A DNA stretch of 64,000 nucleotides from Isoetes taiwanensis (lineage: Eukaryota > Streptophyta > Lycopodiopsida > Isoetales > Isoetaceae). Below, one piece after another: positions 1-64,000 of this stretch. The notes below the pieces were generated by a model. That model was not told where the DNA came from. It was given only the letters and a program-made list of their open reading frames with translations, and made no database searches. Within the stretch, counting starts at the first letter, position 1. Each line of letters starts with the position of its first letter. Location of the stretch: assembly GCA_021234155.1 (NCBI GenBank), contig JAJEKV010000020.1:21126018-21190017 (forward strand). Reading direction: 5' to 3'. The position numbers and the translations under genes were made by a program.

Positions 1-320
1 TGTTGGTACAAAACTCTACAAGCCAAACTACGAAGCCTACGCATAACAAAAGCTCTCAGGCTGATCCGGCGCCTCTTGAGCGGATGCAAGAGCCTTCTTG
101 TATGGCGCCTGGGCTTCCTGTCAGCCAATTTCAGAGTTTTGGCAATGAGCTTTTGCGCCAGCTGATGCCTTTTTTCTTCAATCTGAGCAGGGGTGAGCTC
201 AAGCTGCTCATATGCTGATCTTCGCCGTATTACAAATAAAACAGATTTGGGGCGCCGAGGAGGAGGTGTAGAAGGCACTGCTACTCCAAGAAATCTGACA
301 GGTTCTGCCCTTCTTCCCAT
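1..320 (-). CDS. Hypothetical protein, N-terminal part, runs off left edge
   Basis: An open reading frame starts at an ATG whose A is at position 320 on the minus strand and stays open to the window edge (about 106 codons). The product begins MGRRAEPVRFLG and is very basic, with many Arg and Lys, including a proline-rich patch near residues 16-21 (STPPPRR) and a helix-like stretch (AYEQLELTPAQIEEKR) at about residues 37-52. A TATA-like TATAAATA lies only about 30 bp upstream of the ATG, which would give an almost absent leader. I do not recognise the family. It could be a real first exon or a chance frame; the amino-acid order looks protein-like, but no homology is claimed. Confidence 0.3.
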   Translation of the reverse strand, partial: MGRRAEPVRFLGVAVPSTPPPRRPKSVLFVIRRRSAYEQLELTPAQIEEKRHQLAQKLIAKTLKLADRKPRRHTRRLLHPLKRRRISLRAFVMRRLRSLACRVLYQ

Positions 321-1004
321 TCCTTTTCTTTCTTATCGCTTATTCATTCGTTTATTTATATGCCAATTCCCCAATCAGTCCCTAGTTGCACCTATATCTG
401 AACTGGCTCTATCATTGACCCTCCTCTTCCTGGCGCCTTCTGAGGCAGGTTTTTTCATGGTCTCCACCACACGACATGTTTATAGAAGGCCTTTGCTCAT
501 ATATCACCTTCACCCACAGGGATCTTTGTATTTTTTAATCCAGATCTTCTCTTTCATTTCCTTACACGACAACTTCTCTGCATTTTTATATCCTTAAAAT
601 GCCACCCAACAACACAACCAAATGTAATATAATTGATTTTCACTATAAACAATTGGATCAATTTTAGACTATTAACGCAATATTGGGCGCATGATTACAT
701 ATCTTATTTTGTACCGATGAGAATAGTCTTGCCATTACCTTTCTATTTTTCCAACAAGCCTTTACTCTACCTCAATCGATATGTAAAAATTGGCCTAGTC
801 TAGAGCTCAGTTTCATAGATTTAATAGTTTTTTTGGTCTTATTTGTGAGCTTTACAAACTATCACATGTACAGTTCCATAATTTTTTTGGTGTCATCTGT
901 GAGCTTTACAAACTACCACATGTACATTTTACACAGTTTGATAATTTTTTTGATAATCACATGTACATTTTTCTTACATGTTTAGTTCAGGTTTATATTT
1001 CAGG
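321..1004. other. AT-rich intergenic stretch with imperfect repeats
   Basis: No gene is supported here. Between about 822 and 975 a block containing 'gtgagctttacaaacta' followed by 'cacatgtaca' occurs twice, with a third partial copy, at roughly 63-bp spacing. Confidence 0.5.
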
Positions 1005-1419
1005 CCTGTAGTCCATGAAGATGTCCTGTCAAGTTTCAATTCTTTCTGCTCCACGTGAATAGATGACTCGTCTATGTATTCTTTGATGAACTTGATCACT
1101 GTTGCGCGTTTTTGCTTCAGCACATTACCGAGTTGCAATAATTTTCATTCTGCATGCTCCCACGTTAATAATGCTTTCAAAGATTTAAGTTTCTCTTTTA
1201 CATCCAAATTATAGTCACTGATGGCGAACCAGAGGCAGCTGCCATATAAATTTTCATTCTGCATAGCTCCCGCATTAGTAATGCTTTCAAAGATTTAAGT
1301 TTCTCTTTTACATCCTCATTATAGTCACTGATGGCGAACCAGAGGCAGCTGCCATATAATTTTTCCAACAGGCAATCATTCACGACAAAATAGATTAATA
1401 CAAATAGGGAGTACCCCAC
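1005..1419 (-). pseudogene. Unrecognised coding remnant with an internally duplicated exon
   Basis: On the minus strand a protein-like frame reads through an acidic/basic helix region (DVKEKLKSLKALL), then through one in-frame stop near 1135 into LLQLGNVLKQKRATVIKF, and finishes at a stop near 980. The segment coding GSCLWFAISDYN-DVKEKLKSLKALL is present twice in tandem. One-base differences between the two copies put them in different frames downstream. The amino-acid patterns look like real coding sequence that has decayed. I cannot name the family; the duplicated, frameshifted structure makes an active gene unlikely. Confidence 0.35.
1141..1359. repeat. Tandem duplication, about 110 bp, two copies
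   Basis: Copies at 1141-1249 and 1250-1359 share 'atgctttcaaagatttaag' and 'actgatggcgaaccagagg' in the same order. They differ by a few substitutions and a one-base indel ('catgctccc' versus 'catagctccc'). Confidence 0.85.
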
Positions 1420-2063
1420 AAAACAGAATATTAATCAATTGACCATCACATATAAAATCTTACTGCATGCATATGTGTGTGATGAAACGAATTATTATGT
1501 ATCAGGTCCATAAAATGAAGTTTTAGAGAACTTAGAAATCTCCCAATTAGACTACGATGTCAGCACAATTACCAGCAAACGTTTAATGCATCCTCATATG
1601 TGAAGAAATCTGCAACACGAACTTGCAGTGGGAGTATTTGACACCACCATCCTCTTCAAAATAAATTACTTACACAATTAAGGGGAGCAATTCAAACTTC
1701 TATTTTGCCTTAAACCCAATCCATAATTTGTACAGCCCATTGTCGTAGCAAAACTTCCCACTGCATGTGGTCCTGTTTCTTCCTATTTATGCTTGAATTA
1801 TCTACCTTCTGGTTATCTGCTTATGCTCCTCCTGTTTCTTTATGCGTCTCCTTATCATACCAGTCTCCCCATCATACCAGTCCTTTCCACGCCTTTATTA
1901 AATTGAAAATATTTCAAGCCCATCCACGAAATAACCATTCGATTGAAAACATTTCAAGCCCGAAAATTCAAAACAAATTTGCATCTTGTGATGCTTTTCT
2001 TAGATACCCTTCGTTATATAGCAAAGCTTTATCTTCAATTATCTTATATCATTACACGTATCT
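1420..2063. other. Intergenic, nothing recognised
   Basis: AT-rich sequence downstream of the PPR gene. No frame with convincing protein character and no clear repeat was seen. Confidence 0.4.
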
Positions 2064-4244
2064 TTAAAATTTGCTTTTCCAGATCTGAGAATTATTTTGC
2101 ATCTTGGCAGCGTAAATATTTGATAACAGCAAGTAAGGCATGGGGTTACATGGATCCAGTTCAATAATCAAACTGGCAATGTGCTCTGCTCTTTCCACAT
2201 CGACATGAATGCTGCAGGAACCAAGCAGGGCAGCCCAAGCCTTTACATCAGTTTCAACTGTCATGCTCACGATCATGGTTTCAGCCTCACTAAGATGCCC
2301 AGCCCGTCCAAGAAGATCAATTATGGAGCAATAATGCTCCAACTTTGTTGTAACTTGATAATCATACATTGAAAGAAAGCAATAGCATGCTTCATCCACT
2401 AGTCCAGCATAGCCACAAGCAGAATAAATACTGTTAAATGTGACTTCGTTCGGCTTCACGCCATCACAATACATCTGTTTGAAAAACTCATAGCCCTCCT
2501 TCCCATGTCCATGTTGTGCATATGCTGCAATTATGATATTCCATGATACAACATCTCGTTGAAGTGCATTGTCAAACAAGCCACATGCATCCTTCAAGCA
2601 ACCACATTTAGCATACAAATTTATAAGGGCATTCAGTACAACGACATCTGCTGCATACCTGGAACAAAGAATTATTGCATGAACCTTCTTGCCTTCAACT
2701 AGAGCTGCCTTTCCAGCACATGCATCAAGAATGTTGGCAAATGTAAAATGATTGGGCATGTACCCTTGTGATTGCATTTGTTGAAAAAGTTGAAGGGCAT
2801 TTGTCAGCTGTCCTTGCTGACCATAAGCTGCAATCATTCCACTCCATGAGACCACATTCCGCTCAGGCATCTGTTCAAAAAGGTCCAGGGCCTCACTGAC
2901 CTGTCCTTGTTCACCATAGGCAGAAACCATGGTATTCCATGTCACCACATCCTTCCAAGGCATCTGTTTAAAGAGCCTAAGAGCTTCCTCAAGCTGCCCA
3001 ACTTCAGTATATGCTGCAATCACGCGATTCCAGGAGACTATATCTCGTTCTGGCATATGACGAAATATTTCAATTGCTTCCTTTAGCTTGCCATGCTGAG
3101 CATATCCAGAAATAAGCATATTCCAAGTAGTCACATGCTTAAGAGGCATATCTTGAAAAAGCTCAAGAGCCTTCTCGAAGAAGCCCTCTTGAACATAAAG
3201 TGCTATCATGCTATTCCATGAGACTGTGTTGCGTTGAGGCATATTCTTGAATAATTCTAGGGCTCCCTCAATTTGCCCTTGCTGTGAATAAGCTTTAATC
3301 ATAATGTTCCAAGAAATCACATCCTTTTCAGGCATTTTTTGGAAAAGGAGAAGAGCCTGCTTGAGAAGCCCGCGGTTCACGAAGCTGGATATGATGGTAT
3401 TCCATGTTATCACATTTCTCTCAGGCATTTCTTGGAACAACTTGAGGGCCTGGTTAAGTTGTCCATCCTGAGCAAATGCTGCAATTACAGCCGTCCACGA
3501 GACTACATTAGGATTAGGCATTTGTTCAAAAAGCTCGAAGGCCTGCTTGAGGTATCCATGTTGTGCATAACCAGAAATCAACGCGTTCCATGAGACCACA
3601 TTTTGCTTTGGCATTTGCCTGAAAAGATTCATTGCCTTCTCAAGCTGGCCTTGTTGAGCATATGCTGTAATCATAGCATTCCAAGAAACTGTATCTCTTC
3701 GAGGTGCCTTTTGGAATAATTGGAGAGCTTTATCCAGCTGCCCAGTTTGAGCAAAGGCAGCAATCATAGCATTCCAGGAGACAACATCTTGCTTAGGCAT
3801 GATGTGAAAAAGGCGATCAGCCTCATAAATCATATCATGCTGTATATAGGCACCAATCATAATATTCCAAGAGAATGTATTTCTGTTTTGCATCCCATCA
3901 AATATTTCCCGAGCATTCTGCAAAGCATTACACCTGCCATACATATATATAAGGAGGTTGCCTAAGAATCTATCGTTCTCTAGACCAAGACTAACAACGT
4001 GTTTGTGGATGAGCTTACCTTCTAATAAATTGTCGCACTTTCTGATCTGGATAGCAATGTTAGCTGCATCTTGAGCTCCATTGACCAAAATTCCATTTCC
4101 ACTTCTTACAATGGGGTCATCTGGTTTTATCGATCTGTCATTCAAATTGGCGCAGCCAACAAATGATTCCCTTGGCAAATCAATGTTTGCAACCATGCAA
4201 TTAACCCAGGAAAACTGGTTCAGCCCCATCATCATTGCCGTCAT
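2064..4244 (-). CDS. PPR protein with a long run of 31-residue S-type repeats, truncated E region
   Basis: Single-exon frame of 726 residues. Pentatricopeptide repeat proteins bind organellar RNA in a sequence-specific way and act in editing, splicing or stability. After about 125 residues with a degenerate repeat (EGKLIHKHVVSLGL), twelve consecutive 31-residue repeats follow from NTFSWNIMIGAY to NVVSWSGMIAAY, each with the (V/T)SWNxMI and ALxLFxxMPxR signature. Then come an L-type repeat (FTFANILDACAG), further P/L/S repeats and an E1-like motif ending LLLSNIYAA. The frame then diverges and stops after 13 residues, so E2 and any DYW deaminase domain are absent. The first Met of the frame is used; a second ATG lies 3 codons in. 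The N-terminus is not an obvious transit peptide. It is probably an editing or processing factor lacking its own deaminase, or a recently truncated gene. Confidence 0.85.
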   Translation of the reverse strand: MTAMMMGLNQFSWVNCMVANIDLPRESFVGCANLNDRSIKPDDPIVRSGNGILVNGAQDAANIAIQIRKCDNLLEGKLIHKHVVSLGLENDRFLGNLLIYMYGRCNALQNAREIFDGMQNRNTFSWNIMIGAYIQHDMIYEADRLFHIMPKQDVVSWNAMIAAFAQTGQLDKALQLFQKAPRRDTVSWNAMITAYAQQGQLEKAMNLFRQMPKQNVVSWNALISGYAQHGYLKQAFELFEQMPNPNVVSWTAVIAAFAQDGQLNQALKLFQEMPERNVITWNTIISSFVNRGLLKQALLLFQKMPEKDVISWNIMIKAYSQQGQIEGALELFKNMPQRNTVSWNSMIALYVQEGFFEKALELFQDMPLKHVTTWNMLISGYAQHGKLKEAIEIFRHMPERDIVSWNRVIAAYTEVGQLEEALRLFKQMPWKDVVTWNTMVSAYGEQGQVSEALDLFEQMPERNVVSWSGMIAAYGQQGQLTNALQLFQQMQSQGYMPNHFTFANILDACAGKAALVEGKKVHAIILCSRYAADVVVLNALINLYAKCGCLKDACGLFDNALQRDVVSWNIIIAAYAQHGHGKEGYEFFKQMYCDGVKPNEVTFNSIYSACGYAGLVDEACYCFLSMYDYQVTTKLEHYCSIIDLLGRAGHLSEAETMIVSMTVETDVKAWAALLGSCSIHVDVERAEHIASLIIELDPCNPMPYLLLSNIYAAKMQNNSQIWKSKF

Positions 4245-6232
4245 GGTTTTCCCAAAGACCTAATCATCCATTCCCGCAACAATATTAACATCAGTGATTT
4301 TGCGTCAAGGTTGCAAAACAAAATTTACGTCCTGCATATTCAAACCGCAAGGGTATGGTTGCAGCTCAACCCAGCAACCGTGGATGATCTTCTCGTGAGT
4401 GGACCATACAAAAATAGGTCAAGAATGAGCATGTCTCCGTTGGATGAAGTAAAGAAAAAAATTGATTAGATCTTAAGCATCCAATCTTATCTGTTATCTC
4501 GGGTTCCAATGATTCTTCTATTTTCTGCACCCATTTCCAGTGTTGGCAGCTTTCTTATTGAAATCTGAAGGTTTCCGGCAGGACAATTTTCGGACTGGGA
4601 ACTTGAAATATTCCAATCTTGAGGAACATTATCAATAGGCTCTAAAAGTTGGAATTCTGTATAAACCATTCTGGTCCGGCAAAAAAATGGGTGTTAATCC
4701 GGACATCAGATATCGGTTATTCCGGCCACCCGTTATCAGCCATAGCAGTTAATCCCACCATCTGATATCCATCTGATATCAGGCCATCCGATATCATCTA
4801 GATGATAATCCTGGTTAATCCGGCTAAAAAACTAGGCGTAGAACTGCATGGCAGGGCAAAAATTTTGATCGAATGTTCTTCTCCATGGGCGACTTGATCC
4901 ACTTTAAAGAGCATGTAAATTACGTTGTCCACATTTTTTGCTAGATTGACGAAAAGAGGAAGAGATTTGCGTCGAAATAGAGCCGGGTCAATTAAAACAA
5001 GGTGCTGCGCACGGAGGGTTGCCTTTCGGTGGCCCGAGAGTGTGTTTTCATGTTTCTTGCTGTCGTTTCATTTCATGGTTCTTGTTGGGTCATTTGATGT
5101 GTTTGGGGTTATTAATGGTTTGAAAGGGGGGTTTTGCTTTGTGTTGTTTTTTTTTTGTTTATGAATTGTGCATGGACCAAGCCTAATGACTTGAGATTCC
5201 TGACATGAGATTTTTATTCTTCTTTTTGCCTGCAGCTTTACATACTTTGTAGGAAGAGGCGTTATTTGTTGTTTTTATGTTCTAAAGCATCAACAATAAT
5301 TCCAAGACCTAGATATGACACCTTTAGAGATCGTAGCCATATATGAGCATTGATGCAGGGGGTGCGGTGCAGTGCAATTTCTATGTTTTAAGTTTGGACC
5401 AGTGGATGACCAAGACCAAGAGTGATAATTTGAAATTTCATTGATATGGTGTAAGAATGGTATCAATATGGTGTAAGAATGCTTGAGTCATAACTTATAG
5501 CCTAGATGTGTTGTTGGATTCCAGTAGCTTAAGTTTAAGATGTAATCACTTGCACAATCTCTAGCTTATAGTTAGAGGGAATGATGCAATACCCTTGCGA
5601 ATTAAATTTCTAAGCATGTTAAAGTAGAATAATGAATAGTCTTCAATAACCGCATAACTCTTTGTAAGTTCTATGAAGCCAATAATATTAAATGTAAGCC
5701 TGGATAAGGAAAAATATTAACTCGCAACTTCATACACTGGCCTGTATTTTCTAGAGTGTAAGTCAGTGTATGTCCTTATAGAACTCCAAGTTGTATTTTC
5801 TAGAATGTAAGTCATTGTATGTCCGTGTAGAACTCCAAGTTGTATGCTGCAAATACAACCACATAGAAATAGGAGCTAGAATTTGTACGGCATTACAACT
5901 GCTTTCATTGTCTGTTTAAGGTTAGATACCATTTCTGCAATTAAAGTAAAATCTCGAACCTATCAAATTCGTACCTAGCTCTATATCCTATAATTATCGA
6001 GATTACTCTTATGCTAGCCTTCTACAAAAAAAATGTATTTTAATAAACAAAAAATCATAAAGCAATAAGGACATTGTCCAAACACATAGTCTAACAACAC
6101 CATAGAGCAAGGATATATCATTAGTTTAAAGTTGTAGAACATAAAAACCACCTAGTTTTCCATAGCTTTAACCAGGTCAATTTTGGATGGAACATTAGAG
6201 TTTGCATCTCTGCAAGGAACTCCCTGTTACCT
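4245..6232. other. Intergenic, AT-rich, short local repeats only
   Basis: No gene is supported. At 4689-4811 short motifs recur (TTAATCC three times, TGATATC or CGATATC several times). The stretch at 4900-5170 has longer open frames but no recognisable product. Confidence 0.4.
5743..5840. repeat. Tandem duplication of a 49-bp unit
   Basis: Copies 5743-5791 and 5792-5840 both begin 'tgtattttctaga' and end 'agaactccaagt', differing at a handful of bases. Confidence 0.8.
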
Positions 6233-6676
6233 TGATTTTTAGCCTAGCTAAGCTTCTTCACAACAATTGTACACGAATCAGGAGGAATTGCTTTATAAAC
6301 AGTTTCAAATCCTCCGTCTCCAATGATGTGGTTTTACAGAAATTGGCCAAAAGAATATCTGCAAATGTGAGCCTGGAGAAGGGGATTTGAAAGGTAGCAA
6401 TGTTGATGCTCAAGGGTTCCTTGAATTTGTCAGTGTTGCTGATGGAGAGGCTAGAATCAGGCAGAGCATTTAGGTTGGCCTTTTGTTCTGCCAAAAGAGA
6501 CATGCTCTCTTGCTTCAAGATCATCCTAAATCTGATCACCACAAATATGAGACAAAAGATGGCAACTATACTTCTAACAACAATTCCCAAAGTTACTTTT
6601 GAATCCACCAAAAGAATAGGCCTACAGCAACCCAATCCAACAACAGTACTACACAGACCAGTGAAAGATGTATAAC
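6233..6676 (-). pseudogene. LRR receptor kinase fragment (PSKR/PSY1R-like): transmembrane, juxtamembrane and glycine loop
   Basis: The minus-strand frame gives a hydrophobic segment (IVAIFCLIFVVIRF) followed by a basic, Ser-rich juxtamembrane stretch and the family signature SRLTFADILLA, which in intact phytosulfokine/PSY1/EMS1-type receptors precedes TNNFS and the kinase domain. Just after it a one-base shift changes frame. In the second frame the kinase glycine loop reads IIGDGGFETVYKA, then IVVKKL (the VAIK-lysine position), and a stop follows at about 6233. The ectodomain and the rest of the kinase are missing. The third glycine of the loop is replaced by Glu. It lies directly downstream of, and in the same orientation as, a PPR fragment, so this is a shuffled, dead fragment. 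Confidence 0.8.
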
Positions 6677-7220
6677 TTAAACTCTTGCAGCTTTCATTGA
6701 AGCTCTGGTAGTGCATGCATTTAGAATGCTGATGAACATGGCCTCATCTGGTTTGAAGCCATGCAACTGCGTCTGTTGAAAAAGATAGTGGGCCTCTTTG
6801 AAAAAACCATAATGGGAATACGTTGCAACAATTGTATTCCAAGGTATGACATCTTTCTCATCCATCCGGTTGAAAATCTCAGATGCATCATTCAGATTAT
6901 CAGTCTTCCCATGCATATTGATGAGGGCATTCCCAACGATAGTTGCTGATTCAAACCAATACTATATAGCATGTGCATGAATTAATTTGCCTTCTGTTAA
7001 AAAAACTAAAGCTGGCACAACTGTTGAGAAGAACTATGTAGATAATGGTGTTTGGACTCTCCTTTGCTAACTGCATTTGTTGATAAATGCCAAATGCCTC
7101 TTTTCCATAACCATGCTCTATGTGTGCTGCAATCATAATTGAACATGATATAATATTCCTTTCCTGCATTTGGTTGAACACTTTGTGCACATCTTCAAAG
7201 CAAACCTCCTCTAGATGCAA
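6677..7220 (-). pseudogene. PPR gene fragment
   Basis: Two minus-strand frames carry PPR repeats: VHKVFNQMQERNIISCSIMI with EAFGIYQQMQL (about 7000-7200), and ASEIFNRMDEKDVIPWNTIV with EAHYLFQQTQLHGFKPDEAMF (about 6700-6900). A frameshift or stop separates them near 6950-7000. Both fit the L/S style of plant organellar PPR proteins. The fragment has no start region and no E/DYW end, and runs into the receptor-kinase fragment on its 3' side. Confidence 0.8.
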
Positions 7221-8068
7221 TTATAATCTAGTTGTTGAGCAAATATTTGGCCATTCTAAGCCAGATGTCATTGAGGCTAGGAGAGGGCAAGAGCCAAGAC
7301 TATTGCAGACCAGATATTTTGAACTCAAAGTAAGTAGCTATTTGCAGCATGTATTTTGAACTCAAAGCAAGTAGCTATTTGCAGCATGAAATTTCCTTAA
7401 TGTCTGATAGCAATGTTAATAATCAACATTACCACATCCACTATTAAAACAACATGCCAGCAGAGAATGTTGTTACTGATCATATCACATCCAATATGAG
7501 GACAATGACATAAGTTCATGGCCATCCAAGATCCAAGTGACACCTGCTTGCTATGCAGCCTAGTGAAGACACATAATTCACCGATTCATCGTGTTAGATG
7601 CAATTCACCTATTTATGCATACTACTACAAGTAAGTAGTCTTTAAAGATTTAAAGAGGGAGGAGGAAAGAAGCTAAACATTTTCGAATGTGCAATCTCGT
7701 TGATTTTTTATTTTCAAGAAAATTGCATTATATTGTAAGAAGCTCTAGGTTGGAAATGGTCATTAAGTGTAGGAATTTTTCCCTCGGAGTTGTAAGAAGT
7801 CCCCAAACCAAAAATCCCTTGGGAGTTAGAAGGAATTCCCAAACCAATCTAATTACATGCATGAATTACTTTGTTTCTTATAACTTAGGCACAAACTACC
7901 GTCCTTACTAAAGGCCATTTGTTCATTCAACCACCAACAAAACAACACTAAAGCCCACGGCCAATTTGTTAGTTTCAAGCACCCCGTCAAGCATCAATTA
8001 CTTTACACACATGATACACCACACTGAATTTGTTCTGCGCTTACTCCACGCTTCAAGAGCCTTGCCAA
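7221..8068. other. Intergenic, nothing recognised
   Basis: AT-rich; 'gaactcaaag(t/c)aagtagctatttgcagcatg' is duplicated at about 7320-7387. No convincing gene. Confidence 0.4.
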
Positions 8069-9352
8069 CTAGTCCTTAGTCCGGCCAATCCTGCCATCAT
8101 CAAGGGCACTAGGAGTCTTTGGAGTTGTCTTTGGAGGGTGCCTTGAATCAAGGTAGTTAAGAACCTTTCCAATGTCATTGATCAACCTGCCAGCCAAATT
8201 TCTGCTGAAATCTTCTCTGATAACTACCCTCAATAAGTGAACATCTTCAGCATCTGCTGCCATCGTGTAAGCTGGCACTATCCATCCATAACGCCGTAGA
8301 TGATCAGCTATGTCATATTCATTAAACTTCGTTCTATATAGAGGATGAGCACCATGCCCTCCAGCGATGCCCAGCATATGCCCATGTCCGAGCAGTGCAC
8401 ACTGATCTTAGATGCTCTGACACACCGCTACATCAGTTACTTGCATCACCTATGGTAGCGCGGCTGGGAGCTTACATCCTGCAGATTTCGGCCGTCAGAC
8501 TTGCTCTTCTGGGGCATGGTATTTGAGAGCCTACTGCTAGGGTTTTTCCTCCCAAGTGGGGGTTTTTTCATCCCGGTAGTAGGGTTCTACTGTACAGTTA
8601 CATTGTTTGTTTTTGGTGTTGGGGTTTTTGGCTTTTTTGCCTGTTCTCTGCATGTACCGTCTCATAGGCCTTTGGCCTCCGTGGACGTTAAAATAAACTT
8701 CCTTCCTTCCTTCCTTCCTTTAATGAAAATGAAACCACTGGAATACCTGCATCTTTCGAAAGCAGATCAAAACGGCCTGTCTGTCTGATTCCATCTGCCA
8801 AATTCTTGGCATTTCCTTGGCAAGTTTCCATCATGGCTTTGTATCCCTGGTAAGACAACAAAGAAATTTAAATATACACATCAAATAGAAGCATAGAATT
8901 GCAACTTTATTCACCTTTAATTACTTGCTCACAGAAATTATTTATTCCAGATATATTAGACTGCAAAAAAATTATTTACCTCAAAACCAAGCCTAATCAG
9001 TTGGTAGTATTGAGCAATAATTTGACTAGCTCTGCAACAAGGAAAAATGAGATCCCCAAAAATTCAGGATAGGAATGTGCTATCAGATTCCATTAGACCT
9101 TTGGAGAAGTTGAGTGCAAATGTTGGATGATCAGCACCCAAATAATTGATATGGAAGATGAGCTCTTCAGGAAGCTCCTCCTTCCCACTCCATACCACCC
9201 ATCCAATACCTGCATATACTAGGCATACTTGTGCCCACTTACATTTATGCTCTTGACCAACGGCAAGCGAAAGTCCCATTCCAAGTCTGGGTATAAGAAA
9301 GGTGCAACAAAACCTCCACTCGGCTGCATCCACACGTATCGGGATATTCCAC
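8069..9352 (-). pseudogene. GAD: Glutamate decarboxylase copy, frameshifted and LINE-disrupted
   Basis: Glutamate decarboxylase is a PLP enzyme that turns glutamate into GABA. Four minus-strand exon remnants match it in order. 9099-9352 has HVDAASGGF-like sequence, SGHK (the PLP lysine), GIGWVVW and EELIFHINYLGADHPTF. 8980-9031 codes SQIIAQYYQLIRLGFE. 8720-8846 codes GYKAMMETC through IPVVSFSLK. 8069-8335 codes [23 protein letters not shown] and [16 protein letters not shown] borders are visible. Damage seen: a one-base insertion and a one-base deletion about 90 bp apart in the first exon, which hide each other in a single open frame; an off-phase junction between the first two exons; and a LINE tail after SFSLK. 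Upstream exons were not found. The C-terminus lacks the Trp-containing calmodulin-binding segment usual in plant GADs. Dead copy. Confidence 0.88.
8340..8720 (+). mobile_element. LINE 3' end with (CTTC)n tail, inserted in the GAD copy
   Basis: Between two adjacent glutamate decarboxylase exon pieces lies a foreign block ending 'gtggacgttaaaataaa' followed by a run of CTTC repeats. The same 3' end ('gtggac-ttaaaa' then CTTC repeats) occurs inverted at 31.4 kb, so this is a repeated retroposon family with a simple-sequence tail. The 5' limit (about 8340) is placed where GAD homology resumes. I could not confirm a target duplication. Confidence 0.7.
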
Positions 9353-12300
9353 CTATAGTATTTACAAATCATGAATATGGGAGAAGTCAATCGCTCCAAT
9401 TTTGATGATTTAAATCAAATGACAGTATGCAAATAAGAGCTCCTACATGCAAGATCAATAAGATCAAAATGCGACAAGTATGTTACTCATTCATTCTCTT
9501 TATTTTTCTTAGACAGAAGCAGTGCGGAGGCATTTGACATGCCCGAAATCTCAGCAAAACAAGCATTCCCGTATATAAACTGCAACCGATCATCAAACCC
9601 ACGGTGATGCCCCACGGTGATACCCGGAATGGAAGAAACTGGACACCAACCACAATGACCCCAAATCATGGCAGGGGCAAACCTCTGTCAATGCACCGCC
9701 CACTGCCAAGCCTAATGCAGTTCAAAAGCCAGAAAATACCTAGGTTAATCCCGGATTCCGCGAAGGGGAAAAAAACTTCAACTATTGCTATCAACCCTAG
9801 GATATGGTCAGCATTGCACAGATGCTATAACTGGAAACACCGTTCAAGAATTGACATGAGAGGGCCTTGTTATCTATCCCACTAGAACTTTTGACGTTTT
9901 AAGGCAGGAGAAGATGCAGGAACCAATCTCAGTCCAACATCAGTACCAGTAAATGCATCTTCAAACTGAGGAACATAGAACAGATCACCTTGTTTTGTTT
10001 CTGCTTTAGCGAGCAAATAAAGATCTAACCTGCAAAAGAGTGGCAGAAGTTATAATGGGTTTCTTGCTGGATGTACTTTTGCTTCCTTTCAGTGCACTTG
10101 CATTTCTTCAAAGCAATGTCCATTCGCTTATAATTCAAGCACATATATTTACTTGAATCAATTTTCTGTAAACGAATCCTGTTAGAAGCACAATTCTTAA
10201 ATCTGTGCCTGAGATTCAAACATGCTTGATATTAGGTCAGGCCTGGAAGCATGATCCGTGCATCACATTATTTTGCTGTTTTGGAGGTTCTATTTGCAAG
10301 CAAGTTTTCCTATCTGTATAATTATTGTTCTTAGCCCATAAGTCAATTGTCTAGAACCTTATCAGAAAGCATATCATGAAAAACTTACATGATGTTCAGG
10401 AATTTCCGAGCCATTAAACAATAAAGGTGCCCTTTCTTTGGCAGTTTGGTACGTCCTCTGCTTCAAACAACACTATAAGGTCATTTGATTAGCAAGTGCA
10501 CCGTACCTTGTGGCGTTATGATGAAAAGGAAGGAAATATGTGTCGTGTCACAAATGCTACCAGTCATAGAGTTTGCAAGAACAAAACCAATATGGAGAAC
10601 TCATTTCTGTTATACAGACAGATGAACCACAACATTTATAAAAAACCTCCTATCAAGCAATTTAATTTTTTTAAAGGTTAGAGCAACGGTGTTGTCCCCA
10701 ATTAACATGCTTAGCCCTTCCAACCTCGATTTCCAACTGGTCAGAAGACACCATGAACTGTCCCACTGAAATAGTTACTTCTGATGAATTCAATCTTGTC
10801 TATGAAATGCTGTACCCAATGGCATGCCAGAGAATTAGTGAAAGCACCAGCAAGCAACCTAATGTGCTGCCAACTTATACCCTATCAAAGGTGCTTTGAT
10901 TTGCACAAAAGGAGGTTAGCAATGTCACCAAGGAAAGCATCTGTCAGTAAGATATATAATTGGTAAGCCGACTGCCTTTGAAATTGCCATCCGATGGCGA
11001 GAATTGGTGAAAAAAGACCGCAACCCGTGGCGTGGTGAAGAGTGGTGCCAACTACTTATACCCTACTTGAGGTGCTTTGTTGTCATTACAAAAGATGGGA
11101 ACGATGCATAAATCTATTCACTTGTGGCAGTTGAGAGAATGCAAATTCAGTTCGTATTTGCTGTCCAGATGGATTCCAGGAGAACATCTTGGGAGACGGT
11201 TTGGATATACAGGACCATTCAATACAAATGCGATTCATAAACAACTAATATAATAAAATGTCATCTAAAGACATAGATCAAAATAAAAGATAGAGATGTT
11301 GAAACTAAGATCCTTGTCTAGCAGCTAGAGCAAAATGTGAAGTGATACCATTTTACTCCTTTGGAGACCTCACTAGAAATGCCTGTAAGTTCATGTTGCT
11401 AGGGGACTTTTAGCAGTTGGCATTTGCGTTTCAAGAGATGAGATGATAGACATTCTGCTAGGGCTGCTGGATTTAGGTGTGCATAGCAGAGTCAATATAA
11501 CCGTACGTAGCGAAGTCAATATAACCTACAAGAGAGTTATTGCCATTGGAGAGAGTATTGGAGAAAGTATTGGAGAAGCATAGCCCTGTATCTGTGTCTG
11601 TTGTAAAGCCAATGCCAAGAACAGACTAGAGAATGAAGAATACTTATTCAGGTATAATAATAGATAAACTTTAATAATCAACTCTAATGGAGAAATTATT
11701 CAGCTATAAGCAGCTTACATGTTATTGTAGCAAAGGCAGGTGCAGATTCTCCACAGCCTTGGCTTTTGTTCTACAATATCGTGCAAACAGAAAGGAAATG
11801 AAAAATGAGATGCAAAAAGTGCAAAATTTAAAACCCTTTACACATAGCAAGTAATGCTAGCAAGTCAGATCATGTGCAGGCATTGGCTTGTGGATAAGAG
11901 TATTTTGGCTTGTCTAAGACATACAGTCAATGCAAATAATTTAGCAGTCTCCTCTCCTGCTGTACATAGATGCAGACTTAGTGCTTGCCAAGCTATCTTC
12001 CTTTCCCATGCCACTATAAAGTGTGGAGATCTACATCTGATCCTTATAGCAAAAAATAATCTTCCATTATGGTTATATATTGTACATGATCAGCAGGCCC
12101 ACATCACTTTGATAAGCACATGCCAAGGGTGAACGGGGCTGATACTCCAAATTCATTTCCCCCTCCATCCTCCCATTTCCATAGGAGGCCAATGCCATTT
12201 GGTCCTCAATATCAATCTTCAGGTGGCTCAAGGATGCTAGTGCATCCACAAAGTAGTAGTTACACTACCAATAGGCATGTCACACACTTTGGATGCAGAA

Positions 12301-12732
12301 CCTGCATCCTATATAATAGTAGTTACACAAAGCCTTGGTACTAGAACAACGTTCGAGCAACAAGGCAATTTTGGGCACATCAATGAAGCCATTTGTTTTG
12401 AAACAGGAAACAATACAGTTAACATACCGCTAGCTGGATCGTATGCGCGTGACAACCGAAGTTTTTTGGTGAGGTTTTTTGAGCTTGCTTACAGATAGGT
12501 CCTGGAGATAGAATATCTGCGATTGTCTAAGAGATCTAGTGCCATTATCTTTCTAGGCCATCTTAACAGAAATTTTCAGGCAATAATTACCATGACAAAA
12601 CACAACGGGTTTTCTATCGCTTGGTATCAAAACATAAAAGCCTGTGGCACACACAGAATGCAAGATTGGAGCTTCGTCTGTCTTGTCTGTCTTCCCAGTT
12701 AGCCAGTTCAAGCATCCCTGACCCACAACGCA
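9353..12732. other. Intergenic, no gene supported
   Basis: Several short frames exist but none has a recognisable family or convincing exon borders. A frame at 9487-9669 (minus) ends LLLSKKNKEN, which could be a diverged upstream GAD exon (usual LLxKKNKETGW), but the rest does not match. Sequence at 11480-11620 has short repeats (GTCAATATAACC twice; GAGAGTATTGGAGAAAG). Confidence 0.4.
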
Positions 12733-12864
12733 GGTGACCGAGAATTTACAGGGAAGAATAGATTTGTAGCAGTCACCAGCATATCCTAGGGATATTCTAG
12801 CATATACCTAGGATATGCCAATTACCCACATAAACAAGGGTTTGCCCCCCTAGGGGCAACCCAA
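12733..12864 (+). repeat. Left copy of a hairpin-rich inverted repeat
   Basis: This sequence recurs in inverted orientation at 40008-40138. From 'agcagtcaccagc' to 'ggggcaacccaa' the two copies are almost identical; the outer 35 bp are more diverged. Each copy contains two self-complementary hairpins: GCATATCCTAGG with CCTAGGATATGC, and GGGTTTGCCCC with GGGGCAACCC. It lies about 1.2 kb upstream of the recombinase start codon. Confidence 0.85.
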
Positions 12865-13030
12865 AAATGGGTAAAAACAGTTGGTTTTTTTTGGATGTTT
12901 AGTTGAGGCACCGAGAAGATAGTCTGACATTGAAGTGCTAGGTAATCGGCCGGATCGAGGGGTTTTCGGCCGGTAAACTGGCAGGTGGCACCGTCGCGAG
13001 CGGTTGGGGTTTCCGGCCGGCTACCCAGTG

Positions 13031-13055
13031 TGAACCGCCACTTCAGCAAAATTTC
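13031..13055 (+). repeat. Left 25-bp inverted repeat of the recombinase element
   Basis: TGAACCGCCACTTCAG followed by CAAAATTTC is the inverse of 16651-16675 with three mismatches in 25 bases. Confidence 0.8.
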
Positions 13056-13299
13056 GTTGACGTGGCGGACGTTTAATTTTTTTTCCTCTGTTATCTTCTT
13101 CCCCCTTTTTTCCTCTGCGGCAATGGAGGGCGTCGGAAGTTTTGGCGATGGTGCTGCATGTAATTTTGAGGCGCTGCATGTGTTTTGTTGAGGCGCTGCA
13201 GGAAATTTTAGGTTTGTGTAGCTATGGTGTATGGCAGGGGTTGATTTTGTCACTTTTTGTCGATTTTTGGCGACGTTTTTGAAGTTTACTGTCGATTTT

Positions 13300-13851
13300 G
13301 TGAGGTTCTTGGCGACTTTGGACGCTTTAGCTGATGCATTTATGATTTCTTGTCGACTTTGGAGCTCTGAAGTTGCTCAGTTAGAAGTTTTTGCTCAGTT
13401 ACAAGTTTTTGCTCAGTTACAAGTTCTTGACGACTTTGAAGGTTCTTGCTGGCTTAGGAGGTCTGAGCTTGCTGGATTTATGACATCTGAGGTGTTGCAT
13501 TTACTAGTTTTTTAAGATTTTGGAAGTTTTTCGCGAGTTTGGAGTTCAGAGCTGTTGCAAGTACAAGTTCAGACTTGTTGTTGAGCTTCTTGGCAACTTT
13601 GAAGGCCTTAGCTGCTGCATTTACGACTTCTTGTCGAGTTTGCAGATCTGAACTTGCTGTTTGCTGAGTTCCGAGATTTTGCGGAGGATTTTCGAGATTC
13701 TTGACGACTTTGGAGGTTGTTGCCGAGTTAGAAGGTCTGAGGTTGCTACATTTATGAGATTTGAGCTCCTGCATTTACCATTTTTTGAAAATTTCTTAAG
13801 TGCTGGACGAGTTTGGAGTTCGGAGGTACTGCATGTACAAGTTCAGACTTG
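13300..13851. repeat. Tandem duplication, about 274 bp, in the recombinase leader
   Basis: The block with 'gcatttatgatttcttgtcg', 'gcgagtttggagttcagagc' and 'acaagttcagacttg' recurs about 272-276 bp later (second set at about 13608, 13810 and 13837). The end 'gtacaagttcagacttg' appears at about 13560 and 13838. Confidence 0.75.
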
Positions 13852-14047
13852 ATTTTGAGGGATTTACAAAAGGTAAGTTCAATGTCTTTAAAGTTTATGG
13901 TTCAATGTCTTTCATTTACTCATATATTTTATTTTCTTGCAGGTTTTACCAGCTCGAAGTTTAATCATCAATAGGTATGCATTGCTGTTGCATGCAGTGA
14001 ATCTAGCCTTGTAAAGCTATAAACTAACTTTTAATGTTTTGTTGCAG

Positions 14048-16260
14048 ATTTGTTGGAAAATTTTAAGAATGGCAGAATCAAGGTTCATGCTGCTACTTCT
14101 TTGTTCTTTCCTTGTAATTCAGGTTACTGATTCTTGTGTGAGTATCAGTCCTTCATTCTCTTTAGGAGATGAGTTACTCTTGGATGATACTACACTTGAA
14201 GGTGAAACTATCTGTGCTGATCACTTAATTGAGACGACAAATCCTGCAGCTGTAGAAAGTTTCATAAAAGGTTGAACATTTGCCATGGTTTAATGAAGTT
14301 TTTATTGAAAAACCAGATTCAAGTAAGGGTAAGTCCAAAGAGTTTGCTGATTTGGATGAACAAATGTTAGATGAAGTAGACAAGGGTGGGAAGGATAGAT
14401 CAAGCAAACAGAATAACTGGGCAAGGAGGAAATTTGATGCTTGGCAAAAATTTGTCAAGGGTGACAGTCAAGTTCCACAGATTGAACTATCAATTCCACT
14501 TGAGGATATACCTCACGTTGAGTTGAATGAGATGCTAGTGGGATTTCTACTGCAGGTCAAAAAAAAAGATGGTACAATGTTTCCTGCTGGCAGGTATTGT
14601 TTATACCCTTTTATCTAGTTTTTTTTTTGTCTTTATTTAACTGTTTGTTATTGCAGTTTAAATTGCTTGCTAAAGGCAGTAGGTAGGATTGTGCGCAAGA
14701 GACAGAAAGCAAAGATGTCGGTGACTGGGGTAAGAGTAGAAGGGTTTAATATTCTAAGGGATCCGTTGTTTGTCAGATCTAGGCTGGCATTCGTGACAGT
14801 CGCTGACATTTCCAGAAAGGCTGGTATCGGGGCAAAACGTAAGAAGGCGCAAGCGATTCCGTATAATTGTGAAAAAGAGCAGACCTGGATTATAAGATTG
14901 AGACTCCTCGAGGTGTTCAGAGACGTTTGTGCTTTTACCTGTATTCTAGATTTGCCATTAGGGGAGCTGGTGAGTTATACGAAGTCAAGGATGTTGACTT
15001 GATGCTTGAATCTGATGGTAAATCAGAGTATGTGATGTATAACGAGAGAACTAGCAAAACATGGGGAACATCTGTGACAAGGTACGATCCAAGCCACTTT
15101 AGACCTGCTATTTGGAGCTTCGATGAAGACTTTCTGCTTACATATAAGCAGTACATTCGACATCTTCCTCCTAAGGAGAATGCTGCACCAAGGGCATTAT
15201 TCTTGCAGCTAATTTCCAACTATAAACCTGGGGTAAGTTTAATTTTATTGCTTTTGAGTTTTATTTGTTTGTTTAATTTTTTGTTTTTATTGTTTCAGTC
15301 TTGGTACAGTAAAGGTAGAGTTGGCGAGAAGGGTATTTCTAAGTGGATTAAAGAAATGGGTGCATTCCTTAACGTTGATATCTGCAATAAGAGTGGTCGC
15401 GTTTCTACTGTTACACGTATCTCGATGGCTGGGGTTCCTCCATAAATTGGAAAGCTAATTACAGAGCATAGGAACACAGAGTCGTACGAAAAGTATGTGA
15501 ATGTCTTTCTTTGTTTGTTTATTTATTTTATTTACTAAATTTTGTGTGTTTACTGTTGCAGGTATGATCGAAGCAAGGATATTCAAATCAATGCTGCTAT
15601 GAGTGTGAATAGCAAGCCGTACAATGATGACGACAGTTTGAGGTTATATTCAGACGTGGTTACTGAGATGATAAAAATGAAGGAAAACTCAATGCTTGGT
15701 TCACATTCGCTAAGTGCTTGGTTTCTCCAGATACTCCTGCTCTAGACGTTCTTGCTACAGGTAACTTTAGTATAGTTTTTCTTTTATGTGAAATTATTGA
15801 AGATGTTAGGTTGTTGTAGGTCATGTTGGTTCTTCCACTGATCATGGATTGACTGCAAGTAACCTGTCAAATGATCCTATGCCTAGTGATCATGTGCCTA
15901 ATGGTGTTGCTATTGAAGATAGGGATATGGTTCAGGCTGCCAAAGTTGAAAACACTCTCGAATATAAAGGTTTGATTGATTATGAGATGTTTGATAATTT
16001 TCTCAAGTCAAATAAATATCTCGAGAAGTACTTCCCTCCGAGTATTGATGTTAAAAATATTGGTAAGTTTTTTCTTTATTGTTTATTGTTAAATTTTCAA
16101 ATCTTGTTGCTTATTTCAGATTATTGCAATTGCAGGTGGCCAATCTTTTATTGGTGCTACCTTCAATAACTACACTTTTCTTCAGGTTCCTGATTCAAAG
16201 TTCCTTACTTCGACAAGGGAAAACAATTTCAAGTCTGCCAAACTGATACCGTGTCTATTT
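14048..16260 (+). pseudogene. DUF3504/Crypton-like tyrosine recombinase, multi-exon, inactivated
   Basis: Tyrosine recombinases of this class cut and rejoin DNA through a catalytic Tyr. I infer leader introns 13873-13940 and 13974-14047, a start ATG at 14069, and exons 14048-14593, 14657-15232, 15299-15492, 15562-15760, 15820-16062 and 16136 to about 16260, all with GT-AG borders. An N-terminal SAM-like part (KFDAWQKFVKGD, LNEMLVGFLLQVKKKDGT, FPAGS) precedes the catalytic part: RFAIRGAGELYEVKDVDLML (first Arg), YNERTSK, KPGSWYSKGRVGEKGISKWI, then NKSGRVSTVTR (second Arg), TEHRNTESYEKYDRS (His/Arg and Tyr). A C-terminal extension of roughly 170 residues follows. Breaks: one-base shifts near 14273, 14875 and 15680, and TAA in place of a sense codon near 15443. 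The order WYS...GR...HR...Y matches Crypton and vertebrate KIAA1958/ZMYM-type domains. Confidence 0.82.
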
Positions 16261-16382
16261 CAGAAACTATGTTTCTTAAATTTCCAAACATGTTTTAGGG
16301 TTGCCTTGAAACTATTGAAACTATGCAAGTGTTTTTACACTGCAAACAATTTTTCCAGGCATTGCAATGTCTGTAATTTTGG

Positions 16383-16515
16383 TATCCAATGAATCCAGTA
16401 ATTTTGTAATCCAGTGAATCCAGTGAATTTTGTATCCAGTGAATCCAGTGAATTTTGTATCCAGTGAATCCAGTGATTTTTGTATCCAGTAATTTTGTAT
16501 TCAGTGAATAGTTAA
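16383..16515. repeat. Short tandem array, unit about 27 bp
   Basis: 'ATCCAGTGAATCCAGTGA' plus 'ATTTTGT' repeats about four times with small changes, just 3' of the recombinase gene and inside its inverted repeats. Confidence 0.85.
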
Positions 16516-16650
16516 ATAGTAAACAGTAAATTTGTCTAGGTAAACAGTTAATAGTATGATGAGGAATTTTAATGGCGGTGCTCTAAGCGGCGCCACCAAC
16601 AAGCTAGAAACCCAAAAATTACCTAAAGTAAACAAATACCAGAAAATCCA

Positions 16651-16675
16651 GGAATTTTGATGAAGTGGCGGTTTA
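16651..16675 (-). repeat. Right 25-bp inverted repeat of the recombinase element
   Basis: The reverse complement, TAAACCGCCACTTCAT then CAAAATTCC, matches the left repeat at 13031-13055. Confidence 0.8.
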
Positions 16676-16700
16676 CGGTTTATTGATTGTCAATCTACTG

Positions 16701-16990
16701 TTACGAAGAGGAATTGGTGATCCTAATCAATTGCATCATCTCTACTTTGTGTGCCCCTTTTTCATGTGTGAGGAGATGTAGGTCTGGCTTTGCCATGAGT
16801 ACATAATCTACCACACTGGATCCCCCACCCTGGTTATCTTGATGACAAGTGTAAGAGGAGGATGGCCATTGTGCCAGGCCATTGCAAATAATTAAATCAA
16901 AGATGTTGCACATTGTATTGCCTTCTGAAGCGGTGTCCTATACAGGTTGGAGCTACAACATATACTCAGGCATGATTGGACTTTCTCAGT
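16701..16990 (-). mobile_element. L1-type LINE endonuclease fragment
   Basis: A minus-strand frame reads NTMCNIFDLIICNGLAQWP, then TCHQDN and SSVVDYVLMAKPDL. This matches the end of the apurinic-like endonuclease domain of plant L1 elements (ICNG...WP...T...SVVDYV). No reverse transcriptase is next to it. It abuts the right end of the recombinase element. Confidence 0.75.
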
Positions 16991-17394
16991 TGAGTTGTAG
17001 CTGCGTGCATTGAAATTTCCTAACATCCTCATAGGTGATACTTTGGAATTGGTAGTTCATGACTGATACTTTAGAATCGGTAGTAGGGCATGTGTGTATA
17101 TATGAACTTGCACGATAGTAAATGTGAGTAAACTCCTCATGCATGGATGCCAAGTAATAGATGTGGTGAAAGTCCTCATGATGCAGATGTGGTATGGGTC
17201 CTCATGGATGTATGTGTGAGTATGCTCCTCATGTGTGATATTTTGGAATTGATAGCAAGTATGAATAAGGATATCAAGTGTTATGGTGGGCCAAAACCTC
17301 CAAGCCCAGGAATAATATCAAAGATGTCCAAACCGAGGCGAGTCCCGGAGGCCGAGGCACGGTGCAAAAAAAAGGGGTCCGGCCATCCAAATTT

Positions 17395-17545
17395 TTGTTT
17401 AACGTCCATACTAGACTAATCTTGTACAGACTAGCTAGCTTATCCCACTGCCCCGCGACAGCCAAAGTGGAGGACACATATAGGCTTTTAAGTTCTACCA
17501 TGTCGGGGATCATCATCGTATACCCTTAGTAACCAATTTTCAAAT
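17395..17545 (+). repeat. Isolated partial copy of the ~390-bp satellite
   Basis: Shares 'ccatactagactaatcttg', 'gcttatcccactgcc' and 'aaagtggaggacac' with the array at 18.6-20.2 kb. Confidence 0.85.
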
Positions 17546-17554
17546 ATAAATAAC

Positions 17555-18590
17555 ATTCTAGAATGGGACTCGCATGAAACCAACAAACCGCCCGACTTAG
17601 ACTTGCTTCTCATTCATCTCAACAGATTTTCTACAATGGTGGATAATGGGTAGCCGCACACATGCGAACTACCCATAAAAAATAAAGGGAAAATCCAATT
17701 ATATCATTTGGACCCCAACAAATTACAATGCTAATAGAGACTGGGCTAGTGTACCTACTGAAAGCTTATCACCGGGATTAAAAAACCCCGCCCTTTCGGG
17801 TTTTCGAGGAAAAACCCTAGTGATAAGCCTTCGGCAAGGGGCTTGGACAAACGTAAGGCATAAAAATCGCTCCCAAAACCCACGAATGGAAAAGTCGAAA
17901 CAGATGCCGCTCGCTAACTGCACGTACGCACATCACCAACAAAACAACAAGACAAAATAAACCTCCCGTGAGTGGAGGGGTTGATTCTGTAGCGTGCCAC
18001 GCGATAAAAAATACAATAACAAAGAAGGGGGAGGGTGGGTTCAAAGAGAATAAGATACTTGGCGAGAGAGAAGAGGAAGTGCCGATGAGAAGTCGGGCGA
18101 AAAACACGCCTAAAATAGTGAACTCCCAACCGTGAGCGGGCATGCGCCGCTGCATGCTTGCAAAACATGCATGCTCATCCCATTCTAGAATGGCGATCCG
18201 ATGTCTCGGATCGATGGGATTCTAGAATGGGACTCGCGATGAAACCAACAAACCGCCTAGAATACCAAAGGACTTCCTTAACAAACTAGGATCGAGGGCG
18301 AAGGTCCGCGGGATGAAGGCTAAAGGCGAGAAAGGACAAGCATGAAAGAAACGCCAAATTGGCCAAACCAAAGAGAAAAGAAGCCCCTCCCCCGCACGGA
18401 AACAATTCAAAGAGAATAAGGTGCTGGCGAGAGAGAAGAGGAAGCTAGACCGATGAGAAGTCGGGCGTAAACGCCTAAAATAGCAAACTCCCAACCAGAA
18501 CGGGCATGCGCCGCCCGCATGCATGCAAAACATGCATGCTCGTCCCATTCTAGAATGGCGATCCGATGTCTCGGATCGATGGGATTGGCA
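17555..18590. repeat. Palindrome-rich tandem duplication, about 360 bp per unit
   Basis: Blocks at about 17900-18230 and 18240-18590 share 'agaagtcgggcg', 'aacgcctaaaata', 'aaaacatgcatgct' and 'cattctagaatggcgatcc'. The shared end contains the palindromes CATTCTAGAATG and CGATCCGATGTCTCGGATCG and a GCATGC-rich stem. 'attctagaatgggactcgc' and 'gaaaccaacaaaccgcc' also occur at 17558-17598 and 18221-18258. No coding capacity seen. Confidence 0.75.
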
Positions 18591-20165
18591 AAGTTTGAAC
18601 CCATGACCAAATATACATTTATTTTGGATTACTAGGCCTATATCAACTCACCACACATCATTGGACAAAACTTTTGCCTTATATGTGCACTTTGTAGGCA
18701 GGATTTAATCCCGCCTTAGGAAGTCTAGGTCCTAGAGGCAACTCTAGGGGCATGGCTTTTTAGCCTCACCATCCTAGTGCCACCTATCATGGTCTCGTTG
18801 ATTTTTTATTACTTTGTTTAAGGTCCATACTAGACTAATCTTGTACAGACTAGTTAGCTTATCCCACTGCCTTGCAGCAGCAGCCAAGTGCCACCTAGTA
18901 TGGTCTCGTTGTTTTTTTAATACTTTGTTTAAGGTCCATACTAGACTAATGGTCTCGTTGATTTTTTATTACTTTGTTTAAGATCCATACTAGACTAATC
19001 TTGTACAGACTAGTTAGCTTATCCCACTGCCTTGCAGCAGCCAAAGTGGAGGACACGTATAGGCTTTTTAAGTTCTACCATGTCAGAGATCATCATCATA
19101 TACCCCTACTAACCAACTTAAAGTTCTACCATGTCAGAGATCATCATCATATACCCCTACTAACCAACTTAAAGATAAGAGACATTGGCAAAGTTTGAAC
19201 CCATGTTCAAGTAAAAACTTATTTTGGCATTACTAAGCCTATACCAACTCACCACACATCCGTTGAACAAAACTTTTGCCTTACATGCACACTTTGTAGG
19301 CAGGATATAATCCCACCTTAGGAAGTCTAGGTCCCAGGGGCAAATCTAGGGGCATTGCTTTTTAAGCCTCACCATCCTAGTGCCACCTATCACGGTCCTG
19401 TTGTTTTTTTTATTACTTTGTTTAAGGTCCATACTAGACTAATCTTGTACAGACTAGTTAGCTTATCCCACTGCCTTGCAGCAGCCAAAGTGGAGGACAC
19501 ATATAGGCTTTTAAGTTCTACCACGTCAGAGATCATCATCATATACCCCTAGTAACCAACTCCAAAGATAAGAGACATTGGCAAGGTTTAAACCCATGAC
19601 CAAATGAAAACTTATTTTGGCATTACTAGGCCTATACCAACTCACCACACATCCATTAAGCGAAACTTTTGCCTTACATGCACACTTTGTAGGCAGGATA
19701 TAATCCCACCTTAGGAAGTCTAGGTCCTAGGGCAACTTTAGGGGCATTGCTTTTTAAGCCTCACCATCCTAGTGACACCTACCATGGTCCCGTTGTTTTT
19801 TTATTACTTTGTGTCCATACTAGACTAGTCTTGTACAGACTAGTTAGCTTATCCCACTGTCTTGCAGCAGCCAAAGTGGAGGACACGTATAGGCTTTTAA
19901 GGTATACCATGTCGGGATCATCATTGTATACCCCTAGTAACCAACTCCCAAAGATAAGAGACATTGGTAAGGTTTGAACCCATGACCAAATGAAAATTTA
20001 TTTTGGCATTACTAGACCTATACCAACTCACGACACATCCGTTGGGCAAAACTTTTGCCCTACATGTATACTTTGTAGGCAGGATATAATCCCACCTTAG
20101 GAAGTCTAGGTTCCAGGGGCAACTCTAGGGGCAGTGTTTTTTTAAGCCTCACCATCCTAGTGCCT
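18590..20165. repeat. Satellite-like tandem array, period about 390 bp
   Basis: The landmark 'aaagataagagacattgg' occurs at about 19174, 19565 and 19952, a period of 387-392 bp. Each unit has 'tttgaacccatgacca', 'cactttgtaggcaggat', 'ttaggaagtctaggt', 'ccatactagac' and 'gccaaagtggaggacac'. The first unit (18590-19170) is rearranged with internal duplications. GGTTTGAACCCATGACC resembles a polymerase III B box, but no A box or tRNA fold was identified. Confidence 0.88.
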
Positions 20166-20249
20166 CCGTTTATTAATAATGTTATTACATTAATATAATG
20201 TGATGTTACTTCCTAGGGTACTTTTATGAATGCTCTTGTTTACGGGAGA

Positions 20250-20560
20250 AATATTTGGGGTTCCTTTGCCCTCGTCCCTCCCCCTACTTTTGCCCCTGGT
20301 CCCCTTGCCCCTCCCTTTCCACCTTTGCCCCTTTGATCCTTTTGCCCCTCCCCCTTTCTTTGCCCCTTTGCCCCTACCCCTTCCCTCCTCATTTGCCCCT
20401 TTGACGCTCCCCTTGCCCCTGCCCCGTTGTCCCTCTGAAACTTGCCCCTTCCAAACTTCCCTGCTTCTCGCAACCTCTCCCTTTCCCAACTTCTCCCCTT
20501 CCCCCCCCCCCCCCTCCTCAGGGTCTCTCTTCTCCCCTTCTCTTCTCAACTGGTTGTTCA
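20250..20560. repeat. Low-complexity pyrimidine tract (TTTGCCCC)n with poly-C
   Basis: Degenerate repeats of (T)TTGCCCCT on the plus strand, ending in a C run of about 14-16 at 20503-20518. Long open frames on both strands here are composition artefacts. Confidence 0.85.
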
Positions 20561-20939
20561 ATTCATTGTTTGTAAAAAATGAAAAAACAAAAAATCATGA
20601 ACCAATTCTTACTGTATGATGTGATAATCTAGTACTGATTCAACAAAAAATTACAAATTCCTGATGGAGTCCCACTTTAACTGCATGAGCTCCATCTGTT
20701 AAAATGTGTCCCTCTTCAATATAATGAAATTTTAGATCTAGAAGTTAGCATTCAAGATGAGTGAGCTTATTATAACTCTAGTAGAGCTATTCTAGAAGAC
20801 CCACAGCCCCTGTGTATGAACCCTAATCTTAAGTTAGTTGCATGTGATTAGGATTAGTTTTTATTCTTGTTATTTATCATGTTATGTTGATATATGATGT
20901 TGGTTGATCTCATGTTTGCACCTCTTGTGTATTTGGAAG

Positions 20940-21680
20940 GGGGGTAGAGACCTAGTAGCCATTATTTTGATGATGCTTCTAATTTAAACCCATTATTATG
21001 CGGCCTATGCGAAGAGCCCACTAGGCTACGGAGGCTATGGAGTGACTGAGCACCACATAACGAGGTCAGTGGCAAAGTGGATGGAGGCCCCTGTTGAGCA
21101 CAGCTACTGGGGACCAATAGTGGGCTAGGCTTATAGTCGATCACTTTATGTGAGCCGAGTATGAGTCTGACACTTCCTGGGTCAATGTTGTCACCCTAAC
21201 TCTTAAGAGTTGCAAGTGTCAGCCTGGCTCTTGTTTTGGGGGATTCAACTGGGTAAAGACGTATGTCACCACAATTGTTTAGCCATCCATGGAGCCACTG
21301 CATTCGGGGAAAGGGATATGCAATACTTCCTACCTCATCGGACTAGGGAGATGCAACCCAGAGTAGTCTCATTAGGTGATATCATGAGACTGCGTCTCCG
21401 GCGTTACAGTCATGACAGAGTCTGATTTAGCTCATCTGGAAGATATGCACGAGAGGGGCGGATAGAGTGGTCAACCCTAGCCATTATCTATTGCCAACCC
21501 AAGTCATTGCCATAACTCGGTCTATTCTATCTGGAGACCCAACCATTAGTCGACTTCCTCTCGAATCTGAGCCTGGGTAGGAGCTCTATTGATGTACTGA
21601 TGTATTGTTATGTTGATATGATGGTTGGATGGATATCACTACCCTTCGAGGTAGTTAAAGTAGCTACTTCTAAATTTGAA
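20940..21680 (+). mobile_element. Gypsy LTR fragment, inverse of the 56.6-58.2 kb LTR
   Basis: Shares many blocks in inverse orientation with 56880-57600, for example 'ctcatcggactagggagatg' here against 'catctccctggtccgatgag' there, plus the 'ggagccactgca', 'gagcacagctactggggacc' and 'agtgggctaggc' stretches. Both outer ends are missing, so this is a decayed partial LTR. Confidence 0.75.
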
Positions 21681-21899
21681 GTAGATTTTTATGAATCCTG
21701 ACTGGCCAGCAATAGGGCTATTATGCGTATCATATAAAAATTAGCTTTCTTACTCCTGATGATTTTGGTAGACATAATTTATTCTTATCGTATAAGAGAT
21801 TATCTTCCTTCTTAAAATATTTGAAGGTTTCCCTTTCTTTATATATCCTTGTCTCCTTGCAAAGACTAGCCCTTACTTCCCTAAACTCAAGGCTTGTAG

Positions 21900-22760
21900 G
21901 AATGGCTTCTTCAATCTTCGTATCAATTTACTAGCCAAGCTCGAAATGACATTACAATGCACTTTTGTCTCCAAAGGCCATCAAGAAAGTGCCAGCAATC
22001 ACATTTAACTTCCATAGCTTATAAAATATCTTGAAGGCATACTCTTCAAAGAACTCTATCTAGCGTCTTTCTCTCAAATTAAGGAGTGGCTGCATCTTAA
22101 TATAGTGGAGGCTTCAGTCTCTAGCTGAAAATTCCTATCAAGCAAATAGTGCCTCCAATTTCTTAGAACTAGGAGTTCCTGGACATGGGTTGGGTGAACT
22201 GCTCAGTATCATTCATCTTCTTTGAGTCATAAGCCACCACCCTTCCCTCATGTATTAAGACTCCCCCGTTGCAATCTTGCTCGCATCTGTTGCTACCAAT
22301 TTGTCCTTGTCCAGCGCTCTAATTGTTGCAAATGGAAATTTGAAACCTCGCATAAAGGCGATGCCTCTTCAACTTTTCCAAAACTCTTCTCAAGTTACGC
22401 ACATGTTCCTCCATTGACTTGCTGTAGATTAGAATGTCATCGAAGAAGATGATGACGAATTCGTCCAAAAAGTCTCTGAACACGTCATTCATGCAAGACA
22501 TAATGTTGTCCGGCATTTGATGATCTAAAAGGCATTATTGTAGGCTCCTAATGACCCTATCACATTCTAATTTCATACTTATGATTGTCTACCTCTTTGA
22601 TCCTGATTTGATGATATCCAGATCTTAGATGAATATTGGAAAAGAATTTCGCTCCCTGGAGCTGGTCTATTAAAAGTTGTCTCCCCTTGGCACTACATAC
22701 TTGTTCTTCATTGTTTGCTTGTCATCTGACATCTGCTAGTCTTCCTTCAATATCTGTCTC
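21900..22760 (-). mobile_element. Ty3/Gypsy reverse transcriptase/RNase H fragment
   Basis: Minus-strand frames give MNDVFRDFLDEFVIIFFDDILIYSKS (the YxDD motif here FFDD), EEHVRNLRRVLEKLKRHRLYA and, in another frame, GGVLIHEGRVVAYDSKKMND, the start of the RNase H-like region. Many stops and frameshifts. Orientation is opposite to the neighbouring LTR fragment, so the two need not be one element. Confidence 0.85.
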
Positions 22761-24984
22761 CCCTTTCCTTTTTGCATGCTTAGATTCTATAAAACCCTAT
22801 AGAATTCTGAGCTGAACGAGAATGTTGGCTCGTTCATGACATCTATCTTAAATATATAGTCCCAGACTTTAAAAAAGGATACAACCCCACTTTCAACATA
22901 CAGAAACATATTTCCCATTAATAATTAGTTTCAATATTCTGATTTAGAGAATTTGATTATATTTAGAGCTAAATGTCATTCATATTTTTCTCAAAGTTCT
23001 TCCTTATTCTATCGTCTCCTTACTACCCTTATCCATGTCTTTCCTTTAATATTGTTACTGTAGATACGCTAACTCTATCGCAATCTGCCATACAAACTCG
23101 ATTAAATTTATATCACTAACTTGAAAAAATGTGTGACCATGTCAATCCGTACTCCCAACCCCTAACTAATTTTGATCTTGATGCAACCGACCCAGCGCCC
23201 AACCCACAGATTCGTCAAGGGGAATTCTTTAACCATGGCTTTTGCAAGTGGTCCAGGAAGTTTGGGGACTGAAGCATTAACAATGAGGGGTTACCAAGGC
23301 AATAGGATCAGGCCAATTTGGATGCATGATTTTTTACAACCTATGAGCATTGTTTAGTTTGTGTTTCCATGTTGACTGAAATTGATTTATTTGTGATCCA
23401 ACACTATCATCATAAGCAATCCATAGTTTCCTTACTAGCAATGTTCTACCTTTTAAAGAATAGGCTACTAGGACTGGTGACACATTGGTTTGCTATTGAT
23501 TCACGACTGTCAGACTACTAAAATGGTCCATGGGATCTAAGATCTTATTCTCGAGATTCACGATCATTGGAAGGCATCTACTGTATTTTATAACATTAAT
23601 TGTTCTTCCTAGAAGGAGACTATAACATGGGCTCATATGGTTTTGTTATGATGCTATTCCCTATAGTTCTTACATGTGGTATATAACTTAGTCCATCATG
23701 ATTAGGTGGGGGTGGTACCTAATATACTTTTCATCGGGTGTAGTCACACTCCATGGAGATGCAAGATTTGGTATCATGAGTGTAGGATCCCTCCATAATG
23801 CTATCAAAATTTGCTTTAGCCTAAGGTCATGAAGGTGCATCCAAGTTGTTTTAAATTTGTAAAATTTTTATCACTTATTAACACTTCATGAACTTGAAGG
23901 GTTTGGGTCCCTAGAGATTGTTTGATGAGATCATACATATATACATATGGTTTATTAATATTTATTTTTTAAATGCAACTTATTTATAGACATTCAATAT
24001 ATATGCCTAGATTGCATATCAGACACTAGACACATTTGAGAGGATTTGCGCCATTCCTATTGGGGAGATCATTGTTCGAGCATTAAACAAATCTTTAACT
24101 ATGCTTGACAAAAGGCAATACTGGGCACACATTGTCCATAAACAATTGTTTTCAAGAACCTTTACTTGAGAATGCAAACTAGAAAGGCCAAGGTGACTTG
24201 CTCTGGTCCATCCATCCATGTAATTGATAGTTGAGAGAATCTTAAAATCTAGAGTAAGATTTCAAAATTGGCGCGGAAGGTAGAGTAAAATGGTTGCTAA
24301 AATGTCACATCTACAAGGGGAAAAAAGAAAACCTTATCTAGGTCTGGGTTTAAAAAAAGAAAAAGAAAAAAATCTCGGGCAACGAAATAGAGAATAGTCA
24401 GATACAGCTGGTGTCCGCCAAATCTAAAGGACAAAAACAGAGATGGATAAGGGATCAGCTGCGATTCTCCAGATGTAGAAGGCGGACATTTTAGCGGATA
24501 AAATGGGGACGCCAAAAAAAGGAACAAAAGCGCTTCTTCTTCGACACTAGCTTGGCCACTGGACGGTCGTCCGTTCTTCAGAGGCCGGCGATGCGCGCGC
24601 AAGCTCTGCCCCTTTGCCTGCCCGCCTCCGTATTTACCCTCTGCCCGAATCCCCTTCCTCATTCATTTCCTTGTCTGATCCTCCTTTGTCTCTTCCGGAT
24701 CTCAGATTTTTCTTCCCCTCCCAATTTTGTCTGCCCTTTCTTACCAATCCTTCGTTGCTTTACAGCGTTCAGAAGTAAGTTTCTAATCCTTTCCCAGGTT
24801 TTTGTTCGCCCATTTGCTCGGTTGCATCATAATTGCCCAATAACTTTTCTGCCATTATAATACTCGTGTTGTTCGTACATTCTAAAGCTCGACAATCAAG
24901 GTTTCTCTGGTAGAATTTAAGCTATGGCATTTTAAATCCAAGCTGAAAGTCTTGGGAGCTGAGAGATCAAAGTCGCCGGAGTGA
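22761..24984. other. Intergenic and probable 5' region of the EEIG1/EHBP1-type gene
   Basis: 22.76-24.2 kb is AT-rich with no supported gene. From about 24.5 kb the composition becomes pyrimidine- and GC-richer (TCTTCTTCGAC, CTTTGCCTGCCCGCC), as expected for a promoter and leader of the gene starting at 24985. A possible leader donor is 'AGAAGTAAGT' at about 24770. Confidence 0.4.
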
Positions 24985-27900
24985 ATGCTGGTTCGGAAGA
25001 AGGCCGAAGATCCCAGCAATATGGTTCTGGGACTCAGATCTAAAAGTAAAAAGGGAATTACAGTATCTTTCAATGTTTGCTTGCATGAGATCAGGCCGTG
25101 GCCTCAACCTAGAACTGGAAGATCCCCTCCTTTACTCATGGTGCAATGGCAAAGAGGCGACAAACGAACTGGAAGTACAAAATCCGCAGCTCCTTTGATT
25201 GGAGAGACACCTGACAAAGATAAGATTATATTCAATGATTCTTTTAGACTTCCTGCAACTTTGTATCGGGAAGAAAGCAAATCCGGCAAGGTAACATTTC
25301 AGAAAAAATGTGTGGTTTTCAGCTTAGTTGAGGTTCAATCAGATAGGACCATTAAGGGACAGCCTCTAGGTCGTGCTGTATTAGATCTTGCAGATTTTGC
25401 TAGTATTGATACGCTAACAGCGGCCAGTATTTCCATAGCTGTTGCAAAAAAAGAGCATGGTGCTGTGGGAACCCCCAATTTGTACCTTAGCATTTCGCCC
25501 TATGGGAAGAAAAATGTAACTGCTCAATTGGATAATGTAAAACCCTATCTACATTCTAGCCCTAGTAGCAGAGATCCAAAAAATAATCGACGAAACCGTA
25601 GACCCTCAGATGCAAATAGCCAAGAATCTGTCACTGCAGCATCTGTCAGCGATGAAGAAGATGAAGATGAAGATGAAGAGGAAATTGCATCATTTACTGA
25701 TGATGAGGCTTCTCCACCCTCGCCTGCATCTGTGGAACCACAAGCACTATTGCCAGAAGCAGAAACTGAGGTATAATGTTTTTCTGAACTTTGTATATAC
25801 GATTATGGCAATGTCCATAAAGTGAAGTTTATCTGTGTTTTGTTATGCAGAAGCATGTGGAAATTGTTGAGATGAAGGTTGAGAGAGTGCAGCAGCATGT
25901 AGAAGTTGTTGAAATAAAGACCGAGAGGGTACAACAAACTATTGGCCTTCTTGCTAATTCTTCTCCAGTAAAATCTGCAGTTCCAGCCGCAAGCACAGTC
26001 TCTGATGCTTATAAAAGAAATGCCAAGGCTTCTCCAGCATCTTCTGTTGACTATTCTTCTGAGCCAATAAGCCCTAATAAATCCTTTCAATCTGAGAAAA
26101 AGGATACTGGAAAAGATAGCAGGGGTAAGATTGCATCAATAATCGATGGACTCAATAAACAGGGCAAAACAGACATGCCTGCTCCTGGTGCTTCTCGATC
26201 TTCACCACTAGCAGGGAAGGTCTCTTCACACGATGCTTCTGCTAATAAAAATTCTGTGGTTGCACCCCTAGAAAGGATGGAGGCAACTGCTGCACATGAA
26301 AAAAAATTCTCTGCGGAGGAAGATAAGACCACGAGGGCTAAAACAGCTTCAGTCACTAGCAATGGCAGCAAAACAAGCCAGAAAACTGAATCTCCACCTA
26401 ATGAGGATGCTGGAATTAACGTGCTACAGTTAGCAAGAACGAAGTTTGCAAAATCTGCTGAGGATAGGAATGACAGATTGGAAAAAAAGGCCTTAGAAGA
26501 TGCAAGGGCTAAAGCTATTTATGCTGAGGCAAAAGCAACAGCAGCCGAACAGACCACAAAAGAGTTAGAGTTGCATTTAGAGAGGATTGATGGAGAACTG
26601 AGAGACACAGCTGCCATAGAACTTGCACTGTATTCTGTTGTAGCACAGCATTCAAGCTCTTTTCAGAAGGTTCATTCTCCTGCAAGGCGGCTGGCAAGGC
26701 TTTACATACATTCCTGTAAGAATTTTAGCCAGGAAAGAAGGGCAAGCACTGCAAGAAACTGTGTATCCGGGTTTCTTTTAGCTTCACGGGCATGCGGAAA
26801 TGACATTCCAAGGTTTTAATTATCTTAGAAAATCGTATTGATTGGACTTTATTTGGTTTCTTGACATAGATTTCTTATGCAGGTTAACGTTTTGGTGGTC
26901 AAATGTCGTTGTGTTTAGAGAAATGGTCTCACAGGCATTTGACCTCTCACCTTCAGCCCCAGATCAGCTTTCTAAAACTGCAGAGTTTGCAAACGGCAAC
27001 AATGTCATAGTTGCTGCAGGAAATGGGAAACCAGGCAGTGAAAGCAACGGGAACAAAGTTGCAAATTCAAAGCGGTTTTCAAGTGACTGGAGGGAGCCAT
27101 CTACACTTGCCTATCTATTGGAAAGGATTGAAGCTTGGATATTTAGAAGAATTATTGAATCGATTTGGTGGCAGGTTGGTTGAATTCATCAAGGGCCTCT
27201 AGTTTGTGAATTTTGCAAATTATAATTGGTAGATTTGCAGGCTTTGGCCCCACAAATGCAAAGATCGGCAGAGCTTAGTAACCCATCGAGTCCTAATGAT
27301 GAGAGAGCTGAGTCTGTTACATCACGATTGCGGCGTAGCTTGCGTGGATTGCTTGTGTCTGATTTTAGTGATGCACGTCAAGGTAGCATTTCAGTGGAAC
27401 TGTGGAAGACAGCTATTGTGGATGCTCTACACAAGTTGTGTCCCCTTCGTGCTGGAGGGCACGAATGTGGTTGTTTACGGAGTTTTGTGAATATGGTAAA
27501 TCTTAATCCTTTTCAATGGACTAATTTAATCTCTAATCTTTGCTAGAGTTTATACCATTGTCTTTGTCATTACCAGATATGTTATATGCTAGTGCATTTT
27601 CTCTTCGCTTGTTTGTCTATTGATTGTGTCTGTTGACATTCACCTGCAGGTCCTTAAGCAGCTTGTTGGGAGATTAGATGTGGCTATGTTTAATGCAATT
27701 TTACGTAACTATTCAGATGATGTACCTACTGATCCTATTTCTGATCCCATTACCGAGCTAAATGTGCTTCCTATACCAGCAGGCAGGCTAAGTTTTGGTA
27801 GTGGTGCTCAGTTAAAGAATGTGGTGAGCTTCAAGAAAGTTGTTGTTTCTATAAACGAACAATTGAGAGTTCCATGTTTATGATATCCATAATCTAATAC

Positions 27901-29569
27901 AGGTTGGTACCTGGTCGAATTGGCTGACTACTCTAGGGGGTGAAGATGGAAGCAGTGGGGATAATAGTGTTGAGAAGGGCTCTGACTATTTTACATTGTT
28001 AAAAGCAATGAGTGACCTTTTAATGCTTCCTAAAGACATGCTTATGGACAAATCTGTGCGTAAAGAGGTATGTTACGGTGATCTTCTCATAATGTTCTGC
28101 ATTTTAGTCAGTCTTAAGATGGTCGATGACTCAATCTAATGGGTGGAGCTAATTGCCTTTGTAGTGCAACAGCCCATTATTTATTTAAAGTTAATGCATG
28201 TTAGGAGCCCTAAGAAATGAAGCTTTAAGTTGCAACATGGCAATGAATGCATGTTGCCATATTTATAGTATGTGAATGAAAAGCTATCAAATGAGGTCTT
28301 AGGATTCCTGGATTCTTTTGCCCCACGTGGTGGACATAATTTATTATCCATCATTGTTGCTTCCAATTGCTTCCCATGGCAATTTTAGTTGTTGCACATG
28401 TCCAATTACGATTCAATATATATGTATAGCCGCAGTTTTCTCCTGGATATGATCTTACTCCCCCACCTTATAGACATACGTCCTTTCGGTGTGTCCTCAC
28501 CCATCCGGGTCGGGACACCTGAGCGAGGAGCCATCCACGTTAGTGGTACACCATGCCTCTGAACGCGCCCTCGCGAGGATCAGAGTGGAATGGACAGAGA
28601 ATGGTGCGACAGGTGTCTCTCCCGTTTTAGTCATATCACGGCACGCGCCCCAGAAGGCTTCGCCCTACCTAGATCGGCATCGGCTTCAATCTATTTAATT
28701 TACAACGGGAAAGTTTTCATCAATATTGCCAAAGCTACTCTTTCACCATTTCATGTGGATTGAGATGTTCACTGGCTTTAGGGCTATTGCTATTTGCTTT
28801 ATCAAACGTCAGCAGCACCTCTTTCCCATTTATTATGAACGGAACTCTCTTAGAGTCACATTTAACTTTGGGGTCATGTTGTATGTGCATTCCTTGTGTT
28901 GTACATCTGCATTTCTCTTGTGTCTATATATATGGGTATCTTATTCTGCAGGTTTGCCCAGCTCTCAGCTTACCACTTATAAAGAGGATATTATCACAGT
29001 TTGTCACCGATGAGTTCTACCCTGATCCTGTTCCACCATCATTGTTGGCTGCAATCAGTGCCGAGGTAATCATTCTTATAAAGATTTATTTTGTGCTGCA
29101 TAACAATGATTATTTTTGTTTGTTTCTTGATAATGAGCTGTAAGTTATGGATTAGGACACTCACGGAAATGACTGGTTGCTTGCACAGATTTCAATGGAG
29201 AAAAGAAGGCAAGGTGAAGCAGAAGCTCCCAATGGCATTGCCATGGCCTCTGCACCTTTGATTGTTTACACTCCTCCACACTCTAATACCGTTCGGGAAT
29301 TAATTGGGGAGAACAGTGGGCGAATCACATTGAGCAGAAGCAACTCGTCTATGGTAAATAAAGGGCACAACAGTGATGACGAATTGCAGGAGGTGGAATC
29401 GCCCCTTTGTTTGCTGGCTGATGATTGTACGCCAACATCAATTGCGCCAAATAAGCAGCGAACTTATGGCTCTTCTGACGCTGAGTTCAAAGACATATTG
29501 AAGGGACTCGAAAAGGATGCAACTGGATCGGCCAGGCGTTTTAAATTGCTACGAGAAGTTTGGTGTTGA
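24985..29569 (+). CDS. EEIG1/EHBP1 (C2 NT-type) domain protein with coiled coil and dilute-like C-terminus
   Basis: Spliced gene with eight exons: 24985-25770, 25851-26812, 26883-27174, 27241-27495, 27650-27823, 27903-28067, 28952-29065 and 29189-29569. The lengths sum to 3129 nt, keep frame throughout and give 1042 residues. Residues about 8-180 match the N-terminal C2-type domain (GITVSFNVCLHEIRPWP, VVFSLVEVQ, LGRAVLDLADF). An acidic run (DEEDEDEDEEE) and heptad repeats (HVEIVEMKVERVQQ, HVEVVEIKTERVQQ) follow, then a coiled coil (ALEDARAKAIYAEAKATAAEQ). The C-terminal half (WKTAIVDALHKLCPLRAGGHECGC, RLDVAMFNAILRN, IPAGRLSFGSGAQLKN, LLMLPKDMLMDKSVRKE, LIKRILSQF, LLREVW) is characteristic of the plant family. 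Homologues are linked to membrane or organelle positioning; the precise role is unknown. No lesion seen; the ATG is the first in frame. Confidence 0.9.
28460..28690. other. GC-rich insert inside intron 6 of the EEIG1/EHBP1-type gene
   Basis: In an AT-rich 884-bp intron (28068-28951) this block stands out with CATCCGGGTCGGGACACC, GAACGCGCCCTCGCGAGG and GGCACGCGCCCCAGAAGG. It starts near 'ctttcggtgtgt', which also occurs inside the retroposon at about 55945. It is likely a small inserted repeat, but I cannot define its ends. Confidence 0.35.
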
Positions 29570-31424
29570 CAAAGAGGCCACAACTGTAGATATGTACATA
29601 GCATTTTTGAATTGTGTTGGGTGTATAAAGAACTTGAGGAAGTATGCTTAAGAAGGTAACAAAATAAAAGAGAAGGCGGCGGCATTTCTGATACCCAGGA
29701 GACTTTTTACCAACGAAGACTACATTGGTAGGAGACCTCCATTAGAATGCAAAATAATTTTTTGACAAATGCACTTAGTCGATCTCACTTTCTTAGTGAC
29801 ACCCAAAGTTATTTGGCTCTTCGAAAGACATTAGGATGCCTTGCTTACAATGCTTAAACAAGGTATATCTTGAAATGTGGCTTTGTGTATAATGATATGC
29901 AATTATGACCAATGGGAAAGGATGTAGAAACCATACTTATATTACAAGAAACTTATCGCGGCGACCAAGACCGTCGCGAATGTTTCTCTTTTCCAACCTT
30001 TTGTATACGCTCAAAAATTTTATTCGGATCATACGATAGATAATTCAATAACATGTGGGATTGTTGCCCATAACAAATGGCCTGACCTGCAACATCCCTG
30101 CTATTCTACCAAGGTGAATAAGTTCAAATTTTCTTTGAAATCGCATTTTTTGAGATCAAACTAAGTAATGCTTTATATTGGCTCTGCACTTTACCTTGAA
30201 GATGATTTAGATGTCCAAATGAAGGCCCTGTTGAGCTTGCGTGCCACAGGAGCAATACCAGAGTTTCTCAGTGAAAGAGCCTTCACTTCAAAAGAATTGA
30301 TTCTAAAGGGAATGCTTCTTCGTGCCCACTACTGGGCACTATGGCATTTTGGCAACTATTGAAAATACACTTACCAATTGATAAATATGTCAACATTTAC
30401 CCTAGATCATACCAATTTTTACGTTCAATATGTAAAATATGTATGAAATTTTAACGTTAAACATTTACCCTAGTTTATGAAATGCTTGAACGTGATAAAT
30501 TGCACGTGAAGTTGATATCATACAGTTACCCTAGATTAAGATCAATGTAATCCCAAAATGGTTCTACTATTTGTGAAGCTGCCAATAAAATGTCTGGATC
30601 ATTGTCACAAAACTGCACGAATAATGGTCTACCCCCCTGCCATCAAACGCTGCAATAAAGCATATAACTTCCGCATTTAACAAACATGTAATGTTGTTAA
30701 TCACATATATTGGCCAAAGCGTTTACCGAGCAAGTACTAAATTCTTTTCTACGAGTTTTCAGAAAATATTCGAGAATGTCGCATTGGTGAATAAGCAGCA
30801 GCTGCACCATACTTTCTATATAGCATTTAGAAGGGTAATTCCGAGCCTTCCACCATGGGCGCCACCAAATGTTTTGGCTTCCCTATTCTCCTCCGTAGCT
30901 CCCAAGCCTGGTAGACACATGAAGTCAATGCACAATCCATGATTATACTTTTTCTACCTTACTGGCATTGTTGGTTTCTTGTCACAGATACCATATTGAA
31001 TAGTTGCAGTCTGCATTACAGACATGAGATAAGCACCTTAAGACATTCAACATCTAGTCACTAGAATAATGTCAACTTGCATGTCAGATGTTAGGCAACT
31101 TATTATGTAATAGATCATTTCCATGTCCGAGGACAGACTCTCATGATATGAAGATTAAGTGGTAAGGACTGCAGGGTAAATATGGAACTCGTGCATAAAA
31201 AAATGAATCGATGGACTCACATTCTACATCCTTGCTAGTCTAGACTTAAATGCAACTAGACTTCTTTATGTTCCTAAATGCAAAGACTAGAAATATCCTC
31301 CTTTGTTTTATATCATATTAGCATGTTATCAATGCAGCCTTGATAACTGAAAGGAATTTGCTTATAAGAAATCTTAAAACGATGACCAAGTTTCTTAAAG
31401 AACTCAAGCTAAAACAGAGTTGAA
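29570..31424. other. Intergenic, no gene supported
   Basis: AT-rich 3' flank of the preceding gene. The palindrome-like 'tcgcggcgaccaagaccgtcgcga' region at 29957-29980 and repeats of 'ttaccctag' at 30400-30540 were noted. Short frames at 30168 and 30691 are not recognisable. Confidence 0.4.
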
Positions 31425-31995
31425 CAAAAGGAAGGAAGGAAGGAAGGAAGGAAGAAACTTTTAATGTCCACGGAACCCAATCGGGTTATGGGACCACAAG
31501 TACAAAACGGGACCGAAGTCCCTAACCAGAACAAGGGCCGAAGCCCACAGAACAAAACATAATCACCATGGCCCAGATTAAAAACCCCCTGGGAAAAAAC
31601 TGTTGCCAGGATGATTACACATCCAAAAATCCATGCTATTGCAAGAAGCAACAAGCATACCTCCAACAGACAAGACTTCACCAAACGCCTCCGAACCGTA
31701 ACCTCTTCACAACTGTGTGCTGGAAAACAGACGCCCCCAACGCCAATCGCCCAGACGCTCAGGGAAGGCGGCGCTCAGAAACCGCTCAGGGAAATCGCCC
31801 AGTGGAGGTGCCTCCTCACTAAAGCGCTCCACCGATCCAGGCATGCTCTCAGGCGCAAACGCTCAGGCACGCTCTCACAGGCTCACAGGCGCCATCCATC
31901 ACTGCACCTCCCAGGCGCCATCCGTCACTACGCCCAGACAACCCTGAAGGCGCCCAGGCGCTCAGGCAGGCGGCCGGGCCGGCGCTCAGGCAGAG
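31425..31995 (-). mobile_element. Second copy of the (CTTC)n-tailed LINE family
   Basis: On the minus strand the block ends 'gtggacattaaaagttt' followed by CTTC repeats, matching the 8.34-8.72 kb copy. Its far end (31.73-31.99 kb) is strongly GC-rich with recurring CGCTCAGG and GGCGCCATCC motifs. No complete protein domain was recognised. Confidence 0.65.
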
Positions 31996-32249
31996 AGGGC
32001 TAACTGGAGCTTTAGCTTCGACGCCATCCACCCGTTAACTTGTTTACAAAAAATGGACCAGCTTCTATAACAAATGCTTCTCCCCTATTTCTTACTCTGT
32101 TCCAGCAGAGTCTTTGTGGCTCGATCTATTCATGTAGTACATGAGATTTATGGCTCCATGTAAAACGCCTGCCTCTCCACCTGTTGCGTCCGAACACGAG
32201 GTCATTACTAGACCGCTACTTCTTGCAACCTATTGATTAGGTATTTGAT

Positions 32250-33900
32250 ATGCTTACATATATTCTATACTATGAACAATACAAGTTGACAGCATATAGT
32301 CTGGCATTAGCGTCTGAACTTAGATCTTACATGGAACAAGAACAGGAAAGTTTTACAGAAAATATTGTGAGGAAAAGGTCGAGACAGCCATTGGTATGTA
32401 GAATACGTTTGCTTCTACCTAGGGTCGGCGAGGCATTCTACCTACGGCAAATTTTGTTGCATCGTCCTGCAAGGTCTTGGGACGAGCTAAAGGTAGTCAA
32501 TGGTCAGCACTATGAGACATATCAACAGGCTGCAGAAGCTGAGGGTTTGCTCGCAGCACATAATGAAGCAACTCTAGTTATGGAGGAGGCAGTTTTCCTG
32601 TCATTGAGTTCCAGACAGCTACGTTTTCTTTTTGCTATGTTATTGCTCGACCAAGGACCATCGATGGAGCTATGGACTAGGTTCCAAGTATCCATGAGCG
32701 CCGACCTACTAGACGAATATCCAAATTACGAGTCGATCGCCTTCAACGAATCCCTGCATTTGATCAATAATATTCTAACACAACATAGTACCAGTATCAC
32801 GACATTTGGCCTCCAGCTCTAGCCTCGTATTGGGAGAGATGTCATGCATGAGCTCCGGAAAGTTTCCGAGCACGAAGCATATTTAAATGCTGCAACAGAA
32901 ATGTCGAGCAGGATGAAAAATGATCAGCGAGAGATATACACTTTCATTCTGCGTGGTTAGAATTGCCACAAAGCAACCAACCAATATTCATAGATGGGAA
33001 AGCAGTTAGAGGAAAAACATTCCTCTTGAATTGCATATGCCTGTCTATACGAGGCAACCGAGGTATAGTGTTTCCATGTGGTACAACGGCATTAGCTGCT
33101 CGCCAATACCCAAGTGGATGAACAACCCACTCGCTTTTTCAAAATACTCGTTGAGGAAAACAATGCAGGGCTCCACTCGATGATAGACCGTGAATCTGGA
33201 GCAGCGGATCTATTGGTTGCAGCTAAGGTTATCATTTGGGATGAGTTCCCCATGGCTAACAAGGCTGTCATAGAAAGCGTTGAACACCTACTGCAACGAC
33301 TATGTAGAAATAATCTCCCGTTTGGTTATTGATTCTGGAGACTTCAAACAGGTTGCCGTCGTTGTTTGGGGGGAGAGGGGGGGGAGAACCGCAACATACA
33401 GTGCATCTATAAAATCATCAATGCTCTGGAAGAGTTTCCGTGTCTTAAGATTGGAAGAACCTATCCGAATTGCAGATGTCCCTGAACTAATGCAATTTGT
33501 CGATCTCATAGGAGAGGACTGGGAGCAATCCATGGCCGTAGTGGACATCTTCAATACAACTATGAACATAGCAGATACGATTGAATTCCTGCATTCCTCT
33601 AACGTCCTTCGAGATCCAACGACATGCAAGAAACGCAATTTCCTCTCGCCGATCAACAAGAGCGTTGATAACTTCAACTATCGCATCCTGGATAGAGTTC
33701 CTGGTTATGAAAAGTCGTATTACAGCCATGATCATGTATCTGAACAAGATGAAATCATACACGATCATGCGTATGCAACATCCGATTTCCTTAATAACTT
33801 TACACATTCCGGAATACCCAACCACGAGCTCAAGCTTGCAGACATATTTTATTCCAGATTATTATATATCAGTGCAAAATGAGGGCGAGTATAATAACCA
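32250..33900 (+). mobile_element. Helitron (PIF1-like) helicase remnant
   Basis: Frames on the plus strand read, in order: GEAFYLRQILLHRPARSWDEL and ETYQQAAEAEGLL (upstream of the helicase in Helitron proteins), LRFLFAMLLL, a Walker A region AVRGKTFLLNCI (about 33000-33040), GTTALAARQYPSG, a Walker B-like VIIWDEFPMANK (about 33225-33255), and IVSGDFKQV-like sequence near 33340. Stops (for example TGA after QYPSG) and frame changes break it. No Rep/HUH domain or Helitron end hairpin was found. Helitrons replicate by rolling circle; this copy is dead. Confidence 0.85.
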
Positions 33901-35138
33901 GGTTCTTACTATTTTTTTAGAATGAAATAGTTGAGTGATATGTATTTCGTATTTTTCAAAAGATTATGTCCAAAGATTTCTAATGCTTAGGGCTATATGT
34001 TTATCCCAAGAAAGCCATCTATGCTTGGATCTTAACTTTAGAAACGTCCTTAAGGTTGAGGTTCTGGCTTTCTATATTTAGTTATCAAATAAGTAATTGG
34101 TCTATGCATGGCTGCAATAAAGGACACAGTCTACCTTAACTCTGCAAGAATGCAAACTATATTCTGATGCATATGTAAGCTGAATATTTTCTTATGTGCA
34201 TGATCAGAAGTTGTATTGTTCGTTAACTTTTGGGCAAAGAAACACATGTTGTCCTTGTCCTATTCTAATAAAAAAACATTCTTACACTAATAGGGTATTG
34301 GTTGGCTGCAGGTACGGGATTTTCTTCCCATTGTTGCAATTGCTTTTAGGTTGGAAATGGGTGGAAGAATGTTGAAGACATTGATCATTTATTTGATGAA
34401 GCTTCTTTTAAGGAGTCTGCACATGCAAAAATGTCATAAAATAAGGGTTTTAAACTATTACTTGTTTTATTTTTGCTTTCTAGTGCATTTACATAACTGG
34501 AAATGCTCGACACTTCAAAATAACTACCGATTTTTTGGATATGCTACATGAATCTCAGGTCTCTACCACAACGTTAAATGCATCATCTCATTTGTGGCTG
34601 CTATAGGAAAGTTTAGGGGTCATAGAAATATATACATTGGATGGCAAATGACGAGTTTTAAGTCTGAAGTTCAGGTTGGCTAAGTTGTTGAATTTAGAAA
34701 CCTGTTATCTAGCTTGGAACTTCTAAAGGCTGAGTTCACCTTTATGTTTCTACCCTAAAAAGGTTTATTTTTTTCACACTTGATGTGTTCTTATAGGCTG
34801 CTATTGTTTGACTATAATGGTAGATATTAGTAGCAGTCATATGGTGGTCAAAAGGAGCATAGTACTCAATTTATAGACACAAATGTTGTTATTGATAAAT
34901 GGTTTATGCTACAATAAATGCTGATCACTGTTTTTCGTTCTCATATATGCTACAATTGTCGAAATGCTACTTGCACAGATGTCGAAATTTTATGGTTCTA
35001 TGATCACTTGATGGATAACAAATGCTATATTGACTGAAACTACAAGAATAACTAAGTAAAAATAGGTAAAAGGATACTATGCCAGAAATGCTCATGCTGG
35101 TAATATGATGATAATACTGCCAAGAGATTGATTGAGGT
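33901..35138. other. Intergenic, nothing recognised
   Basis: AT-rich, no supported gene or long repeat. Confidence 0.4.
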
Positions 35139-35501
35139 CAGTGTTGTTGTTGCACTTTACCGTGCACTGCATGCGATCTTGTCGATATTTTACATTATCA
35201 TACCCGTAACATTACCTCCTCGAGTTTTTAACGTCATAGAAAAAACCCCGACGCGTTAAAAGTGTTGTTACCGTACCTATAAAATACGTACCGTGCCTAT
35301 AAAATAATTGTAAAATACTTACAGTACCTATAAAATACCTATAAAATACGTACTGTACCTTTAAAATACTTACCGTACTTGTGTTGAAAACTCCAAAATT
35401 TTGAAGCAAAAACATTTCATTTTTCATTCCGTACGTACCGTACCTCTGGTACGGTATGCTAAGTACTTGAAAGGTACCGTACACGTACGGAAACAACACT
35501 G
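35139..35501. mobile_element. hAT-type MITE, 363 bp
   Basis: Begins CAGTGTTGTT and ends AACAACACTG, a perfect 10-bp terminal inverted repeat, flanked by ATTGAGGT (35131-35138) and ATTGAGGC (35502-35509), an 8-bp target duplication with one mismatch. The CAGTG end and 8-bp duplication are the hAT pattern. The interior is an array of GTACCTATAAAATAC-like units and CGTACCGTACC stems, with no coding capacity. Confidence 0.88.
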
Positions 35502-35509
35502 ATTGAGGC

Positions 35510-36578
35510 AGATGTTACTAGTTTAGGCCTCTTTTCTTTTAAATCGTTTATCATATTGTGATAAGTACTTTCGTACTTCGAATTGTAATTGTCTAATCAT
35601 CTTAGATTAGCTGCTTTGATGCAAAGGATGTCATCCATCTTCTTTAAAGAGAGACCCATGTTACTGTGGGAACCAGTATCAGCTTCTTTTAAGGATATCA
35701 GGCCCCATTGTCAGCATTCACATTATATAGCATTTAAATAAATGTGTACACATTTTCTACATGTATAGATAATTTTATATATAAACCTAATATGCTCATA
35801 AAAGCCCACATATGGTTTGGACTTGCAACCATTTCAGGTTTGGATATATGTTCATAATTTGATATATTGTCTCATTTCGGTTTCCTAGAAGGATAGAACT
35901 CTACAAGTAAATCACTGAGTTAAGGACTAGAAGATACATTTGTGTAGTATGCGTAGAGTCTAAAGGCTTGATGAATCTGTTCGACTAGCCACTCATGGTC
36001 TTCACGAGCTCTCTGTAGGGTCAGGCGCAAGTTTGGCAAGGTCTAACCCATTCTAGCATTAATGAGGTATTTGGCAAGACGACCTCACTGGATTGGGAAT
36101 GTCATGTTGAGGGCAGGTCACATGGATCAGTCCCTGATGTGGGGTGTGGAAGCTAGTTGCACTCTCCACCCAGTGAGTTGTACCTTAGTTAGGGTTCTAG
36201 AGGTATTGGTCCTCTGTTCTCCTTAGAGTACCTCGATTTGTGTTTGGAATGTCAAAACAGGATGGGCTCTGCTTTGAGCGCTATGGTCTCCAAGCCCAAG
36301 GTCCTGCCTCCAGTTAATCGTGGTCGATTCTATCCTCATAGGGCTTGGGAGAGGGGCAAAAGGAAGTGAAACCTCAGCCCTTTTGCATATGACTTGCCAT
36401 GCCAGCTTGTCAGTAATGCTCTTGTCATTGAGAAAAACCTCAAGAATCAGTACCCAACTCACTTCTAATATGTAAGCTAGAGCATTATCTAAAGGTAAGA
36501 TGCTCTATTCTTTATTCTCATGCTTACATGTTCTTTTATTGGCTGTTGCAAGGCTCACGCATACGAAAACAGGTTGTT
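35510..36578. other. Intergenic, no gene supported
   Basis: Sequence at 35990-36450 is more GC-rich than its flanks and may be an old repeat, but no family was recognised. Confidence 0.35.
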
Positions 36579-36984
36579 TTAATCAAACGTACTAAATCTC
36601 TCGTAGTCGGACAACTCAGCATCTACAATCTGTCTGTCCGCTAACGACCTCTCCACCCGGGTTGTCCTTACCAAGTGCATGAAGCCCTCTAGTAGGTCTT
36701 TGTTCTTCTTTTTGCTCTGTAACAAGAAAACGTAACTGCAACAGTGTAAAACATAGAAGCGAAAGAAGAGAGACAAGAATACAGCGTACCCAGCACTCAA
36801 AATTTGGAGCATATTGAATGATGCCTTCGTCAGAAGTTGCAAGAGGATAAAGTTCTTTACATCTGTCCCAGGTGTCCACGTTTAATTGTTCTATCAGACA
36901 TGTTTGACATGTTATGGCATTCTTTTGGCTGAAATACAATCAAGACAACAATAAGAAAACTACAAAAATCCTGAAAAAAAGAAA

Positions 36985-37195
36985 GACAAAAAATGCAAAA
37001 CTAGTTTGTATTCTGGAATACACATTCGCTACACAGGGACAGCAAAAGTGTATTTTGAAATATACATTTGCTTTATTTTAAAGCAGAAGTGTATTCCGAA
37101 ATACACAATTGCTTTTTCTAAAGCCAAACTGTATTCCAGAATACACATTTGTCGGGACTTTTGTCTTTCAAAAAAATAAACGTGTATTCCGTAAT
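36985..37195. repeat. Palindromic GTGTATTCyGGAATACAC cluster, downstream intron
   Basis: At least four variants of TGTATTCyrGAATACAC, alternating with 'tttgctt' and 'aaagc' spacers. It lies in the intron between exons 36790-36928 and 37235-37464 of the ParB-like gene. Confidence 0.85.
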
Positions 37196-37934
37196 AACAA
37201 GTTGCCTACATATTGAAGATAAGGTCAAATTTACTTGTGCAATTCATTGGACATTTCTTTCAACGTAAAGACCTTGTCTACAACTTTTTGAAGTAGCCTT
37301 TCTAGCAACTCCATGTCTGTAAAGCCTTGCATTTCTCTCCAGACGGTTATGGTCATCTTCATTTTTTGTACGTCGGAGCCCTTCTTCTTGTCTGAAACCG
37401 TCCCTTTGCTTTTCAACTCGCGCCGCCCAAACATATTGAAAATTTCATTCTGGAGTTCCCAGATCTGCACTTGCAAATAAAATGTATTCCGGAATACATG
37501 ATATCCTTACTCTGATGTCTCTAAAAGCAAGTTGAAACCAGTTGTTGTGGCTTATCAGTGATTGCCTTTTGTTAGCCTCGTTGTACTTAAGGCATCATTC
37601 GATAGCATACGCCTCATTCAGCTCCAAAGAGTTGGCCGGTTTCTTAAGGTCGTCGTCGTATTTTTCTTTGAAGATTACATACTCTCTGTGCATAAATCTT
37701 ATCTTATCGACGAAGCTCATTTTAAGTTTGTACTCGTTGTCAGCATTGTGTGTGTTAGCAACGATTTTTACTTCTTCTTCTATCAGGCCACAGTAAATAA
37801 CCAAGAGAACTGAGAGGTATCTCGGGTTATTCTTTTTCTTGTACAGCTGCCTCCTTGCCTTGAAGCTGTGATTACCTCCCAAAACATAATGCATGTAAGT
37901 GTCTGCATTTTCTCTGTCATACTCCTTGGGGTCT

Positions 37935-38460
37935 GTGCACTGCGTTCTGTCTACAAGGACGACTATTGGAGCTAATGAGCGTTGGGGTTGCTTCCGATCC
38001 TGTGCTTCATGTTCCTTAAATCGTCAACATAGTTTTCGAACTTGAAGTGGCCTTTCACCAACTTCATTCTTTGGTGGCAACCTCATTGATGTTATTGGCA
38101 AGTAAATTACACCTTGCACATACTTGTGCAAGTTTATTTATTCCATCTTCTCCGAGGTCCCATCCACCTTCTTCTCTTTAATGGCCACCCCTGGTGCCTT
38201 TCCATTGCTGTTTTTTTTTTCTTTTCGAGCTTGCACTGCATTTTGTCCACAAGGACGACTATTGGAGCTACATGAGCATTGGAGTTGCTTCTGATCCCGT
38301 CCTTCAGGTTCCTTAAATCGTTAGCATAAATTTTTCGAACCTGAAGTGGCCTCTCACCAGCTTCATTCTTTGGTGGCAACCTCATTGATGTTACTGGCAA
38401 GTAAATTGCACCTTGCGCATACTTGTGCAAGTTTATTTATTCCATCATCTCCGAGGTCTT
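37935..38460. repeat. Tandem duplication of about 295 bp within the ParB-like gene
   Basis: 'acaaggacgactattggagct', 'cattctttggtggcaacctc', 'tacttgtgcaagtttattta' and 'tccgaggtc' occur in the same order at about 37955-38158 and 38251-38456. A third, partial copy of the following stretch ('aatggc(c/t)acccc' to 'cttttcgagctt') is at about 38670-38735. Confidence 0.88.
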
Positions 38461-39479
38461 ATCCACCTTCCCAAGGTCACGGGTTCAACGCCTCGTTGTG
38501 AAAGTGGCCATGCAATGTAAAGTTGGTGGGGGAAGGACCCACTTCAGCAATGTAAAGTGGTGGGGGCAGGACCCATCTGGGTGTGTTGTAAAGTGTCATA
38601 TGTCCGATAGGACGCTGCCTTGTGGCGTGACGTTAAAATCTCTTCTTCTTCTTCTTCTTCTTCTTCTCTTGAATGGCTACCCCTTGTGCCTTTCCTTTGC
38701 TTTTTTTTTTTTTTTTTTCTCTTTTCGAGCTTTCTTCTGGAATATTTTCCACTCCAATTTGCCGCACCTTGTGTTTCTTTGGTTCCTTAGCTACAATGGT
38801 ACCTTGTGGCCTGTTCCTCTGTCGCTGCTCTTCCTATTCATTAGAACTTTGGTCTTGTTCATCCTGACTAGGATCAACAATAATGGGCTTTTCTTCTTCT
38901 ACAATTTCGTGCTCCAATTCATTGTACGAGAAGTCCTCACTTTGAGTAGATTGGACCTTTTTTATGATGTCACCAAGCCTCTCTTTGTTGATGTAGTGTG
39001 CCATGGGATGTTTTAAAGGAGAGTCGTCCCTATTGTCCAGACCGGCTGGCAACCTCAGAAACTTCTTTCATGGTCCCCATACATTCATCATACCGTTTCT
39101 ATCTAGGACTTTCGCAGACGTGCAAGAAAGTAAAGGTGCTGTACTTTCTGACCGTGCCCTTTGTTATGAACCATTGCATTTGGAAGTTTTCATATATTGT
39201 TGGCTCAGATGTCTCCTGGACCTTTGCCTGTGGATGAGGCTTCTTGACAATCTTAAGTGTCTTTTTAGGAGCTCTCTTGCTTCCTTTTTGCCTGTGAAAG
39301 AACTGTTGTTAAAAGTAATAAAAGAAGATAAAGCTGACACTAAAATGTATTCTAGAATAAAAGATAGGAAATGTTGTGTTTAAGCTTTACAAAAACAAGA
39401 CTTTGCAAGGAAAAATATGAAAATTTGAAGGCACTTTTAAGATCTAAGTAGAACGAAAAAACATGCTATTCACTTCAAA

Positions 39480-39735
39480 AAAAGCTAAAGTGTATTTCGG
39501 AATACATGTTCACTATACAGGGAAAGCAAAAGTGTATTCTGGAATACACTTTCGCTTTGAAGACTAGCTAAAGTGTATTCCAGAATATGCTTTTGCTTTT
39601 CTTTAAAGCAATTTTTTTTCTCTGAAGCGAAAGTTTGAATACACTTTCGCTTAAGAGGAAAACAAAAGTGTATTCCTAAAGAAAAGCAAAAGTATATTTT
39701 GGAATACACTTTAGATAGTCCTGGAAAGAAATATT
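39480..39735. repeat. Palindromic GTGTATTCyGGAATACAC cluster, first intron
   Basis: Six or more variants of GTGTATTCTGGAATACAC separated by 'ttcgctt' or 'aaagc' spacers fill the first intron of the ParB-like gene, mirroring the 36985-37195 cluster. Confidence 0.85.
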
Positions 39736-40007
39736 GTATTCTGAAATAGGGTTCAACTCTTCACAAATTCTAAAATAGACATACAATGTACTTTTTGCAC
39801 TCACCTCTCCATGATATCTCTATGCAAAATGGAATATAGTCTCTGCAATTAATTTCGAAGGTGCTGGCGCTGACGACTAAAGCTGTGAGACTGGAATACA
39901 GAAGTAAGGGTGCCAAAATTTCTTTTTAAAGTTCGCCTCTGAAGCCTTCTCTTCTTCTATGTAAAATGGGTATATTTCGGAGTAGGTTTTAGTTTTCTTT
40001 TTTCTTA

Positions 40008-40138
40008 TTGGGTTGCCCCTAGGGGGCAAACCCTTGTTTATGTGGGCTTTTGGCATATCCTAGGTATATGCTAGAATATCCCTAGGATATGCTGGTGACT
40101 GCTCCAAACTTATCATTGCCAGTAAGCTCTCGGTCACT
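40008..40138 (-). repeat. Right copy of the hairpin-rich inverted repeat
   Basis: Reverse complement of 12733-12864, including both hairpins. It lies about 200 bp upstream of the inferred start codon of the ParB-like gene. Confidence 0.85.
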
Positions 40139-40295
40139 TCTGTTGATGGGCAGCCGCTCGCGAAACCGGCTAACCGGAGAGGTCCTTCGAGACTGCAGGA
40201 CGATGGTCCGCAGTGCCTTTCAGCTTCTTGGTTCAATCCACAAACAAGAATAGCAAAAAGGATGCTCCGGAAGGGAGCTAAATGAGAGATTTGAA

Positions 40296-41480
40296 TTGGA
40301 GGATTTATGCCCTGATGAAATTGCTGCTTCATTAAGGACATGCGCTAATGCAAAAGCCCTGTTTGAAGGGAAGCATCTTCACCATCTTATAGTTAGAAAA
40401 GGGTTGGAGAGTAAAACATTTTTGGGCAATCTTTTGATACAAATGTATGGCAAGTGTGGTGCTTTCTTGGGGAAGCGAGGCGGTGTTTGACAAGATGAAG
40501 CGGAAAAATTCATTCACATGGAATATCATGATAGCTGGTTATGTTCAACTAGGCCAGCCCAGAGAAGCCTTAGATTTCTTCAAAAAAATGCCCCAACCAA
40601 ATACTGTTTCTTGGAATACCATACTTGCAGCTTATGCCCAAGTTGGGCAGATCAATGTTGTCCACGATCTATTTGGTAAAATGCCCGGCGGAGCGTTATA
40701 TCATGGACGACATTGTTATCCGCTTATGTTCATCAAGGGAAGCTTCAACGGGCCTATAATATTTTCCGGGATATGCCATGTCGGAATAATAGTTTTTGGA
40801 ATTGGAATTGGTGCCTATGCTCAACGTGGTCATCTTAAGGAGGCCCTTCAAATATTTAAGAAGATGCCCAATCCTGATGTTATTTCTTGGACAAGCTGCC
40901 CCAACGTGATGTAGTTACTTGGACAACTCTGATTTCTGCATATGCCAACCTAGGTTTGTTCATCGAATCCTTTAGACTGCTTGGTCAAATGCAGTTAGAA
41001 GGCATCAACCCCGACTGGGATTACATATATTAGTATGCTTGATGCATGTGCAAGCCACCACGACCTTGGCCGAAGGGAAACAAGTTCACACTTGCATTAT
41101 CTTCTTCAAGTTGCCGTGACGATGTTACTTTGAGAAATGCACTTGTCAATATGTATGCTAAGTGTGGTGACCTTCATCATGCACATGTTGAATTTGATAA
41201 AATGCCCGGCGAAATTTGGTCTCGTGGAATACCATGGTTGCATCGTATGCGCAAAGCATGGGGAAGGACAGGAGGCTCTGCGTGTTTTTGAGGCAAATGG
41301 AACTGGAAGGGAGGAGGCCGGATGGTGTAACTATGATGTGTATTCTAGCCGTGTAGCCACAAAGTGGCATGGTTGATGATGGTTATCACTACTTCATTTC
41401 CCAGATCAAGGACAATGATACTTCATTAAGTTTGGAGCATTTTAATTGCATGATTGATCTTTCGGGGACGTCTTTGGTCA
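40296..41480 (+). pseudogene. PPR gene, frameshifted copy
   Basis: Begins PDEIAASLRTCANAKALFEGK and HLIVRKGLESKTFLGNLLIQMYGKCG, then shifts frame into KNSFTWNIMIAGYVQ, NTVSWNTILAAYAQVGQ, GAYAQRGHLKEALQIFKKMP, DVVTWTTLISAYANLG and NALVNMYAKCGDLHHAH. Repeats are of the same S-type style as in the intact PPR gene at 2.06-4.24 kb. At least five frame changes or stops (near 40470, 40700, 40880, 41025 and 41215) disable it; no E or DYW end was found. Confidence 0.88.
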
Positions 41481-43094
41481 CTTGGAAGAGGCGAAGCCTT
41501 TGTTAATAACTTGCCTTTGGAACCTAATATTACTTGTTGGAGAACCTTCCTTGGCACATGCGAGCGTTAGTGAAACCGCAGCCCCGAAAGATTCATACAC
41601 ACAGCAATATGCATTTTGTTTCCAGTGAATATATGGTAGAGGAGCAATACTTGCATCTGGCATTCTACTCCAACATTGGCATTTAATTGAAGTGCTCTGA
41701 AGATTATGCACACGTACCCAAGAGCCCTCCAGATCTTTGTCACAGTCACACTCGCTTTGGGCCAGGTATGCATTGATTATCTTTATTATGTTCTACATGA
41801 CATGACCATCTTAGAGTTAACCTCCTTCAGAATTCAGAAGAGGCGGGAATGGCCTTCAGCTAAAGCTTGTTTGCACTCACACTACTTTGGAAAACGAAGT
41901 TGCATTGCTCTATACTTACTCTGCAAAGCACAGTAAATTTTAGGTTAGGTTATTGTAATTTCAACCAAGAGTAAATCTGTTCCCTGCCTTACTGTATTAA
42001 AAACACATTGTGAAGAAACAAGGAGGGATATGAAGAGGTAGTTAACCCATTTACATGCTTTTAGTTTGTAAGCTGAATGTTAATGGAGTGAATGCAGGCA
42101 TTTGGAATTAAATTCATCCATGTTTATATGGTTGCCTGGCGTTAGAACATCGGCAAGAGGTTTTATCTATGAAAGCCTCACGGAATATGGATCTAATTCT
42201 CGTCCCTGGCTTGCTATGTCAGTCATGTTCTAGATTCTGTTGGGCCTCTTTTTTGCTATATCAGAACATGCTAGATGGCTTGCAGATCATTTAGCAGTTG
42301 GTATTGTACGTTATAAGTGGGTCGTTCTAGTTTTGTTTCTCCAGGTTGCCTTGCTGATGCCATGATACGCATTTTGGGTTTTTTCTCTTGGGTTTTACCT
42401 GGCTCAGAGTTTGAAGTGGTCCTTGAGCTTGGTCAGAAGGCCAATGCAGCACTCAGCCTAAGCTAACTACTGAGATTTGGCTTGAAGAAGTGGATAATTG
42501 AATTAAGGAGTTAAGTTAAATTCTGGTCCAATGTCAATTATAGATTTTGAAGGTGAATGGCTTATAGCCTAGTGTGATAATAGAATGACAAATGAAAATT
42601 CATTATGCCTAAAAGAATGCATGAAGTGTATTGAGGAATGTAAAGCAACACATCTATCACAAGATATTAGTACATCAAATTGGGAATCAAACTCAATGTT
42701 GGTCCACAGTGGTTCCAATGCTTGCCACCAAACTAAACTTGGTTGCTTCCTAACCTGGTCTGTGACAAATAACATTTCATTTTCAAACTGCAACGTCCCA
42801 TGGTGGCAAATAAATTTACTAGACCAAAATCAACATAAAATTATTAAGATATTGCTATCTTAGTTCACCTTCACATGCAATCTCTGCCTTCAACAGCATT
42901 CGAATTATCTGAAACATATAGCATCATTAGCTCTTACACGGTAGAAAATCCTAGAAAGAGCAAAGGTGCGGACAGCTTGTTGTTCTATAAAGAAGCGCGG
43001 ATATACGCGACCGCATAACCTGCACAAAAGTTGATAGCACATGCAAGAAAGACATGTTGTTAGCACTTAGAAGGATAAGGCTGCCATTGCATAC
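41481..43094. other. Intergenic, nothing recognised
   Basis: No convincing frames, exon pairs or long repeats. Confidence 0.4.
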
Positions 43095-43463
43095 CTTATT
43101 GATTTGCAACCATTGTTGGATGCATTCAGAGTTATAATTATGTTGCCATAGAAGTCAATAAAGGATCACATTTCTCATATTCATGCCGACATATCACACA
43201 CCTGCTCTGGATGCCTCTGAAAATATAGAAGTTGGCAGAGCAGCAATAACATCAGAGGCAAGACCTCTACTTTGTGTACCAACAGCCTCTCCAAGAGCCA
43301 TTAGTTCCTGAAAAAACCTTGATACTGAGTTTTACCAAGAAGTTTCAGAACCATAATATCCAAAAAGAGCAAAGCACAGAATGAGCACAACATGAAGCTA
43401 GCAATTATAAAGGTTTCTCACCTCATCAGACATATTGTCAGGGTCCACAACTTGCCACATTTC
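43095..43463 (-). pseudogene. BIG BROTHER-like RING-H2 E3 ligase, degenerate copy
   Basis: Exon 43422-43463 codes EMWQVVDPDNMSDE and the next (from 43307) codes ELMALGEAVGTQSRGLASDVIAALP, the conserved pre-RING segment of BIG BROTHER-type ubiquitin ligases. A one-base shift follows. In the new frame comes CVICRHEYE, and after another shift WQHNYNSECIQQWLQINK, where family members have CKHxYHxxCIxxWLxxNKxCPxC. The zinc ligand Cys before KH/QH is Trp here, and the closing CPxC is lost after the donor at 43094. RING ligases pass ubiquitin from E2 to substrate; this copy cannot fold a normal RING. Confidence 0.8.
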
Positions 43464-43782
43464 CTGCATGAGAACAACTTCCCTCGTGAATATTGTAAGC
43501 TGTTGTTGAACAGTTACCAGACATGCAGATTTTGAAACAATTGTATTCGACAGCTGATCAATGAGCTGGTCTAACAATTCCTACTTTTTTCCTAGCTTGA
43601 ATATCATGATTCACATTGCACCTCTATTTCTTATTAAACACAATAAGAGTCCGGTTCAATAAGCATCTCACCTCGCAAAAGAAATCAAGCCAAGAACAAA
43701 GACCCCATGAGGAAACTTCAGTCATAAATGTAACTACCAGGATCTCCCAACAAGTCTATCAAGCTGGACGGGAAGCAAATGA

Positions 43783-44269
43783 GACAGTGCACTTACTCTA
43801 AACATGTTTGCTATTATGGTGCAAGGTTGTAAATAAAAGTCTGGACGAGATACATGAAGTGCGAGCACACCCATATTCTCCATTTCAAGACCGTAAAATG
43901 TCCAATAAACTTTTTCACCTGCAAAGAATCAAATACCTTACTTTTATATGAGGCACATCAACAACGAGCTGTTAACTCTGCGAGAACCATCAAGTGTAAG
44001 CACATGCGCTAAACTCTTCAAATTCTTTACCACTTACATTAGAAATACCAACAACTTTGTCAGGTTATTTAAGAAATCCATTTAGGTTCAACACATGCAG
44101 TGCACTTACACTAAACATATCTGCTATTATGGTGCAAGGTTGTAAATGGGAGTCTGCACAAGATACATGAATTGCAAGCACACCCATTTTCTTTATTTCA
44201 AGACTGTAAAATGTCCAACAAACTTTTCACCACTTTTCCACCTGCAAAGGAACAAATACATTACTTTTG
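43783..44269 (-). repeat. Duplicated exon-sized block (about 165 bp, twice)
   Basis: 43783-43947 and 44097-44269 share 'ctattatggtgcaaggttgt' and 'gtaaaatgtccaa'. On the minus strand both encode K-V-C/Y-WTFY(S/G)LE...MGVLA(I/L)HVS...LQPCTIIA(D/N)MF, so a coding exon was duplicated. The family is not recognised. Confidence 0.75.
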
Positions 44270-45290
44270 CTTTGATGTGACTTCTCATAAGCTCGGATTA
44301 TTTCAATAAAGTTCCAAAGAACTTCGGCTATGGATTGAACTCTAGGAAACACTCTGTCCACACCCTCTACATACAATGCACATATCTCCACCCTGCATAC
44401 CAAAGATAAAAGATGAAAGATAAACCTTGGTGGAGGCATCACAAGAGGTCGGGCATCAAGCACGGTCATGATGCAATCATGGTTTTGAATGAAACAAACC
44501 CAGAGAATCACGAAATGTAGACTGCACTAGATCAAAATGTGGTGTAAATAGATTAATATGGTATCTTTTTACTATATAAAAAGATGGAAGTACATAATTA
44601 ACAGCATCCACGAGGTTAAGATTGTCACTGAAACACACGAAGGAAGCCTCTGCTAACATGTGATAACAACTATGTTTGTTTATGCCACCTAAAAGCGCAT
44701 TTCAATAGAATTTTGGCTGCATGATGTACTGAGACTTACCACATAAAGATGTGAGGCTTAATAGCAATACTAGACAATATGATTGACGGGATAAAAAAAA
44801 GCAAGACCCCAAGGTGTAAATTACCAATTGTGCTACTCTGGTTGGAGAGATCTGCAAAGCCCAGATCCAGATGCTGACAGCACACATCATAACAAAGCTT
44901 CCAAAACTTCCAACTGTTAAGGTTGTTCCGAAGAAGCTTTGCATGTTCTCCAAGTGCCAAATATGAAGGCAATCTAGAAACAATAGACGGCATAATTACT
45001 GATACCAGTAAAACGAATTGTAGATTCATGATGCAGGTATTTTTAACCCTTATGAAAAATTCAAAGGTTTACAATACCTTCCACCATCGACCATATTTCG
45101 CAGATGAATGACAATCCATGCCCACGAAATCCCAACATCCAATTCCGCAAGCAGAATAGATAACAGCTCTCCGGCCAAGAAAAGCAGTCCTATGTTGTAT
45201 AGCCTTCTTGCAAAAGTAGATGCCCCGGGATGACATGTTGAGATTGCAAAAGGAAGCTGCATTATGAAAACCTAGGATGGGTGTTCGCAA
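44270..45290 (-). other. Possible exons of an unrecognised gene
   Basis: Minus-strand stretches with exon-like protein character: VEICALYVEGVDRVF with VLWNFIEIIRAYEK (about 44270-44395), RLPSYLALGEHAKLLRNNLN with FWKLCYDVCCQHLDLG (about 44840-44985) and YNIGLLFLAGELLSILLAEL with WAWIVIHLRNMV (about 45085-45205). Together with the duplicated exon at 43.8-44.3 kb they may belong to one decayed helical-repeat-like gene. This is a weak inference and no family name is offered. Confidence 0.3.
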
Positions 45291-45938
45291 GACTTAATTT
45301 GACACCCATAATTGATTTGAACTTGCTAGAGCATCATTATATGGAAAATGAAAAGCCATTCCAAACCTCAGATACTACATTGCAAAAGTATTGACTACAG
45401 GATGCTGATTTACTGTTTTTGTTGAATGCCTTGCAAGATTGTCAATGCAAAGTATTGAATTAAATGCTTTCCTTCACTAACATCCTTCATTAGCAATGGT
45501 TGGAATCCAAAATAAGCAAATCCTCCAAAAGAAGTTCTATGGATCAACCAATTGAGGTTGTTTCGCATTACAGGTGCAATTTAAAGGACCTATTTTAAGC
45601 ATGGAGGATGTAGCTTAGTAAGGGCTATGCTTCATTGGCCATGCTAGAGAAAATTTGAATTTCCAGTTCTTGCGAAGCTACATTTCTTTACTAGTTTGGT
45701 TAAACCAGCTGCCTTATATGGGGAGTTACTTGACAGCCAAAGAATGGACACAAACAGAGGGGCTTCACAAACATTTCTTGGCAAAGATGATCATGAGCAA
45801 GGCGTCAGTAGTTGAATTTGGAACTTCTCCCTTGCAGCTAGACACAATATTTCAAATAATAGTACTTATTCATAAAATGCATCTATCTTGAAAGTTTGAA
45901 TTAAACACATGCCTTGGTTGCCATATATGTTTTCACAT

Positions 45939-46178
45939 ATTCTGAAGCTTGCCTCCATGATGCTATTTAAAGTGATTATTCGGATTATTTATGCAATGCG
46001 ATTTTGGTGGAAATAGTCGTCGGACTTCCATGCAGGGTAATATCTTTGCTAAAAAATTTGTGCATGCATATTACGAAGCTTGCCTCCATGATGTTATTTA
46101 AAGTGATCATTTGGATAATTTACGCTTAATGCGATTTTTTGGAAATAGCCTTCGAATTCCATGCGGGGTAATATTCTT
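45939..46178. repeat. Tandem duplication, about 112 bp, spacing about 130 bp
   Basis: 'gaagcttgcctccatgatg' and 'atttaaagtgat' followed by 'ttccatgc(a/g)gggtaatat' occur in both halves. Confidence 0.85.
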
Positions 46179-46869
46179 GAAATGGCCTCCGTGACATGCA
46201 TCTACCTTCTGACTTTGTTGATAGAGTGTGCATCTTTGGATCTCCGGGTGGAACTAAACCCAGCCTTGCATTACCATCCTTTGTGAGCTCTAACTAGGCT
46301 AGTATGTTTAGTCTTGGATTTTAAATCTTTCGAATTGCTTTAACAATGCATATACTAGTAGAGAGATGCTATAATCTACACTAGAGTCTTGTTTATACTG
46401 TGAGACGTGTGACACAGTTGGATAAACTAGTTGCTTTGCCTCGCAGGGACATGCTGTTGTGGATTACTAGATAGGTGAAGATAGTATTCTTTGTAACTTA
46501 TAGAGGGTTTGGTATGAAATTAAGTTGTGTAGCTTGCTTGCACGCTGTTTAATGTGATGGTTTGATTTATTGCAGGGAACAGTCTGGGAATGTTTGCATG
46601 GAGACCTGGTGCTAGGATGTGCATATTATGGAACTTGCTTGCTTGCAAGAATATAGTAGTATATATGTTTACATAATGAAGTAATCCAATCATGCCAAAA
46701 TATGACTTTGAACTATGATTTAAGCCACTTCACCCTCTGGCCATGGAGGGCAACCCTCCGTGCGCAGCACCTTGTTTTTTATTGGGACTTCTACTTTAAC
46801 ATTGTGGTCTTGTATTTTAGAAAAACAATCATTCTGCAATTGAGAATGTTGCTCATATCTCCCTACTAT

Positions 46870-49800
46870 TTTGCAGTTGTTGAAGATAGTGAATCGCTTT
46901 GTGAACAAACTTCCACCACCTTTTGTTGTATCCAGTTCCTCTAGTTTGAAAGAAACACTTGGCCAGAATGTGTTTTCTCCTGATGCCCATGCTTCTGACT
47001 CCTACCTCGACAAGATCCTTGTTGCTTCTCAAAGACACTCCAAGTCCAACAAATAGTAGACTGTCACCATCTTTCCAACCGTCACCAAGTCCAGTAGGAA
47101 TTAGACTGCCCACAGCATCACCACCTGTACATAGCAGGCTTCCACCACCTTTTGTTCCATCCCCTGAAACTACACAGGCACCACCTCAAGAAATGACTCA
47201 GAACAGGCTACCCACACCATTTGTAGTTTCCCAGAACTGTAGCACGCTCAGAAGACTGCGAGATTCTCCATAACTTCTCTCACCGCGACTACACTACAAA
47301 TGATGATGATGTTGCAGCATCCACACCTCTTCACACCACTGTTGTGACACATGGGTTTGCAGAATTATAGTCCACTGTAAGAAATATGTTTGCAAGAACT
47401 CCTTATCAAGATGTTGCAACAACATCTGTTGCCACAACATCTTATGGCCCATCATCTTCTTTTAACATTGTGCCTCCGACTTATTCAGGGACAGCTTCAT
47501 GTGGTCTATTTTCCTCTACATATACATTATTCAGGGCAGAGGAGGTCACCCTTGGAGGAGAACTCTCATCAGAAGATGAAGGCACCAGTGAGGAGCAATG
47601 AGATTACATGTTCTCTAGCCAATCTTCAAAAAATAATTTTAGCTTGAGAGCATGCTCTTCTGTAAGAAGAAGAAACCTTATGGACGAACAGAAAATGAGG
47701 AGACTTCTAAGAACTAACTGCTGCTCATTGGGTTGCATTAACAGATTCAACATGGCTAATTACAGTTCGATGACATTGGCAGACCAGAATGCCTACTTGA
47801 CTTATCGTGTAAGACCAGATGGCCACATCTTCTTGCACTATATTAACCGTGAATAAGTCTGCCAGAAATGCTTCATGGTTATCCACCATTTAGGGTCCAT
47901 TAGAATGTCTTGAATACATAAAAGACTGGATAAAAATCTAGCAATTCATGATCACTGTGGTCCAAAAAGAGTTGTAACAATGCACGCTCTAGCTGCTGTG
48001 CCATGGATAGAGAAATATTTTAGAGAAACATGTGAAAAGGTGCCTAACAGCAACATGTATCATTTGACAGACAACATCACAAAAAAGATGTCTTCCAATA
48101 ATACAAAAAGACATGTGTTCAGTCTCATCACATCTCTTACTCACACTTCACTAGACTGTGGAAAACTGAATTCAGTCTTGTGAAAATTCCCAAAAGACAT
48201 AGAATGTCTGTTTATTCAAGGTGTGCAAAATTAAAGGGTCAAAGAGAAATTACAAAGACAGAGGTCGAAAGAAGTAAGTTAAAGTTCTTCATTCTCACAC
48301 TTGCTTCATAAAATTTTGTTGACCTGATTTCTTCTATAGATATTGTGCAATAGAACCTTGCTAGATACCGTGAAGAACAAGTAGCCGAGAGAAGGAATCA
48401 TGCTAAGCACAGGAAAAAAGCTCTTGAACATCCACTGCAGTATATGTCTGTTGTGATTGATAGAATGGATAAAAAAATGACAACTCTACCTCATTTCTCG
48501 AATATCCCTAAAGTTGTGCCAGAGGAATGCTTTGTCAAGGTCCACCTTGTAAGAGCTATGATCTTCAAAGGAAGTCTAAAGTGCAAAGTCTTTTTAACGT
48601 ATCCTAACTTGCATGGCGACCCAAACCTCACGATTATAATTCTTAACAAGGTGTTGTGTGAGCAAGAGCAATTACCACCAGTGCTCTATCTACAACTTGA
48701 CAACACTACCAGGGAGAACAAGAACCAAACACTCTTGGCTTATTATGCTATGCTAGTGGAGCTAGGGATATTTAGAAAAGTAAAGCTCGGATTTTTACTT
48801 GTAGAGCACACTCATGATTAAATAGACCAGATGTTCAACAGATTTTCCGTGCATCTTAGAAGGAAGAAGGCTTTTTGTCTTCCTACTTTAGTTCGAATCA
48901 TTGAAGACTTTTACACTTTCGTACCAGTGGTTGAGCTTCTCAAGGAGACTGCTGACTTTAGAAAATTTATTTTCTCTCGACATTCCGTTAGAGAACAAGC
49001 TGTGAACAAGTTGAATGATCTCTCCTTTTAACATTACATCAAATTTTACTTGAAGAATAGAGAAAGTTTTTTATAGGGAAGGAAATACACTACAACTAAA
49101 GACTAGAGTCTACCAGAGGGGTTGCGTCGCTTCCTCAAATCTGTTCCAGACACTTCTTTGGTAGAACATGCTGAGCAACTTTTTCTAAAAAATTCAAAAT
49201 AGTCAAAACAGAAGAAAAGTACCTCAGTCACATCCTTGAAAGCCATTAAAAATGGAATTTCCTTAGGCTTTAAGTACTTCTTAGAAGAAGACCAGATGTG
49301 TACCTCGGACCACGATGCAAGAATGAGCCTCCGGATAATATCATTGCAATTGCCAAAGGTATGCTAATTGCTCTCCCCACTGAGGAGGATGACAAAGGTC
49401 GACCTTTTCAAATAGCAGCACAATCAAAGAGGAAGGCTTAGTGACTAAACTTAAGATTCATTGGCTTGCTACACGTTTAAAAAATGCTTTTGAAGGTAAG
49501 TATGAGTTAGAAATGAGAACTTGAGGAAAGGGAAGAAAGTCCAAGAAAGTGGGTTGTAGAGATGAGCTAAACCTACGTGAAGTGAATATACTGTGCTATG
49601 ATTTCAAATTGAAATCTGACAATCGTCTATGCCAGAGGACGATCAGCTTGCTTAAGAAGGCTTGTAATTACGAGGAAGTAGATGAAGAAGGGAGTGGTGG
49701 TGACAATGCTTCACCCTCTGTTGACAGTGACGAGGAAAATAACTCAAGCACTTCCTCAAGTGACAGTGAAAAAAGTGAAGGTGATGAAGATGGCATAAAT

Positions 49801-49870
49801 GAATATAATGATGTGCTGGATCCCCCCCCTCCCCCCTCCCCCGGCCATCACTCCTCACACTCTTGCACAT
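46870..49870 (+). pseudogene. DUF7869-type transposase-like gene, inactivated
   Basis: A proline-rich start repeats the motif (K/R/N)LPxPFVxS several times. Next come DEQKMRRLLRTNCC, VCQKCFMVIH, VPWIEKYFRETCEKVP, FTRLWKTEFSLVKIPK and YSRCAKLKGQRE (a Cys-containing zinc-ribbon-like part). The catalytic-looking domain at 48444-48830 reads MSVVIDRMDKKMTTLPHF, VLYLQLDNTTRENKN, GIFRKVKLGFLLVEHTHD and (after a stop) IDQMFNRFSVHL. D..D and HTHxDIDQMF are the hallmarks I recall for DUF7869, an RNase H-like fold common in transposon proteins of plants and animals. A Ser/Asp/Glu-rich tail ends at 49870. Stops and frameshifts are frequent (for example near 47855, 47910, 48075 and 48821). Dead copy; the ends of the element were not found. 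Confidence 0.8.
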
Positions 49871-50082
49871 AACTGTGTCTTAGGAAAAGATTGTATATTT
49901 TGCATGTGAATATGAATATTTTATCTTCAATTTTTGAAAATACTACAATTTCAGTTATAGATTTCACTTCATTTTTTTTGTAAAAAGTTATATTCCTTTA
50001 AATTGGAGGTGCTCTGAAAATTCTAATTGCAAGGAAAAGTATTACTTTGACATAGTCAATTCTCTCTTTGCACAAAAAAACA

Positions 50083-50119
<37 letters not shown>

Positions 50120-50796
50120 GGGGGGGTGGGGGTTAAAAATACGATTTTATGTCTTTTAATTTACTTCATTTTAGTCCCTTTTTGTAAAAAAGAAGGGAAT
50201 CTTTGAGGAACATTCCTTTTGCTCCCGTTTTGATGATTTGCTCCTGTTTAATATGTAATAGTGTTGTGATTGTTATCTCTGGCTACTTCTAATGACAAAA
50301 TTCTGCGTTCTACGTTAATATTTACACGCTCTAATTAGAGTTCATGCTATGGCAAGAAACTTTTTTGTTGAATCGTGCTTTTATTGCTCTGTTATTTAAT
50401 CACCTATCAATTACCTCTATGAAACAAGTGCCATAGTCAGATTCGAAAGAGCCATTTTCTGCCCCGAAGCTTGACAAATGATGCCAAAACTGCCATGCGC
50501 AAAAATTCGTAGGAGAGGCTATCCCCTCCGTCTGCTATTTCATAGGAGAGAGGTGATTTTCTATGCGAGAGAGAGGAGGATCAAATAAATTTTTAAATGA
50601 TTGGGGAGAGGGTCTCTCTTGCTGAGTGAAAAACAATCGAAATGCTTCACAAATCTAGCATGTGGCCGTCCCTAGTGATTATGTAACGGAGGTCCAACAT
50701 GTTGCCAAGCCCCCACAACCTTTGTTCACGCCACGTAACGCTGCCATAGTGTGCTCGAACCCCAAACAGATGAATATCAATAAACCCTAGCGCTCG
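49871..50796. other. Intergenic, long poly-T/poly-G tract and upstream region of eIF2B-alpha
   Basis: A T run of about 35 with a following G run lies at 50083-50127. The 50.45-50.79 kb part is GC-richer and is the likely promoter and leader of the next gene. Confidence 0.5.
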
Positions 50797-52459
50797 ATGA
50801 GCGCTGTAATGACAATGAAGAAGGATTCGACGGAGGAGGTGCATGAATGGCTTGCGCAAGCAGAGGCTGCTCGTTCTTTGGATTCGGCTCTCACATCTCA
50901 AGCCTATGCTAATAGCCCATCCTTCAGCGTAATTGATGAATTCAACTATTGGCGTCGGAAGCCCGAACTGGCAGTTGCAGTGGCCGCCATAAAGGCCCTT
51001 ACGGCAGTTATACAACGTAGTGAAGCATCCACGATGATGGGCCTGGAGATTGATCTAAAGAAAGCTTCTGAGGTGCTTAAGGTATGTGCAGCATTGTAGG
51101 TTCAAATGCGTTCAAGAAGTATACCTTATGTTCTTGAAAGCTTATTTTAACGCTAAATTCATATTCTTCTAGGCATGGGATGCTACATCTATTTCCCTTT
51201 CTGCTGGGTGCAATCTTTTCCTGCGATATGTTACACGGACTTCTGCGCTGGAATACGAGGATATTTCCGCAGGGAAAGCTCGCTTGATTGAACGTGGTGA
51301 GAAATTTGGTGACATTTCTCTCAAGGTAATCACAACCATTAAATTTATGTCTTGTCATCTTCCTTGGGAATCCGTATGCCTGGCCCATTTCATTTGAAAT
51401 ATTGATTCTGTAGCTCGGTCTTGGAATCTGCATCTTATCCTTTGTTTGCTGTTATATGCAGCACTTGCACTATAAATGCACATATTTTGATGAAAAGGAT
51501 TATTTAAGAGGATTAAGTATGCCAGTTAACAGTTCTTTCAACTGGGACGTGTATAACTTAATTATGGATTTTTGATTGGTACATTCACCGCGACTCAATA
51601 AGCTGTTTTGACAGGCACGCCAAACTATAGCATTACTTGGGCAAGACTTTGTCCAGGATGGTTGCAGAATCTTAGTTCATGGTTATTCAAGAGTAGTTTT
51701 AGCACTACTGAAGCTTGCAGTTTCAAATGGAAAGCATTTCAGTGTTGTCTGCACGGGTAAGTACCTGTCAGTTTTATTGGTTTCAAAAGTATTTGAGTTT
51801 TACTACAGCGAAACACATGGTTTTTTTTTAATTTTTTTATTTTCTACAGACCTAGTCTAGAGACTTATTCTCTTTTGGTGATTTGCCAATTGCAGAACTC
51901 ACTGAGAGCTTGGTTTCTTCCAGAGGGTAGACCAGGTAATGCTGGGGTGGATGTAGCTAATCAACTGGCAGCAGTTGGCATTCCTGTTTCACTTGTCTTG
52001 GATGCGGCTGTAGCATACACAATGGACAACGTTGATATGGTTCTTCTTGGGGCTGAAGGTGTTGTGGAAAGTGGAGGTATTATTAATGTGATTGGAACAT
52101 ATCAAGTTTCATTGGTTGCAAGAAACATGAATAAGCCAGTTTATGTTGCCGCCGAAAGTTATAAGGTTAGGATCTTGTGCTTACTGCAGTAGTTCATTGT
52201 CCTTTTTTTTCCTGTGGATAAGAATTTAAAATATATCTCATGTTTGTGGCAGTTTGCACGTCTGTATCCAGTCAAGCAAGGGGATTTGTTGCCCGCATCT
52301 CGGAGGGTGAATTTTTCTGGTTCTTTGCCCCATTCAGTTATTACTGAAAATTCTACCAGAGACTATACTCCTCCACAATATTTGACCTTGTTGTTCACAG
52401 ATCTAGGCGTCCTTACACCATCAGCTGTTAGCGACGAGCTTATCCAGCTGTACCTCTGA
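50797..52459 (+). CDS. Translation initiation factor eIF2B subunit alpha
   Basis: The alpha subunit is a regulatory part of the eIF2B complex, which reloads eIF2 with GTP in the cytosol. Five exons (50797-51081, 51173-51325, 51615-51756, 51924-52165 and 52253-52459) total 1029 nt in one frame, 342 residues. Family landmarks are visible: SAGCNLFLRYVTR, ERGEKFGDISLKARQTIA, ILVHGYSRVVLALL, TEGRPGNAG, VSLVLDAAVAYTMDNVDMVL, GAEGVVESGGIINVIGTYQ, MNKPVYVAAESYKFARLYP and a C-terminal PPQYLTLLFTDLGVLTPSAVSDELIQLYL. For exon 4 the acceptor at 51923 is needed to join CT-EGRP; an upstream AG at 51895 would break the motif. Length is close to the family norm. The first in-frame ATG is taken as start; two more ATGs follow within seven codons. 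No damage seen. Confidence 0.95.
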
Positions 52460-53395
52460 AAATTGGATTGGATTTCGTTGTTAATTGCATATTGTGTAGG
52501 AAGCGCAAGAAAATGCTTGTGCTGTTATATGTGTTTTCAACAGGCTTCGTCCAGTTTAGCAGTAGAAGAGTTGATAGGCCACAACTCTTTTCATAGTTTT
52601 GGATAGAGCTCATCAGGAGGTTGTCATTTTCCTAAATGCTGTCAAACAAAGATCAATATGCAATCAGGAATAACCCCATGGTTCTTGCTGCTGTCTACAA
52701 TGTTAAGACCTAATCTCATCCTGAATACCCATAATGTTAAGGCGTAACTCATGGATCTCGTTGCTGGGCTACAATGTTCAGGCATAATCACATCTCTGAG
52801 ACGTACATAATTTAATCGTCAGTACTATGAAGACAGAGTGCAAGGTGGAGAGTGGCATGATCCAGGTGAGTCTCTGTCCATTGTATGTCCATGGTATGCG
52901 TGGTTGCTTGTTCTAGGCTAGATACTGATACGACTCGCGAGCCAGCAAATTAAGATCACCAGAGATGGAATTCTATATAGATTTAGATAGAGTCTAGATT
53001 AGTAAGGAGTTGGAGTAGGATTAGGGGGGATGAAGAATGTGAAGGACACAACTATTGGAGGAGATTTAAGTTTGGAGGGGATATTGCTGCTGACAGTAGG
53101 AAAGTATCGTATCAAAGTGTATCAAAGTGATGACATTTTACGGGTTTTGCATGCAAAAAAGGTGATAGTTGCTTTGCTTTGCCTTGGATTACCTAGTTAT
53201 GCCCCTTGAGTTTGATTGCTAGTGGTTATCAGTTTTTCATGGCAGCAAGATCTGCAGTTAGCAACAAGAAAAAGAAAGGAGAAGGAACCATTGCGGAGAT
53301 GCCAAGTGATGTTCTATATAGACGATCCTGTGCCAAGAATGTACAACTCATGTTGGTTGGGGATTTTGAGAATATGGAGAAGGCATTGGAGACAA
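52460..53395. other. Intergenic, nothing recognised
   Basis: 3' flank of the preceding gene. Repeats of 'acaatgttaagac/ggc' around 52700-52780 only. Confidence 0.4.
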
Positions 53396-53775
53396 GGTGT
53401 GATGGGAATTATTTGTATTTGAGACATGCAAGTAGATTAGAGATGGGATCATAGATGAAGCGCTGATGAAAAATATTTGTATTTGAGACATGTGGGTATA
53501 TTTGAAACAAGGTCACACATGAAGGATGATGGCAAATATTCGTATTTGAGACATGTCCATGTGAGACATGGAAAGATCGAAGGCATTTGAGAGACAATAA
53601 TGGGAGGTATTTGTGTTTGGGATGTAGAAAGGACGAGGAGGTGTTTGTGTTTGGGACATAGAAAGGACGATGACATTTGAGAAAAGGGCATATGTGAAGG
53701 GATAAATGGTAATTATTTGTGTTTGAGACATGTTCATTTTGGGATATGGAAAGGACAAAGGAGATTAGGACGGTG
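53396..53775. repeat. Degenerate minisatellite with ATTTGTGTTTGAGACATG units
   Basis: About eight variants of 'ATTTGTGTTTGAGACATG' are separated by 'gaaaggacga(g/t)g' spacers, with irregular 40-75 bp periodicity. Confidence 0.8.
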
Positions 53776-54012
53776 GGGAAATGTTTGAAGAAATATTTGT
53801 GTTGTAGAGGGGCTTTGAACCGTTGACCAGGAGAAGTGGGTTTTAGGAAAAGGACGCGCTAGCCATCAATTTAATGCATGTTTTGATTCATATTGTATTA
53901 TTTGCCTCATATATTAATAAGGTTTAAAACTTGAGGTTCGAGGGTTTAGCACTGTGGTACGGTAGGGAACCATGGAACAATGGAAGGGAACGAAACTATG
54001 AAGCGGGAGCAT

Positions 54013-54710
54013 TCAGGCTACCGATTTCAAGTCTATTTTAGAAAAGATTCTTGCTCCTTGGAGTTGATCCATCAAGTCATCTGCCCTAGGCAAGATCAAG
54101 ATGTATTTGTTCTTTACCGTTTGCTTGTTCAACTGACGGTAGTCTATATACCTCCTTACACTTCCATCTTTCATCTTCACGAAGAGAATGGATGCCCCGA
54201 AGGGGGATACGCTTGCCCGTGATGAACCCGAGCTCAAGCAATTCTTGCAATTGCTTCTTGAGCTCAACAAGCTCTGGGGTGCTCATCTGTAGGGGGCCTT
54301 GCTGGTAGGCTTAGCATCCGGTGTTAGTGTACACTCCACGCCCCTAGGGTGGTAACTCCTTAGCATCCGGTGTTAGTGTCATCTCACACTCCACGCCCCT
54401 ATAGGGTGGTAGCTCACGGATTTCATTCGGAAACACATCATGGAACTCTTTGATTAGCCTTGCTACTGGCTTGGGCAACTGATTCAAGCTTGCCTTCCCT
54501 TGCTTTTACTGACCCGGCTCAATTGCCTCTAGTGTAAGGATATATTCCACCTTGTCCTTCAGTAAGCTTTTGTGCAATTGCTTCAAAGAGATACACTGCA
54601 TAGTTAAAAGGACTTTCTTACTTTTGACTATAAAGTGGTTCCGTCGAGTGCTATAATGGAGATTTTGTGCTTGTCATAGTCAATCATGGCTTTAGCTGGT
54701 TTCAAGAACT
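54013..54710 (-). pseudogene. Gypsy protease end and reverse transcriptase start
   Basis: Minus-strand frames give GGHLVEFLKPAKAMIDYDKHKIS (after the protease), [44 protein letters not shown], then [22 protein letters not shown] and KIDLKS, the first reverse-transcriptase blocks. One-base shifts and stops interrupt it; a 50-bp tandem duplication (54312-54413) lies within. The polymerase core with YxDD is missing. Confidence 0.88.
54312..54413. repeat. Tandem duplication of about 50 bp in the Gypsy pol region
   Basis: 'tagcatccggtgttagtgt' and 'cactccacgcccct' followed by 'agggtggta' occur twice. Confidence 0.85.
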
Positions 54711-54713
54711 CTA

Positions 54714-54926
54714 CTAGGTGGCCTCCGACGAGCTGCTGAGCGCCCCTCCATGGGAAGTGTGGAAAGTTTCATTCGTGGAGTTGGATGACTCCTGATGCTC
54801 TTCCTCCTCCCTCCCGGGCCTAAGATGGTCCGGGATCTTCTTGCCTCCTCCCGCTGCAGTCTCCGCTATGGAAGGTCTCTTCCCGGGTCTCCTGTATTTC
54901 CTTGTTGTGCATTTGGTGCGAGCCAT
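54714..54926 (-). pseudogene. Gypsy gag N-terminus, histone H3-tail-like
   Basis: A 70-residue frame starts MARTKCTTRKYRRPGKRP and ends in a Ser/Glu-rich stretch. It stands where gag begins, about 1.7 kb into the element (0.55 kb without the nested insert). The first ten residues match the histone H3 tail (MARTKQTARK) at eight of ten positions. The rest of gag has been deleted. Confidence 0.65.
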
Positions 54927-55149
54927 ATCTTTCGGTCAAGAAAATGGATTAGCTTAAGCTGGAGATCAAGAAAGAGAGGTTTGGGGTGTGTTAGGGAGAG
55001 TAGACCCTAAAATGATATTTAAAAAAGAAAAGATGCTCTTAGGGCTAAGAATATTCCCTCACCATTAATACCCCTATTAATTAGTTCCCCAATTAATTAT
55101 TTTTTCTATATATAGTTATTTCTTTATAATAATTAAAATTCGAATTTTT

Positions 55150-56275
55150 TTTTTTTTTTTTGAAGGAAAGAAGATGTTTTATTCATCAGATGGAAGTATT
55201 ACAGCATATAGATCCCTCATGGATCAAATAGAAAATTAAGCTTATAAGATCCCACACGGATCAAATATCCTATCTGAATCTTTGATACTCAGAGGCCTCT
55301 CTCAACCTCTTCTTCAGTCTAACTAGTACTACAGGGAAATCACCATCTTCCCAGCTAGAAAGAGTACTAGAGGAGACAAGTACCAACTTTCCAAAAATTC
55401 AAATAATCCCTGAATGCGTATAGAAAAGCCTCCTGCAAGAATAGAGGTGAATAGAAAAAGAACTGCAGAAACATGATCATTCTGCCACAATGTTCAAAAG
55501 GAGCTACCTGCTTCCAAAATCTAATCAAGAATCTGATTAAGCAAACGGTGATTCGAAGCCAAAAGTGTGAGACCAAAAAGGATGCCGCATTGTCGGGGAC
55601 CAGAGCAATCAACCGATCTTGTGGACACAAAGCCCAAAGTACGCCAAACTTCTCCCAAAAGCCCGGTTCAAGATGTAAAAGCGTCTTCTTGCCCAGATAA
55701 TCCCTAGCTCGGCAATCTAAATCAGTCTCACATATTGCTGCCATGTCTGTAGAAATGAAAAGATTTCCTGCTGTTTTTCCAAGAATCAATCTCTATACCT
55801 TTCTGCTAGCAAGAAAGAGCAGGAGAAGAGGGAAAATCCATCCGCTGGAAAGATCTGAGAATTTAAGATTGTGATGCTAAATTCAAGAACTGTTTTTCCT
55901 ACCAAGATTGCAAAGATTCTACTCCACCTTATAAGCCATTTGCCCTTTCGGTGTGTTTACGATAAAAGACTACCGCGCCTCTAAGCAGAAAACATAATGC
56001 TTCAAAAGAAGCATGGAGTTGAATGACCACGTTAGTGGCTTGGCAGCAAATCCTGGGAAGAACCGCCACAAAAAGCTCCAAAATAAAACACCAACTGAAG
56101 AAATCAAGAACTCACTGGCAGAGGCAAAACCCTTGCTAGCCCCAACATGAATTGATAGATCTGATTTGCAGCAGCAGTGCCGGACTGAGAAAGAGGGGCG
56201 GTCCCCCTCTCACGGCCGCCCTAGCCGCTGATAGAGGCGCCAAGAAACCACCGACATGCTCTGTTCGCTTTTTTC
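55150..56275 (-). mobile_element. Poly(A)-tailed retroposon (LINE-type) inserted in the Gypsy element
   Basis: The plus strand opens with a T run (the poly(A) tail of a minus-strand insert) followed by 'gaaggaaagaagatg'. AAAATTCGAATTTTT, 15 bp, flanks the block exactly on both sides (55135-55149 and 56276-56290), a clean target-site duplication. The head (minus-strand 5' end) is GC-rich. A minus-strand frame at 55367-55789 is open, but I could not assign a domain, so this may be a 5'-truncated LINE or a long SINE-like retroposon. Confidence 0.85.
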
Positions 56276-56603
56276 AAAATTCGAATTTTTCCTAATAACT
56301 TGGTGTGTTAATTATGGATTTGTGCCAGGGGCTCGGATCGGGATGATTCTTCGATCTATTTTGGGTGAAATTTGATGCTCATGCATACTTTCCACTCCAA
56401 TCTTACTAGAATGTTAATTCGACTCATTCTTTTCCCTGCATCTATAATTTAGCTACTTTATGACTCCACTACTTAGGAGAAAAGTTTTTCCTCCCATTTT
56501 TCGAGGTTCAATGCTGGAATTTCCATCCCATGCTCTATTAGGTCGGTTAGACTACTTAGTCAGGGATATGGTCAGTGCTAGCTCTTGGTCAACCAAGAAT
56601 ATT

Positions 56604-56615
56604 GCTCTGATACCA
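56604..56615 (-). promoter_or_regulatory. Primer-binding site for initiator tRNA-Met
   Basis: TGGTATCAGAGC on the minus strand, one base after the LTR end ACA, is the usual plant retrotransposon site complementary to the 3' end of initiator tRNA-Met. Confidence 0.9.
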
Positions 56616-56616
56616 T

Positions 56617-58242
56617 TGTGACACTCCCTACTAAATATACGACGCCCGATCGTGCATCTCGTAGGAAATCCCCCATCCAGCCCTCTGGCCGCATGGGCCC
56701 TCCATCTATTCCGCACCCAAGAAATCCCCAGTGCTGGAAGGGGACACAGAGGTGCCTTCGCCTTGATGCCCTTCCCCTATGGGCTCCTATAACAGCGGAA
56801 GCATAACATAACGTCAGCACTAACACTAAATAATACAATCAGCTACCTCAAAGGGTAGCACACCCATACTACTAAAAATACATCAAAGATACCAACATGC
56901 TATAAAACATAGGAGCTCCTACCCAGGCTCAGACTCGTAAGGTAAGTGGACTGACAGCTGGGCCTCAAGAAAGAGCAGACCGAGATATGGCAATGGCGGG
57001 GCTGGCTATAGACAATGGCTAGAGTTGACCACTCCATCCGCCTCTCCTGTGCATACTATGCAGACGGGCTAAATCGGGCTCTGGCGTGACTATAGCCTGT
57101 CGGATACGCAATCTCATGGCATCACCCATCGAGACTACTTCGGGTTGCATCTCCCTGGTCCGATGAGGCGGGAAGGGTTGCATCTCCCCTTCCAGGGGTC
57201 TAATGGCTCCACGGGCGGCCAGAGAATCGTGACGACACATAATTCATATCCGACTGAACACCCCAAAACAAGAGCCAGGCCAACACCTGCAACTCTTGAG
57301 AGGCAGGGCAACATCATTGCCCCAGGAGATATCCAAGCCACACGAAGTGACCGACTATAGGCCTAGCCCACTATGGGTCCATAGTAGCCACGCTCAGCAG
57401 GGACCTCCCTCCACTTTGCCACTAGCCCCATTGTATGGTGCTAAGTCACTTCATAGCCCCATAGCCAGGTGGATTCCTATGCACGGGCCACAACCAATAG
57501 GAACTAAAGGGTCTAAACTAGAAGAGATAATGGCCATTAGGCCTCTACCTCCCTTTTCAATACACAAGAGGTGCAAAGATGATTAACCAACATCGTACAA
57601 CATAACATGATAAATAATGAAGATACATCTAAGCCTAATCACATGCATCTAACTTACAGTTAGGGTTCATTGATTGGGGTTCCAATCTAAGACTAAGGTT
57701 CTAGGAAGGCTCTACTAGCAAGATAAGATATTAGGTCATCTGGAATCCTAGGTTCCAGATGATCTATCTATGAAGCTACTATGAATACATGCTCTGGACG
57801 AACTTCCTCCAGCTCTTGGGGTCTCCATGACTTGATGATGAGCTGAGTGACTCCTCCTCCTTCTGATGAGCGTGCTATCTTGGGGCTGTCGATCTGAGCT
57901 ATGTCGCAACGAATGGTATTCGAAACGGAGTTCCGAGTGAAGAACAGGTCTCAAGGTAGGTGGAGCCAAAGAGTGGTCTAGGTTAGGGTTAGGGTACTTA
58001 TAGGTTAAGGTTCCATGTCACTGCCACGTGGCTCCAATAGGGTGCTTCCATGTGGTGGATGCCCATTAGGTTGAGGCCATGTGGAAATGGCCTTAAGCCT
58101 AAGGTTGGCCAAGTTATGTAAATAACTTGGCCATGCTCCCTTTTCCACTTACTATGGTGTACAAAACTATAATGATAGGCTTGTACGGTGACGAGGTCTA
58201 GAATATACGTATTTATGGTGTATATTTTTGGGGAACGTCACA
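56617..58242 (-). mobile_element. Gypsy 5' LTR, about 1.63 kb
   Basis: In minus orientation it opens TGTGACGTTCCCC and closes GGGAGTGTCACA, short inverted ends starting TG and ending CA, and is followed by the primer-binding site. The 56880-57600 part is homologous, inverted, to 20940-21680. Confidence 0.85.
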
Positions 58243-59207
58243 ATAGCTAATGCCCGAAATAAGATCAAGGTTTAAAACATGAGGTCTAGCATAAGAAATT
58301 AATTGCAAAAGGCAACAAATAGATACTAGCCGAGACAAGAGCGGCAGAAGGTAATAGAAGGACAGAATTCTGTATGTATAGTCAGAATCCAATTAATTGG
58401 GTTAGACTATAAAATCTAACCATAAAAATACAACCCTAAGATTGGATATAGCAACTGGTCTGCATAATAAGGATTCTTTATGTGGAAGAAGATTCTTCAG
58501 AATATATAGGGCCATTGGAGTAAGCTGAGTAGGGCAAACGAGAGTATAAAGCTTTAGTACATGCAGCCCAGTCACCTGAGGGAGTTACACAGGCAAGTCC
58601 ATCGATGGCGCAGGAGATAAAAGGGGCGGATATGGGAGCGTTGGAAGCTTTAAGAGCAAATCTTAAAACAAAGAGGCCATTGCAGCACAACAGGGAGGAA
58701 GAAGCGATGGAGAATAATTGGCAACACAAATGACGGGGGAAGTTGGATCCGATGAGGAAATCAGAGATGACTTATTGCTATCGTGCCATGGAATGTGGCT
58801 GTTTCATGAGGCAAGCAGTCTGTACACACTGCGAGAAGGCGCAATGTTATTATGTATGCAAATTCATTACCTTCTGGACCAGTATGTATAGGGCTACTTC
58901 AACCTGATTAATATAGGTCAAATTTGAAAGGTCATAACTCTTTTAATATAACTCGATTTTGTGTTTTCGTGTGATCTAAGGCTTTCTGAAAATAGTAAAG
59001 AGTCTAATTTAAGTGACAACAAGAATCAGTGGAAAAGGTTAAGCACTTTTTGAGTGATGGAAATTTTAGTGACTAACCCTATTTTTAAACTGTAGAAGAA
59101 AAGCTGCGTTGATGGATGCTTAGATATGTTTTATTAGTTTGTTCTTTGCTTATTTTATGATCACTTTCTGATTATCTTCTGCCATTCTTCACAGGAAAAG
59201 AACATGC
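58243..59207. other. Region upstream of the Copia gag, no gene supported
   Basis: It may hold a decayed Copia LTR and leader, but no LTR pair or primer site was identified. 'aaggtttaaaac(a/t)tgaggt' occurs here (58268) and at 53921, on the outer side of the Gypsy remnant. Confidence 0.4.
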
Positions 59208-59615
59208 ATGGCAACAATATTGTCTAATGTTGTGATCAGCAGATATTCTACAGGTCAAAGGACTGTATCAATTTTTGATGGAACTGGCTTTCCTATCTGG
59301 AAGATTAAAATGATATTACTTTTTGAAGATGATGATTTACTTGATATTGGGCAAGGTTCTTGCCTTCGTCCAGTGCAACCAGTCGATAATGTCAGTGCTA
59401 AAATCACAACAGGAACCCCATATGATCAATGGGTGGTTGAGACTCATGCCTGGGACAAAAAGAATACGGTGTCAAGACGATATCTTTTATCTGCTTTAAA
59501 AGATTTGTTAATAATGCATGTTGTCTCCCATTCTAGTAGTCATGATATGCGAGCCTATATAGGAAAACTATATCAGAAAAAGACTATGAATGATCGCATA
59601 CATATAGGTAGTTAG
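59208..59615 (+). pseudogene. Copia gag N-terminal part
   Basis: A 135-residue frame with the Copia gag pattern FDGTGFPIWKIKMILLFEDDDL, YDQWVVETHAWDKKNTVSRRYLL and a stop where gag should continue. The following 280 bases continue gag in other frames (HIDKLKSLVEQL-like, then MLWSVPIEFETIV-like). Confidence 0.8.
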
Positions 59616-59901
59616 ATGAACTTAAGTATAAAATTTTTCAGTCCTTGCAAGGCCATATTGATAAATTGAAGTCCTTGGTAGAACAATTGGCTGCAGCTGG
59701 TGAACCTGTTCCATCGACAATAAATTACCTACTATGCTGTTGTGGTCTGTGCCAATTGAATTTGAAACAATTGTGGTTGTCTTAGCTGAAAAAGACAATC
59801 CTGATTTTGATGGTATCTGTATATCTTTGCTTGAGCATTCCTAGCGGATTAAAGACCGCGAAGAGCCATCTGATACATCCAAAGTTGTTACTGATAGACA
59901 T

Positions 59902-60477
59902 TTGTCTAATAAATTTGTTCAGGGTAGAGGTCGTGGTCGTATGTTTCTTCGGCCACATGTTGCATTTCCTCCATGCCCTCGTTGTGGTAAAACAAATCAT
60001 CATATGATTGATTGTTTTCATAAACCTGAATATGATGAAAGATTTGATCGTGATAGATGCACTTATTGTCGTAAGACTGGTCATATTGAGGAGACATATC
60101 ATAAAAAGGCTTATGATGAAAAGCATGCTACAACCATCACTCTTCCTGAGCATGCCAGTTGTGTCATGACAGATTATGCCAGAGTATTCCATGTTTCTGA
60201 TTTTGCTAATTTTCTCATTGATTCGGGTGCTACTGCCCATATGGTTAGCTCTACTCAGTGGTTACAAAGTTACCATGTTTTGACTGTCAAAAAGTTTGTT
60301 TATATGGCTGATCATGGTACACAACAAGTTGTTGATATTGGCAACATTGCTATTTCTACTATTGCAGGACCTCGGGTGTCACCGAGAGTTCTATACATGC
60401 GAGGGGCCAGGGTTAGCCAAGGATCTTATTTTTGTGGCACGACTTGTAGATCTTGGTCTCAAGGTCACATTCATTGA
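59902..60477 (+). pseudogene. Copia zinc knuckles and aspartic protease
   Basis: CPRCGKTNHHMIDC is a complete CCHC knuckle. The second (CTYCRKTGHIEETYHK) lacks its last Cys. The protease active site reads FLIDSGATAHMVSS. The frame shifts around 60390. Confidence 0.88.
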
Positions 60478-60796
60478 TGCAAAGTGTAAGATCAAATAGA
60501 ATGGAAAGCTTCTTACTGTAGCACACAAACGTAATGACTTATGGGAACTTTCTATAGATGATAACTTTGCATACGCTATTACCACTTCTAGTACCCCTGA
60601 TAGTACTCTGTGGCATTCACGCTTTGGCTATTCCAACTTTCAAAGGCTTTTAGAAATGGAACGTCATGCTGTTTGCAATTATAGCCACATTCCAAATTGG
60701 GTATTTATCCATCATGTGCCGTGGGTAAGCTTCACTGTCAATCTTTTCCACATTTTGCCACTCGTGCTACACAAATCCTTGAGTTGATACATTCTG

Positions 60797-61222
60797 ATGT
60801 CTGTTATCCTTTTCACTTCTCTTTTGGAGGGTTCTTCCTATTTCTTATTGTTCATTGATGATTACACAAGATATGTCTTTACCTATCTGTTGAAAAAGAA
60901 ATCCGAGGTATTTGATATTTTCAAAGCTTTTCACAAACTTGTTGAAACTCAAATTGGCCTTCCTATTAAGATTTTACGCACTGACAATGGTGGTGAATAT
61001 AAATCCAAAGCTTTTCAGGCTCTTTGCACAGAACGTGATATTCACCATGAGTTTACTGTACCCGATACACCACAGCAAAATGGTGTTTCTGATCGAAAGA
61101 ACCACACTATTTTGAATTCAGTAAGATCTATGTTGATTCATGCAAATCTGTTGTACAATTTTGGGTTGAAGCTGTTATTTCAACTGTTTACATTCAAAAC
61201 CATCTCATTACATCTGCATTAA
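60797..61222 (+). pseudogene. Copia integrase core
   Basis: [36 protein letters not shown] and [11 protein letters not shown] give the integrase core; the third catalytic acid, Glu in most Copia elements (AERKN), is Asp here. The frame is lost after 61190. Confidence 0.9.
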
Positions 61223-61420
61223 AAACTATTACTCCTGTTGAGGCTTGGACATGAATAAAACCATCAGTTTCCCATTTGCGGACCTTTGCATGCATTGCTT
61301 ATATACTTGTCCCCCATAAAGATCGTAAGAAACTTGACCCTAGAGGTCGCAAGGTCATTTTTTTTTGAATACTCTATAGATTCAAACGCTTAAAAATTTT
61401 CTGATCCTGAGACACACAAG

Positions 61421-62720
61421 GTGTCAATTAGTCACAGTGCTATCTTTGATGAATCTACAATGGGTGGTGATGCAGACTCAGTGAATCATTCAGATAGTAT
61501 TCAAACAGTTTTTCCCGATAATGATTTTTCGATTTTGCATGTTGCTAATGGCAATAAGCATGTAGAAGCGCCTCGTGCTAATATTGGTTTTCTTGCTGCT
61601 GAAAATGTTCTTGCCAATATAGAAGTGCCTCATGACATTGATGATGGTGATGGTTTTAATGATGATGTTTTTGATAATTCGGCTGATGAAGTCATTCAAG
61701 AAAATGTTGAGCATAATCCCGAGAATAGTCTAAGGCGCACAACCCACACTTGGATTCCTACTCAAAAGGTTCTTGATTATCATGCGTTAGCTGTTTCTTA
61801 TGATCCTGTTAGATATGAACAAGCACTCGCTTCATCGAATCATGAGATGTGGAAAATTGCAATGCAGGATGAATATGATTCTTTGCTCTCTAAAGGTACC
61901 TGGAACATAACTGAATTGCCTTTTGGGAGAAGGACAATTAAGTGTACGTGGGTTTTCAAGACAAAAATGTTGACTGACGAAACTTTTGATAAGTTTAAAG
62001 CTCGCTTGGTAGCCAAGGGATATTCACAAATTGAAGGTGTTGATTATGAGGAAACATTTTCTCCAGTTTTGTGTTTGACCATTGTTCGTGTACTGTTAGC
62101 CTTTGCAGTACAATTTGATTTAAAAGTTCATCAGATGGATGTAAAGACTGCTTCTCTTAATGGAGATATAATGGAAGAACCCAAACGTTTTGCTCTTCCA
62201 GGAAAGGAGCGAATGGTTTGTAAGTTCAATCGTTCTTTATGGATTGAAACAAGCTTCAAGGAAATGGTATGAGAAAATGGATGCTTTTTTATGTTCCATT
62301 GGTTTTCGCTCCTCGAATGCAGATTCTAATCTTTATAGTAGGATTCATGGCAAGTTATTCATTTTCATTGCACTCTATGTTGATGATAATATACTTGTTT
62401 ATAATGATACGACACTCCTAACCATTGTCAAGAAGCAGCTAGCATCAATGTTTGAGATGATTGATCTTGGAAATATCTGTTCTTGTCTTGGTTTCAACAT
62501 TCAATGTGATCGTTCATAAGGATGGATGCATTTTAGTCACACGAATGCTATACTAAAGGTTGTGGACAAGTTTGGTCTATTACAATGCAAAGTTGTAGCA
62601 TCATCTATAGTTGTTAGTCCAAAGGATTTATATTTGTCTAAGCTGCATTTTCCTCAAACAGATGAAGAGCAGGATGCATTGAAAGATATTCCTTATGCCA
62701 GTTTGGTTGGAGCTCTTTAA
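61421..62720 (+). pseudogene. Copia reverse transcriptase, split frames
   Basis: The 61421-62272 frame carries WKIAMQDEYDSLLSKGTW, ARLVAKGYSQIEGVDYEETF and LKVHQMDVKTASLNGD. A one-base shift leads to 62190-62519 with YGLKQASRKWYEKMDAF and ALYVDDNIL (the YVDD site). After a stop, 62526-62720 continues with the spacer before RNase H (LFPQTDEEQDAL-like, IPYASLVGAL). Confidence 0.9.
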
Positions 62721-63316
62721 TACTTTGCACATGCTTCTCGTCCAGATATTTCATTTGCAGCAAATCTTTTGGGTCCTTTTTTTTTATATATATTAATATA
62801 GTGATGGGTATAACACATGTAATGGGTTAAATATTTGCTGATATACTTGTGGCTAGGGTAAAGCAGTGATACTAATAGCCTATATCATGAGGTAGATTAA
62901 TACTAACTAGGTAAATAGCACAAGGGATGGACATTAGTCATTGGTACCATTGAAACCATTTAGTTAAATAAATATTGACTTAATTTGGCTTTTTACTGTC
63001 ATATTTCGACCTTTACTTTAAGGCTATGGTCATACTAGTCAAGAGGCTAACCACCGATCTTTAATGATATTTATTTCTTACCTACAATTCTAGTAGTGCA
63101 GCGTGCTGTAGGGGCTACTGGCAATGCTCTAGGGCAGTCTGGCAGCTCTCACCATTGAATGAATGGATTTACATTTGTCTAAGCTGCATTTTCCTCAAAC
63201 AGATGATGAGCAGGATGCATTGAAAGATATTCCTTATGCCAGTTTGGTTGGAGCTCTTTAATACTTTGCACATGCTTCTCGTCCAGATATTTCATTTGCA
63301 GCAAATCTTTTGGGTC
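62624..63316 (+). repeat. 150-bp Copia segment as direct repeat around a 390-bp insert
   Basis: 62624-62775 and 63165-63316 are nearly identical ('ggattta(t/c)atttgtctaagc' to 'aatcttttgggtc'). The intervening 389 bp is AT-rich, unrelated to Copia and not recognised. Confidence 0.9.
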
Positions 63317-64000
63317 ATTTTTTTTTTTTTTTTTTTTTGAAGGACGACAAACTATTATTCAATTCTAGAAGAAGTACACACATAGATGCAGAGACAGGAA
63401 TAAAATCTCAGCAGACAAAGATAATCCACTGAGTGCAGCCACCTGTCTATGCATAAGATAAGATACCCAAATATTCCTCAAAAATCAAACGTTTTTTCTC
63501 AGGAGCAAGCTGAGAACATAGGTATGCCTTCACCAACCTGTCTTGCGCCTCGTGAAGAAGTTGGTCGACACTAATTGATAAGCCTTTGAAGACACACATT
63601 CGCCTTCTTTTCCAAATAGACCACAACAACCAGCATGAAGCTAAGTGGAAAGCCTGTTGCTTCAAGCTGTTCCAAGTGGAAGGATAAATGGCGAGAAGCA
63701 CCTGCTGGCTAGTCAAGACCACATGGAAGAGAGATAATAACCATGACCAAACTGGCTGAACTTGGTCACAGAGAAAAAAGCAGTGCTCGATACTTTCAAC
63801 TTGCCGCTACATAAAGTGGACGAGTTCGAAAATGGGGATAAAACTTATGAACCAAAGACATTAACCCGCGAGACATCCGTGAAGGAGTTGCCACCATAAG
63901 GTAGAAACTTTGGGATGCGACAATTTATTCCGGACCCGGGACCACATACGCTTCCGAGGAGGGGGAATGCTTGGTCGCCAACCAGTCGAGGGGGACAATG
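63317..64000 (-). mobile_element. LINE 3' end with poly(A) tail, runs off right edge
   Basis: The plus strand opens with about 20 T then 'gaaggacgac', the tail of a minus-strand insertion into the second Copia segment. Minus-strand frames give HPKVSTLWWQLLHGCLA and VESIEHCFFSV, matching the zinc-binding region that follows plant L1 reverse transcriptases, then WNSLKQQAFHLASCWLLWSIWKRRR at 63447-63722. Several stops are present. Confidence 0.82.

Follow-up and report, generated by a model that had tools for sequence, protein, structure and literature searches.

A Crypton-like tyrosine recombinase gene within a multicopy transposon of Isoetes taiwanensis

Cryptons (CryptonF, CryptonS, CryptonA and CryptonI) have been reported from animals, fungi, oomycetes and a diatom, and the green lineage enters the sections of the survey consulted only as an abbreviation for Chlamydomonas in a tree legend and through a mitochondrial DUF3504 protein of an alga (Kojima & Jurka 2011, PMC3212892). 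The usual tyrosine recombinase site, as described there, has a 6-8 bp spacer between two inverted arms of 11-13 bp (PMC3212892). A review of plant genomes calls Cryptons relatively rare in eukaryotes, and its passage on them names no land-plant family (PMC11630846). The word Crypton does not occur in the main text of the genome paper for Isoetes taiwanensis (PMC8566536), and no land-plant Crypton in print was found in the open-access literature, as distinct from Repbase.

The DUF3504 domain is also carried by the host genes QRICH1, ZMYM2/3/4, KIAA1958 and KCTD1, which are described in parts of the Crypton survey as having lost most catalytic residues (PMC3212892). The Isoetes element has the same domain, and QRICH1 is the best Foldseek match of a model of a Riccia relative, but the element is mobile and keeps these residues in one copy, L036. 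In plants, the ALOG proteins are described as derived from a tyrosine recombinase element (PMC3537659, in part).

DIRS and Ngaro elements resemble the Isoetes element in having a tyrosine recombinase and an inverted end-junction copy inside the element. In DIRS this inverted copy of the end junction is known as the internal complementary region. The window copy of the Isoetes element differs from both in that it lacks a reverse transcriptase and keeps coding introns. Helitrons have TC...CTRR ends, insert at A^T and encode a Rep/helicase, none of which is found here (the protein being sought in the ORFs of the window copy). The terminal inverted repeats and target duplications of DDE cut-and-paste elements (MULE, hAT, CACTA, mariner) are likewise absent, the duplication at the one decisive empty site.

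Here we describe the Isoetes element and its relationship to Cryptons. Like them, it has one recognisable gene, for a DUF3504-type recombinase, true ends without terminal inverted repeats, no target duplication at the site tested and a TATG-like junction (compared with parts of PMC3212892). It is unlike them in its land-plant host, six coding exons and high copy number, and unlike textbook Cryptons in a palindromic left end with the right end repeated beside it in inverted orientation. Terminal direct repeats of 4-6 bp are reported for many Cryptons, whereas in the Isoetes element a clear one is not general, and its box II is KSGR rather than the HxLR usual in Cryptons. It may be filed as an element that would work like a Crypton and is related to Cryptons by domain homology. 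A Crypton-like transposon is thus amplified in a vascular plant, and relatives occur in a liverwort and in a clubmoss; this suggests that such elements are either very old in plants or have passed between lineages. Its copy number, defined ends and one empty site make a Crypton-like transposition mechanism directly testable in a plant genome, and annotators gain both ends and a protein profile for finding such elements.

The recombinase gene and its relatives

The window, the whole 64,000-nucleotide stretch of I. taiwanensis DNA that was analysed, lies on a 21.4-Mb contig (C1019). It contains a transposon copy of 3,742 bp (12935..16676), delimited by alignment of its ends to other copies with unrelated flanks. 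All features of the copy given below are on the forward strand except one inverted repeat near the left end. The original prediction was of a Crypton-like (DUF3504) tyrosine recombinase gene in a plant genome. That identity is confirmed for the gene at 14.05-16.3 kb, on predicted protein homology traced through relatives, and the gene lies in a transposon of the plant host. To the prediction is to be added that the gene does not stand alone but belongs to one worn copy of a transposon present many times.

The 5' leader contains imperfect direct repeats (13301..13859) and two GT-AG introns drawn by eye (13873..13942 and 13975..14047); seven introns in all can be drawn, six or more having been noted before. 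The first coding exon (14048..14593) holds the start codon (14069) and the N-terminal part of the protein. The predicted N-terminus (14069-14140, MLLLLCSFLVIQ) is hydrophobic, which is odd for a nuclear recombinase, and the real start codon may differ. The next exon (14657..15232) encodes the core-binding part, the first catalytic arginine (Arg I) in FAIRGAGE (codon 14960-14962) and the lysine of the SK motif (15056-15058). The third (15299..15492) carries WYS from 15302, NKSGRVSTVTR with the KxxR at 15389-15400 (Lys 15389-15391, Arg 15398-15400), and EHR (His codon 15467-15469), and the fourth (15562..15760) opens with KYD and the nucleophile tyrosine (15563-15565). All motifs named in the prediction are there, in the order it gave, on exons with GT-AG borders. 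A C-terminal exon (15820..16062) and a last exon with a GATFNN(C/Y)TFLQV motif (16136..16300, its 3' limit approximate) follow; the C-terminal extension, previously noted as unmatched, has no match in Pfam and is common to the sister copies (GATFNNCTFLQV). Beyond the gene lie 25-bp tandem repeats in 3' non-coding sequence (16373..16509).

When joined, the exons at 14069-14593, 14657-15232, 15299-15492 and 15562-15760 are free of stops in two of the 14 aligned sister copies (L035 and L041), which fixes the splicing model. The acceptor position of the intron at 14594-14656 is spanned by YCSLNCLLKA in the window ORF and by YCSLQGLLRA in the proteins P0005 and P0008, which suggests that this intron position is common to the plant elements.

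The window copy is dead, which had been overlooked. Its frame is lost near 14268, between about 14870 and 14905, and near 15690, and an in-frame TAA (15443-15445, GVPP*IGK) interrupts the catalytic domain; the copy therefore cannot make protein as assembled. The assembly is nanopore-based and polished (PMC8566536, in part), and any indel of a single base could stem from the assembly; the TAA, however, is no such indel.

In Pfam, the window exons alone match neither DUF3504 (PF12012) at E <= 1 nor an integrase, and it is the relatives that reach the DUF3504 profile. The N-terminal part of the window protein has a sub-threshold match to THAP9_C (E 0.005, 16.9 bits, cut-off 24), and the core of L036 has weak matches to DUF3504 (E 0.064), THAP9_C (0.093) and QRICH1 (0.16). 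THAP9_C belongs to a DDE transposase, and these matches formally speak against a recombinase, though the one in L036 comes with DUF3504 and QRICH1 matches about as weak. Seven further ORFs of the window copy gave no other Pfam domain at E <= 0.01, which leaves the recombinase as the only transposition gene found there.

When the conceptual protein was searched against 5.8 billion proteins, the one match at E <= 0.01 was R1sor_010268 of the liverwort Riccia sorocarpa (E 2e-39, 31% identity). A profile search, in which the 8,000 best candidates were scored, gave eight proteins: five from Riccia, one from the clubmoss Diphasiastrum complanatum and two others. The clubmoss relative is partial, with 277 residues that stop before box II. 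A third search, aimed at animal or fungal Cryptons, gave P0004 and a new fragment, P0009, only, and none of the three returned a named Crypton protein. The Riccia members of the family are the hypothetical proteins R1sor_010268, _003432, _008025, _000615 and _009295; R1sor_003432 is auto-labelled DUF3504 in UniRef.

The chain to known recombinases is closed by these relatives. The Riccia protein P0001 matches PF12012 at 2.7e-5, under the curated cut-off, P0005 passes it (32.7 bits) and P0002 is weak (19.9), while the remaining five of the eight have no PF12012 match at E <= 0.1. A second, diverged family in the Isoetes genome (L001, L002) passes PF12012 (33.6 bits) and matches Phage_integrase (PF00589) at 6.3e-6, with 26.5 bits just below the cut-off of 27.1. 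In hhalign the window family aligns to it with 99.75% probability, in an alignment of 310 columns that keeps the catalytic residues in register. Homology of the window family to DUF3504 and Phage_integrase follows from P0001, P0005 and the L001/L002 family.

In an alignment of seven sequences (A4), K243, K332, R335, H358 and Y367 are invariant and R211 is kept in six, L041 deviating. The arginine, lysine, KxxR, histidine and tyrosine occur in order in L036 and in Riccia P0001-P0003, and in the window copy they are present in a broken frame. In L036 all catalytic residues are found over exons 2-4, and the first exon is not intact. Elsewhere Arg I (R211) has become K in L035 and G in L041, and R335 has become H in L039. 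The set R, K, KSGR, H and Y occurs in R1sor_010268, _003432 and _008025, and the other two Riccia proteins are incomplete in the catalytic part.

An AlphaFold model of P0002, built from an alignment of eight proteins, is poor (pLDDT 43, pTM 0.27). With this low-confidence Riccia model, the Foldseek top nine are QRICH1 (a DUF3504 protein of Crypton origin, E 0.0022), Cre seven times and topoisomerase I, none at E <= 0.001, a ranking used as support only. Sequence searches of the PDB gave no match for the window piece, and for P0001 two unrelated encapsidation or packaging proteins (E 0.12 and 0.29); a profile gave five matches, the best of them an integrase at E 0.036.

Copies, ends and insertion sites

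The genome searched is an assembly of 1,658,258,908 bases in 1,110 contigs. A protein search found at least 209 exon matches, the window's own included (best 102 of 2,755 candidates scored), and the last 117 bp of the element gave at least 41 matches (best 40 of 322 candidates scored). For the 19-nt left end, GTGCTAGGTAACCGGCCGG, there are 109 exact occurrences, and for its reversed control none. These left ends are spread over the assembly, many on multi-megabase scaffolds, which argues against contamination, as the prediction had done on other grounds. The recurrence of the same exons in many copies and the Riccia match (E 2e-39) place the motif order far above chance.

Exon 2 is long enough and stop-free in 12 of 30 loci; of their 66 pairs, the medians cover the 44 whose dS could be computed and exceeded 0.05. 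Median dN/dS is 0.37 at dS 0.05-0.2 (11 pairs), 0.20 at dS 0.2-0.5 (4 pairs), 0.11 at dS 0.5-1 (15 pairs) and 0.08 at dS 1-3 (14 pairs). This pattern is read as selection on the protein between lineages with decay after insertion.

The right end is reached at 16657-16681 in 17 of 20 fetched copies (conserved stretch 16568..16676, ...GGAATTTTGATGAAGTGGCGGTTTAC). On the left, alignments start at 12933-12935 in five copies with unrelated flanks, and motif scans located this end in further copies. The left end is GTGCTAGG(T/G)AACCG and the right end is GG(C/T)GGTTTAC or close to it. No terminal inverted repeat is present at the true ends, GTGCTAGG and GGTTTAC, and a subterminal inverted repeat exists. 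A 24-nt inverted repeat, corresponding on the left to the inverted copy at 13030..13055, was rejected as a terminal one because the homology of the copies runs 95 bp further, to 12935. As a terminal direct repeat there is a shared G or an imperfect TTAYG, perfect as TTACG in L052; a clear repeat of 4-6 bp is not general.

An imperfect palindrome, in a block of 48-109 bp across copies, lies beside the left end. In the window copy (12935..13029, GTGCTAGGTAATCGGCCGG...CCGGCCGGCTACCCAGT) it is decayed, with arms complementary at 14 of 18 positions. Of the 18 arm positions, 13-17 are complementary in eight of 11 copies and 9, 11 and 9 in L035, L047 and L048, respectively. The hairpin z is -3.2 to -8.6 in nine other copies and -1.0 in the window copy (-0.35 for a 119-nt version). 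Between subfamilies the arms differ (GGCCGG vs GCCACC) and are still complementary in L051 (13/18) and L052 (14/18); the symmetry is therefore kept. Loop segments occur in both orientations among the copies, but L041 holds both halves of a longer palindrome, so that the short forms are better read as deletions; a flip-flop of the palindrome loop was therefore rejected.

Directly after the palindrome comes an inverted copy of the right end (13030..13055 on the reverse strand in the window copy, where 23 of 26 positions agree with the right end in reverse complement). It matches at 22-26 of 26 ungapped positions in eight of 11 copies, and less well in L035 (18), L051 (15) and L048 (13, scored against a sister's right end). 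Shuffles reach 15-18 per copy at most, so the values of L051 and L048 are not above chance. An extra inverted right-end copy occurs in the 3' part of the gene, near the position of 15862 in the window, in L035, L036, L039, L041, L042 and L054, and is absent from the window copy.

The decisive empty site is that of L051, 250/250 identical across the junction, where CCTTAT^GGTACT is empty and CCTTAT|GTGCTAGG...GGTTTAC|GGTACT is filled. Apart from a one-base ambiguity (G), nothing was duplicated or lost, and so precise an insertion is what a tyrosine recombinase, but not a DDE transposase, should produce. In the search with the joined flanks of ten copies, 40 of 2,384 candidates were scored, and all lay on the L051 block and spanned its junction, with identity of up to 100%; L051 was therefore the only one of the ten effectively tested. 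In a second search with six other blocks (40 of 1,279 candidates scored), paralogues of L042 showed no duplication and cover just 11 bp of the 5' flank, the paralogue of L052 (85%) is ambiguous, with a 2-bp gap right beside the junction, and none of the scored candidates was an empty-site paralogue of L038, L040, L041 or L035.

Hand counts at the junctions indicate a target preference. The first 3' flanking base is G in 22 of 29 right ends (P 1.5e-10), and on the 5' side position -2 is A in 14 of 15 left ends (P 5e-7) and position -1 is T in 12 of 15 (P 9e-5), by binomial P with assumed base frequencies of 0.2 and 0.3. The exceptions to the 3' G are L050, L026, L028, L041, the L055 group, L053 and L062. 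The 3' count takes one end per independent copy and leaves aside L045 (a duplicate of L044), L035 (divergent end) and internal inverted copies; the 5' count leaves aside array spacers and a coding look-alike in L054.

A proposed circle mechanism and its rivals

The window copy is very likely a decayed member of an autonomous DNA transposon family whose sole recognisable protein is a spliced Crypton-type (DUF3504) recombinase and which would move through a circle. Homology of the recombinase, the order of its motifs, the number of copies and their constant ends speak for this directly, as do the one site without target duplication, the target preference and purifying selection. What is seen of the mechanism is its DNA anatomy, from which we infer catalysis by the recombinase, the circle and a role for the palindrome.

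The recombinase would bind a right-end arm (CGGTTTAC) and a left-end arm (GGTAACCG, the first arm of the palindrome), and the two ends would be joined through a covalent tyrosine-DNA intermediate, releasing the element in circular form. The junction of this circle is predicted to be ...CGGTTTAC-GTGCTA-GGTAACCG..., and in DNA ...CGGTTTACGTGCTAGGTAACCG... would be expected. By eye, the would-be junction of the sister copies (CGGTTTAC-GTGCTA-GGTAACCG) has 8-bp arms that match at 6 of 8 positions around a 6-bp spacer. The circle would then enter short AT^G targets, with no host bases duplicated. The palindrome at the left end and the adjoining inverted copy of the junction between right and left end, which formally resemble a second attachment site or a hairpin substrate, may serve as extra recombinase binding sites or as a folded substrate.

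The attC sites of integrons are folded single-stranded hairpin substrates. By analogy, the elements could be ancient land-plant tyrosine recombinase transposons, distinct from described Cryptons, in which one end, folded into a hairpin, is joined through a single strand to double-stranded AT^G targets and replication of the cell's DNA resolves and amplifies the insertion. Such a hairpin substrate would explain the strong left palindrome, the invariant left core, the lack of target duplication and the high copy number; we nevertheless consider this scheme unlikely.

That the gene is cargo, captured by an element that another class (DDE, MULE or Helitron) moved, is very unlikely. A composite of this kind, MarCry of Fusarium, is described in part of the Crypton survey (PMC3212892), and both the 24-nt inverted repeat and the weak THAP9_C match (E 0.005, below cut-off) would fit it. 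Against capture by a DDE element stand the true ends without terminal inverted repeats and the 250/250 empty site without target duplication, and against a Helitron the ends, which are not TC...CTRR, and the targets, which are not A^T. The window copy has no second protein, and the recombinase itself is under purifying selection.

An origin in a tyrosine recombinase retrotransposon of the DIRS type, its reverse transcriptase since lost, would make the inverted end-junction copy a remnant of the internal complementary region, which the left block, holding the reverse complement of the right-end/left-end junction, formally resembles. We regard this origin as highly improbable. The seven ORFs of the window copy hold no reverse transcriptase, the relatives of the recombinase match DUF3504, and sister copies have their introns at matching positions, apart from pieces lost in L039 and L046, which speaks against an RNA intermediate. 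A domesticated host gene like QRICH1 or ZMYM, a pseudogene in the window, would account for coding introns and purifying selection and has precedents among animal DUF3504 genes (PMC3212892, in part), but it is already contradicted by more than 100 dispersed left ends, fixed ends and the empty site, and by the complete catalytic set in L036 and the Riccia proteins, most of which domesticated genes lack in that account, and is practically untenable.

Further copies and repeats

Left and right ends occur on the same strand 1,324 bp apart at C1007:12506585-12507908, 1,454 bp apart at C1055:10898477-10899930 and 1,302 bp apart at C367:41261-42562. These pairs are probably non-autonomous, internally deleted elements. 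Tandem copies at C956:1396162-1399532 and C1031:9762552-9765106 (L055, L057, L064 and L067) have the same 102-107 bp spacer and the same outer flank. They were rejected as circle products because spacer and outer flank are shared; the shared outer flank indicates one tandem event that was later duplicated.

The second DUF3504 family (L003 on C606, L004 on C31, L001 and L002) has introns, the box II KTLRHYAVTR and TGHKR...NYD. L003 contains two copies in inverted orientation with 89% identity.

A repeat with a 40-bp palindrome (GCATATCCTAGG...CCTAGGATATGC) occurs in four places near or inside elements, at 12722-12867 and 40005-40150 of the window, in L043 and in the 3' flank of L061, with 88-92% identity. 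A tandem array with a 386-bp unit occupies 19127-20162 of the window, with 2.7 copies and 90% matches.
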